This document shows positions 1-64,000 of a stretch of DNA of 64,000 nucleotides, one piece after another. This DNA comes from Halanaerobium hydrogeniformans. GTDB taxonomy: Bacteria > Bacillota > Halanaerobiia > Halanaerobiales > Halanaerobiaceae. Under the pieces are notes generated by a model. It had not been told where the DNA came from and did no database searches. It saw only the letters and a list, made by a program, of their open reading frames with translations. The first letter of the stretch is position 1, and the number at the start of each line of letters is the position of its first letter. The DNA lies in NCBI RefSeq assembly GCF_000166415.1, contig NC_014654.1, forward strand, positions 2,480,001 to 2,544,000. Reading direction: 5' to 3'. The translations under genes and the position numbers were made by a program.

Positions 1-1048
1 CTCCAACAACGATAATTAATGTTTCATCAGGATATTGTTCATAGAAATCTAATGCTACTGCTATTGAATCATCAAAAGCTAAAGTATCATAGATTGTACC
101 TGCAACATCATTATTATGAGCAGCATGGTCAATACGGCCACCCTCTACCATCATTATAAAACCACTATCGTCAGTTGTTAAAGCTTCGATTCCTCTTTCA
201 GTTAATTCAGCTAAACTAGGTTCTTCTGAGTCAACTCTATCAATCTCATATGACATGTGAGTTTGGTGAGGAGTATATAATATTTTACTTTCAGCAGTTG
301 GCTGATAATCTCTAAACTTCTGAGTATCTTCTGCAGATCTAAATACAGAATAACCAGCTTCTTCATATTCTCTAAAGAGATCTCTACTATCTTCTCTGCT
401 TGATCCATCAACTGTTTGTGGTAGGAAATGTCTGTATCCTCCACCTGCTAAAAAGTCAATGTCATTTTCTAAATACTGTTCTGCGATTTCATTTTCCATA
501 CTTCTATCAAGAACGTTAGCTCCAAAAGCACCTGGAGTAGCATGAGTAATTCTTGCTGTAGAAATTAAACCTGTATTCATACCCTCTTTGTTTGCAGCTA
601 ATAATACGGTTTCTAATGGATTACCATCTGGATCAACAGATATTGCATTTCTAGATGTTTTAATCCCAGTTGCCAGAGCTGTTGCAGTCTGCCCTGAACC
701 AGGAACTATAGTATCTGATCCAGTAGTTCTAGTTGAACCATGAACATCTAACTGATGCATTGTTAAACGATCACCAGGTTGTTCTGCTTCATGATCAATA
801 AAACTTTCACCCATATCTTCGTAACTATGAGTAACTTCTTCTTTATTTTCAAATTGAGTATAAAATTCAGCTAAAGTAGTATGAGCATGTGCCATTCCAT
901 CACCAATGAAATAAAATACATACTTTGGACTTTCAGCCTGAGCAACTGTGCTATTAGCAATTGCTACGCTTCCCATCATAAAAGTTACAAATAAAACTAA
1001 AACAAAAACACTTAATAATTTTTTCTTCCCAAATAAAGCTTTAAACAT
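1..1048 (-). CDS. phoA: Alkaline phosphatase, secreted, 3' end outside window
   Basis: Hydrolyses phosphate monoesters outside the cytoplasmic membrane to supply phosphate. The first 349 codons are present and the gene runs off the left edge. The N-terminus is a signal peptide (lysine-rich start, hydrophobic core, probable cleavage after AQA near residue 38). Visible family motifs are the metal-binding IGDG, the nucleophile region PGSGQTATA, RITHATPGAF and VEGGRIDHAAH. The residue before the nucleophile serine, Asp in E. coli PhoA, is Gly here, and the Asp of the E. coli magnesium site is His (THATP), as in many environmental PhoA enzymes. The last metal-binding motif would lie just beyond the edge. 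A sigma-54-like promoter and a group II intron lie upstream. Family assignment is firm; the substrate is inferred. Confidence 0.93.
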   Translation of the reverse strand, partial: MFKALFGKKKLLSVFVLVLFVTFMMGSVAIANSTVAQAESPKYVFYFIGDGMAHAHTTLAEFYTQFENKEEVTHSYEDMGESFIDHEAEQPGDRLTMHQLDVHGSTRTTGSDTIVPGSGQTATALATGIKTSRNAISVDPDGNPLETVLLAANKEGMNTGLISTARITHATPGAFGANVLDRSMENEIAEQYLENDIDFLAGGGYRHFLPQTVDGSSREDSRDLFREYEEAGYSVFRSAEDTQKFRDYQPTAESKILYTPHQTHMSYEIDRVDSEEPSLAELTERGIEALTTDDSGFIMMVEGGRIDHAAHNNDVAGTIYDTLAFDDSIAVALDFYEQYPDETLIIVVG

Positions 1049-1192
1049 TTGTAAATCCCCCTAATAGTATTTTAATTGTTCTAAATAATGATATTTGCCA
1101 ACATTGTTTACTTTTTATCCCCTCACTTTCTCAAAAATACATACAGTAGTTTTAATTTAACTGAGTTTTTCTGCTTCAACTGCCTATATAAA

Positions 1193-1210
1193 TTGCAATT
1201 ATCATTCCAA
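1193..1210 (-). promoter_or_regulatory. Candidate sigma-54 (-24/-12) promoter of the alkaline phosphatase gene
   Basis: Read on the minus strand, positions 1210 to 1193 give TTGGAATGATAATTGCAA. GG (1208-1207) and GC (1196-1195) are separated by exactly 10 bases, and most positions agree with the TTGGCACG-N4-TTGCA consensus. The start would be near 1184, giving a leader of about 135 nt. No convincing sigma-A promoter is visible here, and an NtrC-family activator is encoded upstream on the same strand. Confidence 0.55.
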
Positions 1211-1304
1211 TCAACCCAATAATTTAAAATTTAACTCTAAAATTTGATATTTTTTAAAAAAAGCTTTAAGATGCCTGTATTAACAGAGAATCAATTATCA
1301 AAAA

Positions 1305-3220
1305 ATCGAGTAGGAGGAAAATAATTAATTTATTTTCCGTCCTCTCACACCACCGCAGCGTACCGTTCGGTACTGGGCGGTTCATTAAGTATTAGTTGCT
1401 TGTGCATATCTTTCCGTAAAACTGAAGTATCCCAGTTTCTTTAATAACTGGTTGGTAAAGGTTCTTGCAAGTATTGGGCTATTGGATATTCTCCAGTAGC
1501 CTTTCCTTGTGTTAGCATATTTCCATGCCTTAGCTTCTTTGATACCCAGTTTCCTGAGCATCTTAAAGCGGGTTCTAATTTTCTTCCACCTCTTCCAGTA
1601 GCACATTCTTATTCTTCGTCTTGCCCACTGGTCAAGTTCCCTCATCTTTCTTTTCATATCAGCTATTTTATAGTAGCTGACCCAGCCTGTGATTATCTGT
1701 TTTAATTTCTTAAAACGATATTTCATTGTCCATGGCTTACTCCTTGATGTGAGTGCTTTTATCTTTCCTTTAATTTTCTTAATCGATTTCGGGTGGATTC
1801 TAACCCTTACTTCACCTTTCCTACTATAGAATGAAAACCCTAAGAATTTTCTTCTCCAGGGTCTGCCGACTGCACTTTTCCTTGCATTGACTTTAAGTTT
1901 GAGTTTCTTTTCAACAAATACAGTTATGCTTTCCATAACTCTCTTGGCCGCTTTTCTGCTTCTGACATAGATCTGACTATCATCAGCGTAGCGACAGAAT
2001 TTATGATTGCGTTTCTCCAGTTCTTTATCCAGTTCATCCAGCATTATGTTGCTGAGCAGCGGACTTAACGGGCCGCCCTGGGGGCAACCTTTATCATCTT
2101 TACTGATTACACCATCAATCATTACTCCTGAGTTAAGGTAAGCTCTTATTAACTTCAGCACCCTCTTATCCTGCACTTTCCTGGCTACTAAAGACATCAG
2201 TTTATCATGTTGAACAGTATCGAAATACTTTTCAAGGTCTATATCGACCACCCATGTATAACCGTCATTTATATATTCCCTGGCTTTATTTACCGCCTGG
2301 TGTGCATTTCTTCCAGGTCTGAATCCGTAACTGTACTCTGAAAATCCCGGATCAAATATTGGCGTCAGCTGTTGTGTTATTGCCTGTTGAATCATTCTAT
2401 CTATTACTGTTGGAATACCAAGTAGTCTTACTCCACCACCAGGCTTAGGTATTTCTACCCTTCTTACTGCCTGTGGTTTGTAATTACCTTCCAGTATATC
2501 TTTCAGAAGTTGACTGCCGTTTCTTTTAAGGTGGGGTAGAAGTTCATCTACACTCATCCCATCAATACCATGGCTGCCTTTATTTCCTACAACTCTTTTA
2601 TATGCCTTATTCAGGTTTGGAGCTGCAAGAATTTTCTCCATCAGATTACTGGAGTCTGCCTTTTCACCGTTTCTTTCCTTCGGCAACGCCGCAGAAACAC
2701 TCTGCACTCTCTCATTACTTCCAGCTTCCAGCCTTTTCTCCTGAGAGCAGCCTTCATATGAAGTTGTCTGCTTTCTATGTGTTTCCGTCGAGTTGTTCAA
2801 ATTTAAGAAACCTCCTAATGTTTCATCCTTCAATTAGTGTATATATCCACCAATCTACTATGACCTCTGCTGCATTCTGACAGTTCAACTCTTGCATTAC
2901 TGCAGAGTTTATTGCTTAGAAATTCATCACCACAATCTACTGTCAGACCTTCCCTGGTTAAGAATATTTGCTTTCACTACATCTATCTGCTGTATTTACA
3001 CTTCCCGTCTCGAATAGTTTTGGGCTTTGTTTTGTTATGCAAACTTACCCACAAGATTGTGCCTTTTTTATACAGTTCGTATTCCTCAGACCGAAGCTTT
3101 GCCTCCAACTTCCTTCAGATTCCACCTCACGGTGGACACCCTTGTCTTCAGCTAGTGGTTGGCACTATTGACCCCCACATCAGACTTTCACTGACTAGCA
3201 AATATCCATGCCAGGCAAAC
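1305..3220 (-). ncRNA. Group IIC self-splicing intron (about 1.9 kb)
   Basis: Ribozyme and retroelement on the minus strand. The 5' end is placed at 3220, where the sequence reads GTTTGCCTGGCATGG, a variant of the usual GTGYG start. Domain V is at 1381-1349 (ACCGCC, a GTACC-GAAC-GGTAC hairpin, GGTGGT), a group IIC-like form. Domain VI is an AT-rich stem at about 1311-1342, and the 3' end is placed at 1305 after CTACTCGAT. The maturase gene lies inside domain IV. The upstream exon is a terminator hairpin and the downstream exon resumes with TTTTTGAT, so the insertion is in a terminator T-tract, the known target of class C introns. Boundaries are predicted from motifs, within a few bases. Confidence 0.85.
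1385..2800 (-). CDS. ltrA: Group II intron reverse transcriptase/maturase
   Basis: Multifunctional protein that aids splicing and copies the intron RNA during retrohoming. The reverse transcriptase has the RIPKP-like IPKPGGG segment, GFRPGR, the palm motif YADD, and FLGF. The C-terminal maturase (X) domain includes WARRRIRMCYWKRWKK and a GYWRIS segment. There is no HNH endonuclease domain, which fits class C elements. The reading frame opens at a TTG at 2833 without a ribosome site. A TTG at 2800, about 10 bases after AGGAGG, is the better start and gives 471 residues. It looks intact, so the intron may still be mobile. Confidence 0.93.
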   Translation of the reverse strand: MNNSTETHRKQTTSYEGCSQEKRLEAGSNERVQSVSAALPKERNGEKADSSNLMEKILAAPNLNKAYKRVVGNKGSHGIDGMSVDELLPHLKRNGSQLLKDILEGNYKPQAVRRVEIPKPGGGVRLLGIPTVIDRMIQQAITQQLTPIFDPGFSEYSYGFRPGRNAHQAVNKAREYINDGYTWVVDIDLEKYFDTVQHDKLMSLVARKVQDKRVLKLIRAYLNSGVMIDGVISKDDKGCPQGGPLSPLLSNIMLDELDKELEKRNHKFCRYADDSQIYVRSRKAAKRVMESITVFVEKKLKLKVNARKSAVGRPWRRKFLGFSFYSRKGEVRVRIHPKSIKKIKGKIKALTSRSKPWTMKYRFKKLKQIITGWVSYYKIADMKRKMRELDQWARRRIRMCYWKRWKKIRTRFKMLRKLGIKEAKAWKYANTRKGYWRISNSPILARTFTNQLLKKLGYFSFTERYAQATNT

Positions 3221-3224
3221 ATAA

Positions 3225-3258
3225 AAAGCAGAAGACTCTTAAAAAAGTCTACTGCTTT
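3225..3258 (-). terminator. Rho-independent terminator of the sensory operon, split from its T-tract by the intron
   Basis: Arms 3225-3231 with 3252-3258 and 3233-3237 with 3246-3250 form a hairpin with one mismatch and an 8-base loop. On the minus strand CTGCTTTTTAT follows, then the intron. Removing the intron restores a longer T-rich tail (TTTTTATTTTTTGAT). Confidence 0.85.
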
Positions 3259-3325
3259 ATTAATAAAATATAAATATTCGATTTTTGTGTATTTTCAGAT
3301 AATATTCACAACTCAAGTGTGAAAT

Positions 3326-4651
3326 TTACTCAAGTAATTTTTTAAATTCCGGATCATTTTCATATTTTTTTATCCAATTATATATAGTTTTTCTTGAAAT
3401 ACCCAGTATTTCAGCTGCTTTTGTTTTATTTCCACTACTTTTTCTTAGTGCAATAAGCACCTTTTCCTTCTCGGTTAAAACTTCTTTAAACTGTTGATTA
3501 ATACTATTTTTTATTTCTTGAGGGATATCCATTACAGTTATTTTTTCACCTTTAACAGTAATTACAAGTCTTTCGCAAAGATTTTCTAATTCCCTGATAT
3601 TACCAGGCCAATTGTATTGTTGAAGTAATTTTAATGCTTTATTGGAAATACTCATTTTATTAATTCCTTCACGCCGAGAAATTTTATCAATAAAATGTTT
3701 AGTTAATATTTTTATATCTTCTTTTCTTTCCCTTAAAGGGGGCACATGAATCGGGATAACATTTAGCCTATAATATAAATCACTTCTAAATTTATTCTCA
3801 TCAACCATTTTTTTAATATCCCTATTTGTGGTTGCAATAACTCTTAGATCAACCTGAATACTTTTGTTCTCTCCTACCCGTTCAAATTCTTTTTCCTGTA
3901 AAACCCTTAGTAGTTTTGATTGGGTATTTAAATCTATCTCTGTAACTTCATCTAAAAGTATACTACCACCATCTGCTATTTCAAATTTTCCTTTTTTATC
4001 TCTTACCGCTCCTGTAAAGGCGCCTTCTTTATGTCCAAAAAGCTCTGATTCAATTATATTAGGACTTAAAGCAGCACAATTTACCGCTACAAAATTTTTA
4101 TCTGCTCTAGATCCATTATTATGAAGTGCTTTTGCAACAAGTTCTTTTCCAGTTCCACTTTCTCCTTGAATTAAAACTGTAGAACTATAATCAGCGGCCA
4201 TATCAATCATTTCAATTAATTTATTAATTTTATCACTTTGACCGATTATTTCTCGATATTTTTCTCGCTTAATTGTCAGATTTTTTGTGTCTGATTTCCC
4301 AATTAAGTTAGCTATTTTAATTTTCAATTCATTATAATCTAAAGGTTTTGTTAAAAATTCGGAAGCCCCCATTTTTATAGCTTTAACCGCCATCGGAATA
4401 CTACCAAATGCTGTCATAAAAATAAATTCAGATTTAATTCCATTATTAATTATTTCTCTATAAAATTCAAGCCCATCCATTTCAGGCATCTTTATATCAG
4501 AAATAATTAAATCAGGTTTATAAAGTATTGCTTTCTCTATAGCTTGATAAACATCATTGGCATATTCGACTTGATAATTTTCTTCTTCAAGTATTACTTT
4601 TAAAACTTTAGTAATATTTTCTTTATCATCAACTATTAGTATTTTTGCCAT
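3326..4651 (-). CDS. NtrC-family sigma-54-dependent response regulator
   Basis: DNA-binding activator that couples phosphorylation to open-complex formation by sigma-54 RNA polymerase. The receiver domain (residues 1-120) has the acidic pair Asp8-Asp9, phospho-acceptor Asp52 in SDIKMP and a conserved Lys in TKPLD. The central AAA+ domain (about 140-370) has Walker A GESGTGKE, the sigma-54-contacting loop GAFTGA and Walker B ILLDE. The C-terminal Fis-type helix-turn-helix ends in GISRKTIYNWIKKYE. The start at MAKILIVDD fits the family; an upstream ATG four codons earlier abuts the ribosome site. It overlaps the kinase gene by 23 bases, so the two are translationally coupled. The phosphatase gene downstream is a plausible target. 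Confidence 0.95.
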   Translation of the reverse strand: MAKILIVDDKENITKVLKVILEEENYQVEYANDVYQAIEKAILYKPDLIISDIKMPEMDGLEFYREIINNGIKSEFIFMTAFGSIPMAVKAIKMGASEFLTKPLDYNELKIKIANLIGKSDTKNLTIKREKYREIIGQSDKINKLIEMIDMAADYSSTVLIQGESGTGKELVAKALHNNGSRADKNFVAVNCAALSPNIIESELFGHKEGAFTGAVRDKKGKFEIADGGSILLDEVTEIDLNTQSKLLRVLQEKEFERVGENKSIQVDLRVIATTNRDIKKMVDENKFRSDLYYRLNVIPIHVPPLRERKEDIKILTKHFIDKISRREGINKMSISNKALKLLQQYNWPGNIRELENLCERLVITVKGEKITVMDIPQEIKNSINQQFKEVLTEKEKVLIALRKSSGNKTKAAEILGISRKTIYNWIKKYENDPEFKKLLE

Positions 4652-6014
4652 TATTATTATCATCCTTAAAAATTGGTAGTTTTATTTTAAAAACTGTATT
4701 ATTATTTGATTCAACATCTATTATTCCATCATGTCTTTCAATAATTTCTTTAGAAATACTTAAGCCTATTCCGCTACCGCTTTTTTTAGTTGTAAAAAAG
4801 GGATCAAATATCTTTTCAAGATTTTTTTCTTTAATACCACTTCCATTATCTTTAATTAACACAGTTATAAATTTTTCGTCATTGCTTAAAACAATTTTGA
4901 TATAACCCTTTTTCCCAACTGCTTCAATAGAATTTAATAGTATATTTGTAAATACACTTTTTATTTTGTTTGTATCTCCATTAATATATGCTTCTTGATT
5001 ATTAAACTTTTTAATCAATTTAATTTTTTTGTTCTGCAGCATTGGTTTTAATAAAACAAAGATATCATTAATTAAATTATTAAGATTGATTTTTTCAAAA
5101 TCATAAGATTTAATACGGGCAAAACTTAAAAATTCATCAAGAAAACTATTTAAGGAAGTAATTTCTTCTTTAAGTATATTGTAAAAACCACCATCAGAGT
5201 TTAAATCACCCTTTAACTTCATTACCTCAACCGATCCTGAAATTGCTTCAAGAGGATTCCTTATTTCATGGGCCAGATAGGCAGACATCTTTCCTATTGT
5301 AGCCATCTGTGCTTTTTCAACCAATCGTTTTCTAATCACTAACATCTCTTCATACATCCAACCGATAGAATTATATAACTCATTTAATTCTTCAGGAGGT
5401 TCAGCCTTTTCTAAAGTTTTTATATCAAAATCATCCTCCGGAATTTTACGTACTCTTTCAGCAAGTATAGTCAGAGGTTCAAAAAAATATTCTGCAGTAA
5501 TATTAATAATAATAATTAACAATACTAAAGCCACAGTTAAAATTAGCATTATTAGCTTAATAGAATAATTTATTCTATCTAACATTGACTGCTGAGATAA
5601 AACAACAATCGATTTACCCATATCAACACCATTAACATTAATAGTATCAACAGTTATTAAATTATTATTTTCCCATAAAAGTTGATCCTCACTATAATCA
5701 AAGTCTGTAAAGCTACCTTCTTCTTCTCTATTTAAAGAAGCGAGTATTCTTCCCTCATTATTTATTATTTTAGCTCCTATTAAATCCTTTTCATCTTCAA
5801 AAGATCTTACATTTTGCACAAGAGTACTGAATTCATGAATCAATATTGCTTCTTTACTAATATCAGCTAAAGTTCTTGCCAAAAGTTTTCCTCTTCTTTC
5901 TATCTCTTCTTGAAATATATCGCGCTGCTGAACAACTAATATATATCCAATCACGGTCATAATTAATAAAAAAATTAACATTATATAAATTATTAGACGC
6001 TTTTTTAATGACAC
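4629..6014 (-). CDS. Membrane sensor histidine kinase
   Basis: Two-component kinase, partner of the adjacent NtrC-type regulator. It has an N-terminal transmembrane helix (about residues 5-25), an extracytoplasmic region of about 120 residues, a second helix, a HAMP-like linker, a HisKA domain with AHEIRNPLEA (phospho-His), then an ATPase domain with N-box NILLNSIEAV, G1 DNGSGI, F-box FDPFFTTK and G2 GSGIGLSIS. The GTG at 6014 lies 9 bases after GAGG and is preferred over the ATG at 6023, which abuts that site. The gene follows the binding-protein gene by a short gap. The extracytoplasmic region probably contacts that binding protein rather than a free ligand; this is inferred from gene order. 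Confidence 0.93.
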   Translation of the reverse strand: MSLKKRLIIYIMLIFLLIMTVIGYILVVQQRDIFQEEIERRGKLLARTLADISKEAILIHEFSTLVQNVRSFEDEKDLIGAKIINNEGRILASLNREEEGSFTDFDYSEDQLLWENNNLITVDTINVNGVDMGKSIVVLSQQSMLDRINYSIKLIMLILTVALVLLIIIINITAEYFFEPLTILAERVRKIPEDDFDIKTLEKAEPPEELNELYNSIGWMYEEMLVIRKRLVEKAQMATIGKMSAYLAHEIRNPLEAISGSVEVMKLKGDLNSDGGFYNILKEEITSLNSFLDEFLSFARIKSYDFEKINLNNLINDIFVLLKPMLQNKKIKLIKKFNNQEAYINGDTNKIKSVFTNILLNSIEAVGKKGYIKIVLSNDEKFITVLIKDNGSGIKEKNLEKIFDPFFTTKKSGSGIGLSISKEIIERHDGIIDVESNNNTVFKIKLPIFKDDNNNGKNTNS

Positions 6015-6061
6015 AGTAACCATCCTCAATTAGGTTCACAAATTTTTACTTTTAATTCTGC

Positions 6062-6922
6062 TTAATCAATCAAATCAAAAGAACTCATATAATCTCTTAC
6101 AATATCATAAAGCTTGTCATCACTTAAAACAAAACCATCAAAATCCAAACCTGACATTGCCTGTCTTCCAGCTGAATCTGTATTTAAACTTAAAAAAGCA
6201 GTGGTTATTTTATCCATCTCATTTAAACTAAGACCTTTTCTAGCAGCTATAGAAGATGCTGGCAAATAAAGAGAATGTGCAAAAATCTTAATGTCAGATA
6301 AATATTTTTGATTTATTGGATCTTCAAGTATAAATAATTTAATTACTCCCGCATCTACCAGCCCATAACTTACACTTCTTAAAACATTTTCATGTTTACC
6401 AGTGTATATTATATTGAGGTCTTCCTGATGGTCTATATCTATATCTCTCAACATATCTATCGGTATATAATAACCTGAAGTAGAGTCTCTTTTTGAAGTT
6501 AAAGCAAAATTTTTATCCCTTAAATCTTCTAATTTATTAATATCAGAATCTTTTTGGGTAATAAAACCTGCTCTATAGTAAGGAGTACCATACATAACCC
6601 TTAAGACAAGTGGTATACAATCTAATTCTTGATGGGCTTTAACATAAAAAACAGGTGAATAATAGGCTAAGTCAATTTCTTCATTTTTCATTTTTTCAAT
6701 TAACTCATAATGATCTTTTGTAATAACCAATTCAATCTCAAGTCCACTTCTTTTTGAAACCTCATCAATGACCGGCTGCCAGCTTTCTAATTTTGATAAA
6801 GCTACCCTTTTAGCAGGAACTCCAAACCTAAGACTGTCTTCAGCAAAAACATTTTGATGAAATAATAAGGAAAATAGAAAAATTAGTATTAAAATATTTA
6901 TTATTAGATTTTTATTCTGCAT
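6062..6922 (-). CDS. PhnD-like periplasmic/exported binding protein, sensory
   Basis: Type-2 periplasmic-binding-fold protein of the phosphate/phosphonate (PhnD, PtxB, AioX) superfamily, 286 residues. A signal peptide of about 27 residues ends in VFA-ED. The mature start LRFGVPAKR, the LAYYSPVFYVKAHQ segment and SKRDSTSGYYIPIDML match the family. No ABC permease or ATPase lies nearby. It is first in an operon with a histidine kinase and a sigma-54 regulator, so a sensing role is more likely than transport, as for AioX in AioXSR. A strong ribosome site AAAGGAG precedes the ATG. The ligand is unknown: phosphate, phosphonate, phosphite and other oxyanions are all open. Confidence 0.9.
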   Translation of the reverse strand: MQNKNLIINILILIFLFSLLFHQNVFAEDSLRFGVPAKRVALSKLESWQPVIDEVSKRSGLEIELVITKDHYELIEKMKNEEIDLAYYSPVFYVKAHQELDCIPLVLRVMYGTPYYRAGFITQKDSDINKLEDLRDKNFALTSKRDSTSGYYIPIDMLRDIDIDHQEDLNIIYTGKHENVLRSVSYGLVDAGVIKLFILEDPINQKYLSDIKIFAHSLYLPASSIAARKGLSLNEMDKITTAFLSLNTDSAGRQAMSGLDFDGFVLSDDKLYDIVRDYMSSFDLID

Positions 6923-7068
6923 TGTTTTCTCTCCTTTTTTTGCTGTTAATTACATTATTCCATCCAAAATTCAAAATCCCTTTAAATTAGACTAATATTT
7001 TAAGATAAAAACTGAATTTTTAGTTAGTTAATGCTTGAATTAAAAATAATGGATTTAAAATATAAATA

Positions 7069-7104
7069 AGCCTATCATAAAGAAATAATACAAAATGATA
7101 GGCT
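7069..7104 (-). terminator. Terminator of the histidine operon
   Basis: A perfect 10-bp stem (7069-7078 with 7095-7104, AGCCTATCAT and its complement) with a 16-base loop, followed on the minus strand by a T-rich tail. It lies just past hisIE. The A/T flanks could also let it act on the other strand. Confidence 0.85.
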
Positions 7105-7135
7105 AAAAAAGTTATTTTATTATTAGATAAAAATT

Positions 7136-7783
7136 CTATTTATGTCTTTCAATTAATTCCTTTCTAATTTGCTCAGGGTCAATATTTTTTTCAGCAAGCA
7201 AAACCAGCATATGATAAAGTAGATCAGCAGATTCTAAAATTAATTCTTCTGCTGTTTCATTTTTAGAGGCAATAATAACTTCTGCCGATTCTTCTCCTAC
7301 TTTTTTAAGAATCTTATCTATACCCTCTTTAAATAAATATGTAGTATAAGAATCTTCCGGCATTGCTGCTTTTCGGCTTAAAATTAATTGATATAAAAAA
7401 TCTACAATATTACTTTGTTTAAGAGCTTCACTTTTGTTTTTTTCAACAGCCATTTTACGAAAGAAACAGGAGGTCTCTCCAGTATGACAGGAAGGTCCAG
7501 CAGGGTCAACCATAAATAAAATAGTATCCTGGTCACAGTCATAATATATTTCTTTTATCTTTTGGGTATTACCCGAGGTAGCACCCTTATGCCAGATTTC
7601 CTGTCGAGAACGAGAATAGAAAACCGTCTCTCCTTTTTCCAAACTTAATTTCAAAGACTCCTCATTTACATAAGCTACCATTAAAATATCTTTTGTATTA
7701 TAGTCCTGTACAACAGCAGGAATAAGATCGCTTTGATTATATTTAAAATCTATTTCTGCTGGATCTTTAATTATTTCTAACAT
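7136..7783 (-). CDS. hisIE: Phosphoribosyl-AMP cyclohydrolase / phosphoribosyl-ATP pyrophosphatase
   Basis: Bifunctional cytoplasmic enzyme of histidine synthesis: the HisE domain hydrolyses PR-ATP to PR-AMP and the HisI domain opens the purine ring. HisI spans about residues 1-110, with [16 protein letters not shown] and the zinc/metal motif DCDQD followed by CHTG and CFFR. HisE spans about 125-215, with [16 protein letters not shown] and [10 protein letters not shown]. The 215-residue length fits the fused form. It is last in the operon, 46 bases after hisF, and is followed by the terminator. Confidence 0.97.
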
Positions 7784-7829
7784 TCTTTAACTACAACCTT
7801 TCTATACTTAACTATTGGTCTTAAAGCAA

Positions 7830-8597
7830 TCATCCTTCTATCCTAACCGGGATACCAAGATTTTCTAGTTCTTTTTTTACATCTTTAATAGCTATTTCCC
7901 CAAAGTGAAAAATGGATGCTGCTAAAGCTGCATCTGCTCCTGTTTGTTGAAATACATCTATAAAATGCTGAATATTGCCAGCACCACCAGAAGCAATAAC
8001 TGGAATATTTACGGCCTCTGTTACAGCCTTTAACATTTCTATATCAAAACCATCTTTAGTCCCATCTGCATTAATGCTGGTTAAGAGAATTTCGCCAGCT
8101 CCAAGTTCTTCTAATTCTTTGACCCATTCTATTAAATCAATTCCGGTTTCTTTGCTGCCACCATTTATAAATATTTCCCAGCCATCACCTGATTCTTTTT
8201 TATCCGCATCTACCGCTCCAACAATACACTGAGAACCAAAAGCTTGAGCTCCTTTTTTAACAAGCTCAGGATTTTTAACAGCTGCAGAGTTAACTGAAAC
8301 TTTATCAGCACCAGAACGTAAAATAAGCTGCATATCTTCAACTGTTCTAATACCTCCACCTACAGTAAGGGGTATAAAAACTTGAGCAGCTACTTTTTCT
8401 ACCAGCTCTGCAAGAGTCTTTCTCTTTTCTTTAGTTGCTGTAATATCTAAAAATACAAGTTCATCTGCTCCTAAATCATTATATTTCCTGGCAGATTCAA
8501 CCGGATCACCGGCATCAATTAAATCAACAAAGTTTACTCCTTTAACTACCCGCCCATCTTTAATATCTAGACAGGGAATGATTCTTTTTTTATGCAT
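7830..8597 (-). CDS. hisF: Imidazole glycerol phosphate synthase, cyclase subunit
   Basis: TIM-barrel subunit that uses ammonia from HisH to convert PRFAR to imidazole glycerol phosphate and AICAR. It has the N-terminal [16 protein letters not shown], phosphate-binding GGGIR, and the second half-barrel with [13 protein letters not shown] and IASGGAG. At 255 residues it is full length. Its start overlaps the hisA stop region by one base, and all genes from hisZ to hisF are tightly packed. Confidence 0.98.
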
Positions 8598-9319
8598 TAT
8601 TTATCCTCCATTTCTGAAAAAACTTTCTCTAAATCTATTTTACCCTGATAAATTGCCTGACCGGTAATTGCTCCATAAAATTCTAAATCTGCAAGCCTAT
8701 ATAAATCCTCTTCAGAACTGATTCCACCTGAAGCAATTATCTGCAAATTCGTTTCTGCTTTTAACTTTTTTAAGCCCTCAAAATCAGGGCCAGAGAGCAT
8801 TCCATCTCTGCCGATATCAGTATAAAGTATATATTTAACTCCTAGTTCTTCCATTTCCAAAGCAAAATCAAGCATAGCAAGACTACTCTCTTCTTTCCAG
8901 CCAGAAGTAGTAACTCTACCATCTCTAACATCTATACTTACTAAAATTCTATCTGCTCCAAAATCCTTTAACATTTCTGATAATAATTCAGGATTTTTTA
9001 CAGCCAAGGTTCCTATAATTGCCCTTGAAACACCTAGATCCAAAAGTCTTTTTACATCTTCTTTTTTTCTGATGCCGCCACCTGTCTGGATTTTAAGCTC
9101 AGTTCTTTCTGATATCTTTTTAATAACATTAAAATTTTTGCTTTCACCTGCACAGGCTCCATCAAGGTCTACCAAATGCAGCCATTCTGCACCTTCTTTT
9201 GCAAATTTTTCAGCTATCTTTAGAGGATTCTTGCTGTAAACCGTTTTTTTGTCAAAATCCCCCTGTTTCAATCTTACTACTTCCCCGTCTTTTAAATCTA
9301 TTGCGGGTAATATTATCAT
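8597..9319 (-). CDS. hisA: ProFAR isomerase
   Basis: Isomerises ProFAR to PRFAR by an Amadori rearrangement. It is a TIM-barrel paralogue of HisF with [14 protein letters not shown], the phosphate loop [10 protein letters not shown], catalytic Asp residues in AIDLKDG and [11 protein letters not shown], and IASGGIS. At 240 residues it is the normal length. It lies between hisH and hisF with no usable gap, so co-translation is likely. Confidence 0.98.
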
Positions 9320-9925
9320 TTATAACAGCTCCCCAAAATTTTCTAAAAGTTTGATCCCATTATCTCCACTTTTTTCTGGATGAAACTGCAGGCCAATCAC
9401 ATTTTTCTTTCTGACAACTGCAGGTATTTTTGTCCCATAATCAACAACAGCTAATACATCATCACTCACATCTTTTAGCTGATAGGAATGAACAAAATAA
9501 AAATGAGCCCTATCTGGAAGTCCTTTAAATAAAGGATCATCTTTAATAATCTCCAGCTCATTCCAGCCCATGTGTGGAATTTTATAATCGGTCTCCATCT
9601 TAACTATATCACCTTTTAAAAGTCCCAATCCTTGAGTTTTCAATTCTTCATAACCCCATTCAAATAAAAGCTGCATTCCCAGACAAATACCCAAAAAAGG
9701 TTTCCCTGATTCTACAAATTTATCTATAAATTCAATAAATCCATTTTTTTTAAGCTTTTCTGCTGCCCCAGGAAAAGCTCCAACTCCAGGTAAAACCAGC
9801 CCGGAATATTTTTCAATCTCCTGATTCTGAGCGCTCTCTAAAATAACAGTCTCCTGACCAATAAATTCTAAAGCTTTTTGAATACTGTTTAAATTACCTG
9901 CTCCATAATCTATAATGGCTATCAT
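9320..9925 (-). CDS. hisH: Imidazole glycerol phosphate synthase, glutaminase subunit
   Basis: Class I glutamine amidotransferase that supplies ammonia to HisF. The catalytic Cys is in PFLGICLGMQLLF and the His/Glu pair in GLQFHPEKSG. The oxyanion and N-terminal motif IDYGAGNLNS is present. It is 201 residues, the normal size, and abuts hisA and hisB in the operon. Confidence 0.98.
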   Translation of the reverse strand: MIAIIDYGAGNLNSIQKALEFIGQETVILESAQNQEIEKYSGLVLPGVGAFPGAAEKLKKNGFIEFIDKFVESGKPFLGICLGMQLLFEWGYEELKTQGLGLLKGDIVKMETDYKIPHMGWNELEIIKDDPLFKGLPDRAHFYFVHSYQLKDVSDDVLAVVDYGTKIPAVVRKKNVIGLQFHPEKSGDNGIKLLENFGELL

Positions 9926-10513
9926 CTATAAAACACCCTTTGTGGAAGGGATTTTATCAGAATCTATCATAACTGCAGTTTTTAAAGCTCTTCCCAGTGA
10001 TTTAAATACCGCCTCAATTTGATGATGACAGTTTGTCCCGTGCATCAATTCTACATGGAGTGTAATCCCCATATTAAAGGCAAAAGCTCTTAAAAATTCC
10101 ACAACCATTTCTGCAGGAAAATCTCCAACTAGTTCTCTACTAAAGGGTAGATCATGGTAAATAAAAGGTCTCCCGCTAATATCAATAACCGTTCTAACAA
10201 GTGACTCATCAAGTGGAACTAAAACACTACTAAAGCGACGAATCCCTTTTTTATCACCAATAGCCTGAGCAAAGGCCTTACCCAAAGCAATCCCGGTATC
10301 CTCAATTGTATGATGTTCATCTATCTCCAGATCTCCCTTTACAGAAATCTCTAAATCAAAATTACCGTGCCGAGATATTTGATTTAACATATGGTCAAAA
10401 AAGCCTATTCCGGTTTTGATATTTCCTTTCCCTTCTCCATCTAAATTGACACTTACAACAATTTCTGTTTCTGCTGTTTTTCGCCGTTCTACTGCTACTC
10501 TATCTTTCTTCAA
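9926..10513 (-). CDS. hisB: Imidazoleglycerol-phosphate dehydratase
   Basis: Mn-dependent dehydratase making imidazole acetol phosphate. The paired metal-binding motifs are visible: FFDHML and DEHHTIEDTGIALG in the first half, and HGTNCHHQIEAVFKSLGRAL in the second. It is the monofunctional type, without a fused histidinol phosphatase. The reading frame opens at a GTG at 10522 that touches the ribosome site GAGGAG. The TTG at 10513, 8 bases downstream of that site, is preferred (195 residues). Confidence 0.96.
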   Translation of the reverse strand: MKKDRVAVERRKTAETEIVVSVNLDGEGKGNIKTGIGFFDHMLNQISRHGNFDLEISVKGDLEIDEHHTIEDTGIALGKAFAQAIGDKKGIRRFSSVLVPLDESLVRTVIDISGRPFIYHDLPFSRELVGDFPAEMVVEFLRAFAFNMGITLHVELMHGTNCHHQIEAVFKSLGRALKTAVMIDSDKIPSTKGVL

Positions 10514-10525
10514 ATTAACCACTCC

Positions 10526-11629
10526 TCAATTATTCTGCTTAAACTCCTCCAAAACTCTGAGAACAGCATCGTTTTCTTCTTCACTACCAATTGTAATCCT
10601 AATTGCAGCCGGTTTTGTATTATATGATCTTATTTTAATCCCGGCTTGATTTAAAGCTTTTTTAAATAGATGTGTTTTTTTACCTTCAAGATAAATAAAA
10701 TTGGCTTCAGAAGGAAAAAGATCCCAATCCGAATAAGATTTTAAGTGCTCAAAAACCCTTTCTCGCTCTTTTTTTATAAATTCTATTCTTTCTTTAATAA
10801 TATCATTATTATTTAGTACTATACAACCCAAAATATCTGTTAGGGTATTTAAATTATAAGGTTTCAAAACTTTTTTAAGTTCTTCAACCAAAACAGAATT
10901 GCCATATAAATAGCCAAGCCTAATCCCGGCTAAACCAAAAGCTTTAGAAAAAGTTCTAGTTACTGCTAAATTTGCATGGTTTTCTACCTGGGCCATCAAA
11001 TCTTCTTTGCTGAAATCTGCATATGCCTCATCAACAATTACTGGTCCTGAAAAATATTCTGTTATAGAAAGAATTAGATCTTTGGCCAGGATTTCACCAG
11101 TTGGATTATTTGGTGAGCAGAAAAAAATCAATTTTGGCTGTAATCTATCAATTTTTGCTTTAATATTTTCAATCGTAAAATCTTTATCTAAAGGAATCTC
11201 CTCATAAATTCCACCACCTAATTCAGAAAAATATCTATACATAGAAAATGTTGGTGCCTGTGATAATACTATATCACCTTTTTCAACAAAAGTTCTAATT
11301 AAAATATCTAATAATTCATCTGAACCATTACCAATAATTACTTCTTTTGTACTTACTTCTTTATTTAATTCGCTGCTCAAATAATCTGCTAACTCCTGAT
11401 GAATCTTTTCTGAATATATCTCAGGATAACGGTTAATATCAGTTTTTTGGAATTCATTTATAAATTTATCTTTTATTTTAGCTGGAAGATCAAAAGGAGA
11501 CTCATTCCCAGCCAGATTAATTTTTACCTCAAAATCATCTTCTTCACCATAATAAGGAGAAATAGAACGAACTTCATCTCTCAACATCTCTTTAATAATT
11601 TTTTCTTTATCTTTTTGATTATTGCTCAC
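10526..11629 (-). CDS. hisC: Histidinol-phosphate aminotransferase
   Basis: PLP-dependent fold-type I aminotransferase, imidazole acetol phosphate to histidinol phosphate. Motifs include LAGNESPF near the N-terminus, SPNNPTG, the VDEAYADF Asp/Tyr pair and the PLP lysine in TFSKAFGLAG with the following RLGY. An upstream frame opening exists, but a GTG at 11629, 6 bases after AAGGTG, is the best start and overlaps the hisD end by 11 bases. This gives 367 residues with a charged N-terminal extension of about 14 residues before the conserved MLRDEVRSISPY. Confidence 0.96.
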   Translation of the reverse strand: MSNNQKDKEKIIKEMLRDEVRSISPYYGEEDDFEVKINLAGNESPFDLPAKIKDKFINEFQKTDINRYPEIYSEKIHQELADYLSSELNKEVSTKEVIIGNGSDELLDILIRTFVEKGDIVLSQAPTFSMYRYFSELGGGIYEEIPLDKDFTIENIKAKIDRLQPKLIFFCSPNNPTGEILAKDLILSITEYFSGPVIVDEAYADFSKEDLMAQVENHANLAVTRTFSKAFGLAGIRLGYLYGNSVLVEELKKVLKPYNLNTLTDILGCIVLNNNDIIKERIEFIKKERERVFEHLKSYSDWDLFPSEANFIYLEGKKTHLFKKALNQAGIKIRSYNTKPAAIRITIGSEEENDAVLRVLEEFKQNN

Positions 11630-12932
11630 TTTTTTCACCTTTTTCAGTTCTGATTCTAATTGAATTTGCATGAGAATCAAGCCCTTCACCTTCAGCTAGA
11701 CAGATTACATCCTCACTGGCTTCTGCTAAAGCCTCTTTGCTGTAATGAATAAAACCTGAATACTTAACAAAATCTCGTACCGAAAGAGGAGAGAAAAATC
11801 TTGCTGTTGAATTAGTAGGCAGCACATGATTTGGCCCTGCATAATAATCTCCGATCGGTTCAGGTGTATATTCTCCTAAAAAGATTGAACCTGCATTTTG
11901 CACTGAAGGCAGGATCTCAAAAGGATTTTTAACAGCTAACTCGAGGTGTTCTGGAGCAACTAAATTAATCATTTCTAAAGCTTCTTCTTTATTATTAACA
12001 GTAATCATTAATCCATAATTTTTTAATGATTCTTCAATAATATCTTTTTTGCTCATATTTTTTATTTGTTTCTTCAATTCTTCTTCAACCTGAGGAATTA
12101 ATTCAGGTGCATCAGTAACTAAGATCGAAGAGGCAAGTGGATCATGTTCTGCCTGACTCATTAAATCTGCAGCTATGTAGGCTGGATTAGAATCCTTTTC
12201 TGCCATAATCATTATCTCACTAGGTCCTGCAATCATGTCAATTTTAACCTGACCAAAAACAAGTTCTTTTGCCATTGAAACATATATATTGCCAGGACCT
12301 ACAATAATATCAACTGCTGGAATAGTTTCAGTACCATAGGCTGCTGCTGCAACTGCCTGAGCTCCACCTACTTTAAATATTCGATCTGCACCGGCAATAC
12401 TTGCTGCAGCTAAAATGACATCACTAACTTCTCCATTTTTATCAGGTGGAGTTAACATAATTATCTCTTCTACCCCGGCAACTTTAGCAGGTATAACCGT
12501 CATTAATACAGAAGATGGATAAGCTGCTCTTCCCCCGGGAACATATACAGCCGCTTTTTTAAGGGCTCTGCAGACCTGCCCAATAATAATACCTGGTTCT
12601 TTTTGTTTCTGCCAGGAAGATGTTTTTTGTTCAGAGTGAAAATCTTCAATGTTGGCCGCAGCATTTTCTAAAGCTTTTAAAAAATCTTTATCAACTGATT
12701 TTAAAGCTTTTTCTATCTCTTCTACTTTAACTTCTAGTTCAGAAGCCTTAAATTTCATTCCATCAAAACGTTCTGTATAGTCTAAAACCGCCTGATCACC
12801 ATTAATTTTAACATTTTTCAATATATCGGCAGCTACCTTGCGGTACTCATCTAAATTGTCACCAGAACGACTGTCTAAAAGTTCTTTTACTTCAGCAACA
12901 TTTTTTCTTCCATCTTTTATTTTTTTAATCAT
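11619..12932 (-). CDS. hisD: Histidinol dehydrogenase
   Basis: Zinc- and NAD-dependent enzyme performing the last two oxidations to histidine. It has the VPGGRAAYPSSVLM segment, VGPGNIYV, the zinc/substrate region SQAEHDPLASS, the catalytic Glu-His in APEHLEL and GPNHVLPT. It is 437 residues, the usual length. GAGGAGG precedes the ATG. It overlaps hisG by 8 bases. Confidence 0.98.
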   Translation of the reverse strand: MIKKIKDGRKNVAEVKELLDSRSGDNLDEYRKVAADILKNVKINGDQAVLDYTERFDGMKFKASELEVKVEEIEKALKSVDKDFLKALENAAANIEDFHSEQKTSSWQKQKEPGIIIGQVCRALKKAAVYVPGGRAAYPSSVLMTVIPAKVAGVEEIIMLTPPDKNGEVSDVILAAASIAGADRIFKVGGAQAVAAAAYGTETIPAVDIIVGPGNIYVSMAKELVFGQVKIDMIAGPSEIMIMAEKDSNPAYIAADLMSQAEHDPLASSILVTDAPELIPQVEEELKKQIKNMSKKDIIEESLKNYGLMITVNNKEEALEMINLVAPEHLELAVKNPFEILPSVQNAGSIFLGEYTPEPIGDYYAGPNHVLPTNSTARFFSPLSVRDFVKYSGFIHYSKEALAEASEDVICLAEGEGLDSHANSIRIRTEKGEKSEQ

Positions 12933-13566
12933 TGTTTTCCTCCTCAGTTAATATTCTATCAAGAGCCTCAATAATTTGTGAAATTTGCTCCTGTCTTGTT
13001 TTCATACTTACTTTATTAACAACCAACCTGGCTGACAGTTCTCTAATGTTTTCATAGACAACCAGACCATTTTCTTTTAAAGTTCTACCTGTTTCCACAA
13101 TATCAAGTATTGTATCTGCAAGCCCAGTTAAAGGAGCAAGTTCAATTGACCCATTTAGTTTAATAACTTCAACCGGTTCTCCTTTGCTTCTAAAATAGCG
13201 CCGGGTAAAATCAGGATATTTAGTAGCAACTTTTCTTTCTAGTAGTGTTTCGGTTCTATTTGGCAATCCAGCTAAAGCAAACCGACAGGCTCCATATTTT
13301 AAATCTAAAACCTCATAAAGATCCCTATTCTCTTCTAATAAAGTATCTTTGCCAACTATGCCAAGATCTGCAGTACCATATTCTACATAAATCGGTACAT
13401 CAGCAGGTTTGACAAGTATGATCTCAAAATTTTCTTCTGCAAATTCAAAAATTAACTTCCGTGATTTAAGCATATCTTCAGGAAGATTATAGCCAGCTTT
13501 TCTAAAAAGTTTAACAGCTTCTTTAGCCAACCTTCCTTTTGCCATCGCAATACAAAGGTTCTCCAT
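12925..13566 (-). CDS. hisG: ATP phosphoribosyltransferase, short catalytic form
   Basis: Condenses ATP with PRPP, the first committed step. At 213 residues it is the short form that lacks the C-terminal regulatory domain and needs HisZ. Motifs include AMAKGRL, the PADVPIYVEYGTADLGIVGKD segment and the PRPP loop DIVETGRTLKENGL. The frame opens at a GTG at 13575, but the ATG at 13566 sits 8 bases after GAGGAG and overlaps the hisZ stop as TAATG. Confidence 0.97.
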   Translation of the reverse strand: MENLCIAMAKGRLAKEAVKLFRKAGYNLPEDMLKSRKLIFEFAEENFEIILVKPADVPIYVEYGTADLGIVGKDTLLEENRDLYEVLDLKYGACRFALAGLPNRTETLLERKVATKYPDFTRRYFRSKGEPVEVIKLNGSIELAPLTGLADTILDIVETGRTLKENGLVVYENIRELSARLVVNKVSMKTRQEQISQIIEALDRILTEEENND

Positions 13567-14828
13567 TATTCCCACTCCTCTATCTTCTTTAAAACAAGAT
13601 CCGATAATTTCTTTTGATCTCTTTTGATTTCTGCTTGTTCCCCATTATTCCGGTAAATATTTAACTGCTCTTCTCTAATATCTATATGATATTCTATTTG
13701 TTGAAAATCAAGGTAGCTCTTTTCAACATTATTTATTAACTCTGCAGTATAATTAATCTCCCTTAAGGCCTCAGCAAGATCATATGCATCTTTTAAATCA
13801 GCCTTCTCTTGATAAGAAACAACAAAACTTTTTTCTTCGTTTTCAATAAAATTTTCTGTTCTACTCAAATAATCAAGCAGATTTTCTATTTCTACCGCAA
13901 AACCTACTGCTGCTTCTTCTATACCAAACTTTTCAGTTAAATTATCATAACGCCCTCCACTAGCCAGTAAATTACTATAACCTTTAGCATAGCCTTTAAA
14001 AATTATTCCGGTATAATAACCGTGTCTTGAAATCAACATCGGATCAAAGGTAATAAACTTTAATAAATCAAATTCTTCTAATCTATTAAACAATTCTTCT
14101 AAAGTTTCTAAGACATTTATAGTTTCATCAGAAAGCGGCATTGCTTCCAGTTTAGCAACCACATTTTTAGGTTCCCCAAAAAGGGTAGGCAAAGTTAATA
14201 AAACATTCTGAGCTTCTTGACTGATTTCTACTTTTTTAAGATAATTTTTGATACCTATTTTATTTTTAGCTGCCAATAATTTTCTTAAGGCAACTGTATG
14301 CTCATCTGCTATTTTTAAATCAGTAAAAATTTCGTTGATTAAATCTGCATGCCCAATATCAATTAAAGGATCCTCAACCATAACAGCCTGCATTGTTTTA
14401 ATTAACAGAATGATTATTTCTAAATCAGACTCTAGAGCATCACAACCAATTAATTCCACTCCAGCCTGAGTTTTTTCCTTCAGGCTTAGACTCTGACTGT
14501 TGCGTGATTGATAAGCTGAGCTAAGATAAGAAAATTTCAGTGGCCGAGGACTGTCTTGGAACCTGCTTGCTGCTAAGCGAGCAATTGGCATAGTTAAATC
14601 CGGTCTTAAAACCAGGATTTGACCTTTATCATCTACTACCTTAAACATTTCATTTTTTTCCACCAATCCTTCTATTCCAGTATAAAGTTCAATTGATTCT
14701 AAAGTAGGTGTTATAACTTCCCTATAGGCATTAGCTTCAAAAACGTTTCTTATTGCCTCATAGATAGTTTTTCTCCTTCGTAATTCAGCTGGCAAAATAT
14801 CTCTTACTCCTTCTACAAATGCATTCAT
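13566..14828 (-). CDS. hisZ: ATP phosphoribosyltransferase regulatory subunit
   Basis: HisRS-like protein that joins short HisG into a hetero-octamer and carries the histidine feedback site. It resembles class II histidyl-tRNA synthetase: the motif 2-like region VLRPDLTMPIAR, and GGRYDNLTEKFG followed by GFAVEIE. The C-terminal anticodon-binding domain of a true HisRS is not apparent. It is the first gene of the operon, with AGGAGG before the ATG. Adjacency to short hisG settles the assignment against hisS. Confidence 0.95.
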   Translation of the reverse strand: MNAFVEGVRDILPAELRRRKTIYEAIRNVFEANAYREVITPTLESIELYTGIEGLVEKNEMFKVVDDKGQILVLRPDLTMPIARLAASRFQDSPRPLKFSYLSSAYQSRNSQSLSLKEKTQAGVELIGCDALESDLEIIILLIKTMQAVMVEDPLIDIGHADLINEIFTDLKIADEHTVALRKLLAAKNKIGIKNYLKKVEISQEAQNVLLTLPTLFGEPKNVVAKLEAMPLSDETINVLETLEELFNRLEEFDLLKFITFDPMLISRHGYYTGIIFKGYAKGYSNLLASGGRYDNLTEKFGIEEAAVGFAVEIENLLDYLSRTENFIENEEKSFVVSYQEKADLKDAYDLAEALREINYTAELINNVEKSYLDFQQIEYHIDIREEQLNIYRNNGEQAEIKRDQKKLSDLVLKKIEEWE

Positions 14829-14892
14829 CTACTTATCCTCCTGTATTATAATTTAGTCCTTTAATATGCTAAAGCAATAAAGCGTTGTATAT

Positions 14893-14921
14893 ATTATATT
14901 TATATTAGTCCACTCTGTCAA
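14893..14921 (-). promoter_or_regulatory. Sigma-A promoter of the his operon
   Basis: On the minus strand, TTGACA (14921-14916) and TATAAT (14898-14893) are separated by exactly 17 bases, a full consensus match. The start is predicted near 14886, leaving a leader of about 57 nt before hisZ. No T-box or His-codon leader peptide is visible. Confidence 0.88.
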
Positions 14922-15024
14922 GTCTTTTAATAAATTCCTAATATGTCTTAATTTTAATACTATTTGCTTAAATTGCACTGTCTCAATAAATATAACAATT
15001 ATTTATCTCAATTTTAAAATAAAA

Positions 15025-15053
15025 TTCACTTTATTTCAAATATATGCTATGAT
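15025..15053 (+). promoter_or_regulatory. Probable promoter of the histidinol-phosphatase gene
   Basis: TTCACT (15025-15030), a 17-base spacer and TATGAT (15048-15053). The -35 is weak and the -10 good. The transcript would start about 40 bases before the ATG at 15097. It is divergent from the his operon promoter. Confidence 0.5.
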
Positions 15054-15096
15054 AATTAATAAGTAATAGACATTCTTGATAATGGAGGCGAATAAA

Positions 15097-15921
15097 ATGT
15101 TTTTTGATTATCATATGCATTCTCATTTTTCTGCTGATTCTCAAATGAACATGGAAGAAATAATTGAGACAGCAATTAAAATAGGTTTAGATGAAATAGC
15201 AATTACCGACCATCATGATATAGATTATAAAGATGATAGTATAGAATTTATAATTGACAAAAATGAATATTTGACTGCACTAGAAAAAATGCAAAATAAA
15301 TATAAAGATAAGATAGAAATCAAAAAAGGAATAGAATTAGGTGTTCAGCTTCATATTTTTGATCAATGTAACCGATATTTAGCTGATGATTTTGATTTTG
15401 TAATTGCTTCATTCCATACTGCAGAAAAAAAAGACCTTTATAATGGAGATTTTTTTGAAGAATACAGCCAGTGGGAAGCCTATCTTCAGTACTTAAAAAC
15501 TGTCTATGCAGTAGTTAAAGATTATGAAAATTATAATGTAATAGGTCATCTTGATATTATTAGAGATTATGGTAATTATGATCATAAACCTGATTTAATG
15601 GAAAACAAAGAAGCTTCTGAAATAATTGCAGAAATTTTGAAGCAAATCATTAAAAAGGATAAGGGCATAGAAGTAAATACCTCTGGTTATAGGATTGATG
15701 GGGAGAACCCTATGCCAAGTTTTAGAATCTTAAAATTATATAAAGAACTAGGAGGAGAAATTCTAACCATTGGTTCTGACAGTCACAGTACAGATAGAAT
15801 CGCTCAAAGACTTTCTTCTACCAGTCAGAAATTGAAAGAAATCGGCTTTGATAAATTAAGCACTTTCACTAATATGAAGCCTCAATTTCATAAAATTGAA
15901 GATTTTGCTCCAAAAAAATAA
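15097..15921 (+). CDS. hisJ: Histidinol-phosphatase, PHP family
   Basis: Dephosphorylates histidinol phosphate, the one step not encoded in the facing operon. PHP-fold metal ligands are visible: DYHMHSHFSAD at the N-terminus, ITDHHDID, the Glu in KKGIELG, a central SFHTAE, IGHLDIIRDYG and the C-terminal IGSDSHSTDRI. At 274 residues it fits the HisJ/HisK type. The start is the ATG at 15097, after GGAGG at 15084-15088; the earlier ATG at 15076 lacks a site. Other PHP phosphoesterases are possible from sequence alone, but the divergent position by the his operon supports this role. Confidence 0.9.
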   Translation: MFFDYHMHSHFSADSQMNMEEIIETAIKIGLDEIAITDHHDIDYKDDSIEFIIDKNEYLTALEKMQNKYKDKIEIKKGIELGVQLHIFDQCNRYLADDFDFVIASFHTAEKKDLYNGDFFEEYSQWEAYLQYLKTVYAVVKDYENYNVIGHLDIIRDYGNYDHKPDLMENKEASEIIAEILKQIIKKDKGIEVNTSGYRIDGENPMPSFRILKLYKELGGEILTIGSDSHSTDRIAQRLSSTSQKLKEIGFDKLSTFTNMKPQFHKIEDFAPKK

Positions 15922-15922
15922 A

Positions 15923-15948
15923 AGCAGGAGATTTAAGCTTCTCCTGCT
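15923..15948 (-). terminator. Terminator of the otsAB genes
   Basis: AGCAGGAG (15923-15930) pairs with CTCCTGCT (15941-15948) around a 10-base loop. On the minus strand it is followed by TTTTATTTTTTT. The hairpin overlaps the last codons of otsB. It may also stop plus-strand transcripts from hisJ, though that side has a poor T-tract. Confidence 0.85.
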
Positions 15949-16727
15949 AATAATTCCAATAATTTTGCTGTGTCATGGGGATCTTTAAGGTAATATTCTG
16001 CCTCTGTATTTAAATCATCTTCATTTTGAACATAAATACTTATCCCCGCTTCTATTACTTTAAACGCATCTTCATCTGTTCTATCATCACCAATATAAAT
16101 TTTTAAATAATTGTTTAGTGAAAATTGCTCAACCATTTTTTTAGCTATAAAATTAACTGCTTTTCCCTTATTCCAACCTTGAGGTCTAAGTTCTACAATT
16201 TTTCTTCCAACAAGAAGCTGATAATTTGTTGATTGAAGTTTTTTATTAATCTCATCACTTATTTCTTTTTGCATTATTTCATCATTGAAATGAAGAGCTA
16301 TACCAAAACCTTTATCTTCAAGCTCAACTTGAGATTCAGCTTGATATTTCTCTTTTATTTCTTGATAAATTTCTTTGCTTTTTTGATCTATATTCTGAGC
16401 CTGAAAAGGGTGGATTATTTGATTATCTTTTAATAATTCAATTTCTAGACCGTGACTGCCAGCATAATTTGCATTTTCAAACTGTATCATATTTTTTAAG
16501 TCACTTAATTTCCGCCCGGAAACTAAGCTAAGATAATAATTTTCCTTTTCAGCAATAAGCCTGAGACTTTTAATTGATTCAGGTAGTGCTTTTGCCTTCG
16601 CTGGAACAGGATTAAAAGGTGCTAGAGTTCCATCATAATCACAAAAAAACAAAATATTTTCAGCTCTAAGAATCTTTTCATTGAGCTCTTGAAAATATTT
16701 TTTTTGTAAAGCATACTTTTTATTCAT
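15933..16727 (-). CDS. otsB: Trehalose-6-phosphate phosphatase (HAD family)
   Basis: Removes phosphate from the product of the preceding GT20 enzyme. HAD motif I is FFCDYDGTLAPF, motif II SLVSGRK, and motifs III/IV are GWNKGKAV and YIGDDRTDEDAF. It is 264 residues from the ATG at 16727, which overlaps the otsA stop by 8 bases. A TTG at 16748 is an alternative but unlikely start. If the GT20 enzyme makes another sugar phosphate, this phosphatase would match it. Confidence 0.93.
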   Translation of the reverse strand: MNKKYALQKKYFQELNEKILRAENILFFCDYDGTLAPFNPVPAKAKALPESIKSLRLIAEKENYYLSLVSGRKLSDLKNMIQFENANYAGSHGLEIELLKDNQIIHPFQAQNIDQKSKEIYQEIKEKYQAESQVELEDKGFGIALHFNDEIMQKEISDEINKKLQSTNYQLLVGRKIVELRPQGWNKGKAVNFIAKKMVEQFSLNNYLKIYIGDDRTDEDAFKVIEAGISIYVQNEDDLNTEAEYYLKDPHDTAKLLELLAGEA

Positions 16728-18135
16728 AACAATCCAACCAATTTTCAAGGAAATTATCTCTCCACCAGTTGATATCGTAATATTTTAAATCTTCCTTAGC
16801 AGATTTCAATCTCTTTTTCCTTTCTGCTTCGTCCATTTCTAATGCCTGATAAATAGCATCTGCTAATTCCTCGCGATGATAGGGATTAACTTTAATTGCA
16901 CTATCTAAATATTGTGCTGCTCCTGCAAATTCTGATAGGATTAAAACACCATTATCCTGTACAGCAAGATATTCTTTTGCAACTAAATTCATTCCATCAA
17001 TTGAAGCAGTAATTAAACCTACATCTGCTGCTTTATAGTATGGCAAAAGTTCTTCCTGAGGTACAGAACCATAGAAATATTTAATTGGTGCCCAATCATC
17101 TTTTTGATATTTACCATTAATTTCGGCAATTTTTCTATCTATTCTTTCTTTCATCTGCTGATATTCTTTAACCTCTGTCCTGCTTGGTGCAACCCTCTGA
17201 ACTATTGTTGCTTCACCTATATATTCAGGGTATTTAGCAAAAAATTTATCAATAGCATTTAATCTCTCTTCTATTCCTTTAGTATAATCTAATCTATCAA
17301 CTGCAAAAATTAGTTTTTCAGTATCATAACTATTTCTAACTGCTTCTGTCTTTTTTAAATAATCTTCATCATTAGCTAATTCTGAAAAGCTCTGATAATC
17401 AATTCCTAGAGGAATACTTTTAACTTTTGTTTCAGAACCCTGATAACTTACAATCTTATTCTCAAAATCAACTTCTGCCCCAATTTTTTTAGCACAGTTT
17501 AAAAAGTTATAAACAAACAAATCAGTATGGAAAGCTATAAAATCTGAGGCTAATAAGCCTACCAGAATCTCTTTCCTCCAGGGAATTGTTCTAAATGCTT
17601 CCCAGGCGGGCCAGGGTATATGCCAGAACATCGAAACTGCTGGACCATTTTCTGCTTTAAGATAACCTGGAACTAAAGCTAAATGATAATCATGAATCCA
17701 GATTAAATCTTCTTCTTTTAACTCTTCTTTAATATTATCAGCATATTTTTGATTAACTTTTTGATAACTATGCCAGTAATCTTCATCATAATTAGCTTTT
17801 GAAATAAATGTGTGACAAATAGGCCACATTACCTCATTTGAAAAGCCATAATAAAATCCATCTTTTTCTTTTTGTGATAGATTTATTCTTTTTAAAGTAT
17901 AGCCATTTTTATCCGGAACCCTTATTTTCTTATCCTGGTCAACTACTTCAAAATCTGCTTCTCCTCTGCCCCAGGCAATCCAAAGACCATTTACATCCTG
18001 CATCATTGGATCAAGGCCAGTAGTTAAGCCTCCTGCCAATTTTTCCATTTTGACTTCATCATCTACATAATGATGTTTATATGGTTCTCCATTGGAAACA
18101 AGAACAAGTCTTCTATCAGAAAATTCTGCTTCCAT
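16720..18135 (-). CDS. otsA: Trehalose-6-phosphate synthase-like glycosyltransferase (GT20)
   Basis: Retaining GT-B glycosyltransferase expected to join a nucleotide glucose to glucose-6-phosphate. It has the AGGLTTGLDP loop, WIHDYHLALVPGYL, HIPWPAWEAF, the donor-phosphate pair Arg/Lys in DRLDYTKGIEERL, and the C-terminal GMNLVAKEYLA. At 471 residues it is normal. The N-terminal motif reads SNGEPY; the related family usually has SNREPY (SNR in E. coli OtsA), and that Arg contacts the acceptor phosphate. Here the codon is GGA, one base from AGA. Glucosylglycerol-phosphate synthases are close relatives, and glgC nearby could supply ADP-glucose. It shares an operon with otsB. Confidence 0.85.
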   Translation of the reverse strand: MEAEFSDRRLVLVSNGEPYKHHYVDDEVKMEKLAGGLTTGLDPMMQDVNGLWIAWGRGEADFEVVDQDKKIRVPDKNGYTLKRINLSQKEKDGFYYGFSNEVMWPICHTFISKANYDEDYWHSYQKVNQKYADNIKEELKEEDLIWIHDYHLALVPGYLKAENGPAVSMFWHIPWPAWEAFRTIPWRKEILVGLLASDFIAFHTDLFVYNFLNCAKKIGAEVDFENKIVSYQGSETKVKSIPLGIDYQSFSELANDEDYLKKTEAVRNSYDTEKLIFAVDRLDYTKGIEERLNAIDKFFAKYPEYIGEATIVQRVAPSRTEVKEYQQMKERIDRKIAEINGKYQKDDWAPIKYFYGSVPQEELLPYYKAADVGLITASIDGMNLVAKEYLAVQDNGVLILSEFAGAAQYLDSAIKVNPYHREELADAIYQALEMDEAERKKRLKSAKEDLKYYDINWWRDNFLENWLDCYE

Positions 18136-18225
18136 AAATTTCTACCTCCCTAATTTTTCCATTTTAATCTTAACAATTATAGTTGGAAGTGTCAAGAAAT
18201 CAAATAAAGCAAAATCCTGATACAT

Positions 18226-18816
18226 TTAGATATCCAATTCTTCACCAATTTCTATTATTTTACTGCTGCATCCTATCTGTTCAAACTTAGAGGACAAGCC
18301 TTTTGCCTGCAGAACTTCCTGTCGTTCTTCAGGGTCATAATGATAGGGAACAGCTAACTTTGGGTCTAGTTTAATTACATTTTCAATATAATCTGCAAAA
18401 TCACTATTATAACAAGCTGTAAATAAAACCTCTATTTCTTCTCCTGGATCAGGATATTTTGAAGCATCAGCTGTATGATAAATACCTTTATAAAAATAGG
18501 CGACTGATGATTCTGCATTATAACAATCTACAGCTAAAACTTTAATTTCATCCTCTACAATTTCATCAGCTTCTACAACTTCACCTTTAATATCATATTT
18601 AGAAAATACTGAATGGGGTGCATAAATCTTCGTATCTTCTTTCATCACTGTTTCTAAATCATTTAAATCAATATGATCATCATGTTCATGAGTAATTAGT
18701 ATAATATCTGCCTTTACTTCTGCCTCAATCAAAAAATTAGGATCAATAATTATGTTTTTTTCTCCCTTAATTTCTAGAGCAGAATTACCGAGCCATCTTA
18801 ATTTGATAATAATCAT
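18226..18816 (-). CDS. Metallo-beta-lactamase-fold metal-dependent hydrolase
   Basis: A 196-residue UlaG/YycJ-like hydrolase. It shows LRWLGNSALEI, IDPN, the metal motif THEHDDHIDLND, a late HTADASKYPD motif and VPYHYDPEE. The core is compact, without extra domains. It lies between the ABC permease and the otsAB pair on the same strand, with gaps of about 90 bases. The ATG directly follows AGGAG, a cramped spacing, so an ATT a few codons in could be used instead. The substrate is unknown. Its placement hints at sugar-phosphate or osmolyte metabolism. Confidence 0.85.
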   Translation of the reverse strand: MIIIKLRWLGNSALEIKGEKNIIIDPNFLIEAEVKADIILITHEHDDHIDLNDLETVMKEDTKIYAPHSVFSKYDIKGEVVEADEIVEDEIKVLAVDCYNAESSVAYFYKGIYHTADASKYPDPGEEIEVLFTACYNSDFADYIENVIKLDPKLAVPYHYDPEERQEVLQAKGLSSKFEQIGCSSKIIEIGEELDI

Positions 18817-18908
18817 CTCCTATTTCTAAATTAGTATCTAAAAAATTGAATTATTTTCACACATTATTATTTTAGCATAAATGACTAATTTATTAAAATA
18901 AGCAAAAA

Positions 18909-19757
18909 TTATTCCTTCATTCCTGATTTTATCATTAAACTTTCAATAAATATTCTCTGATTAAATATAAAGAATATTAATAATGGCATCACTATAAACA
19001 TTGTACCTGCCATCAACAATGTCCAATCCGCTCCACTTTCCTGCTGGACAAACATCCCTAAGCCAATTGCTAAAGTTCTAACACTTGGAGTTTCAGTAAT
19101 AATTAATGGCCAGAAATAATCATTCCAGTGAATTACGATACTAATTAAAGAAAAAGCAGTTATAATTGGTTTTGAAAGCGGAATCATTACATGTTTTAAA
19201 ATTGTAAAATGACCTGCCCCATCAATCCTGGCTGATTCTATTAAAGATTCAGGTATTTGTTTAAATTGCTGCCTGATTAAAAAAGTCCCATAACCACTTG
19301 CAATAAAGGGTAGTACCATGGCAGTTCTAGTATTAATCAAACCAAGAACTCTCATCACATCATAATTTGGTACAACTATAGCCTGTAAAGGTAAAAGCAT
19401 CTGTGCAATAAAGATAAAAAATAGTACATCTCTACCAAAAAATTCTAATTTAGCAAAAGCATAGGCAGCTGGAATTATAACAAGCAGCTGCATAATTACT
19501 GTAAAAGTTACTACAATAATAGTATTGATTAAATATGTCCCAAAAGGGGCTGCATTCAAAATATCTAAGTAATTTTCAAATCTAAATTCTGTAGGTATTA
19601 AACCAAGACCCTGGCCAAAAACTGCATGACTGGGTTGGATAGATGTCGAAAGAGCCCAGATTAGTGGTATAATAGCTATTAAAGCTATGAACATCAAAAT
19701 AATATGGCCAAGAAGATGACCCATCTTATCTTTTAATTTAGCTGATTTAATCTTCAT
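18909..19757 (-). CDS. ABC sugar-type transporter permease, MalG/UgpE-like
   Basis: Second inner-membrane permease of a carbohydrate ABC importer (CUT1 family). It is 282 residues with six predicted membrane helices. The EAA loop, which docks the ATPase, reads ESARIDGAGHFTILKHVMIPLSKPI. It follows the other permease by 23 bases. No ATPase gene is in this cluster, so a shared MsmX/UgpC-type ATPase encoded elsewhere is presumed. Confidence 0.93.
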   Translation of the reverse strand: MKIKSAKLKDKMGHLLGHIILMFIALIAIIPLIWALSTSIQPSHAVFGQGLGLIPTEFRFENYLDILNAAPFGTYLINTIIVVTFTVIMQLLVIIPAAYAFAKLEFFGRDVLFFIFIAQMLLPLQAIVVPNYDVMRVLGLINTRTAMVLPFIASGYGTFLIRQQFKQIPESLIESARIDGAGHFTILKHVMIPLSKPIITAFSLISIVIHWNDYFWPLIITETPSVRTLAIGLGMFVQQESGADWTLLMAGTMFIVMPLLIFFIFNQRIFIESLMIKSGMKE

Positions 19758-19780
19758 TACCTCCCCTTAAATATATTATT

Positions 19781-20698
19781 TTATCCATACTGGATTCGTT
19801 TTTTTAGTGATCTCATTACTAAAATTATTGTTATAAATAAAACAATTACTAAAATGCTAGTTAATGCGTTACCAATACCTAAATCCCAGTATCTAAATGT
19901 CTGCTGATAAATATAATATACAAACACATTGGTAGCATTAGCTGGTCCACCCTGAGTCATTATATGAACAATATCAAAAACCCTAAAAGATTCTATAATA
20001 TTAACTATAATAACAAAAACCAAAGTTGGAGTTATTAAAGGTAATGTTATGTAAAAATGTTTTTGAAACCAGCTCGCTCCATTAATTTTGGCAGATTCAT
20101 ATAAAGAAAAATTAATGTTCTGTAATCCTGCCAAAAAAAGAATAACAAAATAGCCTAGATTTTTCCAAATCATAACTATCATCAAAGAAGGTAATGCTGT
20201 TCTACTGCTGTTAATCCATGCCCTACCGGATATACCTAAAGATCTCAATATTCTGTTTAAGATTCCTATATCTGGATTATAAATAAAAACCCATAACATT
20301 GCTGCTGCTGCCATCGGAACTAAAGTTGGAGTAAAAATAGATGCTTCATAAAACTCTCTAAATCTACTTTTTTCGTTAATTAAAATAGCAATAAAAAGTG
20401 AAAGACCAATTATAACCGGAATAGTTCCGATTAAATAAATTAAATTATTTCTAATAACCCTCATAAATAAGGGGTCATTAAAAAGAATCCTAAAATTATT
20501 AAGTCCTACATACTGTGGTTCTGGCATCCACAAATTATTATCAAATAAACTAAAATAGAAACTTCTAAATATTGGATAATAAGTAAAGACAATTAAAAAA
20601 ATACCAGAAGGAATTAAAAACAAATACGGAAGCAATTTGCTCTTATATGACAGTAATCCTGATTCATCTTTAAAGTTTTTAATGATATTTTGCAGCAT
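19781..20698 (-). CDS. ABC sugar-type transporter permease, MalF/UgpA-like
   Basis: First permease of the importer, 305 residues, with six hydrophobic helices. The EAA loop reads YESAKINGASWFQKHFYITLP and the region FSLFDNNLWMPEPQYVGLNNF is typical of UgpA/MalF proteins. GAGGTG precedes the ATG. A 14-bp palindrome separates it from the binding-protein gene and may set a lower expression level than the binding protein. Confidence 0.93.
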   Translation of the reverse strand: MLQNIIKNFKDESGLLSYKSKLLPYLFLIPSGIFLIVFTYYPIFRSFYFSLFDNNLWMPEPQYVGLNNFRILFNDPLFMRVIRNNLIYLIGTIPVIIGLSLFIAILINEKSRFREFYEASIFTPTLVPMAAAAMLWVFIYNPDIGILNRILRSLGISGRAWINSSRTALPSLMIVMIWKNLGYFVILFLAGLQNINFSLYESAKINGASWFQKHFYITLPLITPTLVFVIIVNIIESFRVFDIVHIMTQGGPANATNVFVYYIYQQTFRYWDLGIGNALTSILVIVLFITIILVMRSLKKRIQYG

Positions 20699-20732
20699 TT
20701 ATTGTTAATCACCTCATATTCTAATTTTTATT

Positions 20733-20761
20733 ACTACCCCTCTAGAGTCTAGAGGGGTAGT
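20733..20761 (-). repeat. Perfect inverted repeat between binding-protein and permease genes
   Basis: Arms of 14 bases (20733-20746 and 20748-20761, ACTACCCCTCTAGA and its complement) with one central base. In RNA this is a strong hairpin with its inner pairs opened. There is no T-tract, so an mRNA-stabilising or processing element in the intercistronic gap is more likely than a terminator. Confidence 0.8.
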
Positions 20762-20778
20762 ATTTATAAAGATAATTA

Positions 20779-22071
20779 TTAATGTCTATCAAGAATTCCC
20801 TGTATTCTATTTTGAGCATTATTCATTGCTGTTTCTGGATCCATATTGCCTTCCATTACATCATCTAATATATCTGTTAAAGACTGGCGTATTTGTTGAT
20901 AGCCAACAGCACTCATCTTTGGATATGCATATTCTAATTGATCTCTGGCAACAGCTCTAGCAGGTTGGTCCAAAACATGCTCTGCTAAAACTGGAACATC
21001 ATAGGCATCTTCTCTTACAGCAACATAACCAGATTCTACACTCCAGGTTGCAGCATTTTCAGGATTAGTCATAAATTTTATAAACTCCCAGGCTGCATCT
21101 TGATTAGCCTCCGGAATATCTCTAAATACATGGAAATCTCCTCCACCTACAGCAGCACCATATGTTTTATTTTGAGGCATAAATGCTACTCCTACTTCAA
21201 AATTAGCTGTATTTAAAATAGGTGGAAGTGCTCCAGTTGAGTTATACAACATAGAGGCGGCTTCTCCAGCGAAATCAGTTGGACTTCCAGCCCAGGTTCT
21301 TACTTCTTTAGGCATTACTTCATATTTATGTGCTAAATCATACCAGAATTGAGCAGCCTCTATAACAGCTTCATCTGTAAAATAGGCTTCAGTTCCTTCA
21401 CGATTAATAAGCTGGCCATCATTTTGATAGGCAAAAGCTTCAAAAATCCAATCATTCCAACCACCCGGAATAATTAAACCCCATCTATTAGCTTCTCTAT
21501 CGGTTAATACTTCGGCATAAGCTACTAGTTCATCCCAGGTATCAGGTGCCCGCTCCGGATCTAGACCTGCAGCTAAAAGTTCATCTGACTTCTCTGCAAA
21601 GTGATCTTTATTATAATAAAAGACCGGAGTACTTCTTTGAAATGGAATTGTCCATTGTTCACCATGTAAATTACCATTAGCTAAAAAGGCATCGTAAAAT
21701 GGATCTATAAAATCTCCCTCTTCTTCAATATATTTTGTTAATGGTATTGTGGCATTCATCTGTAATAAACTATGTGCTTCAGAAATCTCTACAACTGCTA
21801 TGTCCGGTGGATTACCCCCCATAACTCCAGTCTGCACTCTCTGCATTGTATCATCATAATCACCTGAATATACAGGTTGAACAGTAATATTCGGATGTGT
21901 TTCATTAAACTCATTTACCATTTGATCTACAACGTTTGCCAACGGACCAGCTACACCTACAGGATAATAGAAGTTTAAAAGCACTTGATCTTCTTGTGCT
22001 CCTACAGGATTGGCAAATAAAAGAGCAATAAACAAAAATACTGACAAAGCAAAAATAACCCCTTTTTTCAT
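20779..22071 (-). CDS. Extracellular solute-binding protein, UgpB-like
   Basis: Exported lipoprotein-like or anchored binding protein of the ABC importer, 430 residues. The signal sequence has a hydrophobic core and ends near VGAQE; no lipobox Cys is seen. TIPFQRSTPVFYYNKD, PENAATWSVESGYVAVR and a C-terminal tandem-helix region resemble glycerol-3-phosphate-binding UgpB more than maltose-binding MalE. The mature protein is acidic, as expected in a halophile. Glycerol phosphodiesters, trehalose or another osmolyte are candidate ligands. Its gene comes first, before both permeases. Confidence 0.9.
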   Translation of the reverse strand: MKKGVIFALSVFLFIALLFANPVGAQEDQVLLNFYYPVGVAGPLANVVDQMVNEFNETHPNITVQPVYSGDYDDTMQRVQTGVMGGNPPDIAVVEISEAHSLLQMNATIPLTKYIEEEGDFIDPFYDAFLANGNLHGEQWTIPFQRSTPVFYYNKDHFAEKSDELLAAGLDPERAPDTWDELVAYAEVLTDREANRWGLIIPGGWNDWIFEAFAYQNDGQLINREGTEAYFTDEAVIEAAQFWYDLAHKYEVMPKEVRTWAGSPTDFAGEAASMLYNSTGALPPILNTANFEVGVAFMPQNKTYGAAVGGGDFHVFRDIPEANQDAAWEFIKFMTNPENAATWSVESGYVAVREDAYDVPVLAEHVLDQPARAVARDQLEYAYPKMSAVGYQQIRQSLTDILDDVMEGNMDPETAMNNAQNRIQGILDRH

Positions 22072-22156
22072 AATGATTTTTCACTCCCTATTTTTTTTAA
22101 TAAAGCTTAACTTGAAAAAACTACACCTCCTTTGTTTATTAAGTTGTATTCATAAT

Positions 22157-22185
22157 AAATTATTTAAATTAAAGTTTTATTGCAA
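22157..22185 (-). promoter_or_regulatory. Probable promoter of the ABC transporter operon
   Basis: On the minus strand TTGCAA (22185-22180), a 17-base spacer and TAATTT (22162-22157). It would give a leader of about 80 nt that contains a strong unused ribosome-site-like AAAGGAGGTG. Confidence 0.45.
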
Positions 22186-22283
22186 ATAGGTAAAATTTTT
22201 GTAAAAAAGACCTTACATAGTATATTCTTTAAATAAAAGTAAAAACCTTTTTGAAAACAAAAAATATTATGAATATTTAACAT

Positions 22284-22319
22284 AAAAAAAAGCCCTCCTC
22301 AAATTAAAGAGAAGAGCTT
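22284..22319 (-). terminator. Terminator of glgC
   Basis: On the minus strand 22319-22309 pairs with 22300-22290 over 11 positions, including G-U pairs, and is followed by a run of seven T. It lies 15 bases past the glgC stop. Confidence 0.85.
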
Positions 22320-22333
22320 GAGTATAATATTAT

Positions 22334-23647
22334 TTAAACATTCAATTCTCTAACCTGGTCTTCATCACCGTCAGCAACTTTTTGTCCAATCTCAGAGACA
22401 ATAGTACTTCCACTAGAAACATTATTACCATTAAAATCTTCAACATTTACATAAGAAAATATTCTACAATTTCTTTCAATAACTGTACCTTCAGGTATTG
22501 TAGCTCTTTTAGCAATGACATTAAGCCCATTGGTAAGCAGATCAGGTTTATCTTTATTAGGAGTTAAATCATCTCCATAACCAATTTTACAATTTGCCTT
22601 TACTTCCACTTCTTTATCAATTATACATTTATCAATAACTGAATTACTTCTAATTATGCTATCATTAAAAATAATTGAGTTTTTAACTACAGCCCCTTCT
22701 TCTATGTATACACCTGGGCTGATGACTGAATTTCTTACTTGACCATTAATAATAGAACCATTAGAAATCAAACTTTTTGAAGCAGAAGCATTTTCACCTA
22801 ATTTTACTGATGGTTTTTCTTCACTTCTTGTATGAAGTTTCCACTCTTCATTATATAAATTTAGCTCTGGGATAGGCTTAGCTAAATCAAGATTTGTTTG
22901 CCAGTAAGCCTCTAAAGTACCAACATCTTTCCAGTAATCATCAAATTCATATAAAAACACTTTATTTTCTTCAATCATTGGTGGTATTATGTGGTGACCA
23001 AAATCAGAATCTTCTTCACTACAATACTTTTCTAATACTTCTAATAATCTATCTTTATCAAATACATAAATACCCATTGAAGCTAAATTGCTTGGTGGGT
23101 CAGCAGGTTTTTCTACAAAATCTGTAACTTCCATTTCATCATTATAATCTAGTATTCCAAAACGACTGGCATCTTCATATGGCACAGGCTGAGCAGCTAT
23201 TGTTAGGTCAGCTCCTTTTTCACGGTGAAACTCTATCATTTTACCATAGTCCATAGCATAAACATGGTCACCCGATAAAATTACAACTTCATCAGGATTT
23301 TGATTTCTAATAAAACTACGATTTTTATAAATAGCATGAGCAGTACCTTCATACCAATCTGTAGTACCTGGCTTACCTCTAAAAGGTTGTAAAATTGTTA
23401 CTCCACCTCTTTTTCTATCTAAATCCCACGGTTTACCTATTCCTATATGATTATTCAAAGAAAGAGGTAGGTATTGAGTAAGTACCCCAATATTATAGAT
23501 ATTGGAATTTACACAATTACTAAGTGCAAAATCAATTAATCTAAACTTACCTGCAAAAGGTACACTTGGTTTAGCTCTATGTGCAGATAAAACGTCAAGT
23601 CTTGTTCCACGGCCACCAGCTAAAATTAATGCTAACGTTTTTGACAT
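22334..23647 (-). CDS. glgC: Glucose-1-phosphate adenylyltransferase (ADP-glucose synthase)
   Basis: Makes ADP-glucose from ATP and glucose-1-phosphate. The nucleotidyltransferase domain (1-260) has [11 protein letters not shown], the Lys in [26 protein letters not shown] and [10 protein letters not shown]. The C-terminal left-handed beta-helix has repeated hexapeptides such as [11 protein letters not shown]. At 437 residues it is full length. It is monocistronic, with a terminator and no glgA, glgB or glgP beside it. ADP-glucose could serve glycogen made elsewhere or the GT20 enzyme nearby. Confidence 0.96.
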
Positions 23648-23679
23648 AAATTTTCCCCCTTATGTTATATTAATGAATC

Positions 23680-23710
23680 ATTATGCAGTAAAAATTTACC
23701 TATGCATAAT
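23680..23710 (-). promoter_or_regulatory. 31-bp imperfect palindrome upstream of glgC
   Basis: Outer arms ATTATGC (23680-23686) and GCATAAT (23704-23710) enclose GTAAA...TTTAC-type inner arms. It lies 33 bases before the glgC start, so it could be an operator or a 5'-UTR hairpin. Confidence 0.45.
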
Positions 23711-23821
23711 TTCTAGATTACTCATATATATATTATTAACTAATATTGATGAAATTCCTTCCTTTTTTAAAAAGAATCTTGAAAAAAATAAAAGTTATTA
23801 TTTTTAGATAATTTTATACAT

Positions 23822-25051
23822 TTAGCCGTTTTTGCGTTTTACAACTAAATGAAAAAAAATCGTAAAAGTTAATAGAACTGCTGCGGAAACAAACCAACTT
23901 AATTGATAACTACCACTAATATCTGCTAAATGCCCAAAAATAGGCGGACTTATTACAACTCCTGATCTTAAAAAGACCAGTGCTATCCCGGTTCCAATTC
24001 CAGTTAGTTTTGCACTTGAAAGCTCTGCAATAGTTGTAAAAAATAAACTCATCCATCCCAAAGCTATAATCCCAGTTAAAAACGAACTAAAATAAACAAG
24101 ATATATAGAAGGTGCAAAATTACTTATGTAAAATGAATAAAACAATTGTATAAAAACCAATGAAAAACCAACTGAACTCAAACCAAGACCTCTATCACCA
24201 TTAAAAAATTTATCATTAATATAACCCAAAGCAGGCCTTCCAATTATACCACCTATTTGAAAAAAACCGAGGCTTAATCCAGCTACAGTCCTGCTCATAT
24301 TAATATCCTGAGTTAAATAGAGAGTATAATGAGCTGGTATTGAACCAACTGAAGTCCCCAAAGCAAAACCAAGTACACAAACAAGCATTAAATTTTTGTT
24401 TTTTAAAAGAATAAATATAGAATCTTTAAAACTAGGCTGCTCTCTTTGTTTTAATTTCGCATCTTGATCTTTTTTATTATCTTCTTTATAGAAAATAAAC
24501 AAAAATAAAGTAACAATTAAAGCCAGTGAACCTGAAAATAAAACTGCAATTCTCCAGCTATATATTTCTCCTAAAACAGGTAAAAAAGTTGCTCCCAAAA
24601 AGCCACCTACTCCTCCACCCATCTGCATAATTCCCATAGAAGTAGCCCTGTTTCTAGCAGATACTTTAGACATTACTGCCTTATTCAAAGATGGAGTTAT
24701 AATACTAAAAACCAATCCTGTTAAAAGAGCTAAAATTAAAAGAACAAAAAAGTGAGGTGCTGCTGCATGTAAAATAAGTAAAACACCTACTGAACCTGTT
24801 CCAAATATCATTCCTTTTTTTGATCCGATTTTATCAACTACACTACCACTATAAATAGCTATTAAAGTAGCAAGTAAAAAATATGCTGTAGAATATAAAC
24901 CTGCCTGAGCTCTAGTAATTGAAAATTCATCTCTGACAAAAGGCATTAAAGCTAGAAAACCCTGCATATTTATATCAACCGCAAGGTATGCCGTAGAAAT
25001 AATAAAAAGAAATTTATACTGCAATTTGCTGGATTTTGTAGTGCTATTCAT
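23822..25051 (-). CDS. Major facilitator superfamily transporter
   Basis: Integral membrane carrier of 409 residues with about 12 hydrophobic helices. The MFS signature between helices 2 and 3 appears as GSVVDKIGSKKG, and a related GYINDKFFNGDRG lies between helices 8 and 9. A long charged cytoplasmic loop (KEDNKKDQDAKLKQREQP) splits the two halves. No soluble partner gene is adjacent, so the substrate cannot be named. It has its own promoter with a perfect palindrome downstream. Confidence 0.92.
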   Translation of the reverse strand: MNSTTKSSKLQYKFLFIISTAYLAVDINMQGFLALMPFVRDEFSITRAQAGLYSTAYFLLATLIAIYSGSVVDKIGSKKGMIFGTGSVGVLLILHAAAPHFFVLLILALLTGLVFSIITPSLNKAVMSKVSARNRATSMGIMQMGGGVGGFLGATFLPVLGEIYSWRIAVLFSGSLALIVTLFLFIFYKEDNKKDQDAKLKQREQPSFKDSIFILLKNKNLMLVCVLGFALGTSVGSIPAHYTLYLTQDINMSRTVAGLSLGFFQIGGIIGRPALGYINDKFFNGDRGLGLSSVGFSLVFIQLFYSFYISNFAPSIYLVYFSSFLTGIIALGWMSLFFTTIAELSSAKLTGIGTGIALVFLRSGVVISPPIFGHLADISGSYQLSWFVSAAVLLTFTIFFHLVVKRKNG

Positions 25052-25107
25052 TAGTTTAAATATCTCCTTTGTCTTTTTCTTCTCTATTAATTATTATGTG
25101 GATGATA

Positions 25108-25121
25108 TGAAAAGCTTTTCA
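25108..25121 (-). promoter_or_regulatory. 14-bp perfect palindrome, candidate operator of the MFS gene
   Basis: TGAAAAGCTTTTCA lies about 20-35 bases downstream of the predicted start and about 57 bases before the MFS start codon. The position suits a repressor site. Confidence 0.45.
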
Positions 25122-25147
25122 GATAAATTATTATAATCATTATTAGT

Positions 25148-25176
25148 ATATTATATTATTAAGTAATTTCTGTCAA
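25148..25176 (-). promoter_or_regulatory. Promoter of the MFS gene
   Basis: On the minus strand TTGACA (25176-25171), a 17-base spacer and TAATAT (25153-25148). Confidence 0.65.
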
Positions 25177-25300
25177 CCATATTTCTAATTTTAATTATTT
25201 AAAGTCTTAACTTTTAGCAATTTTTTTATTAAGATGATAAAATTAATTTATAGATATAATTTTAATTCCACAATATAAATTTAATGGAGGTCTTATAATT

Positions 25301-26056
25301 ATGAAAAAGAAAAAGATTGGTATCGTTTTAGCCGGTGGAGGGGCAAGAGGTTTTGCCCACCTTGGAGTTTTAAAAGCTCTTGAAGAAAAAGATATAAAAG
25401 CTGATTACATTTCTGCAGTTAGCGCAGGTTCTATTGTAGGTGCTTTTATCTCAGCAGGGAAAAAACCTGATCAGATAATGGAGATCATGAAAGAAAATGA
25501 TTTTTTTGATTATGCCAAGGTTACAGTTCCAATTAATGGTTTGATGAGTTTAGACAATCTTCATCATAACTTAGAAGAGCATCTACAAGAAGAAAAAATA
25601 TCAGAACTTAAAATCCCGCTTTATATTGCAGCCGCTAATCTAATAACTGGCAAAATAAAATATTTTGATGAAGGTGACATAAGCAAAATTGTCCAGGCAT
25701 CTTCTTCTATACCTGTGCTCTTTTCTCCTGTTGAAATAAACGGTGATTTATATGTTGATGGTGGTCTGCTTGACAACCTTCCGGTAGAGCCATTAAAAAA
25801 CAAATGTGATATTATTATTGCTGTAAATATAATGCCTATTGAAAAAACAAGAAATTTAAATAATTTAGTAGAAATTGCTCTAAGAACATTTCAATTAAGT
25901 GTTAATCGAGATCAAGAACAAATCAAAAATAGTGTCGATTTATTTATTGAGCCCGAAGGACTAGAAGATTATCATATTCTCGATACAAAACATGCTGATA
26001 AATTATTTGAATTAGGTTATAGGCATACTAAAAAAATCAAAATTAATTTCAACTAG
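25301..26056 (+). CDS. Patatin-like phospholipase, RssA/YlbK type
   Basis: Ser-Asp dyad acyl hydrolase of 251 residues, probably acting on membrane lipids or acyl esters. The oxyanion hole is AGGGARG at residues 10-18, the nucleophile serine lies in AVSAGS, and the Asp in DGGLLDNLPVEPL. The first Gly of the usual GxSxG elbow is Ala here. No signal peptide is seen, so it is cytoplasmic. GGAGG sits 11 bases before the ATG. It converges on the Sir2 gene with only 8 bases between them and no terminator. Confidence 0.92.
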   Translation: MKKKKIGIVLAGGGARGFAHLGVLKALEEKDIKADYISAVSAGSIVGAFISAGKKPDQIMEIMKENDFFDYAKVTVPINGLMSLDNLHHNLEEHLQEEKISELKIPLYIAAANLITGKIKYFDEGDISKIVQASSSIPVLFSPVEINGDLYVDGGLLDNLPVEPLKNKCDIIIAVNIMPIEKTRNLNNLVEIALRTFQLSVNRDQEQIKNSVDLFIEPEGLEDYHILDTKHADKLFELGYRHTKKIKINFN

Positions 26057-26064
26057 AGACATTT

Positions 26065-26814
26065 TTAAGATTTTAAGGAGATACTCAACTCAAATGCTAA
26101 TTTTTCCATGGCATTAACTGCTTTATTTTCTAAAAATATCTTGGTTATTTTATCACTATAATTAGATTTTTTAATGTTAATTTCAATTATTTTTGCTCCA
26201 TTATCTTTAGCATAAAAAGGTATTCTAGCAGCAGGATATACATCACCAGTTGTACCAATAATTATAAAAAGATCTGCTCTTTTTGCCTCTAAATATGCTA
26301 ATTCATGAGCTTTTTGAGAAACTGATTCACCAAAAAATATAAAATCTGGTTTTAAGATACCCCCACAATCACTACAAAATGGTGGTATCTCACTCAAAAG
26401 ATTCTTGAGATCATTAAATTGAGCTCCACAATCAAGACAGATAGTTTTTTTAGAATTTCCATGGTATTCTATTACATTAATACTTCCTGCCTCTTGATGA
26501 AGGCTATCAATATTTTGAGTAATTATAGAATCAAGCAAATTATTTTTTTCCATCTCAGCAAGAACTCTATGAGCAAGATTAGGTTGAGAACCATTAAAAA
26601 ATTCATAATAAATCTGTTTGATAGCATGCCAGGTTTTTTTAGGTTTTTGCTTTAAATAATTGATCGAAAAAATTTCAGGCTCATAATTATCCCATAAACC
26701 ATTTTTGGATCTAAAATCAGGTATACCACTCTGAACAGAAATCCCAGCTCCTGTGAATGCTGTTATATGCTTGGATTTCTGAATTAAATCTGCTGCTGCT
26801 TTATATTTGTTCAT
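26065..26814 (-). CDS. cobB: NAD-dependent protein deacylase, Sir2 family
   Basis: Removes acyl groups from lysines using NAD. Motifs are FTGAGISVQSGIPDFRS, catalytic ITQNIDSLH and YHGNSKK with the His, and a zinc module with two C-x2-C pairs (CLDCG and CSDCG). The usual GTSL segment reads GTTGDVYPA. At 249 residues it is normal. The substrates are not knowable here; acetyl-CoA synthetase is the classic one. Confidence 0.95.
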   Translation of the reverse strand: MNKYKAAADLIQKSKHITAFTGAGISVQSGIPDFRSKNGLWDNYEPEIFSINYLKQKPKKTWHAIKQIYYEFFNGSQPNLAHRVLAEMEKNNLLDSIITQNIDSLHQEAGSINVIEYHGNSKKTICLDCGAQFNDLKNLLSEIPPFCSDCGGILKPDFIFFGESVSQKAHELAYLEAKRADLFIIIGTTGDVYPAARIPFYAKDNGAKIIEINIKKSNYSDKITKIFLENKAVNAMEKLAFELSISLKS

Positions 26815-26874
26815 TTTTAAATCAAATCTCCTTTCTTCAAATATATAGTTCTTTAAAAATATTTGATTACCTTT

Positions 26875-26903
26875 TTGTATAATATGGAATAATGATATAT
26901 AAT
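26875..26903 (+). promoter_or_regulatory. Promoter of the PTS EIIA gene
   Basis: TTGTAT (26875-26880), a 17-base spacer and TATAAT (26898-26903). The start lies near 26910, about 24 bases before the ATG at 26934. Confidence 0.65.
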
Positions 26904-26933
26904 TATATTAACCGCTTTATGAGGAGGATAACA

Positions 26934-27386
26934 ATGGAGATTCAAAATTTAATAAATGAAAACTTAATAATAATGAACTTAGAAAGTAATGTTAAAGAAG
27001 ATGCTTTTAGAGAAATAATTGAAATACTAGCTAAAAATAATAAAATAACTTCTAAAGATGTCTTTTTTGAAACCATTTTAAGTAGAGAAGAAGAAGGCCC
27101 CACAGGTTTAGGAAGGGGAATTGCTATTCCCCATGGCAAGAGTGAGGTAGTTAATGAATTAACTCTTGCTTTTGGCAGATCAAAAAATGGTATAGAATAT
27201 AATAGTCTTGATCAAAAACCTGTCAATCTATTTTTTATGGTAGCAGATTATAAAGGCTTTTCTCCAGATTATTTAAAAATGGTATCAAAATTAGTGAGCA
27301 AAATGAGGGTCGACGAAAATAGGCAGGCACTATTAGACGCCAAAAGCAAGACAGAAGTATTAGAAATAATCTATAAATTATTTTAA
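26934..27386 (+). CDS. PTS EIIA protein, fructose/nitrogen-regulatory (PtsN) type
   Basis: Accepts phosphate from HPr at a histidine, either to pass it to an EIIB or as a regulatory output. It is a single EIIA-2 domain of 150 residues with the phospho-His in GIAIPHGKS and the preceding EEGPTGLGRG. No EIIB/EIIC lies next to it, which suggests a regulatory EIIA-Ntr role or a partner elsewhere. The ATG at 26934 follows GAGGAGG; the upstream ATG in frame has no site. HPr is encoded about 4.5 kb away. Confidence 0.9.
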   Translation: MEIQNLINENLIIMNLESNVKEDAFREIIEILAKNNKITSKDVFFETILSREEEGPTGLGRGIAIPHGKSEVVNELTLAFGRSKNGIEYNSLDQKPVNLFFMVADYKGFSPDYLKMVSKLVSKMRVDENRQALLDAKSKTEVLEIIYKLF

Positions 27387-27411
27387 ATATCAATGAGAAG
27401 AGGGACTCATC

Positions 27412-28239
27412 ATGTTTAAAAAAACTATTATATTTTTTTTGTTGATCGTAATTGCATTATCAGTTTATACATTATTATCTAATCTTTATTTAGAATGGGA
27501 ATACAGACAAAATGTTAGTTCTATGCAACAATCCTATATGATCAGAGATAGTTTTTCTATGATGAACCCAAATAGCCCAGCTGTCCCAAGACCTTTAAGA
27601 AATTATATTAATTATAGTGTAATAAACTTAAATAATTTACCTTCTTATGTAAAACTTAACTATTCTGGCACTTATTATCACAATGCTAGCAAAACTGGAA
27701 AAGATTTTACTGCAAAAAGCTTTTATAATATTAAAGAGCTTAATTATATAAGTGAATTTATGATTGATGATAATAGAATTATTTTTCATAAGGTAAGAGA
27801 AAAATTACTAGAATCAGAAAAAACACATGAAAAAAAATTATTGGGGATTATCAATAGATCGAATTATTATTCTGAAGAACCAGAACAATTTTTAAGAACC
27901 CGTTTTATATTTGATGCAGTATATTTCCCTTATTTTTATCTATCTGACCAGCAAATATCTTGGAATTCTTTAGATGATAAAAGTATACTGATAAGAATAG
28001 CTAAAAACGAAAAAACAATGGAATATACAATGAAATTCAATGATGACTATTCTCTCTCCTCTATTGTTAGTGAAGAATTTCTTTTTGAACGAAACAGAGT
28101 TCGTTTTACTGCCAATTATAGTAATTATATCCGACAAAATAATTTTAGAGTCCCCACATCTATGGAATTGCTTTATGAAGATAGTTTTGAAAATTTCACC
28201 ATTTTTGAAGCTAATCTTAATAGTTTAAGTTATCAATAA
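27412..28239 (+). CDS. Membrane-anchored protein, possibly DUF6544-like
   Basis: A 275-residue protein of unknown function. The N-terminus (residues 4-24) is a hydrophobic signal-anchor and the rest is predicted to be outside. VPRPLRNYINYSV and FLRTRFIFDAVYFPYFYL, followed by SWNSLDDKS, resemble the PEPVRRYL, RYLxE-W-P and W-iDd features of DUF6544 proteins. That link is my pattern match, not a search. It follows the PTS EIIA gene by 25 bases and is probably co-transcribed. AGAGGGAC precedes the ATG. Confidence 0.7.
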   Translation: MFKKTIIFFLLIVIALSVYTLLSNLYLEWEYRQNVSSMQQSYMIRDSFSMMNPNSPAVPRPLRNYINYSVINLNNLPSYVKLNYSGTYYHNASKTGKDFTAKSFYNIKELNYISEFMIDDNRIIFHKVREKLLESEKTHEKKLLGIINRSNYYSEEPEQFLRTRFIFDAVYFPYFYLSDQQISWNSLDDKSILIRIAKNEKTMEYTMKFNDDYSLSSIVSEEFLFERNRVRFTANYSNYIRQNNFRVPTSMELLYEDSFENFTIFEANLNSLSYQ

Positions 28240-28365
28240 TTATCAAAGCAATCTTGAAAATAATTTTCTCTTATAATAAAACAAAAAATTTATAGATTTT
28301 TATTTAATTATTTTAATATTAAAAATAATAAGATTTTTTTGGAATTAAATAGCATATAATTAATA

Positions 28366-28394
28366 TTGACTGGATAAGATAATTATGTTAATAT
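28366..28394 (+). promoter_or_regulatory. Promoter of the iron alcohol dehydrogenase gene
   Basis: TTGACT (28366-28371), a 17-base spacer and TAATAT (28389-28394). The predicted start near 28401 falls in a small palindrome TTATG-N4-CATAA (28394-28407), a possible operator. The leader is about 130 nt. Confidence 0.65.
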
Positions 28395-28430
28395 TATGAC
28401 AACATAAGTTAAAATATAATATTTTTGTTT

Positions 28431-28507
28431 AGGAGATTTGAGAAATCCTATTAGTTTTTTAAGCATTTTGCCGGTTTATGCTTAATTAAGACAGGTAGGA
28501 TTTTTTT
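28431..28507 (+). promoter_or_regulatory. Structured leader with terminator/antiterminator layout
   Basis: AAATCCTA (28443-28450) can pair with TAGGATTT (28496-28503), followed by a T run, enclosing a 7-bp hairpin TAAGCAT/ATGCTTA (28460-28466 with 28478-28484). The same AAATCCT can instead pair with the preceding AGGAGATTT (28431-28439). The mutually exclusive stems are typical of attenuators or riboswitches. I do not recognise a known riboswitch class. Confidence 0.6.
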
Positions 28508-28532
28508 AATTTTATATTAAGGAGGAGTGCTA

Positions 28533-29819
28533 ATGTCCGATTATTATGATTATATGCTGCCAACTGTAAATTTTATGGGACCTGGCTGTGTAGAGGTTGT
28601 TGGAGAAAGGTGCAAAATTTTAGGTGCAAAAAAAGTTTTAATAGTGACTGACAGCTTTTTAAGAAATATGGAGGGTGGACCTGTAGATCAGGTTGTTAAA
28701 TATTTAAAGAAAGCTAATTTGAATTATGCATTTTATGATGAAGTTGAACCTAATCCTAAAGATGTAAATGTTTATGCTGGGCTTAAGATTTACGAAAGAG
28801 AAAATTGTGACATGATTGTAACTATTGGTGGTGGAAGTGCTCATGATTGTGGAAAAGCAATTGGAGTTGCAGCTACCCATGATGGTGATTTATACAAAGA
28901 TTATGCGGGTATTGAAAAACTAGAAAATGAAACTCCTCCCATGGTCTGTGTAAATACAACCGCTGGAACTGCTAGTGAGGTTACCAGGCACACAGTTATT
29001 ACTGACACTTCTCAGACTCCAAACGTTAAATTTGTTATAGTAAGTTGGAGGAATACACCGGATGTCTCTATCAATGATCCGGAACTTATGGTTGGTAAAC
29101 CACCTGGATTAACTGCTGCAACCGGTATGGATGCTCTGACCCATGCAGTAGAAACATATGTCTCAACTAATGCAAATGCTTTAACTGATGCAGCAGCTAT
29201 TAAATCAATCGAATTGGTCGCAAATAATTTAAGAAAAGTCGTTAAAGATGGTCAGGATATTAAAGCACGTGAAAATATGGCTAATGCATCCGTATTATCT
29301 GGTTTCGCCTTCAACAATGGTGGCCTGGGTTATGTTCATGCTATGGCTCATCAACTAGGTGGTTTTTATGATATGCCACACGGTATAGCTAATGCCATTT
29401 TACTGCCTTATGTAGAAAAGTTTAATCTTGGCACAGATGTAGAGCGTTTCTCAAATATTACTGAAATATTTGGCAAAGAACAAAGTAAAATATCTAATAA
29501 TCCAGAAGCTCAAGAATCAATTAAAGCTATTAAAGATGAAATCGATAAGCTAAAAAGATTTAAAAAAATCGCTGAAGTTTTTGGTGTTGATACAAGTAAT
29601 ATGTCAACAAGAGAAGCGGCTGAAGCTTCTTTAGACGCCATTAAAGAACTAGCTCGAGATATTGGAATTCCAAGCTCTCTGAGCGAATCTAAATTTGATG
29701 TTAAAAGAGACGATTTTGAAGAAATGGCAAAATTAGCTTTAGAGGATGGTAATGCTGGAACTAACCCTAGAAAAGGTAGTGTAGAAGATATTGTAAGAAT
29801 ATTTGAAGATGCCTTTTAA
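28533..29819 (+). CDS. Iron-containing alcohol dehydrogenase
   Basis: NAD(P)-dependent group III alcohol dehydrogenase. The Rossmann-like half has TIGGGSAHDCGKAIG; TTAGTASEVT follows. The iron ligands lie in TGMDALTHAVETY and YVHAMAHQLGGFYDMPHGIANA. It is 428 residues, about 35-40 longer than usual, owing to a charged helical stretch (about 310-345, EQSKISNNPEAQ to DEIDKLKRF). The ATG at 28533 follows GGAGGA; an upstream GTG overlaps that site. A role in fermentative aldehyde reduction is likely. The leader suggests regulation by premature termination. Confidence 0.94.
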   Translation: MSDYYDYMLPTVNFMGPGCVEVVGERCKILGAKKVLIVTDSFLRNMEGGPVDQVVKYLKKANLNYAFYDEVEPNPKDVNVYAGLKIYERENCDMIVTIGGGSAHDCGKAIGVAATHDGDLYKDYAGIEKLENETPPMVCVNTTAGTASEVTRHTVITDTSQTPNVKFVIVSWRNTPDVSINDPELMVGKPPGLTAATGMDALTHAVETYVSTNANALTDAAAIKSIELVANNLRKVVKDGQDIKARENMANASVLSGFAFNNGGLGYVHAMAHQLGGFYDMPHGIANAILLPYVEKFNLGTDVERFSNITEIFGKEQSKISNNPEAQESIKAIKDEIDKLKRFKKIAEVFGVDTSNMSTREAAEASLDAIKELARDIGIPSSLSESKFDVKRDDFEEMAKLALEDGNAGTNPRKGSVEDIVRIFEDAF

Positions 29820-29855
29820 TAGCACAATATTAGTAAGAATATAATAATAAAATAT

Positions 29856-29911
29856 AAAGCTTAGCAATCATTAAGATAATTCATACTCAAAAATAATTGC
29901 TAAGCTTTTTT
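29856..29911. terminator. Bidirectional terminator between the alcohol dehydrogenase and mgtE
   Basis: A perfect 13-bp stem (29856-29868 with 29896-29908), AAAGCTTAGCAAT and its complement, with a 27-base loop. T runs on the plus strand and A runs on the other side serve both convergent genes. Confidence 0.85.
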
Positions 29912-29912
29912 G

Positions 29913-31274
29913 CTACAATAGTCCCAAAAGAAAAATAGTACTTAAACCAAGATAAATAGAAACTCCTGTTATATCAGTAATGGTTGTCAAAAAAGGTCCT
30001 GTCATAAGTGCAGGATCTTTTCCAAGTTTTTTAATTATAAAAGGCATTGAGCCTCCGACCACACCAGCAACTAAAACATTAATTCCCAACGCTATACCTG
30101 CCACAAAACCAAGTATTAAGTTTCGCTGTAAAAAATAGGCCACTACTGCAAATACAGCCCCTAATACCAATCCATTTACTAAACCGATCTTCATCTCTTT
30201 TACCACAGCTCTTTTAATATCTCTAATTTGGACTTCTCCAAGCGCCAGACTCCTGATTGAAACCGAAAGAGCCTGAATACCAACATTACCTCCCATATCA
30301 GTAATCATTGGTAGAAAAGCAGCTAAAATTGCAACCTGAGCTATAGTATTTTCAAAATTACTTATAACTGCAACAGCACCTAAATTTAAAAATATATTTC
30401 CAATCATCCAGGGTAGCCTCATTTTAATTGATAATCCTGATTTAGTAAAAAAAGATTCTTCTCCTGAAACACCAGATAAGGCTAGAATATCTTCTGCTAT
30501 TTCATTAGAAAGTAATTCTACAGCAGTTTCCATGCTTAATATCCCGACTAATCTTTCCTGTTTATCTACAACAGGGAGCAGCTTTAATTTGCGAGCTTTC
30601 AATCTCTGAGCAGCTTCGATTGCTGGATCCTCTACATTAGCCGAATATATATTTTCTGTCATTATACTATCAATCTTAGCTTTTTTATCTGCAAATAACA
30701 GTTCTCTAAAAGAAGAAACTCCCAAGAGTTTATTATTCTTATTTACTATATAAACATATGACCTATGCTCAATAGTTTCCGAAAGATTTTTAATTTCAGA
30801 CAGTATATTTTCTATTGTATTACCACTTATAACTGAAAGAAAATCTTTTTCTAAAAAAGCACCAACAGTATCTTCACTATAACTTGCGATATTTTCTACT
30901 TCTTCTCTTTTAGACCGAGAAAAATCTTCTAATATTTTCTCCTGTTTTTCCCGCGGATATTGATTTAATATATCAACTACTTCATCACTATCCATTTTGG
31001 ATAAATACTTTAATCTTTCTTCTTCTGGCATTAATTCTAATAGCTCTGCAGCATATTCTTCTGCAAATCCATTAATAACTTCTAATATTCGATCCTTGGG
31101 CAAATGTTGAAGAAAAGAATAGATATGTTCAGATGAGAAATTCCTAAGTAACTTTGCCAACCTTTGAGCAGGCAATTGCTCAGAAACCTCAACAGCCTTT
31201 TCAATTTCTTTAGCTTTTAAATATTGCTTTGTTTTCTGAACAGCTTCTTTAATAATCTCATTACCTAATAACAA
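29913..31274 (-). CDS. mgtE: Magnesium transporter MgtE
   Basis: Mg2+ channel of 453 residues. It has an N-terminal superhelical domain (about 1-130), paired CBS domains (about 135-255, with VYIVNKNNKLLGVSS and LLPVVDKQERLVGILS), a linker helix and five membrane helices with ITDMGGNVGIQALSVSIR and GPFLTTITDITG, the ion-path signatures. The start is a TTG after a GGGGTGGG site; no Met occurs early. No magnesium riboswitch (M-box) was found upstream, so control is probably by the protein's own CBS sensing. Confidence 0.96.
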   Translation of the reverse strand: MLLGNEIIKEAVQKTKQYLKAKEIEKAVEVSEQLPAQRLAKLLRNFSSEHIYSFLQHLPKDRILEVINGFAEEYAAELLELMPEEERLKYLSKMDSDEVVDILNQYPREKQEKILEDFSRSKREEVENIASYSEDTVGAFLEKDFLSVISGNTIENILSEIKNLSETIEHRSYVYIVNKNNKLLGVSSFRELLFADKKAKIDSIMTENIYSANVEDPAIEAAQRLKARKLKLLPVVDKQERLVGILSMETAVELLSNEIAEDILALSGVSGEESFFTKSGLSIKMRLPWMIGNIFLNLGAVAVISNFENTIAQVAILAAFLPMITDMGGNVGIQALSVSIRSLALGEVQIRDIKRAVVKEMKIGLVNGLVLGAVFAVVAYFLQRNLILGFVAGIALGINVLVAGVVGGSMPFIIKKLGKDPALMTGPFLTTITDITGVSIYLGLSTIFLLGLL

Positions 31275-31297
31275 TTAAACCCACCCCTTTTCTACAA

Positions 31298-31317
31298 TAA
31301 AACAATATATTGTTTTA
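31298..31317 (-). promoter_or_regulatory. 20-bp perfect palindrome upstream of mgtE
   Basis: TAAAACAATATATTGTTTTA lies 24 bases before the mgtE start codon. It is AT-rich, so it could be a weak 5'-UTR hairpin or an operator. Confidence 0.4.
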
Positions 31318-31472
31318 TATTTGTAGATAAATTAAAAATGTTTATAAAAAGAAATGACCAATTAATAATCTAAGTATTATTCTGCTTATTAAATCTATTC
31401 TATATCTATACTAAATTTCCCGCTTTAAATATTAAATTTTTTAATTTTAAAGAAAATTAATAGCAAAACAAA

Positions 31473-31498
31473 AAGAGACCAGGGTCTAATGGTCTCTT
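31473..31498 (-). terminator. Terminator of the HPr gene
   Basis: A 9-bp stem AAGAGACCA (31473-31481) with TGGTCTCTT (31490-31498), and TTTTTG following on the minus strand. Confidence 0.85.
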
Positions 31499-31522
31499 AG
31501 AAATAATTAATTTTCATTTTTT

Positions 31523-31801
31523 TTACTCATGATCTTCTTTTGGCATTTCTATATTTATAAAATCAACAAGTTCTTTAATTGCCTTTTGAGAATCTTCCCC
31601 ATCTGCTTTAATGCTTATTTCTTTCCCTTTACCAACCCCAAGACTCATAACTCCCATAATACTTTTAGCATTAACTTCTTTATCCTCAAAAATTATATTT
31701 ATCTTTGACTCAAAAGAGCTAGCTTTTTGTACAAATTGGGCTGCTGGTCTGGCATGTAAGCCTGTTTTATTTTGAATCAAAACCTTTTTTTCTAACAACA
31801 A
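31523..31801 (-). CDS. ptsH: Phosphocarrier protein HPr
   Basis: Relays phosphate from Enzyme I to PTS EIIA proteins. The phospho-His is in TGLHARPAAQFV and the regulatory Ser46 region reads SIMGVMSLGVG, so HPr kinase control is expected. An ATG at 31810 directly touches the ribosome site GAAAGG. One of two TTG codons (31801 or 31798) has normal spacing and gives the usual short N-terminus before EKKVLIQNK. Enzyme I is not adjacent. Likely clients in the window are the glucitol PTS and the stand-alone EIIA. Confidence 0.95.
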   Translation of the reverse strand: MLLEKKVLIQNKTGLHARPAAQFVQKASSFESKINIIFEDKEVNAKSIMGVMSLGVGKGKEISIKADGEDSQKAIKELVDFINIEMPKEDHE

Positions 31802-31834
31802 AAAAATCATCCTTTCGTTTTTAAAATATTTATT

Positions 31835-32830
31835 TCACAGATCTCTATTTTTAAACCATACTTTAAGATCAGAGATAATACTCTGATTTTTATTATAATT
31901 AAGATTATCAACAGCAGAGATCAAATTCTCTCTTTTAAATTTCTTGCCTTTTAAATTTTCTTCAAGTTCGATAAATAAATTACTCTCAATTGAATCTGTA
32001 TATACTTCGACATCTTTGATAACAGCTTTAACCAGATTGAGATTTATTTCTAATTCACCCCAAGCAAAGCTATTTTCAAAAACAATGTCAAATTCTGCAC
32101 CTGCTCCATAACGCCATTCCCAGGATGAATATTTATTGTAAAGCTCACTTAATTCTTCCATCTTTGAGGGCTTATATGATTTTATTTGTTCAGCTTTTAA
32201 ATAAACTTCCGCAAAGGTTTTTTCCAGTTCTTTTTTTAATATTTCAAGGTTTAAGTCCTCATTTATTGACTTTAAATTAACAACTTGGGAACGAACAGAA
32301 TCAATACCTTTAGATATTATTTTCTCCTGAGACAATTCTAAAAATTTAACTAGAGCATTAAGATTACTATCAAGCAAAAGTGTCCCGTGATGATAAGCCT
32401 TTTTTGACCCAAAATAAAAAGCATTACCTGAAAACTTTTTTCCACCTGTTATGAGATCGTTTCTTCCGGAAAACTCAGCTTCTATACCTTTATTTCTCAC
32501 CGCTTTTAAAATAACAGATAATTGTTTATGGAGATCATAATATTTTCTTCCCATTAAAAAAGTGAAATTTAAATTACCTAAATCATGATATACGGCTCCA
32601 CCACCAGAAATCCTTCTAGCCAGATAGCCACCACTTTCTTCAAGCTGACTGCAGCGGCACTCTTTCCAGGCATTTTGATTACGACCTATGACTACAGTAT
32701 TATCATTTTGCCATAAATATAATATTATCTCATCCTCAGATAAATTATTTAATAAATATTCTTCTAAAGCTAAATTGTACCAGGGATTATATTCTTCAGA
32801 ATATACAATTTTAGACCTATTAATCGACAT
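31835..32830 (-). CDS. lplA: Lipoate-protein ligase A
   Basis: Activates lipoate with ATP and attaches it to lipoyl domains such as that of the E2 encoded at 37039. Motifs are NPWYNLALEEYLL, the lipoate-binding RRISGGGAVYHDLGNLNF, the Lys-containing ITGGKKFSGNAFY and HHGTLLLDSNL. The C-terminal accessory domain (about 245-331) is present, so the protein can carry out both half-reactions. It lies in a short operon upstream of the HPr gene. Confidence 0.95.
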   Translation of the reverse strand: MSINRSKIVYSEEYNPWYNLALEEYLLNNLSEDEIILYLWQNDNTVVIGRNQNAWKECRCSQLEESGGYLARRISGGGAVYHDLGNLNFTFLMGRKYYDLHKQLSVILKAVRNKGIEAEFSGRNDLITGGKKFSGNAFYFGSKKAYHHGTLLLDSNLNALVKFLELSQEKIISKGIDSVRSQVVNLKSINEDLNLEILKKELEKTFAEVYLKAEQIKSYKPSKMEELSELYNKYSSWEWRYGAGAEFDIVFENSFAWGELEINLNLVKAVIKDVEVYTDSIESNLFIELEENLKGKKFKRENLISAVDNLNYNKNQSIISDLKVWFKNRDL

Positions 32831-32864
32831 TTTTTACTTTCTCTCCTATTTAAAAATACTTCTT

Positions 32865-33176
32865 TTATTCTTCTTCCCATAATTCTTTAATCTCTTTTGC
32901 TATTCTGTATGGCTTGGTTAACAGTCTTTTCGGCAAAGAAAAAATTATTGAAAACTTTTTTTCTCTTAATTGTTTGCTCAATTTAAATGGTTCGGTTAAA
33001 ATATGCTCAACTGTATCAACTGTATAATGCTCTAAAAGTTCTTTTTTATCAATTCCATGAACATTATTACACTTATTACATTTTATGCGCTGAATCTCAT
33101 CATGAATATATATTACAGTATGAGGAGTTTCTTCATCACATTTTACACAGTAAAGAGCTGTATCCATTTTTTCCAT
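32865..33176 (-). CDS. Small zinc-ribbon protein
   Basis: A 103-residue protein of unknown function. Two C-x2-C pairs, CVKC at residues 10-13 and CNKC near 33-36, make a zinc-ribbon or rubredoxin-like knuckle. A basic/hydrophobic C-terminal half (LSKQLREKKFSIIFSLPK) may bind RNA or membrane. It precedes lplA on the same strand by about 35 bases. Short proteins of this kind occur in Clostridia without assigned roles. Confidence 0.7.
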   Translation of the reverse strand: MEKMDTALYCVKCDEETPHTVIYIHDEIQRIKCNKCNNVHGIDKKELLEHYTVDTVEHILTEPFKLSKQLREKKFSIIFSLPKRLLTKPYRIAKEIKELWEEE

Positions 33177-33357
33177 TTTAAACTCTACACCCCCATTGCT
33201 TAGTTAAATAATCATTATCTACCGAGCTTCTTATTAAAGCTTAATTATTTTAAAATATTCTTTGAGTATATAATGATTATAAAATAATTAAATCAAAATA
33301 GCAAAATTATGATTTAAATAAGAAAGAAAACAACTGACCCCTTTCAATACTCTAAAA

Positions 33358-33389
33358 CCAGAGGTCTCTCTTTGAACAGAAACCTCCGG
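33358..33389 (-). terminator. Terminator of the glucitol PTS operon
   Basis: On the minus strand CCGGAGGT (33389-33382) pairs with ACCTCTGG (33365-33358), one G-U pair, followed by TTTT. Confidence 0.75.
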
Positions 33390-33428
33390 CTTATTAAGCA
33401 TTCTAAATTAATTTCTATTTATATCATC

Positions 33429-33794
33429 TTAGCTTTTTAAGATTTTTATAATAGTTCCATTATTTATTTCAGGTAATTTGGACTTTTCAAGATTAATATC
33501 ACCAGGTAACTGTGCTTTAGTATTACCATTAAATCTTAAAGTTGCATGACCTAAACGGCTCATATTTTTATTTACCACTTCACCGACAGCAGTTATTTGA
33601 TATTTTTTGTCATCTATTTGAATATAATCTCCGATTTCAATTTCTCCTTTAAGCTCAGATTTAGTATGAATAACTGAGATCTCTGCTAATTCTGCAGGTG
33701 CATTATCATTAAATAATATAATTAAATCCTGCTCTAAAAATTCTTCAACCTGATCACCTAAAGCAGTGACCTCAATTTCATATATTGCTTCCAA
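33429..33794 (-). CDS. srlB: PTS glucitol/sorbitol EIIA component
   Basis: Takes phosphate from HPr and passes it to the EIIB domain of the adjacent SrlE. It is 121 residues, with the phospho-His in SVIHTKSELKGEIEIGD and the conserved GHATLRF near residue 85. Position after srlE fits the usual srlAEB order. It ends the operon, ahead of a terminator. Confidence 0.92.
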   Translation of the reverse strand: MEAIYEIEVTALGDQVEEFLEQDLIILFNDNAPAELAEISVIHTKSELKGEIEIGDYIQIDDKKYQITAVGEVVNKNMSRLGHATLRFNGNTKAQLPGDINLEKSKLPEINNGTIIKILKS

Positions 33795-33844
33795 TTAATA
33801 AAACCTCCCTCTTTAAATTAAATAATCATATTTAAATATAGCTC

Positions 33845-34846
33845 TTAAGAATAAAGACCAAAACTTGCAAAATATGCTATTATTGTTGCAACTGGTCCTG
33901 TTATAACTCTAGAAATAAGTACTGCTGGTACTCCGATCTCTTGAGTTTCTGGCTTTGCTTCACCTAAACTTAAACCTACAGGGACAAAGTCACAACCAAC
34001 CTGTGGGTTAATAGCAAATAGTGCTGGCAATGCAAAATGAGGTGGAATATTTCCTCTTCCAATCTCTACACCAATAATTACACCAATAATCTGAGCAATA
34101 ACTGCTCCCGGTCCAAGAATTGGTGACAAAAATGGTAATGAAGCTATTACTGTTAAAGCCAGTAAACCAGGTAAAGTACTTGCTAGTGGTGAAAGAGTGT
34201 TGGCAATAAGTTCTCCTAATCCAGTAGCATTGATAATACCAATTATAGTAGCTATGAATGCCATAAATGGAATTATATTTTTGATCAATTGATCAATAGT
34301 CTCACGACCAGCTTGATAGAATACTCCTACTATTCCACCCATTGCTCGACCAATATTTGCAATAAATCCTGTTATACCGCCATTACCATTTCCTCCATTA
34401 CCCCTGACAGCTTTAGCTGCAGCTGCTGGAGAGTCCGCTTCTACATCCTTAGTAGTTTCTGGAACACTTGCTTCTTCATCAGTATATGATATATTATTTA
34501 CTTTTACACCTGAAACATAGATATCTTCTTTGATGTGTTTTGCTAAAGGACCTACCTGTCCAGCTGGTGTTAAGTTAATTGTTGGAATTCTTTTTTTAGG
34601 ATATACTCCTGCCCTGGCAGTACCCCCACAATCTATAACAACACATAACATTTTTTCTTCTGGTACGCTAGTATTAAAAGCATCTTTTGCTTCTGTCCCA
34701 GTCATATCTGCAATTTTCTGAGCAACAGGATGTATACCTCCACCTGTCATTGAAGCAACTATATTTTTTTCATCTGTTGGTTTAAGTACTAATGGTCCTC
34801 CCCATCCATTGCTAGAACGAGTAATTTTAATAGTTTTATAAGTCAC
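33845..34846 (-). CDS. srlE: PTS glucitol/sorbitol EIIBC component
   Basis: Phosphorylates the incoming hexitol. The EIIB domain (about 1-115) begins [14 protein letters not shown], with the phospho-Cys in [17 protein letters not shown] glycine/asparagine-rich linker (GNGGNGNGG) leads to a membrane part (about 165-333) with several helices and the conserved [19 protein letters not shown]. It is 333 residues, the normal length. It works with SrlA (EIIC) and SrlB (EIIA). Confidence 0.93.
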
Positions 34847-34883
34847 AATATTTCCTCCTTTATAAAAAATTTAACTAGTTTTT

Positions 34884-35444
34884 TTATGCAGCATCCTGGA
34901 CAAATTCATCAAAACCTTCTAGCTCTATACCATCTTTTCTCATCATCCAAACGGTAATCCTCTCTGTAACAATTCCTCTAATTAAAATTACAATTACACC
35001 AACAACAAAATAGCGAATTGCCAATGCTCCTAAGCCAAGACCAAGTTCTTGAATCCCATTAGCTATACCCATATAAACGAATAACTCGGCTGGATTTGCA
35101 TGAGGAAAAAGTCCCAAGATTGGATGAACAAATGACACAGCTGCATCATAAAAAGCTGGCTTATATCTTTCTGGCAAAAATGTACCAAAAGTATATGCCA
35201 TCGGATTTGTCAAAAAGAAAACAGCCATTATCGGTAATAAAGTATAACGCAAGACTATATTTCCTCCGATTTTAGCAGCAAATTTATTTACCTTCTCTTC
35301 TCCTATTAAATTCCTTACAGCATAAACTGCAGTCATCAATGCTACTAGAGTTGGACCAATACCTGTTAATAGTCCAACAAAAACTTCTCCACCTTCATTA
35401 AATAGGCCAATAAACCATTCAGCGGCCAATGTTAACATTTCCAT
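34884..35444 (-). CDS. srlA: PTS glucitol/sorbitol EIIC component
   Basis: Membrane permease part of the hexitol PTS, 186 residues with about four helices. Conserved segments include AEWFIGLFNEGGEVFVGLLTG, NPMAYTFGTFLPERYKPAFYD and GLFPHANPAELFVYMGIA. A GGAGGTG-type site precedes the ATG. It is the first structural gene after the regulators gutM and sorC. Confidence 0.93.
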   Translation of the reverse strand: MEMLTLAAEWFIGLFNEGGEVFVGLLTGIGPTLVALMTAVYAVRNLIGEEKVNKFAAKIGGNIVLRYTLLPIMAVFFLTNPMAYTFGTFLPERYKPAFYDAAVSFVHPILGLFPHANPAELFVYMGIANGIQELGLGLGALAIRYFVVGVIVILIRGIVTERITVWMMRKDGIELEGFDEFVQDAA

Positions 35445-35615
35445 AAATTACACCTCCATAATTTTTTAAAAAATTACGCCCAAATCCCAAAAAACATTTT
35501 TAATAATTTTTATATCACCCCCCTAGCAATAATTTTACTAAGATTAAGCATTATATTGGGAAAATTGATTTTTAAATTAAATACTATTGCAAATTTTCAA
35601 ATTTTTATAAATTTT

Positions 35616-35981
35616 TTATTGCTTAATTTTCTTTTTTAAATTGTTAAGTGCCTGTTCAACAGCTTCCTGTTTACTTTCTTTTTTGAACTCTAAACTTTCA
35701 ACTTCTTCAAAACTTAGACCCTTTAATTTTTCATCTTCTTTAAAGCGAGCAAAAACTGTTACTCCAAACATCTCCTCTGCTGCTGTAATCGTTTTATGAT
35801 CACTGCTCACCAGTAAAACAATAGCTCCAATCCCAAATTTTTTCGTTACTTTACCAACTCCAATTGTTCCTTTAGTTCTTAGCTCCTGCATTCTTTTTCT
35901 AAAATTAGCCATCTGCATAAATGTAAAAACTGCCTGCAGTAGCCAAGCTACAATAATTATGACAATAATTGGAGCCCACAT
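35616..35981 (-). CDS. gutM: Glucitol operon activator GutM
   Basis: A 121-residue protein with an N-terminal hydrophobic helix (about residues 3-20) and the QMANFRKRMQELRTKGTIGVGK signature of GutM (given here over its two halves, QMANFRKRM and ELRTKGTIGVGK). Its start overlaps the end of the regulator gene by one base. In enterics GutM activates the gut/srl operon; here it probably modulates PTS expression with the SorC-type regulator. The 170-base gap to srlA contains a TATAAT-like -10, a possible internal promoter. Confidence 0.88.
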   Translation of the reverse strand: MWAPIIVIIIVAWLLQAVFTFMQMANFRKRMQELRTKGTIGVGKVTKKFGIGAIVLLVSSDHKTITAAEEMFGVTVFARFKEDEKLKGLSFEEVESLEFKKESKQEAVEQALNNLKKKIKQ

Positions 35982-36931
35982 TAATCATCACACCCTTTTG
36001 CTAATACTTTTTCAGCAGTAATTTTATCTGTAACCAATACATCTAAAAAGCCACCTTTAAGAGCTGCAGTAATAGCCTCTATTTTTCCCTCTCCCCCAGC
36101 AACACCAACTACAGTTTTAATATCTCTTAATGATTCTAAATCGATACCGATTATTCTTTCATTTATTTCTGTAGGACAAAGTTTGCCATCAGAATCATAA
36201 AAACGTGAGCAAACATCTCCCACTGCATTATAACTTTTTAATTCCTGCATCTCTTGCTTATTAAAATTTAATCTCTGAGCAAGTTCTTCGATTGAACCAA
36301 TACCTACAAATGCAACATCTACGTTTTTTGCTCTATCTAAAAGTTCTTTAGTTTCTTTATTATTAATCAGATTATTTTTAAGCTCTTTGTTGTCAACTAC
36401 AGCTGGAGCATATAAAAAATGACCTTTACCATCATATTTATCCAAAACATTCTCAATAATTATATTAGAATGAACATCAGCATCAAATGTACCTGAGCCA
36501 CCAACTAAGGTAATTAATTTTAAATTATTGATATTGTGATTAAAGCTTAAATTTTTGACCATAGCTTTAAGAGTTGAACCCCAGGAAAATCCAATTTCCA
36601 TATTACTTTGTACGAGATCGTCAAAATATTCGGCTGCTGCTTCACCAATTTTATCTTTTAGATTATCAAATGAATTATCATAATCGGTCACAATAGCATT
36701 TTTTAGAGAAAAAGTTTTTATTAACTTGTCTTCTAAAGCAAACATGTTACATTTATTTTGAACATCTACAATTTTAAATTGAACTATACCTTCTTCTTTA
36801 GCTTCTTTTAGCATTTTTGACACCGTAGGTCTAGACATGTAAAGGCGATCAGCTATTTCTTGCTGAGTTAAATTTTCATTATAGTAATATTTTGCTGCTT
36901 TTAACTTTTTACAATATCTCTGATTGGTCAT
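35981..36931 (-). CDS. SorC/DeoR-family sugar-responsive regulator
   Basis: A 316-residue DNA-binding regulator. The N-terminal helix-turn-helix is NLTQQEIADRLYMSRPTVSKML. The C-terminal sugar-phosphate-binding SorC domain has the GFSWGSTLKAMV loop, LVGGSG and VGIGSIEEL. It probably senses glucitol-6-phosphate or a related polyol phosphate and controls the PTS operon it leads. No glucitol-6-phosphate dehydrogenase (srlD) gene is linked. Confidence 0.92.
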   Translation of the reverse strand: MTNQRYCKKLKAAKYYYNENLTQQEIADRLYMSRPTVSKMLKEAKEEGIVQFKIVDVQNKCNMFALEDKLIKTFSLKNAIVTDYDNSFDNLKDKIGEAAAEYFDDLVQSNMEIGFSWGSTLKAMVKNLSFNHNINNLKLITLVGGSGTFDADVHSNIIIENVLDKYDGKGHFLYAPAVVDNKELKNNLINNKETKELLDRAKNVDVAFVGIGSIEELAQRLNFNKQEMQELKSYNAVGDVCSRFYDSDGKLCPTEINERIIGIDLESLRDIKTVVGVAGGEGKIEAITAALKGGFLDVLVTDKITAEKVLAKGCDD

Positions 36932-37038
36932 CTCTAATCAACTCCATTTTTAAGATTGTTAAAAATATAACACATTAACAATAATATCAAAAGTTTTAGT
37001 ATAAAGCAAAGCAGCAAAATATTTACTAATTATTATAT

Positions 37039-38313
37039 TTAAAACATAACTTTTGCCGGGAATTCTATTAATTCTTTGATTTCATTTAAAAAGTTAGCTG
37101 CTGGTGCTCCTTCAACAAGTCGGTGATCAAAAGCAAGACTAAGCCACATCATCCTTTGAATTACTATTTCATCATCTACTACTACTGGCTTTTTCTTGAT
37201 TTTTCCTACTCCCAAAATACTGCTTGCTGGAGCATTTATGATCGGTGTAAATATTTCAGTTCCATACATCCCTAAATTTGTTATAGTAAGTCTTGCTCCA
37301 CTTAAATCTTCAGAACTCAATTTATTATTTTTGGCTTTTTCTATTAATTGCTGCTTTTCTTTAACAATATTCTGGATTTTCTGGTTTTTTAAATCTTTAA
37401 GTACTGGTGCAGTAAGTTTATCTCCCAAAGATACAGCTAAGCCTATATTGATATTATCATTATAAACTATTTTTTCCTCTTCTAAATAGGCATTTAAAAC
37501 TTTGTGCTTTTCCATAACGGTTGCTACAATTTTAATCAGTATATCAGTAACTGAAACTTTTAGTTTATCATCACCCTGATGTTTGTTCCAGTCATCTTTT
37601 AATTCAAGTAATTTTTCCATATTAACTTCATTAGTTATTGTAACATGTGGTATCTCAGTCCAGCTTTCTTTAACTTTTTTTGCACTAGCCTTGCGAATTC
37701 CAGTTAATTTATCAATAATAGTTTCTTCTGAACTTGGCTCTTTTACTGACTTAAGTTCTGCTTCTTTTTCTTTTTCTTTTGCTGCTTTTGAATCCATATA
37801 CTCTCTAATATCTTTAACCCTAATCACATTATCTTCCGAACTAGCCTTTACTAGATTCAAGTCGATATTATTTTCTCTTGCAATTCTCCTTACTGCTGGA
37901 ACTGTTTTTATTTTATCTACAACAATTTCTTCGCTTTCTGTAGAGATTTCTACATCACTTTCTATTTTAACTTCTTCTTTTTCTTCAGCTTTATCAGAAG
38001 ACTCTTCTTCAACTTCCTCTATTTCTGCTGCACTATCTTCCTCAGTTTTATCTATTAACTCATCTATGTCTTCATCTTCCTCACCAATATAAGCAATTAC
38101 TTCTGTAACTGGTACAACATCGTCTTCTTGATATAATTTTTTTAATAGAATTCCATTATCAGGTGATTCAATTTCAAAGTTGGTCTTATCACTTAAAACT
38201 TCTAAAATAACTTCACCTGCTTCGACCTCTTCCCCTTCATCTTTTAACCAGTTTACAATCTGGCCTTCTTCCATTGTCATACTTAGTTTTGGCATTATTA
38301 ATTCTGAAGCCAT
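37039..38313 (-). CDS. acoC: 2-oxoacid/acetoin dehydrogenase E2, dihydrolipoamide acyltransferase
   Basis: Core acyltransferase of a 2-oxoacid or acetoin dehydrogenase complex, 424 residues. The lipoyl domain (1-80) has the lipoylated Lys in EVLSDKTNFE. An acidic linker rich in Glu and Ser (80-140) leads to an E1/E3-binding domain (about 140-175, VPAVRRIARENNIDLN), then the catalytic domain with FDHRLVEGAPAA. The catalytic DG pair of the usual DHRxxDG is EG here. The strongly acidic linker fits a halophile. Lipoylation could use the LplA encoded nearby. Confidence 0.93.
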   Translation of the reverse strand: MASELIMPKLSMTMEEGQIVNWLKDEGEEVEAGEVILEVLSDKTNFEIESPDNGILLKKLYQEDDVVPVTEVIAYIGEEDEDIDELIDKTEEDSAAEIEEVEEESSDKAEEKEEVKIESDVEISTESEEIVVDKIKTVPAVRRIARENNIDLNLVKASSEDNVIRVKDIREYMDSKAAKEKEKEAELKSVKEPSSEETIIDKLTGIRKASAKKVKESWTEIPHVTITNEVNMEKLLELKDDWNKHQGDDKLKVSVTDILIKIVATVMEKHKVLNAYLEEEKIVYNDNINIGLAVSLGDKLTAPVLKDLKNQKIQNIVKEKQQLIEKAKNNKLSSEDLSGARLTITNLGMYGTEIFTPIINAPASSILGVGKIKKKPVVVDDEIVIQRMMWLSLAFDHRLVEGAPAANFLNEIKELIEFPAKVMF

Positions 38314-38326
38314 TATTTAATACCTC

Positions 38327-39301
38327 CTAGTCTAAAATATCTAATACACCTTTTATAATTTTTTCTTCACTTGGAATAAATTCTGATTCAAGTACTGGTG
38401 AAAATGGTACAGGTGTATTCGGACCAGTTACTCTTTTAATGGGAGTTTCAAGATAATAAAACGCTTCACTATCAACGATTCTGGCAACTATGTCACCGCC
38501 AATCCCACCTCTTCTGCTGGCTTCATGCACAACTACCGCTTTACCTGTTTTGCTCACCGATTTGACTATACTTTCCATATCTAAAGGTACCAGAGTTCTT
38601 GGATCTAAAACTTCTGCATCTATACCCTGTTCTGCCAGTTTTTCAGCAGCATTAAGGGCTTTAAATACCATGTGAGAAGTTGCAATAATTGTTACATCTT
38701 TTCCTTCTCTTTTGATATCTGCTTTAGCAAAGGGAATAGTATATTCCTCTTCAGGTACTTCTCCTTTTTCTCCATAACCTTTTTTATGTTCAATAAACAT
38801 TACTGGATTATCATCTCTTATTGAAGTTTTCAATAAACCTTTGAGATCATAAGGGGTTGATGGCATAACAACTTTTAAACCTGGAATGTGATATAATAAG
38901 GCTTCTAAACTTTGAGTATGCTGAGCACCAGCTGCTGCAGCACCGGCCGGCATTCTTAAAACAAAAGGTGCATTCATCTGGCCTCCAAACATGTAATGAA
39001 TTTTTGCTCCCTGATTAATAATCTGATCTGAAGCGATTGTAATAAAATCCATAAACATCATTTCGGCAACAGGCCTCATACCCATTAAAGAAGCACCTAC
39101 TGCTGCTCCAGCAATTGCAGCTTCTGAAATAGGAGTATCACGAACCCTCTCTTTACCAAATTTATCAAGTAATCCATTGGTAACACCAAAGGCACCACCA
39201 TAGATTCCTATATCTTCTCCAATTAGAAAAACATTTTCATCTCTTTCCATTTCTTCTCTTAAAGCTTCATTAACCGCCTGTCTTCCGGTAATCTCTCTCA
39301 T
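38327..39301 (-). CDS. acoB: 2-oxoacid/acetoin dehydrogenase E1 beta subunit
   Basis: Transketolase-like subunit that forms the ThDP site with E1 alpha. It is 324 residues. It starts REITGRQAVNEALREEM, with IGEDIGIYGGAFGVT, DTPISEAAIAGAAVG and the C-terminal HEASRRGGIGGDI. It overlaps the E1 alpha stop by one base, so the two are coupled. Pyruvate, acetoin or branched-chain acid specificity cannot be fixed from sequence alone. Confidence 0.95.
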   Translation of the reverse strand: MREITGRQAVNEALREEMERDENVFLIGEDIGIYGGAFGVTNGLLDKFGKERVRDTPISEAAIAGAAVGASLMGMRPVAEMMFMDFITIASDQIINQGAKIHYMFGGQMNAPFVLRMPAGAAAAGAQHTQSLEALLYHIPGLKVVMPSTPYDLKGLLKTSIRDDNPVMFIEHKKGYGEKGEVPEEEYTIPFAKADIKREGKDVTIIATSHMVFKALNAAEKLAEQGIDAEVLDPRTLVPLDMESIVKSVSKTGKAVVVHEASRRGGIGGDIVARIVDSEAFYYLETPIKRVTGPNTPVPFSPVLESEFIPSEEKIIKGVLDILD

Positions 39302-40278
39302 TATAATTCGACCTCCCCATCAACATATACATCATCGTAAATATCTTCTTTATCTGGAAAAGGACTTTCCTGAGCAAATTTAACTGCTGCTTCAACCATT
39401 TCATCTACTTCTTTTTTTATATCGTCTATTTTTTGTTTATCTAAAAGCCCCTGTTCTTTAAGTAATTCTTCAAACTGAGCAATCGGATCTCTTTCTTTCC
39501 ATTTTTTTTCTTCTTCTTTTGTCCTATAAACTTTTGCATCACTTTTTGAGTGACCTTTCCAGCGATATGTTTCTGCAACTATTAAACTTGGTCCCCCATC
39601 GTTTCTAGCTCTTTCAACTGCTTCCTGTACAACTTCGTAAACTTCCATAATTTTATTTCCATCTATTTTTACACCAGGAATATTATATGCTTTTGCCCTT
39701 GCAGATAAATCTTGAATATTAAATGCTTTTTCAACAGAAGTTGACATTCCATACTGATTATTTTCGCAGATAAAGACAACCGGTAAATCCCACACTGATG
39801 CCATATTTACAGCTTCATGAAAAGCACCCTGATTCATTGCTCCATCACTAAAAAAGCATAAAATAACTTCATCTTTTTTCTGCATTTTAGCTGCCAATGC
39901 AGCTCCTACTGAAATTGGTATTCCTCCACCAACTATGCCATTAGCACCTAAATTATTGGTGTCAGAATCAACTATATGCAGAGAACCCCCTTTACCTTTA
40001 CATGAGCCAGTTATTTTACCAAAAAGTTCAGCCATCATTTCTTTAATATTTACACCCTTAGCAATAGAATGACCATGCCCACGATGAGTACTACTTATAT
40101 AGTCTTTTTCTTCTGCAGCATTTATAGCCCCAACTGCAATAGCTTCTTCACCAATATAAAGGTGAGTTGTACCTGTAATATCTCCATGAGAGATAAAGTA
40201 GTCGACTTTTCTTTCGAATTCTCTAATTTCTAACATATCCTGGTACATTTGTAACATTTTCTCCTCAGACAATTCCAT
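39301..40278 (-). CDS. acoA: 2-oxoacid/acetoin dehydrogenase E1 alpha subunit
   Basis: ThDP-binding alpha subunit, 325 residues. GTTHLYIGEEAIAVGA, STHRGHGHSIAKG and the ThDP/Mg motif from SDGAMNQGAFHE to ENNQYGMS are present. These resemble AcoA-type acetoin dehydrogenases more than PdhA, so acetoin or a pyruvate-type substrate is likely. The ATG at 40278 is 8 bases after GGAGG; a TTG at 40293 overlaps that site. A consensus promoter lies 100 bases upstream, and a relic of the E3 gene lies beyond it. Confidence 0.95.
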   Translation of the reverse strand: MELSEEKMLQMYQDMLEIREFERKVDYFISHGDITGTTHLYIGEEAIAVGAINAAEEKDYISSTHRGHGHSIAKGVNIKEMMAELFGKITGSCKGKGGSLHIVDSDTNNLGANGIVGGGIPISVGAALAAKMQKKDEVILCFFSDGAMNQGAFHEAVNMASVWDLPVVFICENNQYGMSTSVEKAFNIQDLSARAKAYNIPGVKIDGNKIMEVYEVVQEAVERARNDGGPSLIVAETYRWKGHSKSDAKVYRTKEEEKKWKERDPIAQFEELLKEQGLLDKQKIDDIKKEVDEMVEAAVKFAQESPFPDKEDIYDDVYVDGEVEL

Positions 40279-40377
40279 TATCTGCACCTCCAAATAAAAT
40301 ACTAATAATTTGTTTTTAAACTATTATTAATTTCTTTACATTTGTTCTTTATTAAAACTTTTGTAAACTGTGGATTA

Positions 40378-40406
40378 ATATTAACATCTAAATTTTCTTG
40401 TGTCAA
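40378..40406 (-). promoter_or_regulatory. Promoter of the acoABC genes
   Basis: On the minus strand TTGACA (40406-40401), a 17-base spacer and TAATAT (40383-40378). An AT-rich imperfect palindrome (about 40408-40437) abuts the -35 and may be an operator. Confidence 0.8.
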
Positions 40407-40476
40407 GGTGTTTTTTAAATATTTAGAAAAAAGACACTATTTAATTAATTGTGAAGATAATCACTTGACCTTAGTG

Positions 40477-40566
40477 TTATATAAGGAAGGTCTGTCCAGC
40501 CCTAATAGCTGCTACATATCCTCCTGGTCCACTTCCTACAATCGCAATGTCATATTTTTCAGCCAT
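40477..40566 (-). pseudogene. lpdA: Relic of dihydrolipoamide dehydrogenase (E3), 29 codons
   Basis: From the ATG at 40566, preceded by AAGGAG, the frame reads [20 protein letters not shown], then IRAGQ, and stops at 40477. This is the FAD-binding N-terminus of E3; a normal gene would continue for about 440 codons. Nothing like the rest of E3 lies between here and acoA. A large deletion is inferred, leaving the complex without a linked E3. An intact copy elsewhere in the genome is likely but not visible. Confidence 0.85.
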
Positions 40567-40732
40567 TTTTTCAACTCCTTTTCATTAAGGATAAAGATAT
40601 TTTACTTAAATAATTTTCAACTTATAGGCAATATATATTTCCCCCTTTTTTATTTGCTAAAAAAATTAGAAAAATTAAGATATAGCTATTTTACATATGT
40701 TCTATTATATATCATTTGTAAATTTCATGTTT

Positions 40733-40761
40733 ATGATAACAGCATAATTAAATTATGTCAA
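40733..40761 (-). promoter_or_regulatory. Promoter upstream of the lpdA relic
   Basis: On the minus strand TTGACA (40761-40756), a 17-base spacer and TATCAT (40738-40733). It probably drove the original lpdA-acoABC operon and may still contribute to acoABC transcription. Confidence 0.65.
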
Positions 40762-40818
40762 GTGAATATTTATTTAAAACTGACAAATTGCATCTTGTTA
40801 CTAAATATGAAATAATAT

Positions 40819-40847
40819 TTGACAAAGAAATATTATTGTGATAATTT
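40819..40847 (+). promoter_or_regulatory. Promoter of the DRL-like oxidoreductase gene
   Basis: TTGACA (40819-40824), a 17-base spacer and TAATTT (40842-40847). A palindrome at 40858-40876 follows where transcription would begin. Confidence 0.7.
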
Positions 40848-40857
40848 ATAACTACAG

Positions 40858-40890
40858 TTTACATTTGTAATGTAAATAAACATATGTAAA
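40858..40890 (+). promoter_or_regulatory. Candidate operator with TTTACAT half-sites
   Basis: TTTACATT-TGT-AATGTAAA (40858-40876) is a perfect 8-3-8 palindrome. It is followed by AACATATGTAAA (40879-40890), and the exact reverse complement of that 12-mer lies at 40690-40701. The sites flank the divergent promoters. Confidence 0.6.
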
Positions 40891-40945
40891 GTTTTTGTTT
40901 ATTTTTAAATATAATTATCATAAAATCAGAAGGGGGAAAAAGAGA

Positions 40946-42238
40946 GTGAGTAATGTATATAAGGATTTAAAAGAATTAGAAGCAAAAGGAGAATATATTA
41001 AGATTGGTTTAATTGGGGCCGGGCAAATGGGCACAGATATTGTAAGTCAGGTAGCTCAAATGAATGGAGTTAAAGTTCCAGTTGTAGCTGATATTGATAT
41101 AGAAAGAGCCAAAAAAGCCTACCAATTGGCAGGTATCAGCACTGAAGACATTATAATGAGTGATGATACAGCAGAAATAAATAACTATATAAAAGAAGAC
41201 AAAAATGTAGTTACAAGCAATGGTTTTGCTGTACCAGAAGTGGAGAGCATTGATGTAATTATTGACGCAACAGGAGTACCAGATGTTGGGGCCAGAATTG
41301 GTCTGGAGACAATTAATAACAAAAAACACATTGTAATGATGAATGTAGAAGCTGATGTAGTAGTTGGACCTATTTTGAAAAAAATGGCTGATAATGCAGG
41401 TGTAGTTTATACTGGAGCAGCTGGTGATGAGCCAGGAGCCATTATGGAAATCTATAATTTTGCTAAAAGTTTAGGTTATAAGGTGGTTGCAGCTGGTAAG
41501 GGTAAAAACAATCCTCTTGATAGAAAAGCAAATCCAGAAAGAGTTGCAGAAAGAGCTAAGCAGAAAGGTACAGCCCCCCATATGATGGCTTGCTTTATGG
41601 ATGGTACTAAGAGTATGCTTGAAATGGCAGCAGTTTCAAATGCAACCGGTCTTGTGCCTGATGTTTCAGGTATGCATGGACCAAAAACTACAATTGAAGA
41701 TCTTCCCAAAGTTTATTCATTGGAAGAGGATGGTGGAATCTTACAAAATGAAGGTATAGTAGATTTTGCTCTGGGTAATGTTGCTCCTGGTGTATTCGTC
41801 ATAGTTACAACAGACAATGAAAGAATTAAGTTCAGTATGAATTATTCAAAAATGGGAGAAGGCCCAAATTACTTATTATACAGACCTTATCACTTAGCAA
41901 GCCTTGAAACTCCATTATCTGCTGTAAGAGCAGTATTATATAATGAAGCAACAATAGCACCAATTGGAGATATTGTAACAGAAGTAACAACTATTGCTAA
42001 AAAAGATTTAAAAGCCGGAGAAGAAATAGATGGTATTGGTGGATTTGCAGTATATGGCTCTGTTGATAAAGCAGAAGTAGCAAGAGAAAAAAATCTTCTT
42101 CCCCTAGGACTTAGTGAAGGCGCTACTTTAAAAGAAGATGTTAAACAGGGAGAAAAGCTTACCCTTGACATGGTAGACTTAAATAAAGATTCAGTTATCT
42201 ATGAACTCTGGAAATTACAAAAAAGAGTTTTTAACTAA
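40946..42238 (+). CDS. NAD(P)-dependent oxidoreductase with SAF domain, DRL/COG4091 type
   Basis: A 430-residue homoserine-dehydrogenase-like protein. The Rossmann domain begins IKIGLIGAGQMGTDIV; conserved catalytic-region segments are DATGVPDVGARIGLE, YTGAAGDEPGAIMEI and AAGKGKNNPLD. The C-terminal SAF domain (about 345-430) is IAKKDLKAGEEIDGIGGF to LKEDVKQGEKLT. The family includes Brucella DRL, an alternative DXP reductoisomerase, and uncharacterised polyol-catabolism enzymes. The GTG at 40946, after AGGGGG, is the start; the longer frame from 40895 lacks a site. It is monocistronic and divergent from the aco genes. The substrate is unknown. Confidence 0.88.
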   Translation: MSNVYKDLKELEAKGEYIKIGLIGAGQMGTDIVSQVAQMNGVKVPVVADIDIERAKKAYQLAGISTEDIIMSDDTAEINNYIKEDKNVVTSNGFAVPEVESIDVIIDATGVPDVGARIGLETINNKKHIVMMNVEADVVVGPILKKMADNAGVVYTGAAGDEPGAIMEIYNFAKSLGYKVVAAGKGKNNPLDRKANPERVAERAKQKGTAPHMMACFMDGTKSMLEMAAVSNATGLVPDVSGMHGPKTTIEDLPKVYSLEEDGGILQNEGIVDFALGNVAPGVFVIVTTDNERIKFSMNYSKMGEGPNYLLYRPYHLASLETPLSAVRAVLYNEATIAPIGDIVTEVTTIAKKDLKAGEEIDGIGGFAVYGSVDKAEVAREKNLLPLGLSEGATLKEDVKQGEKLTLDMVDLNKDSVIYELWKLQKRVFN

Positions 42239-42286
42239 AAAAAATCTGCTTCTGTGATATAGCAAAATATACTTTGATAAGTTTAG

Positions 42287-42316
42287 AAAAACGCCTGCCT
42301 TGTGGCAGGCTTTTTT
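42287..42316. terminator. Bidirectional terminator between convergent genes
   Basis: GCCTGCC (42293-42299) pairs with GGCAGGC (42304-42310) around a 4-base loop, with T runs on one side and A runs on the other. It serves the oxidoreductase gene and the GGDEF/HD-GYP gene. Confidence 0.9.
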
Positions 42317-44647
42317 CTAATTTTCATTTAAAACTTCAATAAATTTTTTAACTAATTCTGGATCAAATTGACTACCTGCACATCTTTTCAGTTCAGCAAC
42401 AGCCTCTTCTTTTGAAATATTTTTTTTCTTATAAGTATCAGCGGAGGTCATAACCTCATAAGCTTCTGCAATGGCAACTATCCTTGCAGCTAATGGAATT
42501 TCCTTTTCTTTTAAACCTTTAGGATAACCTGTACCATCCCAGCGCTCATGATGAGCAAGTACACATTGAGCAATATCAATTGTATCGGAAAAATAATTTA
42601 AGATCCTATAACTTGTTAGAGCATGCAATTTTATTTCATCATATTCTTTAGGGGTTAAAGCAGATTTTTTATTAAGGATTTCTTCATCAACAGCAACCTT
42701 GCCTATATCATGATAAAGAGCTGCATTAGTGATTTTTTTGCATTCTGATTCTTTTAAATCTAATTTATTTGCTAGTCTAGCAGCTAATTCAGCAGTTCTA
42801 TTAGCATGCTTTTCTTCTCTGCTGCTCTTCTCATCTAAAATATTGGTGATATTTTCAATATGTTTAATATCATTATCTGTTCGACTAACAGTTTTGCTGG
42901 AATACATTTCAGTTTCAGCCTCATCTATAAGCTTAATTATATCTTCTTCAGAAGCTATTTTGGTACTAACACCCATTGCAATACCAGAAGATAATGCAGT
43001 AGAATTTTTTTTGCTAAAACTTTCTTTAATTCTCCTTACAACTTTTTCTGCATCTTTTCTGCTAGTTTGAGGAAGCAGGATTATAAATTCATCCCCACCC
43101 CAACGAGCTATTATATCATCTTCACGGCAGGATTCTTTAAAAGCTTCAGTTGCTTTAAAAAGTAGTTTATCTCCAGCATTATGGCCAAAAATATCGTTGG
43201 TAAGCTTTAAACCATTTAAATCTCCAATAATTATGGACATCGGTAAATTCCTATCTACATTCAGCCTTTTTAATTCTTCCTCAAAAAATCGCCTATTATA
43301 TAAACCGGTCATTGGATCATGATAACTTAAATATTCTATTTTTTCTTTCTGTTCTCTACTTGCAGTTTCATCCCTGAAAACTACAACAACACCCCGAACC
43401 TGATCATTTTCATCTTTTATAGGAGCGGCTGTATCATCAATAAAATATTTACTATCATCTTTTGCTACTAAAATTGCTCCATCTTCTAATTCCTGTGTTT
43501 CTTCAGTTTCAAAGGCTAGTTCTACTGGATTAACAAGATCTTTTTCCTCATCTGCACTGCTTAAATTTAATACTGAACGATAATCCCTACCTTCTGCTTC
43601 AGTTTTATTCCAGCCTGTTAATTCTTCAGCAACTTCATTTATCATTTCGACTTGTCTCTGGTTATTGACTATCATTACAGCATCACCAATTGAGAGTAGT
43701 GTCTGCAGATATTTATTTCTTTCAATAGATAGTTTTTGTCTATTTTTATATTCTTCAGTAATATCTCTTATATATGCTCCAACACCATAAGTTCCATCTA
43801 ATAACTTAACAGGAAATTTAGTTGAATTATAAACTTTATTTTGCCATCTTACTTCTTGGCTGATTAATTCTCCTTTTTCCTTTACTCTATTATCGGTTTT
43901 TCTGACAAACTCAGCAAATCCTGGTTCAGAAAGCTGATAATCATCAATCCCTATAATTTCGTCTTTATCTTTACCATAAAATTCTGCTACCCTGTCATTC
44001 ACAAAAACATAATTTAAGTTTTGGTCTTTTAAATAAACTAAACTGTCATCAGCATCAATAAAAGTCTGCCTTAATTTGTTTAACCTTTCAATCTCTTTAT
44101 TTCTTTTTTTGGCTGCCTGATAGTTCTTATAATATAAAAATGAGGCTATAAATAAAATTAAAATTATTATAATTAAAGTTATATAAAAATAATTACTAAT
44201 CTGCCTATTTCGTTCAGCTAGCTCTACTCTTGGAGTCACATCATGTATTATTGAAAGAAGTATTTCCCTGCCTTCAAACATCTGGGGATAAGAATATACC
44301 TCAACATGCCTTATTTCTCCACTTTCTAGCCGGTGTTCAAACTGAAAAAAATTTCTTTCCTCTCGAACCGCAGCTGCCATCTCTTCTGCAGTTTCCTCGG
44401 GGCTTAATACATTAATCTCTGCGATATTGATTTCTGTAAGCTCTTCTTTGCTATAACCATAAAATTCTGCTGCAGCATCATTAGCATAAATAATTTCTCC
44501 ACTTTCTTGATCAATAAACAACATTGGAGATCCATGACCATCAAAAATGTTTATAACATTATCTCTAACTTCTGGTGTCTCTGCACCAGCAGAAAAAGTA
44601 ACTATTAAAATAAGAACTAAAACCAGCAAAAACTTTTTCACAGTCAA
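42317..44647 (-). CDS. PAS-GGDEF-HD-GYP cyclic-di-GMP signalling protein
   Basis: Membrane protein of 776 residues carrying both synthesis and breakdown modules for cyclic-di-GMP. In order: signal/anchor helix (1-22), extracytoplasmic PAS (about 30-145), a transmembrane helix (about 150-175), two cytoplasmic PAS domains, a GGDEF domain with WGGDEFIILLP, and an HD-GYP domain with ALYHDIGK and HHERWDGTGYPKGL. Both active sites look intact, so direction is probably set by the PAS inputs. No RxxD product-inhibition site was confirmed. It is single-gene, sharing a terminator with its convergent neighbour. Confidence 0.94.
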   Translation of the reverse strand: MTVKKFLLVLVLILIVTFSAGAETPEVRDNVINIFDGHGSPMLFIDQESGEIIYANDAAAEFYGYSKEELTEINIAEINVLSPEETAEEMAAAVREERNFFQFEHRLESGEIRHVEVYSYPQMFEGREILLSIIHDVTPRVELAERNRQISNYFYITLIIIILILFIASFLYYKNYQAAKKRNKEIERLNKLRQTFIDADDSLVYLKDQNLNYVFVNDRVAEFYGKDKDEIIGIDDYQLSEPGFAEFVRKTDNRVKEKGELISQEVRWQNKVYNSTKFPVKLLDGTYGVGAYIRDITEEYKNRQKLSIERNKYLQTLLSIGDAVMIVNNQRQVEMINEVAEELTGWNKTEAEGRDYRSVLNLSSADEEKDLVNPVELAFETEETQELEDGAILVAKDDSKYFIDDTAAPIKDENDQVRGVVVVFRDETASREQKEKIEYLSYHDPMTGLYNRRFFEEELKRLNVDRNLPMSIIIGDLNGLKLTNDIFGHNAGDKLLFKATEAFKESCREDDIIARWGGDEFIILLPQTSRKDAEKVVRRIKESFSKKNSTALSSGIAMGVSTKIASEEDIIKLIDEAETEMYSSKTVSRTDNDIKHIENITNILDEKSSREEKHANRTAELAARLANKLDLKESECKKITNAALYHDIGKVAVDEEILNKKSALTPKEYDEIKLHALTSYRILNYFSDTIDIAQCVLAHHERWDGTGYPKGLKEKEIPLAARIVAIAEAYEVMTSADTYKKKNISKEEAVAELKRCAGSQFDPELVKKFIEVLNEN

Positions 44648-44746
44648 GACCTCCCCTTGTTTTAAGATTTTCTTAAAAAACTAAACAATCTTACCATTAT
44701 AAAATAATTCTAAATTGAGAACAATAATCAATTTTAAGAAATTATG

Positions 44747-46732
44747 TTATTTTTTCTTCTTTTTATAAATTAAAACTGCTAACAAAAACACTAAGATCAT
44801 ACTTAGGATAATTACTATGAACTCAAAATAAGATCGAGTATCTATTTGATTGATTCGTAAACTTGTATCTCGATAATATTCAGGAATTTTCCCATTATCT
44901 TCTGCAAAAGAGGCAGCATAATTGACCACAGTATCCCAGACTTTAAGCTCTCTATTTTGATAAGTTAATGTTAAATCTTCCATGTCTTCTAATGAAACAG
45001 GACTACCATCCTCTTTTTTTGGTTGAAATTCTATATGAGGTAATAATTCTTCAACTAAAGGTAGAAAAGAAAAAACATAGGCATCAGTTACAACGTGATA
45101 AAGTCTCTCTTCGTCTTTTTCTAAAAGCTCATAAGCTTCTCTGTCATTAATAGGCTGTATCCCGTTCCCTTTAAATATTTCAATATTTTTAACTGCTCTA
45201 GTTGTAGGAATTGGAATATCTAAAATTGGAAGTTGAAACAATACTGCATCATCAGGATTATAATCATAACGCAAACCAGAAAAATGCAAAAAATAATGGG
45301 GCTCCATTAATTTCTCTAATAAAACTGCTACTTCTAAAAGGTGTGCAATCTCTTTTCCGTTAAAATAAACAGAAATAATTGGATAACCGGGATAATCATC
45401 ATATCCTTCACCCAGGGAAACTACATTTGCCAAATTATAAAAATTAACTCCTCTATTTTGATCAGGAATAATCGGCTGACGAATATTACCACTACCAATT
45501 ACAGCTACATCTACTTTATTTCCGGTGTTCTGCTCAGTGATTATTCTCATCGCATCGGTAACAAAATTACCCAGAGGTGTTTCAGATCTTGGAGGCTGAT
45601 TTACAATATTAAAATCGGAATAAGTAATTATCTCTTCAATATCCTGAAATTCATTTTCGGTCATTTGAGCTATAAACTCATTTAAATGAGTTGTGTATTC
45701 AGCAACTTTATTAGCAATTTCTTGATCTTCTTCAACTTCATCATCTAGAGGAAGTAAAAAATCATTATTTCTTTTCTGATTAACAATTTTTAGTTCTTGA
45801 TCGTCAGGAAAATATGCTAAGTTTAACTGACCTAAATATTTTAAATAAGAATCAGCCTGAACAATAATAGTATTATTTTCGATTATCGGTTCAAATAGAG
45901 CAGTATGGCTATGTCCCCCAACTATTATATCAATACCCTCTACTTCCTGGGCCAGCTCACGATCCTCTGCTACTCCAGAATGAGTAATTGCGATTATTAA
46001 GTCTGCTCCTTTTTCTTTTAAGTCTACAATTTTGTTTCTAGCTGTCTGATGCTGATTTAGAAATTCCATATCACCTGGTTTTGCTATTACATCCACAGCA
46101 TCTCTACCAATCAAACTAAAAAATCCAATTTTTAAACCGGCTTCTAATTCTATTATATGAGTGTCTTGATATAAATTATCTCTTTTTAATACATGGTCAT
46201 CCGGAGCTTTAAGATTAGAAGCCAGAATCTTTGTCTGCTCATGAGCACCAGGATAACCAGCCTCTTTAAGATAATCGCCCAGAAGTTCAGGCCCATAATC
46301 AAATTCATGATTCCCAATAACAGCGATATCATATTTTAGTTCTTGCAATATTTTTAGTTCTGGTGCATAGCCCCTTATATTAAGCCAGGAAAATATAGAG
46401 CCACCTATAAAGTCTCCAGCATTTAAAAGCAATAGTTCTTCACCTTTTTCAGTTTTTCTTCTTCGAATCTCTTTAATTTGAGATGCCAAACGAGCAAAAC
46501 CACCTGATTTAAAGTCAAAACCTTCCTCAAGAACAGAATCATTATAATTGCCACCTGCATAATGAGGAATTAAAGCTGAATGCTCATCATTTGTGTGTAA
46601 AATACTAAAGTTAATCTCTTCTCTTTGTTCAGCTTTAACCTCAACAATTAAAGCAAAGAGCAGAAAAACTGCTGTTAAAAAAATAACTTCAGCTAAGATC
46701 AAATATTTATAATCACTTTTTGTTCTCACCAC
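44747..46732 (-). CDS. 5'-nucleotidase / cyclic phosphodiesterase, membrane anchored (UshA family)
   Basis: Exported bimetal phosphoesterase of 661 residues that releases phosphate and nucleosides outside the cell. An N-terminal signal helix (about 10-34) is followed by metal motifs SILHTNDEHS, LLNAGDFIGG, VIGNHEFDYGPE, IAITHSGV and GGHSHT. The C-terminal nucleotide-binding domain has NFVTDAMR, GSGNIR and YDDYPGYPI-like segments. A C-terminal helix followed by a lysine tail (KKKKK) anchors it in the membrane. It may serve phosphate scavenging like the alkaline phosphatase at the left edge. Confidence 0.94.
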   Translation of the reverse strand: MVRTKSDYKYLILAEVIFLTAVFLLFALIVEVKAEQREEINFSILHTNDEHSALIPHYAGGNYNDSVLEEGFDFKSGGFARLASQIKEIRRRKTEKGEELLLLNAGDFIGGSIFSWLNIRGYAPELKILQELKYDIAVIGNHEFDYGPELLGDYLKEAGYPGAHEQTKILASNLKAPDDHVLKRDNLYQDTHIIELEAGLKIGFFSLIGRDAVDVIAKPGDMEFLNQHQTARNKIVDLKEKGADLIIAITHSGVAEDRELAQEVEGIDIIVGGHSHTALFEPIIENNTIIVQADSYLKYLGQLNLAYFPDDQELKIVNQKRNNDFLLPLDDEVEEDQEIANKVAEYTTHLNEFIAQMTENEFQDIEEIITYSDFNIVNQPPRSETPLGNFVTDAMRIITEQNTGNKVDVAVIGSGNIRQPIIPDQNRGVNFYNLANVVSLGEGYDDYPGYPIISVYFNGKEIAHLLEVAVLLEKLMEPHYFLHFSGLRYDYNPDDAVLFQLPILDIPIPTTRAVKNIEIFKGNGIQPINDREAYELLEKDEERLYHVVTDAYVFSFLPLVEELLPHIEFQPKKEDGSPVSLEDMEDLTLTYQNRELKVWDTVVNYAASFAEDNGKIPEYYRDTSLRINQIDTRSYFEFIVIILSMILVFLLAVLIYKKKKK

Positions 46733-46811
46733 TGTTAAATCAGAGCTCCTTTTGCATTTTTTAACACCAAGAACTTTTCTATTTAGCTTAGCTTATATTA
46801 ATAGATTAAAA

Positions 46812-47966
46812 TTAAAACAGTATTCTTAAAATATTAGCTCCTGCAACAGTAGTTCCGATTACACTCCCTAAATTAGCTAAAATAACAATCAGAAGTATTT
46901 TTGTTACTTTATTTGTCCAGAGAGTTTTTAAGGTAATACCTTCAGAAAGGCTTTGAAAATCTTTGACCTGCGGCTTTCTTAAATAAGCTTCCATTAATCC
47001 AGCAAACCATCCGGCCGCTAGGGCTGGATTTAATGAACTAAGCGGTGCAACCAAAAAAGCTGTTAAAATCGTAATTATGTGACCTCTGGCAATAATAACT
47101 CCCAGTGCAGAAAGGCTGCCATTCCAGATTATCCAGGTTTTAGAAACCTCAATCCCTGTCTGCACATTGCTAAAAAAAGAATAAATTATTAATAAAATGA
47201 AAAACAGAGGTATCCCCCAGGAAAATATTTTTGTCCACTTTACTTCTGGAGGTATCTCATTAAGTTTGTTTAGATTCTGTTGATTATAAAGTTCTTTTTT
47301 AACACCTGGAAGGTGGGCAGCTCCAAGAACAGCAACCACTTTTTTACCAGGTGCATTTTTTATTTTATGAGATAAATATTGATCTCTTTCATCAAGTAAA
47401 TAGCGTTTGATTCCAGGAAAATTTTCTCCCATTTCAGCAAGAATAATATTCAAAGAATCATTAGATTTTAAAGCTTCCAGATCGTCTTCACTGATCTCTT
47501 CATCAACAAAAAGCATAGTAATAATCTGAAAAACTAATTTCATTTTTTCAAAAAGCCCTAAACCTCTCCAGACTCTTTTAAACGTTATTTGAATATTTCT
47601 ATCAGCAAGAACCAGTTCTGATTCAGTTTCTTGAGCAGATTCTATTGCCTGCATCATTTCCTGACCTGCTTTAATCCCTAACTTTTCTGCCATTCTACTT
47701 TGAAAAGAACTAATTATCAAATTCACCAAAAGTAATAAAGATTTTTTTTCTTTAATAACCTGAAATATATCCATTTCACTCCATTTATCCTCTTTGTCAA
47801 TAGAATTAAATCTCTGCTTATCTAATTCTACACAAACACTATCAGGTTTTTCTTCCTCAATTACTTCTTTAACCTGTTCTGCACTTCTTTTTGAAATATG
47901 GGCTGTTGGAATTAAAATTATTTCTTTATCATCTAACATTATCCGTTCAACATTATTATCATTCAC
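46812..47966 (-). CDS. TraB/PrgY-family membrane protein
   Basis: A 384-residue protein. The soluble domain (1-230) has LIPTAHISKRSAEQV, SVCVELDKQRF, ADRNIQITFKR and LGAAHLPGV, the paired GxxH-like and Glu/Arg motifs of the TraB/Tiki fold, predicted to be metal-dependent proteolytic. About four to five membrane helices follow from residue 250. In Enterococcus PrgY/TraB limits peptide pheromone activity. No pheromone or plasmid genes lie here, so the role is unknown. Confidence 0.88.
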   Translation of the reverse strand: MNDNNVERIMLDDKEIILIPTAHISKRSAEQVKEVIEEEKPDSVCVELDKQRFNSIDKEDKWSEMDIFQVIKEKKSLLLLVNLIISSFQSRMAEKLGIKAGQEMMQAIESAQETESELVLADRNIQITFKRVWRGLGLFEKMKLVFQIITMLFVDEEISEDDLEALKSNDSLNIILAEMGENFPGIKRYLLDERDQYLSHKIKNAPGKKVVAVLGAAHLPGVKKELYNQQNLNKLNEIPPEVKWTKIFSWGIPLFFILLIIYSFFSNVQTGIEVSKTWIIWNGSLSALGVIIARGHIITILTAFLVAPLSSLNPALAAGWFAGLMEAYLRKPQVKDFQSLSEGITLKTLWTNKVTKILLIVILANLGSVIGTTVAGANILRILF

Positions 47967-48109
47967 AAAAAGCAGCTCCTTCTATTTTTTATAAAATATA
48001 TGATTTTTTATCGTATAAATTATTATATCATAAATAAAGGATTTATTAATTCTAAATAGCAAATAATATTAATTTTTTATAAAAAATTGCTTGTAAAAAA
48101 AATTAACGA

Positions 48110-48138
48110 CCTGAACTCTATAAAATTAAGAGCTCAAG
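48110..48138 (-). terminator. Terminator of dhaK
   Basis: On the minus strand 48138-48129 pairs with 48119-48110 (10 positions, two G-U), followed a little later by a run of T. Confidence 0.7.
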
Positions 48139-48188
48139 CCGCTTAGATAATTTACTGTTCTATGATTTTTTAAAAAATTTATTATAGA

Positions 48189-49211
48189 TTAGATATCTTC
48201 CTGCATTTGTTTAAAGCTTACAGCATCACAAGGATCAGCAAACAATTTTTTAAGTTCATCATCTACTTTTGTTAATGTTATTGAATAACCTGCCATCTCC
48301 TGTGAAGTAAAGAATTCACCAATGTAATTTTTAGCTATATCAATACCTTCTTCTTCTAACATATTATATACCTTACGATAAGAAATATACATTTCTAGAG
48401 GGGAAGTAGCTCCTAAACCATTAATTAATACTACTACTTCATCACCTTCTTGATAAGGTAAGTCTTCTAAAACTATGTTAAGCAATTCTTCAGTAATCTC
48501 ATCATTGGTTGTCATCTCAGCTTTTCTTATTCCTGGTTCACCGTGATGGCCAACTCCGATTTCCATTTCTCCTTCATCAAGTTCAAAACTTGGTTCTCCA
48601 TTTGTTGGCATTATACAGGGCTTGTGTGCAACTCCCATACTTCTAGTATTATATAAAGCTTGATCAGCAATCTCTTTCATCTCAGATAGTGAGTAACCTC
48701 TTTCGGCCATGGCACCAGCTAATTTCCAGATAATAACTTCACCAGCCACTCCTCTTCTGTTTTCCATTTTATCCTTTGGTGCAGAAGCAACATCATCATT
48801 AATTATAACAGTATCAACCTCTATACCATCTTCTTCAGCCATTTCTGCTGCCATTTCAAAATTCATTATATCACCGGTAAAGTTACCAATACAGCATAAA
48901 ACACCTTTGCCACCATCAGCAGCTTTGATTGCTTCATAAATATGATCTACAGATGGCGAAGAAAAGATATCTCCTACTGCAACTGAATCTAAGCAGCCTT
49001 CACCAATATAACCCATAAAAGCTGGCAAGTGACCGGAACCTCCACCAGAAACAACACCAACCTTACCATCAATAGGCGCCTCTTTTCTAGCTACAGCTCT
49101 TTTAGAAACCTGCTTGATTTTCTTTTGATGTGATTTCACAAAACCATCGATCATTTCTTCAATCAAATCATCTGGATCATTTAAATACTTTTCATAATTA
49201 GGATTAGGCAT
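48189..49211 (-). CDS. dhaK: Dihydroxyacetone kinase subunit DhaK
   Basis: Binds dihydroxyacetone covalently through a His for phosphorylation by DhaL. It is 340 residues. It has VGVVSGGGSGHLPAFMGYIG, CIGNFTGDIMNFE, DDVASAP and RGVAGEV. The substrate His lies in VGHHGEPGI. No dhaL or dhaM gene is adjacent and the gene is monocistronic. A partner encoded elsewhere, or a different ketose or polyol kinase role, must be assumed. Confidence 0.93.
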   Translation of the reverse strand: MPNPNYEKYLNDPDDLIEEMIDGFVKSHQKKIKQVSKRAVARKEAPIDGKVGVVSGGGSGHLPAFMGYIGEGCLDSVAVGDIFSSPSVDHIYEAIKAADGGKGVLCCIGNFTGDIMNFEMAAEMAEEDGIEVDTVIINDDVASAPKDKMENRRGVAGEVIIWKLAGAMAERGYSLSEMKEIADQALYNTRSMGVAHKPCIMPTNGEPSFELDEGEMEIGVGHHGEPGIRKAEMTTNDEITEELLNIVLEDLPYQEGDEVVVLINGLGATSPLEMYISYRKVYNMLEEEGIDIAKNYIGEFFTSQEMAGYSITLTKVDDELKKLFADPCDAVSFKQMQEDI

Positions 49212-49564
49212 TTTAATTTTCCCCCTTTAATATTAATGTTAATTTATTTGGCTTTTGAAAAATAAAAGCCTTTTAAAAATAAAATCATCAAAGACAATTA
49301 AAGTTTAAGTCAGAATATTTTATTAATTCTCAACAAAAAAACTTACTTTTTATTTCAATTAAATAATAACATAGAAAAACAACAAAAGCAAGAATGATTT
49401 GTTGCTTATCTTTATTTTTTTTTATTTATTTTTATTTTTTATATTAAATTATTAGTTATTTTTTTATTTATTCTTATTTAATGTTTTTTAAATATTTGCA
49501 ACTGCTTTAGATAAATCACTTTTCAATTTGCAGGAAAGTAATAATACTATTAAAAAATATATTA
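49212..49564. other. Gene-free AT-rich gap between dhaK and pdxR
   Basis: No open reading frame of note. It contains a possible pdxR terminator (49380-49404) and homopolymer-rich T tracts at 49410-49470. The dhaK promoter must lie here but no good match stood out. Confidence 0.6.
49380..49404 (-). terminator. Possible terminator of pdxR
   Basis: CAACAAA (49380-49386) pairs with TTTGTTG (49398-49404). On the minus strand TTTTTCTAT follows. It lies 160 bases past the pdxR stop. Confidence 0.45.
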
Positions 49565-51010
49565 TTAAAGCAAAGGACTATAATTACTGTTATTCTTCTT
49601 ATCATCCAAAAAATTCCTGGCTGTATTAGCAAGCAGCTTAATCCCTAAAGAAATTTCCTGCTCATTAACAGCTGCAAAACTTAATCTAAAATACCGAGAT
49701 GGTTTTTGATCAATACTGAATAAGCTTCCAGGAGAAAAAACAACCCCCTTATTAGCAGCAACTTCGTAAAAGTCATGACTATTTTTTGTTTCAGGCAATT
49801 TGAGCCAAAAATATAAACCACCTTTCGGTTTATATTTCAATTCAATTAAACCCGAAAACTGTTTTTCTATTTCTGATGCCATTACTTTAAAACGTTTTTT
49901 AAATAATTCTCTTTTTAAATTAATATGTTTATTAAATAAACCTTCTCGTAAATAGTAATCAAAAGCGCGCTGAGTAAGACCTGCACTTGATATATCGGTA
50001 GCATATTTGGTCTCAAGTATCTCAGCTAACAAATTATCTGGTAAAATGATAAAAGCTAATCTTAAACCAGGCATAAAAACCTTTGAAAAACTTTTAATAA
50101 AAATCACCCTGCCATTTTCATCAAACTTTTTTAACGAACTAACTTTATTTGATGAATAATATAATTCAGACAAAAGGTCATCTTCAATAATATAAAAATT
50201 GTATTTATCAGCTAATTCTAATAACTGCAGCTGTTTTTCATTACTCCAGTTGATCCCTGTAGGATTATGAAAGTTTTGCATAGTAAACAAAAACTTGATT
50301 TTATTATTTTTTAAATAATCTTCAAACTTGTCTAAATCAAGGCCGTCTTTTAACATTTTAATACTTTTAATTTGGGCTTTTCTTGACTTAAAGGCCTGTA
50401 AAGCACCAAAATAGGTTGGTTCTTCTACTACAACTTTGTCCCCATATTCAATTAAAATCTTAGCCATAATATCAATAGCCTGCTGAGCACCAGAAACAAT
50501 CTGGATTTGTTCTAAATCTGCTTTAATTCCATCTTCCAAAAAATATTCTCTAATTGAATGACGTAAACCTAAATAGCCCTGGCTTTTCTGATAAGTAAAA
50601 GCTTCTCCCTGATCACGATCTAATACCTTATTTATTGCATATTTAAAATCAGCTACTGGGAAAAGATCTGTGCTGGGTGCTGCACTAGCAAAATTAATGT
50701 TTTCTGATAAATCGATTTGGCCATGTTTTAACATAGATTTGTTTTTTTCTGAACCTAAACTTTGTTCAGAATATTTAGGAGCCACAAAACTCCCCCTCCC
50801 AACTTTTTTATATATCAAACCCTGATCATCTAAAATATTATATGCTCTAGCAACCGTTGCTGGATTCACATCTAATTCTGCTGCTAATTTTCTTATTGGT
50901 GGAAGTTTATCATCACTATTTAGTTCATTTTTAATATGCTTTTTTAAAAGCTGATAAATTTGTAAATAAAGAGCCTTTCCATTTTCTTTTGTTCTATCTA
51001 TCTCAAACAC
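49565..51010 (-). CDS. pdxR: MocR-family PLP-dependent regulator, PdxR type
   Basis: A 481-residue regulator with a GntR winged helix (1-75, LPPIRKLAAELDVNPATVARAY) joined to an aminotransferase-like domain. The PLP lysine is in IKSFSKVFMPGLRLA, with QNFHNPTGI and EDDLLSELY as the other cofactor contacts. PdxR proteins bind PLP and activate or repress pdxST. It is divergent from pdxS, and the shared 177-base gap is full of ATTGTA repeats. Confidence 0.94.
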   Translation of the reverse strand: MFEIDRTKENGKALYLQIYQLLKKHIKNELNSDDKLPPIRKLAAELDVNPATVARAYNILDDQGLIYKKVGRGSFVAPKYSEQSLGSEKNKSMLKHGQIDLSENINFASAAPSTDLFPVADFKYAINKVLDRDQGEAFTYQKSQGYLGLRHSIREYFLEDGIKADLEQIQIVSGAQQAIDIMAKILIEYGDKVVVEEPTYFGALQAFKSRKAQIKSIKMLKDGLDLDKFEDYLKNNKIKFLFTMQNFHNPTGINWSNEKQLQLLELADKYNFYIIEDDLLSELYYSSNKVSSLKKFDENGRVIFIKSFSKVFMPGLRLAFIILPDNLLAEILETKYATDISSAGLTQRAFDYYLREGLFNKHINLKRELFKKRFKVMASEIEKQFSGLIELKYKPKGGLYFWLKLPETKNSHDFYEVAANKGVVFSPGSLFSIDQKPSRYFRLSFAAVNEQEISLGIKLLANTARNFLDDKKNNSNYSPLL

Positions 51011-51022
51011 TTTATCACCCCT

Positions 51023-51152
51023 ATTATTGTATTAATACAATAATTATATTTATTATTTTGTATTATCTATTGACATATTGTATTGTAATATTTATAATTG
51101 TATTAATTAAAAGTCATTAAAACGACTTATATTTACATTGTATCATTACAAT
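51023..51152 (+). promoter_or_regulatory. Cluster of ATTGTA repeats, candidate PdxR operators
   Basis: A perfect 22-bp palindrome at 51023-51044 (ATTATTGTATT and its complement), copies at 51077-51089 and 51097-51105, and ATTGTA-N4-TACAAT at 51137-51152. They surround and overlap the pdxS promoter. Confidence 0.65.
51070..51098 (+). promoter_or_regulatory. Consensus promoter of pdxS
   Basis: TTGACA (51070-51075), a 17-base spacer and TATAAT (51093-51098), a full consensus match. One ATTGTA repeat lies in the spacer and another starts in the -10. Confidence 0.85.
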
Positions 51153-51187
51153 TAGTTTTATTCAATCAAAATGAGGAGGAATTTGTC

Positions 51188-52066
51188 ATGGAAAACACTT
51201 ATAGGCTTAATAAAAATCTAGCTCAAATGTTAAAAGGTGGAGTGATAATGGATGTTACCAACAGCCAGGAGGCCAAAATTGCTGAAAAAGCAGGCGCTGT
51301 TGCGGTAATGGCATTAGAAAGAGTCCCGGCAGATATCAGAAAAGATGGCGGTATTGCCAGGATGTCAGATCCAAAAATGATCAAAGAAATAGTAAATTCT
51401 GTTTCTATACCTGTAATGGCTAAAGTTAGAATTGGTCATTTTGTAGAAGCGCAAATTTTAGAAGCACTTGCTATTGATTTTATTGATGAAAGTGAAGTAC
51501 TTACACCTGCTGATGAAAAATATCATATTGACAAAGAAAAATTTAAGATCCCATTTGTTTGTGGGGCAAAAAATTTAGGAGAAGCGCTCAGAAGAATTGG
51601 AGAAGGTGCAGCTATGATTAGAACTAAAGGTGAAGCCGGAACCGGTAATGTAGTTGAAGCAGTTCGCCATATTAGAACAATTAACAGAGAAATCAAAGAA
51701 CTATCTTTAATGGAAAGTGAAGAATTAATGACAGCTGCCAAAGAAATGGGTGCCCCTTATGATTTAATTAAATATGTAAATGAAAACCATAAATTACCGG
51801 TTGTTAATTTTGCAGCAGGGGGAATCGCTACTCCAGCTGATGCTGCTTTAATGATGCAGTTAGGCTGTGATGGCATTTTTGTCGGTTCTGGAATCTTCCG
51901 TTCGGGCAACCCAACAAAAAGAGCAGAAGCTATTGTTGAAGCTGTTACTCATTATCAAGATTCAAAAATATTAGCCAGAATTTCAGAAGATTTGGGTAAG
52001 GCAATGTCTGGACTTGATATAAAAGGGTTGAGTGAAGAAGAAAAAATGTCAAATAGAGGCTGGTAA
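51188..52066 (+). CDS. pdxS: Pyridoxal 5'-phosphate synthase lyase subunit
   Basis: TIM-barrel enzyme that builds PLP from ribose-5-phosphate, glyceraldehyde-3-phosphate and ammonia. It is 292 residues. It has [15 protein letters not shown], the [12 protein letters not shown] and the catalytic Lys in [31 protein letters not shown] and [17 protein letters not shown]. It looks intact. Ammonia normally comes from PdxT, whose gene is broken immediately downstream. AGGAGG precedes the ATG. Confidence 0.97.
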
Positions 52067-52068
52067 TT

Positions 52069-52137
52069 TTGACTATTAAAATTGGAGTTTTAGCATTACA
52101 GGGTGGTTTCATTGAACATGTGAACCTCTCCACCTAA
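52069..52137 (+). pseudogene. pdxT: Truncated pdxT (PLP synthase glutaminase subunit), N-terminal stub
   Basis: Starting at a TTG two bases after the pdxS stop, the frame reads MTIKIGVLALQGGFIEHVN, the unmistakable N-terminus of PdxT, then three codons of element sequence and a stop at 52137. The remaining roughly 170 codons, including the catalytic Cys-His-Glu, are absent here and beyond the element (53213-53369). It was disrupted by an IS200/IS605 element together with a deletion. Confidence 0.88.
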
Positions 52138-52251
52138 ATCAAAACCAAGATTTAGAGGGAGCTTCTAACTGCTTCATATAGATTAAAGTTCAACCTATAT
52201 TACTAGGTCAGTTTACAAGATGTTTGGCTTTTAAGTTTTGCTCCTAATAGT

Positions 52252-52975
52252 TTAGGATACCCTTAATCTTGAAGGATTGTCCACAAATCCATTATCTCTC
52301 GCCTCTTTGATAGGTCTGAGAATACATTTATCGTTATGGTATTTACGAAGTATATTAAAACTACCATTCTGATCAGCATTAATTAATAGGCCCTCGTTAG
52401 TTTTAAAGAGACCTCTAGTAATTCTTCTGGATTTATCATAGTTACTTTTATTTATTTTTTCCAGATCTACTGAACAGCGGCCAAATCGAATACGGTCATA
52501 CTAAAGCTTACCTTGCGTATTATAAATTAAAAGCTTTAGTGCTTTTCACATTATATTTAGACTGTATCTTTTTAGATAAGGATAAGAGTAATTTGTTATC
52601 TCTAATTCTAACAGCTAAATTGGTAAAAATTATTTCACAGGGATTACTGTTCATATGTTTAAAATTAGGTGACCCTGGCTGCCCCTTATATTTTTGAGGA
52701 TTCTTTTTATAATCTTTGAGTGAATTAAAAAAACTTTTCCAGTCCTGAGCTAACTGCTTTAATGCCTGCTGTCTGTTATGGGAGTGAAGGTAGTCATTAT
52801 GCCAGTTATTTTTATATCTAGTTTCTAATTCAGTATAGACAGCTTTTACATCTTTATTATTTTTAATCTGATAATTGACTGTATTATATAATTTAGAGCA
52901 ATGCCAGGCTAATTCATTAATTATTACTAATTGCTTATGGCTTAATTTAGGCTTGAATTTAAATGATAATCGCAT
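52252..52975 (-). pseudogene. tnpB: tnpB remnant (RNA-guided nuclease family) lacking the central RuvC region
   Basis: The N-terminal part (52975-52520, 151 codons, MRLSFKFKPKLSHKQLVIIN onward, with GQPGSPNFKH) stops at 52520. A C-terminal part reads in another stretch down to a stop at 52252, with CSVDLEKINK, RRITRGLFKT, and INADQNGSFNILRK, the last carrying the third RuvC Asp. The central segment with the first two RuvC acidic residues and the first zinc-finger Cys pair is missing. The protein is non-functional. Confidence 0.88.
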
Positions 52976-53054
52976 TGATTTTTCACCTCCATCCTACTAT
53001 AATTATATCATACATATGTTTGCTTGTAAAAGAAAAAATGGAGGTTTGATTTTT

Positions 53055-53175
53055 ATGGATAGAGACTTAAATAACAATTATCATTCTGTTTATAGTCTAC
53101 AATATCATTATTGTATCTTCTGGTGGTGCTACTATTGAGACAATTAAAAAGTATATTGAAAATCAGAATAAATAG
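53055..53175 (+). pseudogene. tnpA: tnpA remnant (Y1 transposase) with internal deletion
   Basis: The first 19 codons (MDRDLNNNYHSVYSLQYHY) are the TnpA N-terminus. They run out of frame into a C-terminal tail, SSGGATIETIKKYIENQNK, ending at 53175. The roughly 100 central residues with the HUH metal motif are gone, and the junction lies near 53110. The catalytic Tyr is not seen. Confidence 0.82.
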
Positions 53176-53369
53176 CCAATTCATCTCCAGCCAATGCATA
53201 GCTTGGATGGAGTTTTCTTGGCAATTTTAGATAAATATTGTGTTAATAAATTATCTTAACGCTTAATTAAAAGCTGCAGAAATCTTCTTTCTTGTCATTT
53301 TTATTCAGATAATATATAATTTAAATGTAAATTCAAAGGTATTCTAAATTATATTAAAGGTGGCTAAAA

Positions 53370-53957
53370 ATGAATTTTATAAGAAAAAATGAAAAATTAA
53401 GGAACTTCGTTTTTAATAAGCTCAGTAAAAGTTGGGCTGAAGATAAATTTAAAAGAATAAATAATTTTTTAAATAAAGATGAAAAAATTCTCGACCTGGG
53501 AGCAGGCAAATGTGCGTTAAGTTTTATCTTAAAAAAGGAAGGCTATAATGTTACTTCAGTGGATGTTGAAAATTTGAGTTTAACTGATCAAATTGAACCT
53601 ATTATCTATGATGGGGAAAACCTCCCCTTTGCTGACAACAGCTTTGATACTGTTTTATTATTAACAGTTCTTCATCATATACCCGAGCCAGAAATAGTCT
53701 TGAAAGAGGCCCTCAGAGTAGCTGATAAAGTAATAATAATTGAAGATGTTTATACTAATCCAGTTCAAAAATATTTAACATACTTTACAGATAGTTTATT
53801 TAACTTCGAATTTATTGGCCATCCTCACAGTAATAAAACTGATAAGGAATGGAAAGAAACATTTAAAAAACTTAATTTGAGTTTGCTTTATACTAAAAAA
53901 GAAAATGTTTTGAAGTTTTATACGCAAGCTTTATATCACCTGCAAAAAAATAATTAA
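53370..53957 (+). CDS. Class I SAM-dependent methyltransferase
   Basis: A 195-residue enzyme with the SAM-binding motif ILDLGAGKCALSFIL (residues about 42-56), acidic strand-2 end SVDVENL, and YDGENLPFADNSFDTVLLLTVLHHI typical of the Methyltransf_11 family. The second half is short and gives no substrate clue. GGTGG lies before the ATG. It stands alone, with a 38-bp palindromic terminator after it. Confidence 0.9.
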   Translation: MNFIRKNEKLRNFVFNKLSKSWAEDKFKRINNFLNKDEKILDLGAGKCALSFILKKEGYNVTSVDVENLSLTDQIEPIIYDGENLPFADNSFDTVLLLTVLHHIPEPEIVLKEALRVADKVIIIEDVYTNPVQKYLTYFTDSLFNFEFIGHPHSNKTDKEWKETFKKLNLSLLYTKKENVLKFYTQALYHLQKNN

Positions 53958-53975
53958 AAATCATCTTAAAAATAT

Positions 53976-54013
53976 AAAGACCTGTAGATATTTTAAAATA
54001 TCTACAGGTCTTT
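53976..54013. terminator. Perfect 38-bp palindrome, bidirectional terminator
   Basis: Two 19-base arms meet without a spacer (53976-53994 and 53995-54013; AAAGACCTGTAGATATTTT and its complement). In RNA the A/T-rich centre opens as the loop and a T run follows on both strands. It serves convergent genes. Confidence 0.9.
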
Positions 54014-54039
54014 TAATTGATATTTATTTATTTGTAAAT

Positions 54040-54759
54040 TTACTTAGCATTATTTTCATTTGTTTCTACTTCTACATCATCAACTACATCAGATTTATCG
54101 AGGAATTTAGGAATTAATGATACCAGAACTATTAGCACACCAGCAATAGCGATATACATTAATATCTGCATAGGACTTTCTCCTCTAGCTAATGCAGAAG
54201 CCATTAAGATATATGCAGTTGTACCAGGTATCATGGTTACCCATGAGACAAAGAAATATAATGGCAGACTGATGTCAGTTAAACCATAAACATAGTTTTG
54301 AAGATTAAATGGAAAAACCGGAACTGATCTTGTTAAAAGTAGCATTCTCCAGCCATTTTTCCTTACTCCATCATCTATCTTTTTAACATGTTCATTCTTC
54401 TCTTTCCAGCCCTCAACCAGGTCTCTTGCAGCATAACGACCAATCAAAAACGCTGCTGTAGCTCCAAGAGTTGAACCTAATGAAGCATAAATAATTGCAG
54501 GTAGTGGAGCGAAAACAAGTCCTCCTAAAATTGCAACAGGTAAACCAGGCAAGAAAAATATACAGGCAGCTATCCAGAGACCTATATAAATTAATGGAGC
54601 CATTACCCCAAAGCCCTGTACCCAATCCTGTAATAAATTAAGATTGTCTCTACTAATATAGTCGGCTAAACCAAAATAATGAATTACAAAAGCTGCTATA
54701 GCTATTACAGCTATAGTAATTATAAGTTTTTTCTTGTTTTTCTTCTTTTCTTCTGTCAT
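54040..54759 (-). CDS. TVP38/TMEM64 (VTT-domain) membrane protein
   Basis: A 239-residue DedA-superfamily membrane protein with about five to six hydrophobic helices. It has the VTT-domain core FLPGLPVAILGGLVFAP, GSTLGATAAFLIGRYAAR, and RSVPVFPFNLQNYVYGLTDI. Lysine-rich N-terminus and acidic C-terminal tail (VVDDVEVETNENN). VTT proteins act in lipid scrambling or small-molecule transport, and are often found with redox enzymes. It follows the Hdr-like genes by 18 bases and is probably their co-transcribed membrane partner. Confidence 0.9.
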   Translation of the reverse strand: MTEEKKKNKKKLIITIAVIAIAAFVIHYFGLADYISRDNLNLLQDWVQGFGVMAPLIYIGLWIAACIFFLPGLPVAILGGLVFAPLPAIIYASLGSTLGATAAFLIGRYAARDLVEGWKEKNEHVKKIDDGVRKNGWRMLLLTRSVPVFPFNLQNYVYGLTDISLPLYFFVSWVTMIPGTTAYILMASALARGESPMQILMYIAIAGVLIVLVSLIPKFLDKSDVVDDVEVETNENNAK

Positions 54760-54777
54760 TTCTTTAAATTTCCCCCT

Positions 54778-55548
54778 TTAGGATAATACTTCTTGAATTT
54801 TTTTCTTGGTTTTATAGCGATTAACCCAACTTGCTACTGATCCTTCAAGTCCAGGAAAATCAGATTCTGTTGTCCATACATCCCCAAATATTAAATTTAA
54901 TATATGAACAGCTTTTTTACCACCTTTGATCATTGAAGCTCTACAGGCAGCACAGTAAGTCACTAAATAGTCAGTTTCAAATTCGGCAGTCCTTTTTTCC
55001 ATGATCTGTTGTGCTAAATCAGGGTTAGCAGGTACAACCATACCTCCAAAACCACAACATCTAGTATTTTCTTTAGTATGTGGTGGTTCTTCTGTATTAT
55101 AACCCAGTTGATCTATAATCCAACGTATACCAGCGTGAATATCCTCTCTATCTCTGGTCGAGCAAGAATCGTGAACACCAAATGTTATATCACTATCTTT
55201 AGCTTTACCAACTGTCCCTTCAGGCATACCAATCTTAGGCATTAACTCCCACAAAGAAATTACTTTTTGATCTGGACTACTAGCAGACATTGTTAAATAA
55301 CATGACTGGCAGGCAACTATTATTTCATCAGCACCTAAGGCATCAATCTCTTCCTGTAAACCTGCATAGCGTTTTTTAAACTCATCATATTGGCCTAATG
55401 CTTTTGTAGGTTTACCACAGCATTTTAAAATTGCTCCAGTGCCAGGTAATTTATTTTGTAAATAATCAATTACTTTTCCTACTAATTCCGGGCTATATGA
55501 AGACAAGCTACAACCTGGAATAAATACTCTTTTTGTTTTCGTTTTCAT
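54778..55548 (-). CDS. HdrB-like protein with two CCG domains
   Basis: A 256-residue soluble Fe-S protein. Two complete CCG motifs are visible: Cys13, Cys43-Cys44, Cys80 and Cys83; then Cys129, Cys164-Cys165, Cys199 and Cys202. In HdrB this pattern binds non-cubane [4Fe-4S] clusters that cleave disulfides. It starts exactly where the upstream flavoprotein gene ends (shared base at 55548), so the two form a complex. Together they resemble HdrBC fused to an NAD(P)H-oxidising flavoprotein. The substrate, a disulfide, persulfide or thiosulfate-derived species, is inferred. Confidence 0.9.
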   Translation of the reverse strand: MKTKTKRVFIPGCSLSSYSPELVGKVIDYLQNKLPGTGAILKCCGKPTKALGQYDEFKKRYAGLQEEIDALGADEIIVACQSCYLTMSASSPDQKVISLWELMPKIGMPEGTVGKAKDSDITFGVHDSCSTRDREDIHAGIRWIIDQLGYNTEEPPHTKENTRCCGFGGMVVPANPDLAQQIMEKRTAEFETDYLVTYCAACRASMIKGGKKAVHILNLIFGDVWTTESDFPGLEGSVASWVNRYKTKKKIQEVLS

Positions 55549-57326
55549 TATTTAGAGTCCTCCTCTTTATCAGAAGCCGGTTGACTAGTTGTAAAGAACT
55601 TAGAAAATCCTAATCTTTGATGCCATTTAATAGCGTTATGGCCTTTAATTGGTGATTCACCATTATTTTCTTTAACAGCAATTTTCCTTAAATCCATGAA
55701 GCGATCTTTTAGTTCAAATTCTTGTGGACAAACTAAGGTACATTGACTGCACATATTACAGGAATAATAAACTAAAGGATCTATTCCAACATCTATTACT
55801 TCCTGGAATAATGCTTTTGGTGAGTCACAATATTTTTCTAACATTAAGCAGTCTTTAACACATTCTTTACATTCACATTCTAAGCAGCGTAGTGATTCAC
55901 CCTTAGCTTCAGCAATATTAAAACCTAATTCTACTTCATTAAAGTTATTTTTGCGTTCTTCAACATCAATCATTCTCATATCTACCCTGCGTCTTACAGG
56001 TTCTTGAGGATCAATTTCTTTTTCTAATTTCGTTTCATAAGCACCTTCGTTTTCACGATCTGCGAATAAATCTTCATCTTTTAAATATCTATCAATAGAA
56101 ATTGCAGCTTTTCTTCCGTGAGCCATTGCTTCTACAGCTAAAAGAGGAGTCCCTTTGCAATCTCCACCTACAAAAACATTTTCTGTTTCTGACTGTAGAG
56201 TTATTTCATCAGTCTGATTTAGCTCAACTGCTTCATCTTCAACAAAAGAATCGTCTGCTCTCTGTCCAATGGCAAAAATTACTGTCTCTGCTTCAATTTC
56301 TCTTAAGTTGTCTTCACAGTATGCTGGATTAAAATTACCTTCACTATCAAAAACCTGTTCACATTTCTTTAAGGTAATTCCTTCAACATTTTCTTCACCC
56401 TTAATCTCTTTTGGACCCCAACCAGGGTTCATTATTATTCCTTCTTCTTCTGCATCTTCGATTTCCCAGGAGTGAGCAGGAATTTCATTTCCACTTTCCA
56501 AACATGCTACATTTATTTCTTCTGCACCAAGTCTCCAGGCAGTACGTGCAACATCCATTGCAACATTTCCACCACCAATTACTACTATCTTTTTACCAAT
56601 TTCTACTTCATTGCCTAAAGCAGCATCACGTAAAAAGTCAGCACCGATTAATACACCTTCTAGATCTGCTCCATCTATAGGTATCATAATACCCTTATGA
56701 GCACCTGCTGCAACATAAACAGCATCAAAATCTTCTTTTAATTGAGCAAATTCGATGTCTTTTCCAACTTCAGTATTTAGATGAATTTCTACACCTAGTT
56801 TTTCTAAGATACTATATTCATAGTCAATAATATCATGAGGTAAACGATAAGCGGGAATACCAAATCTAAGCATTCCTCCTACCTCTGGAAGTTTTTCATA
56901 AATATTTACCTGGTGTCCTTCTTTCTGTAAATGATAAGCTGCAACTGCTCCTGAAGGACCAGCACCAATAACCGCAATTTTTTTGCCAGTTTCTGCTTCA
57001 CGGCTTAAGTCCCAATCTGCAGGGTTGTCTGCCATATCAGCTGCAAAGCGTTTTAAATTTTTAATAGAAAGAGCTTCTTCAAGTTCTCCCCTTTTGCATT
57101 CCTCTTCACAAGGGTGGGCACAAACTCTTCCTAAAATTCCAGGGAAAATAGTTTTCTCTCTGATCAATCTGATAGCTTCTTTATATTTGCCATCTCTAAC
57201 TAAAGTAATATAACCCTGGACATCAATATCCAACGGACATCTTGCCTGGCAATATGGTGGTTCATCTGCCAAACAATCTTCAATAACTTCATTCATTTCA
57301 TTAAGCACTTTTTCTGTTAACTGCAC
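55548..57326 (-). CDS. NAD(P)H flavoprotein with GltD-like and HdrC-like domains
   Basis: A 592-residue electron-transfer enzyme. The N-terminal Fe-S segment (1-100) has CQARCPLDIDVQGY and CAHPCEEECKRG. A GltD-like core follows, with FAD loop VIGAGPSGAVAAYHL and NAD(P) loop VIGGGNVAMDVARTA, and FVGGDCKGTPLLAVEAM. The C-terminus (about 480-570) adds two [4Fe-4S] sites, CLECECKECVKDC and CNMCSQCTLVCP, as in HdrC. There is no GltB nearby, so glutamate synthase is ruled out. It probably passes electrons from NAD(P)H (or ferredoxin) to the HdrB-like partner. Confidence 0.9.
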   Translation of the reverse strand: MQLTEKVLNEMNEVIEDCLADEPPYCQARCPLDIDVQGYITLVRDGKYKEAIRLIREKTIFPGILGRVCAHPCEEECKRGELEEALSIKNLKRFAADMADNPADWDLSREAETGKKIAVIGAGPSGAVAAYHLQKEGHQVNIYEKLPEVGGMLRFGIPAYRLPHDIIDYEYSILEKLGVEIHLNTEVGKDIEFAQLKEDFDAVYVAAGAHKGIMIPIDGADLEGVLIGADFLRDAALGNEVEIGKKIVVIGGGNVAMDVARTAWRLGAEEINVACLESGNEIPAHSWEIEDAEEEGIIMNPGWGPKEIKGEENVEGITLKKCEQVFDSEGNFNPAYCEDNLREIEAETVIFAIGQRADDSFVEDEAVELNQTDEITLQSETENVFVGGDCKGTPLLAVEAMAHGRKAAISIDRYLKDEDLFADRENEGAYETKLEKEIDPQEPVRRRVDMRMIDVEERKNNFNEVELGFNIAEAKGESLRCLECECKECVKDCLMLEKYCDSPKALFQEVIDVGIDPLVYYSCNMCSQCTLVCPQEFELKDRFMDLRKIAVKENNGESPIKGHNAIKWHQRLGFSKFFTTSQPASDKEEDSK

Positions 57327-57480
57327 TAAATGACCTCCTTATTAGTGTATGATATACTTTTCACAATTAGAATTAAAAAAATATTATATTCCTACATATA
57401 ATTATAGACTCTGAGTAATGCTTTGTCTTTATAATATACATATAAAAATAAAGTATTTTTTTGTATTTATATACAAAAAC

Positions 57481-58032
57481 TTAATAGTCAATTAACTTAA
57501 TTAAAAGCTTACTTCCACTATAAATTCCTAAAATGATAAAAGGGAGATAAAGCCAGGCATTTAACGCCAAAGAAGCAAATGCAGTATATAAACCCCCAAT
57601 ATTACAGCCAATTGCTATCCGTGCACCATAACCCATTAACCAGCCACCAATTAAAACAGTAACAAATTGTTTTTTGTTTTTTATTTTTTTTAATTTAAAC
57701 TGCCCTGCTAATAAAATTGCTATTAAAGCACCAATAATTATGCCGAAATTTGACCAGCTGTATTTATCAAGCCAGGGCAAGGTATATTCGTAATACTGCC
57801 AGGCTTCCCAATTTTCAACACCTACTCCAAACAGAGAAATTATCCAGGCACCTAATCTGGCAAAACCACTTGTTATTGACCAAATCTCTCCTGAAACAGC
57901 AAAATAGATAATATTAACTACAGCAAGCAAGATACCACCAAACCAATAAGGCCATGGTTTTTTAAATGCTATATCCCATGCTTCAGCTCTTTTTTCAGTT
58001 AGTCTTTGTAATAGTGATTTTCCATTCACCAA
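57481..58032 (-). CDS. YeeE/YedE-family membrane protein, C-terminal half of a split TsuA-type transporter
   Basis: A 183-residue membrane protein with about four helices. The conserved LMGYGARIAIGCNIGG (Cys143) is the signature of the second YeeE half. YeeE/TsuA imports thiosulfate using three conserved Cys; one of them is here. Start is a TTG at 58032 or the GTG three bases later, both after GAGG. It is the last gene of the yedE-tusA-yeeE group. Confidence 0.9.
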   Translation of the reverse strand: MVNGKSLLQRLTEKRAEAWDIAFKKPWPYWFGGILLAVVNIIYFAVSGEIWSITSGFARLGAWIISLFGVGVENWEAWQYYEYTLPWLDKYSWSNFGIIIGALIAILLAGQFKLKKIKNKKQFVTVLIGGWLMGYGARIAIGCNIGGLYTAFASLALNAWLYLPFIILGIYSGSKLLIKLIDY

Positions 58033-58050
58033 AATCCACCTCTTCAGTTT

Positions 58051-58218
58051 CTACCTCATAATTTTTTTTCGAGCCCATTCAGGAATATTTGTCATTGAAC
58101 AGGTATGGTCTAATTCAATAAATAATTTGTCACCTATTTTTAATTTATTCATTTCTTTTTCTGTTTTTATTAAAGGAAGAGGACACGGCTCCCCCGTACA
58201 GTCTAAATGTTTATCCAC
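58051..58218 (-). CDS. TusA/SirA-like sulfur-carrier protein (short ORF)
   Basis: A 55-residue protein. LDCTGEPCPLPLIKTEKEM carries the CPxP motif whose Cys holds a persulfide in TusA, followed by KLKIGDKLFIELDH and CSMTNIPEWARK. GTG start at 58218, 11 bases after GGAGG. It is a little shorter than usual (about 75). It sits between two YeeE-type half genes, as in TsuA/TsuB systems where the TusA-like protein takes up sulfur from the transporter. Confidence 0.88.
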   Translation of the reverse strand: MDKHLDCTGEPCPLPLIKTEKEMNKLKIGDKLFIELDHTCSMTNIPEWARKKIMR

Positions 58219-58242
58219 TTTGAATAATTCCTCCTCTTCTAC

Positions 58243-58881
58243 TTAAAATTTATGCTTTTCCCACCAGTAACTGAGCAAATATAAAAAAAGCAAAAATATT
58301 ATTTGTAAAACTAAAGCATTTCCCCAACCGACAAGCTGAGGTAAATGAGTCGTTTTTTGACTTCTAATTAATTGATACCAAAAGGAAGCATCATAGCTGC
58401 CGTGTACAGAACCAGCAATAAAGCCTACTATAACTACCCACTGCAGTTTATAACCTTCCCCCAATCTGGTCAGGGTTCCAGAAGCACAACCACCGCTTAC
58501 TGCAGCACCCAGACCAAAAACAAAAGCTCCGATTGGAATATGCCACCCTAATGGAACAAATTTACCCTGAACCGGTAAACCATTAAGCTGTTGCTGGTAT
58601 TGTATATAAGCAAAACCAATACTAACAATAATTGTAGATAAAATTAATGCTCTACTGAGTTTTGTTAATCCAAACAAAAACGGATCTCTTAATGCAGCAG
58701 TAAAACAAATTCTTGATCGCTGTAAAATAAAACCAACTATTAAACCAAAAACCCAACTTTTAGCAAGAGTTATTTCTAAACTATTACTCAAATATAAATA
58801 GATATATATAGAAAAAATTATAATAATTACAGCCAATTTTAACTGCCAGTTATTCTGCTGTTCATACTCCTGCTGCTTCAT
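58243..58881 (-). CDS. YeeE/YedE-family membrane protein, N-terminal half of a split TsuA-type transporter
   Basis: A 212-residue membrane protein with about five helices. Conserved cysteines lie in LQRSRICFTAALRD (Cys59) and AVSGGCASGTLTRLGEGY (Cys132), signatures of the first YeeE half. With the 57481-58032 protein it would give the three-Cys set of TsuA. Its start is one base after the stop of the regulator gene. Confidence 0.9.
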   Translation of the reverse strand: MKQQEYEQQNNWQLKLAVIIIIFSIYIYLYLSNSLEITLAKSWVFGLIVGFILQRSRICFTAALRDPFLFGLTKLSRALILSTIIVSIGFAYIQYQQQLNGLPVQGKFVPLGWHIPIGAFVFGLGAAVSGGCASGTLTRLGEGYKLQWVVIVGFIAGSVHGSYDASFWYQLIRSQKTTHLPQLVGWGNALVLQIIFLLFLYLLSYWWEKHKF

Positions 58882-60180
58882 TTATTTATTCTCCTCAAAA
58901 TGATAATTGAATTTTTCGTTACTTATAATAAACTTATAAATTTTATAAGCAATAGTTAAATTTAATTTATCATCAAAATTATCAAAATCAAGCCCTAGTA
59001 TTTCCTGGATTTGTTTAATCCTATAACGCATAGTATTTGGATGAATGCTTAATTTTTCAGAGGATACATTGATGTCTCCATCTTCTTCTAAAAAAACCTC
59101 CAGTGTTTCTAACCACTCATTATCTTTTTCAAGGGAATATTTAATTAATTCACTTAAATATTCATCTGCAAAATTAAAAAGTTCTTTTTTGTCGAGATGC
59201 CACAATAACCTTAAAACCCCGAGTCCTTCGTAAAAAACAATATTTTTTTCCTGTTCAGTATTTTCTAAAAAATCAAGTGTATAATTTGCTTTTTTAAAGC
59301 TATCAGCTATCTCTCTACAGTCTTCAGTATATAGACCTCCAGCAGCCATAATTTCAACTTTTTTAAAAGCTTTTTGTGTTTTATTATAAATTAAATCAAT
59401 ATCATTTTCTATTTGTACTGTCTTATTTGGATAATTAATCAATAATACTATATCTTCATCATAAGAAAAAATAATATATTTTGATTTAATATGGGTTCTA
59501 ATAATCCGATGCAAATATCTAATAATCTGTTCTTCAAGCTCATAATAATAAAGAGTTGTACCTTTATTATCATCTGAATAAATTTTTGAGAAATCAATCC
59601 TTAAAGTATAGAGTTGATAAGATAAACTTAAATCCCAACCAGCCAGTTCACCTCTTTTAATAAGTTCTTCTTTAGATTTAACCCTGCCATTTATTAAATC
59701 CTCTATTAATTCACTATTACATTTTTGAGCAAGTCGTTGGACAATATAATTTTGGTGAAGTTTCAATGAAAATGCATAAGCAGCCTGTAAAATAGCTAAA
59801 CAGGCATCTTTTTTTAAACTCTTTTCTTCTAGAATAACTAAAAATCCAAGTGTCTCATCATTATGATTCAGTTTAACCTGAACTTCTCTAACCTCTTTTT
59901 GCTTCCACTGATAAACCACTCTTTTAATTAAAATATCATATTCACAAAATATTTCTTCACTTGCTTTAATTTCTTTTTCTTCTAAATAATTATAAAATTC
60001 TTTATCAGCCTTAAGAGCTTTTGAAATATATATAGTATCATCCTGGTATTTATCCAATAAGAATACAGGATTATCAACTTCTTCAATCAGAGCATTACAT
60101 AGAGTTTGCAATCCGCCATCATTTAACAAGATCTTTTGATATTTCTGCTGTAAGGACAGTATTTTTTCTTCTCTATTCAA
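58882..60180 (-). CDS. PucR/CdaR-type transcriptional regulator
   Basis: A 432-residue regulator. The N-terminal 150 residues look like a sensor (GAF-like) domain, the middle has a degenerate GGDEF-like CdaR region (about 175-300), and the C-terminus carries the PucR helix-turn-helix: TLEVFLEEDGDINVSSEKL then HPNTMRYRIKQIQEIL. It is first of the group regulator-yedE-tusA-yeeE, so it probably controls uptake of the sulfur compound. The effector is unknown. Confidence 0.9.
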   Translation of the reverse strand: MNREEKILSLQQKYQKILLNDGGLQTLCNALIEEVDNPVFLLDKYQDDTIYISKALKADKEFYNYLEEKEIKASEEIFCEYDILIKRVVYQWKQKEVREVQVKLNHNDETLGFLVILEEKSLKKDACLAILQAAYAFSLKLHQNYIVQRLAQKCNSELIEDLINGRVKSKEELIKRGELAGWDLSLSYQLYTLRIDFSKIYSDDNKGTTLYYYELEEQIIRYLHRIIRTHIKSKYIIFSYDEDIVLLINYPNKTVQIENDIDLIYNKTQKAFKKVEIMAAGGLYTEDCREIADSFKKANYTLDFLENTEQEKNIVFYEGLGVLRLLWHLDKKELFNFADEYLSELIKYSLEKDNEWLETLEVFLEEDGDINVSSEKLSIHPNTMRYRIKQIQEILGLDFDNFDDKLNLTIAYKIYKFIISNEKFNYHFEENK

Positions 60181-60293
60181 TGCAAATTCCCTCCTTTAAT
60201 GCTTATTATATCACGCATTACTTTACTTCTCTACTTTTTATTAAATATGACTGTAGAAAAAGCAAAGAAGGGAATTCTAAATAAAATTAAAAG

Positions 60294-60369
60294 AAAAGAG
60301 CATTTATTCTGCCCTGTTTTTAAATCCTTTATTTAGGATATATAGCCAGGAAGAACAAATGCTCTTTTT
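60294..60369 (-). terminator. Large structured element after the rhodanese gene
   Basis: A 12-bp outer stem (60294-60305 with 60357-60368, AAAAGAGCATTT and complement) closes an inner region with further short stems (TTCT/AGAA, CC/GG, TCC/GGA). On the minus strand TTTTCTTTT follows, so termination of the rhodanese transcript is likely. The large loop could also be a leader structure for the downstream regulator gene. Confidence 0.7.
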
Positions 60370-60398
60370 ATAATTATTCTATTTATATTTTATAAAAT

Positions 60399-61355
60399 TT
60401 ATTGATCTGTCTCAATAGGAAGATCTTCTCTAGAACTCCACTCAATCCAGGAACCATCATAATTAGCTACATCTTCATAGCCGAGTAACTGGCTTAAAAC
60501 AAAAGTTGTATGAGATGATCTAACACCTGACTGACAATAATTATATGCGGCTTTATCAGGAGTTACCCCTTGTTCCTCATAAATTTCTCTTAATTCATCA
60601 GCAGTTTTAATTAAATTATCATCATTGAGATTTTCTGTCCATTCTATCCAGATAGGAGTAGGAATTCTCCCTGCTCTCTCAGCTGGATTCAATTTCTCCG
60701 CACCAGTAAATTCATCTTCAGCACGAGTATCTACAATGTTTTTATCGTCATCATCAATAGCAGCTAATATATCATCTGCATCAACAAGCATTGATTCATC
60801 AACTTCACCCATCTCATATTCTACAGCATCTCTACCTGGGCTAGAAAGTGCAATATCATAGTCAAGGGCACGCCAGAAATCTAACTGACCATCCAGTATT
60901 CGTACATCTTCATGGCCTAACATAGTCATCATCCACCACATTCTTGTAGCATCGTGGCCACCACCTGAAGTATAAACAACTACTGTATCATCATGACTGA
61001 TTCCATTTTCACCAAGCCATTCGGCTAAACCTTCATGAGAAATTCTCATACCAGCATATTCATGATCTGGATCAGTTACATCTGATCTCCAAACCTGAAT
61101 AGCACCTGGAATATGACCCATAGAATAAGCATCCGCTCTTCTGAAATCAATTATTGCAACATCATCATTACCTTTGATCTCATTAAGCTCCATAGCACTA
61201 ATTAAAGAATCTGTATTTTCATAACCTCTTTCTTCAATTGGGACATAATTTTCCATGTCAATTTCTAAATCAGTATAAAGAGTTGATTCATAAAATAAAC
61301 CCCCACCAATAATTAAAACAGCCACTAATAAAACTATTATCGTCTTTTTTTCCAC
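60399..61355 (-). CDS. Exported tandem rhodanese sulfurtransferase
   Basis: A 318-residue thiosulfate-type sulfurtransferase held outside the membrane by an N-terminal helix (about 5-23). Domain 1 (about 45-165) has IDFRRADAYSMGHIPGA, but its active-site loop reads VYTSGGGHDATR without Cys. Domain 2 (about 195-310) has the active loop YNYCQSGVRSSHT with the catalytic Cys. The protein is very acidic, fitting salt-exposed localisation. It lies upstream of the thiosulfate-transporter-like genes. Rhodaneses have been implicated in thiosulfate use by Halanaerobium; here that role is inferred. Confidence 0.92.
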   Translation of the reverse strand: MEKKTIIVLLVAVLIIGGGLFYESTLYTDLEIDMENYVPIEERGYENTDSLISAMELNEIKGNDDVAIIDFRRADAYSMGHIPGAIQVWRSDVTDPDHEYAGMRISHEGLAEWLGENGISHDDTVVVYTSGGGHDATRMWWMMTMLGHEDVRILDGQLDFWRALDYDIALSSPGRDAVEYEMGEVDESMLVDADDILAAIDDDDKNIVDTRAEDEFTGAEKLNPAERAGRIPTPIWIEWTENLNDDNLIKTADELREIYEEQGVTPDKAAYNYCQSGVRSSHTTFVLSQLLGYEDVANYDGSWIEWSSREDLPIETDQ

Positions 61356-61604
61356 TTTAATTTTGCCTCCCCTTAGCTTTGTTGTATTGTCTTTTTTTTC
61401 ACAATCTTAATTACTAGTAATATTATACCCATTATATTAAGAAAATAAATTATATAAAAGTATGAAATATAACACTTTATTTTGTTAATATAAACAAAAC
61501 CCTTAGAAAATGTGTGATATTTATAACTTTTTGTTAATCTTATCTTTAGTGATTGTTGTTATCAATCATTATTGTAAACTAATTCAAATAATTTCATTAT
61601 ATCC
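61356..61604 (-). promoter_or_regulatory. Upstream region of the rhodanese gene
   Basis: AT-rich, with several TATAAT-like -10 boxes (for example on the minus strand just past 61420) but no strong -35. An inverted repeat TTTTGTT-N6-AACAAAA (61480-61499) is a candidate operator. The IS insertion begins at its left edge. Confidence 0.4.
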
Positions 61605-61605
61605 T
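61587..61605. repeat. Left copy of the IS target-site direct repeat
   Basis: AATAATTTCATTATATCCT, identical to 63101-63119 over 19 bases. The terminal base on each side may belong to the element. Confidence 0.85.
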
Positions 61606-63101
61606 GTCAATAACTTTTGAAAATGTCACTTTTTTATACCAATTTTATCTTGAGAAAATGTCACCCCCAAAGGGGAGATATGTTTGGGGTTTAAACCAAA
61701 CATATCAGGCAATTTGAGTGAGAAATATTTTTTCCAGCATTTTCAGTATATCGTGATCACTGTCTTCAAAAGTTACTTTTGGCCAGGCTTGATGTCCATA
61801 TTTATAATAATGCCCATCGTCTGGTCTGTATTTGTTATTAGAATTAGTTTTACTCTTTTTAACTTTTGATTTTTTATGTTCAGTCCAATGGATAACATCA
61901 TAAATTTTTTCACCATATTGTGCTTTCACACCGAATTTAGGACTAAGAAGAACTTTGATTTTCGATTTTGGATAGACTGACATACTATTAGTAACGACCT
62001 TGAAGCGCTGATTATAAAAAGAAAAAGTTAGTCCATTATCAAGTATTCTTTCTTCCTTAACGCAAAGTATATTATCTATACAAATTTCTTCAGGAAGAGT
62101 TCTAAAAGCGCAAATGGTGTCTTCAGGTGCTACAGCAAATTTTTCATTAAATTTGATTAAGTAGTCAGCAAAAAACTCATTAGCCTGCTCGATAGTGGAT
62201 ATACCTGCTATCTTAAATTCAACAGGCAGTCTGCTTTGGAGAGTATCCCATAATCTTTCAATACGGCCTTTAGCTTGCGGTGAGCGTGCAGGGATCATAG
62301 TAATTCCAAGTTCTTTCATGGCTCTTCCAAACTGAGTATCTTTAACAGTTTTACCAGCAAGTTGTTCTTCAATTGTAAGTTTGTCTGCCTTAGGTGAACG
62401 GAAGATAGTATGTCTATCGGTATAAATACTGACGGGTATACCATAATTTAAGACCACAGATCTTAAAGTTTCAAAATATCCCTGTCGGCACTCGTTTTTA
62501 GTCATGTAAAGGCCCATTATTTTACCGGTAGAATCATCTATGGCACCATGAATGTCATATTTCTCTCCAGTACCAAACCAGTCGTGTGGACTGGCATCAA
62601 TTTGGATTAATTGGCCTTCTTTTGCTTTGCGTTTACGACGGTGATGAACTTTCTTTTTGCGATGCTTTTTGGGACTTTTGACACCATTGCTGCTTAAAAT
62701 AGTGTGAAGTGCGTTGTAACTAATGGTGATGTTTTCATGTTCTTCTAGTAATTCTTGAAAATGCATGAAGTTAGCACTTTGATACGAGTCTGATTTTTTC
62801 AGGGCAACAATTTTACTGACGAAATCCTCAGAAAAAGCATGACTAGGTTTACGACCTTTATTTTTATGAACTAAAAATGATGGACCTTCTTTTTTCACAC
62901 CTTTCTTCAAACGAATTATTTGGCGAACACTAAGGTCTAAAGCCTGTGCAGCTTCTGAGTTGGTCATACTTTTATCAATGACCATAGAAATGACATGATA
63001 CCTATTCAATTGTGTTTGGGACATAAGATAATATTTTTCTCCTCTCATAGTGACATTTTATCAAGATAATTTCACTATGACATTATCACAAGATAATCAC
63101 A
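61605..63101 (-). mobile_element. IS1202-like insertion sequence (about 1.5 kb)
   Basis: Terminal inverted repeats are imperfect: TGTCAATAACTTTTGAAAAT at the left end against TGTGATTATCTTGTGATAAT at the right (minus strand). Inside each end a second copy of TATCTTGAnAAAATGTCAC occurs (61645-61664 and 63050-63069). The flanks carry a 17-19 bp direct repeat, long as expected for the IS1202 group. A hairpin at 61677-61706 overlaps the transposase stop. The element looks complete. Confidence 0.85.
61705..63024 (-). CDS. DDE transposase, IS1202/ISNCY type
   Basis: A 439-residue transposase with an N-terminal helix-turn-helix (TNSEAAQALDLSVRQIIRLKK), a lysine/arginine-rich HRKKKVHHRRKRKAK stretch, and DDE residues in IQIDASPHDW, SIYTDRHTIF and KGRIERLWDTLQ. 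A C-terminal DNA-binding region follows. The ATG at 63048 lies inside the site AGGAG, so the ATG at 63024 is preferred. It appears intact. Confidence 0.9.
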   Translation of the reverse strand: MSQTQLNRYHVISMVIDKSMTNSEAAQALDLSVRQIIRLKKGVKKEGPSFLVHKNKGRKPSHAFSEDFVSKIVALKKSDSYQSANFMHFQELLEEHENITISYNALHTILSSNGVKSPKKHRKKKVHHRRKRKAKEGQLIQIDASPHDWFGTGEKYDIHGAIDDSTGKIMGLYMTKNECRQGYFETLRSVVLNYGIPVSIYTDRHTIFRSPKADKLTIEEQLAGKTVKDTQFGRAMKELGITMIPARSPQAKGRIERLWDTLQSRLPVEFKIAGISTIEQANEFFADYLIKFNEKFAVAPEDTICAFRTLPEEICIDNILCVKEERILDNGLTFSFYNQRFKVVTNSMSVYPKSKIKVLLSPKFGVKAQYGEKIYDVIHWTEHKKSKVKKSKTNSNNKYRPDDGHYYKYGHQAWPKVTFEDSDHDILKMLEKIFLTQIA

Positions 63102-63119
63102 ATAATTTCATTATATCCT
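63101..63119. repeat. Right copy of the IS target-site direct repeat
   Basis: AATAATTTCATTATATCCT, the same 19 bases as at 61587-61605. It touches the -35 box of the next gene. Confidence 0.85.
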
Positions 63120-63147
63120 TGACAAAATACTAAATATATTGTATTAT
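63119..63147 (+). promoter_or_regulatory. Promoter of the Dps gene
   Basis: TTGACA (63119-63124), a 17-base spacer and TATTAT (63142-63147). The -35 box abuts the insertion-site repeat. Confidence 0.75.
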
Positions 63148-63157
63148 ATATATAGAG

Positions 63158-63180
63158 TTAATAAGAATTATTCTTAATAA
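63158..63180 (+). promoter_or_regulatory. PerR/Fur-like box upstream of the Dps gene
   Basis: TAAGAAT-T-ATTCTTA (63162-63176) is a perfect 7-1-7 palindrome within an 11-1-11 imperfect one (63158-63180). The 7-1-7 layout matches PerR and Fur boxes, and its place over the transcript start suits repression. Confidence 0.55.
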
Positions 63181-63211
63181 GTAACAAAGAAAAAATATGG
63201 GGGTAAAAAAA

Positions 63212-63649
63212 ATGAAAAATTATAAGAAAATGCAAACCTACTTATCAAATCTTGCTGTGTTGAATACAAAGCTTCACAATTTACACTGGAATGTTGAAGG
63301 AAAACGTTTTGTACAGGTACATGAATACACAGAAGGTTTATATGATGGTTTCTTTGAAAAATTTGATGAGGTAGCTGAATTAATGAAAATGAAAGGTGAA
63401 ATGCCTTTAGTAAAAATGAGCGACTATGCTGAAAAAGCTACAATTGAAGAATTAGACGCTAAGGTATTTGGATGCCAGGAAGTATTAAAAATTGTTGAAG
63501 CTGACCTAAAAGAAATGAAGAAATTAGCGGTTGAAATCAGAAATGAAGCTGATGAAGACGGAGATTTTGAAGTAGTTGGAGAATTCGAAGAACATGTAGC
63601 TGGCTACAGTAAAGATCTATGGTTTCTTAGATCAATGTTGGTAGACTAA
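63212..63649 (+). CDS. dps: Dps-family ferritin-like protein
   Basis: A 145-residue ferroxidase/DNA-protection protein. The inter-subunit ferroxidase residues are in LHNLHWNVEG (His), FVQVHEYTEGLYDGFFEKFDEVAE (His, Asp and Glu; quoted in parts VHEYTEGLYD and FDEVAE). It oxidises Fe2+ with H2O2 and stores iron, protecting the anaerobe from oxidative stress. The ATG at 63212 lies 7 bases after GGGGGT; the ATG at 63197 overlaps that site. The palindrome upstream suggests PerR/Fur control. Confidence 0.93.
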   Translation: MKNYKKMQTYLSNLAVLNTKLHNLHWNVEGKRFVQVHEYTEGLYDGFFEKFDEVAELMKMKGEMPLVKMSDYAEKATIEELDAKVFGCQEVLKIVEADLKEMKKLAVEIRNEADEDGDFEVVGEFEEHVAGYSKDLWFLRSMLVD

Positions 63650-63701
63650 AAAGATAGTTAATAATTAAACAATAATAACATCCCTTAGTAGTAATTATAT
63701 G

Positions 63702-63741
63702 ATATAGTCCATTCATTAAATTGAATGGACTATATTTTTTT
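63702..63741. terminator. Terminator of dps, possibly bidirectional
   Basis: A 14-bp stem ATATAGTCCATTCA (63702-63715) with its complement (63722-63735) and a T run to 63741. It lies between dps and the convergent PAS-domain gene. Confidence 0.88.
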
Positions 63742-63750
63742 ATTTCTAAA

Positions 63751-64000
63751 TTACTTCTCATTAATTGCTTTTTGTAGAATATCAAACTCCATTTCTTTTC
63801 TCGAATAATTCTTTAAATCTATTGCTATTGAAATCACTTCTTTTATACTCCCATTTTCTTTAATAACATTATTGTACCATCTACAATAAATTTTTTGGCC
63901 ATCTTTTTTAATAGCTCTGCTCAATAAATGTTCCGGAAGAGTTTCTGATCTTTGTTCTAATATATTTTTCCAATATCCTCTATCTTTTTTAGTAGGGTAG
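63751..64000 (-). CDS. PAS-domain protein, C-terminal end only
   Basis: The last 82 codons of a minus-strand gene that continues past the right edge. DGQKIYCRWYNNVIKENG and IKEVISIAIDLKNYSRKEME form the end of a PAS/PAC fold. The protein ends about 14 residues after the PAS domain, so any output domain lies upstream, outside the window. Confidence 0.75.
   Translation of the reverse strand, partial: YPTKKDRGYWKNILEQRSETLPEHLLSRAIKKDGQKIYCRWYNNVIKENGSIKEVISIAIDLKNYSRKEMEFDILQKAINEK

Follow-up and report, generated by a model that had tools for sequence, protein, structure and literature searches.

Thiosulfate reduction by Halanaerobium matters for the souring of fractured shale wells, and rhodanese and the sulfite reductase Asr have both been considered in this regard (PMC5497025). 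In Thermotoga, the polysulfide/thiosulfate reductase NSR uses NAD(P)H to reduce sulfane sulfur in the cytoplasm and is induced together with yeeE; it is a flavoprotein that resembles archaeal NAD(P)H-dependent sulfur reductases, and the accessible part of that report makes no mention of HdrB (PMC9431562). In Shewanella, the thiosulfate sensor ThsSR has been described beside a thiosulfate reductase operon (PMC5408782). Escherichia coli possesses an array, ydjXYZ-ynjABCDE, that unites DedA proteins, the ABC transporter YnjB/C/D and the sulfurtransferase YnjE. This array is activated by FNR (PMC3688515), and no function for it was found in the literature searched.

The electron route for thiosulfate decomposition of the TusA type has been stated to be unknown (PMC11073785). 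A concrete candidate for this electron source in the cytoplasm is a gene pair found in the window, as we call the whole stretch of 64,000 nucleotides analysed here, from the closed genome (2,613,117 bp) of Halanaerobium hydrogeniformans. No description of the pair or of the cluster that surrounds it was recognised in the literature searched. New in this work are the distinction between the pair and the type covered by model NF045663, the predicted NADH site, and the cluster with its connection to a sensor.

The flavoprotein and its HdrB-like partner

Both genes lie on the minus strand. The first (55548-57326; GTG start, AAGGAGG ribosome site) encodes a flavoprotein-HdrC fusion of 592 residues, and the second (54778-55548; ATG start, good ribosome site) an HdrB-like protein of 256 residues. 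A sequence-only reading of the window had placed the HdrB-like gene directly after the flavoprotein gene; the two overlap by 1 bp, and both open reading frames are exactly as it gave them. Pfam domains are Fer4_20 at residues 17-100 of the flavoprotein (E 7.7e-26) and Pyr_redox_2 at 116-404 (E 8.4e-31). With its N-terminal Fe-S segment followed by FAD and NAD(P) Rossmann domains, the protein belongs to the GltD/NfnB type, and it continues into a C-terminal HdrC-like dicluster and a conserved tail (SPxKGHxAIxxHQxLGFSxxFT). The dicluster segment of the window protein has no Pfam match; its cysteines (481, 484, 486, 489, 493, 523, 526, 529 and 533) are invariant in the alignment, in 84/84 window-type relatives and in 19/19 relatives of the other type described below.

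The HdrB-like protein contains two stretches of the CCG domain PF02754 (2.8e-17), and both motifs are complete (C13/C43C44/C80xxC83 and C129/C164C165/C199xxC202). All ten cysteines are invariant in two alignments, with 23/23 and 47/47 relatives. Because cysteines are conserved in this manner over many relatives, chance can be ruled out. Pfam domains and cysteine sets uphold the modules proposed earlier: a GltD-type flavoprotein with an N-terminal Fe-S segment and an HdrC-like end, and an HdrB with two CCG domains. The only two CCG matches of the genome fall within the HdrB-like gene. The proposed absence of HdrA, the flavoprotein of HdrABC, agrees with a genome-wide search with the HdrA2 model, the one model tried: nothing exceeded the cut-off, and the best match (36 bits) was on a ferredoxin segment.

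The structural model of the HdrB-like protein (pLDDT 93.4) has the fold of methanogen HdrB (Z 17.1 with 5odc_B and 17.6 with 8rvy_B), and the two CCG motifs are also shared. However, LutA (Z 19.9) and EtfD (Z 17.9) match as well. To our knowledge, neither LutA nor EtfD reduces disulfides. The pair differs from the methanogen proteins in its low identity to them (17-19%), in the lack of HdrA, and in the GltD-type module that would feed it from NADH instead.

For the flavoprotein, the model (pLDDT 81.5, low in the C-terminal dicluster) finds its nearest structures in NfnABC (9bov_A, Z 46.4 and 38% identity; 9n5v_A, Z 44.7) and StnABC (8oh5_C, Z 45.4), so the flavin module stems from a lineage with bifurcating enzymes among its members. 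Next, at Z 36-37, come Nfn large subunits and the small chain of glutamate synthase (2vdc_G, Z 36.1); we know of no bifurcation by the latter. The N-terminal Fe-S segment and the FAD/NAD(P) fold are shared with the Nfn and Stn subunits (9bov_A, 9n5u_A and 8oh5_C; 35-41% identity, Z 44-46). In contrast, the window protein has an HdrC-like end and an HdrB partner, lacks Nfn partner subunits, and reads LE where those subunits read YRR. The latter difference concerns the nucleotide site: Glu277 is present in 83/83 aligned window-type rows, while solved NADPH-dependent relatives have YRR there. Because this glutamate is invariant, NADH is the predicted donor, and the NAD(P)H of the sequence-only reading can be kept in a narrower form.

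Two types within one family

A profile made from five HdrB proteins matched 45 of 398 Bacillota genomes at 1e-30. Gene maps revealed two contexts, that of the window and another in which the neighbours include a Mo-hydroxylase, a radical SAM protein and further associated genes; the content of the latter was checked against NCBIfam in one locus (L073). In an HdrB tree of 91 sequences, built by a quick method and omitting near-identical rows (mostly from Vibrionaceae), 72 and 19 rows are split across one branch with an SH-aLRT of 100; by this tree, the window type and the Mo-hydroxylase type are separate clades. In the comparison of 398 genomes the types were divided at 1e-60, a line chosen after viewing the maps, which leaves one distant locus with window-type context (L088, genome G176) among the "others".

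The NCBIfam model NF045663 (diclust_near_Sec; pyridine nucleotide-disulfide oxidoreductase/dicluster-binding protein) has the same order of modules as the window pair (Fe-S/FAD/HdrC/HdrB), and each window protein matches one of its ends. Its members in our set, unlike the pair, are single chains without the NAD(P) domain that adjoin a molybdopterin aldehyde oxidoreductase and TrsS (L073, where the member scores 1073 bits). The window chains score 299.5 and 231.7 bits, under the cut-off of 530, a shortfall that is partly mechanical since the halves of a split protein are scored separately. Architecture counts more: residues 216-364, which form the NAD(P) Rossmann domain that NF045663 lacks, are kept in the window flavoprotein and gapped in at least 17 of the 19 Mo-hydroxylase-context relatives. 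Filing the window pair under NF045663 was rejected on this ground, and the NADH type is thus set apart from the "near Sec" type, which one annotation model partly covers.

Among 95 window-type loci, the two proteins are split in 63 and fused in 19; ten, that of Clostridium ljungdahlii being one, have HdrC-HdrB without a flavin module, and three were called without a flavoprotein, one of which (L128) has a broken frame. These counts omit six duplicate loci, the 19 Mo-hydroxylase-context loci, L022/L023, and five loci in which the ORF caller found no HdrB (L104, L106 and L117-L119). The window pair is the split version of a family whose two chains are joined in other bacteria.

Within Halanaerobium, the HdrB gene was found in 5/12 genomes, and in 0/26 other genomes of the order (search at E 1e-10), a patchy spread that suggests gain or loss. 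Relatives of the pair in the genus belong to Halanaerobium polyolivorans, H. saccharolyticum and one Halanaerobium MAG. A scan of named genomes gave 250 pattern matches, of which 178 were relatives; the best 80, which were kept, and the tree rows come from Bacillota, Spirochaetota, Fusobacteriota, Nitrospirota, Myxococcota and Pseudomonadota.

The gene cluster and its sensor

The genes around the pair all run in one direction on the minus strand. A two-domain rhodanese (60399..61355; active-site loop CQSGVRS), probably extracytoplasmic as it has an N-terminal hydrophobic anchor, is followed by a PucR/CdaR-type regulator recognised by profile matches (58882..60180), one half of a YeeE/YedE sulfur transporter (58243..58881; Sulf_transp, profile 1-155), a TusA-like sulfur carrier (58051..58218), the other transporter half (57481..58032; Sulf_transp, profile 162-309) and the pair itself. 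A VTT/DedA-TVP38 membrane protein (54040..54759) starts 18 bp after the HdrB-like gene. ARAGORN found no tRNA genes in the window. The TusA-like frame is truncated at 55 residues by a frameshift at an A8 run (near 58060) and retains the CxxP motif. The sister locus L018 has an intact TusA of 74 residues and the frame downstream of the break is conserved to about 57996; the break is therefore due to recent mutation, to an error in sequencing or to slippage. A Sulf_transp transporter with a TusA-like carrier is also found in the thiosulfate uptake system YeeE/YeeD (TsuA/TsuB), but in the window the transporter is split over two genes, with the carrier in between. Scores are well under the TsuA/TsuB cut-offs (35-67 bits for the window halves against 400-645, and 36.7 against 147.5 for the TusA of locus L023).

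Neighbours were counted in 78 window-type loci with at least 6.5 kb on each side, using profiles derived from the gene families of these very loci: a VTT protein occurs in 69, a rhodanese in 67, the binding protein YnjB in 59 and a CDP-alcohol transferase in 47. YedE halves (13-14 loci), TusA (11) and glycosyltransferases (16-17) are rarer. With one locus per genus or record title (n=50), rhodanese and VTT are each found in 44 and YnjB in 35. Both rhodanese and VTT are missing from seven of the 78 loci, one of which is from Halanaerobium. By a simple rule, 68 of 73 rhodaneses have a signal, an anchor or a lipobox. Judging from these counts, the window type sits in a conserved, uncharacterised cluster made of an exported rhodanese, a DedA/VTT protein, a YnjBCD-type ABC transporter and a CDP-alcohol transferase, sometimes together with split YedE and TusA. 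The words "simple soluble", which the sequence-only reading had applied to the enzyme, undersell a pair that belongs with membrane and transport genes. In locus L021, ArsP_1-like permease halves adjoin the pair.

YnjB was found over cut-off in 19/21 Bacillota genomes with a window-type HdrB and in 10/377 others (398 genomes; Fisher p 3e-23). Counted by family the figures are 11/13 and 9/~131, the total of 144 families being approximate. In Halanaerobium, YnjB is present in 4/5 genomes with the HdrB gene and in 0/7 without it; the window genome is the one that has the pair and lacks YnjB. Two genomes carry YnjB directly after the VTT gene, with two permeases, a CDP-alcohol transferase and an ATPase, and two others carry it elsewhere, with a PucR, TusA, rhodanese and glycosyltransferases of its own. 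Profiles built from the pair loci for YnjB, VTT, permease, ATPase and rhodanese also labelled the genes of the E. coli K-12 array, which differs from the window type in having the 4Fe-4S protein YdjY and the AhpD-like YnjA, and no flavoprotein-HdrC or HdrB.

Nine YnjB loci without a strong HdrB match were inspected. One of them (L175) contains a divergent HdrC-HdrB, and two (L176 and L180) a disulfide reductase of the MerA/lipoamide dehydrogenase type; no substitute reductase was recognised in the remaining six. The substitution of a MerA-type enzyme for the pair at L176 and L180 suggests that the task common to both is to reduce a disulfide-like bond with NAD(P)H, although two cases are few. 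Asr was discarded as a partner. Although it has been considered for Halanaerobium souring (PMC5497025), AsrC was over cut-off in 3/12 genomes of the genus, only one of which (G015) has the pair; in the other 9, among them the window genome, nothing passed the cut-off.

Regulatory evidence came from Vibrionaceae, where the operon starts beside a divergent gene for a TtrS-like kinase in 22/22 loci. This kinase has a phosphonate-binding sensor domain. The best NCBIfam models for the Vibrio harveyi pair and the Aliivibrio fischeri kinase are TtrS and TtrR (NF040750/NF040749), both below cut-off (363 bits against 750, and 210 against 290), though TtrS outscores the next model by some 220 bits. The published TtrR box of Vibrio parahaemolyticus (PMC11293645) occurs exactly in all 22 intergenic regions, which belong to close relatives, against 0.003 expected per shuffled region. 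As the box lies at an almost fixed distance from the ttrS-like gene in most loci, it may serve that gene only. These findings tie the orphan operon, of which E. coli has a counterpart, to sulfur oxyanions.

Candidate reductase and alternatives

The explanation that we favour, to which we give an even chance, is that the pair is an NADH-dependent, Hdr-type reductase of sulfur-sulfur bonds, persulfide or disulfide, that would pass electrons to imported sulfane sulfur, presumably from a compound of the thiosulfate or polythionate type. The two proteins would form one cytoplasmic enzyme, a possibility favoured by the fusion of the two chains in 19/95 window-type loci. Hydride would pass from NADH to FAD in the GltD/Nfn-like module, and electrons would then travel by way of the [4Fe-4S] clusters at the N terminus and the HdrC-like dicluster at the C terminus to putative non-cubane clusters of the HdrB-like subunit, where a persulfide, a disulfide or an S-thiosulfonate would be cleaved. 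Outside the cell, the exported rhodanese would take sulfane sulfur from thiosulfate or polythionate; the YedE or YnjBCD-type transporter would import this sulfur, or a thiol that carries it; and a carrier, either TusA-type or a small thiol, would present it to the reductase. The predicted products are the thiol and sulfide, with re-oxidation of NADH. The persulfide or disulfide reductase suggested in the sequence-only reading thus remains the best reading, and gains a context in the exported rhodanese, the YedE/TusA genes, the TtrSR-like sensor and the replacement of the pair by a MerA/lipoamide dehydrogenase-type enzyme in two loci. Several observations go against it: YedE halves and TusA are rare in the 78 loci, and the TusA frame of the window is broken; the HdrB-like model resembles LutA and EtfD as much as HdrB; and the association with selD considered below suits a role in selenium metabolism as well. 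In addition, sulfite left from thiosulfate would have no Asr route in the window genome, since no AsrC over cut-off was found there.

A broader version, possible but rather doubtful, is that the pair supplies electrons, as an exchangeable cytoplasmic part, to a widespread but undescribed sulfur-import system, which would amount to a bacterial, non-methanogenic heterodisulfide cycle. The import system would consist of the exported rhodanese, the DedA/VTT protein, the YnjBCD-type transporter and the CDP-alcohol transferase, with ydjXYZ-ynjABCDE as its E. coli counterpart. Outside, rhodanese would load sulfane sulfur onto a dedicated thiol carrier, small or lipid-derived; the carrier would enter in persulfide or heterodisulfide form, and HdrB, supplied by NADH, would release the sulfur. 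Depending on the lineage, the reductase slot might be filled by NADH-HdrCB, by HdrCB with another donor or by a MerA-type enzyme.

Compared with these readings, electron bifurcation at the GltD-like FAD, which the sequence-only reading had raised as an alternative, seems unlikely. Oxidation of NADH would here drive reduction of a disulfide or persulfide together with ferredoxin, or the reverse, and the close match to the bifurcating NfnABC and StnABC speaks for this idea; the N-terminal clusters could serve ferredoxin. However, the glutamate synthase small chain matches too (2vdc_G, Z 36.1), an invariant Glu stands in place of the YRR that binds NADPH, the genes that were called and scanned near the pair include no Nfn-type second-flavin/[2Fe-2S] partner subunit, and no HdrA2 was found genome-wide. 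The 10/95 loci that keep HdrC-HdrB alone argue, moreover, that the reductase half is independent of the flavin module. We also consider it improbable that a selenium compound is what the cluster takes up and reduces, with YedE/YedF-like transport, rhodanese and reductase acting on selenium rather than sulfur. YedE halves and the TusA of L023 do score best with selenium-named NCBIfam models, albeit all under cut-off, and the sister type is the "near Sec" NF045663, but that type is a separate clade without the NAD domain, and the sensor in Vibrionaceae belongs to the tetrathionate/thiosulfate kind. The association with selD is real across the family (over cut-off in 20/21 window-type genomes, a count read by eye from the match listing, against 241/377 others; Fisher p 0.002), and selenium may accompany the physiology of such genomes in general. 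In the window genome no selD exceeded the cut-off, the best match being an AIRS protein; no sign of a selenophosphate pathway was seen there, and a plain selenium role was rejected for the window.

The replacement of the pair by MerA/lipoamide dehydrogenase-type enzymes in two YnjB loci admits another explanation, namely a role in metal or metalloid detoxification, in which the pair would be the equivalent, in an anaerobe, of a MerA-type reductase. The L023 cluster, whose glycosyltransferases pass the arsenosugar-type cut-offs TIGR04282/TIGR04283, and the ArsP_1-like permease halves of L021 would fit. Against this stand the commonest neighbours, rhodanese and VTT, the presence of glycosyltransferases in only 16-17/78 loci, and the fact that the scanned window proteins include no mer or ars product of any known kind, and we find this idea quite unlikely. 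Least credible to us is an oxidative direction, in which persulfide would be oxidised with reduction of NAD+, as in sHdr. CCG-domain Hdr-like proteins encoded with TusA and rhodanese genes are indeed a theme of sHdr systems (PMC6067878), but the window genome has a single CCG gene and no HdrA2.

One further arrangement is peculiar to a single locus (L020), in which HydABC-like genes lie beside the pair.

Flavoprotein tail and TusA-like gene

When 36 flavoproteins of the relatives that keep the NAD(P) domain were aligned, a C-terminal tail, SPxKGHxAIxxHQxLGFSxxFT, was found after the dicluster segment. This tail, with two invariant histidines, corresponds to residues 556-580 of the window flavoprotein (55548-57326), and its role is perhaps docking to HdrB.

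In the window, the TusA-like gene (58051-58218) is frameshifted at an A8 run, which cuts its reading frame short. The downstream frame is conserved throughout, and the gene is unbroken in the sister locus L018. The frameshift admits three explanations: mutation, sequencing error or slippage.

Transport genes and cluster edges

In two Halanaerobium loci, L018 and L021, the VTT gene is followed by a five-gene cassette (YnjB-permease-CDPAP-permease-ATPase). Unlike these loci, the window harbors no such cassette after the VTT gene: an 82-bp gap (53957-54040) separates VTT and methyltransferase genes, which are also side by side in L019. In L021, the flavoprotein gene is directly preceded upstream by two ArsP_1-like half permeases (7187-8241), one of which scores just below the Pfam cut-off.

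The cluster is flanked by an integrase-core transposase (61705-63048) and a transposase-like fragment identified by eye (52520-52975), in keeping with its patchy distribution in Halanaerobium.

Unusual contexts in relatives

In Alkalithermobacter and a Clostridiaceae MAG (L160, L165, L167), the flavoprotein-HdrB pair lacks rhodanese and VTT neighbors and is preceded by a small uncharacterised protein of about 110-120 aa. The same match on a 10,450-bp contig was detected in both a Synergistales and a Phycisphaerales MAG (L117/L118); hence, one of these bins is probably contaminated. In H. saccharolyticum (L020, 3846-7259), the pair is followed by HydABC-like genes, named by eye as iron hydrogenase, NuoF-like and NuoE-like.
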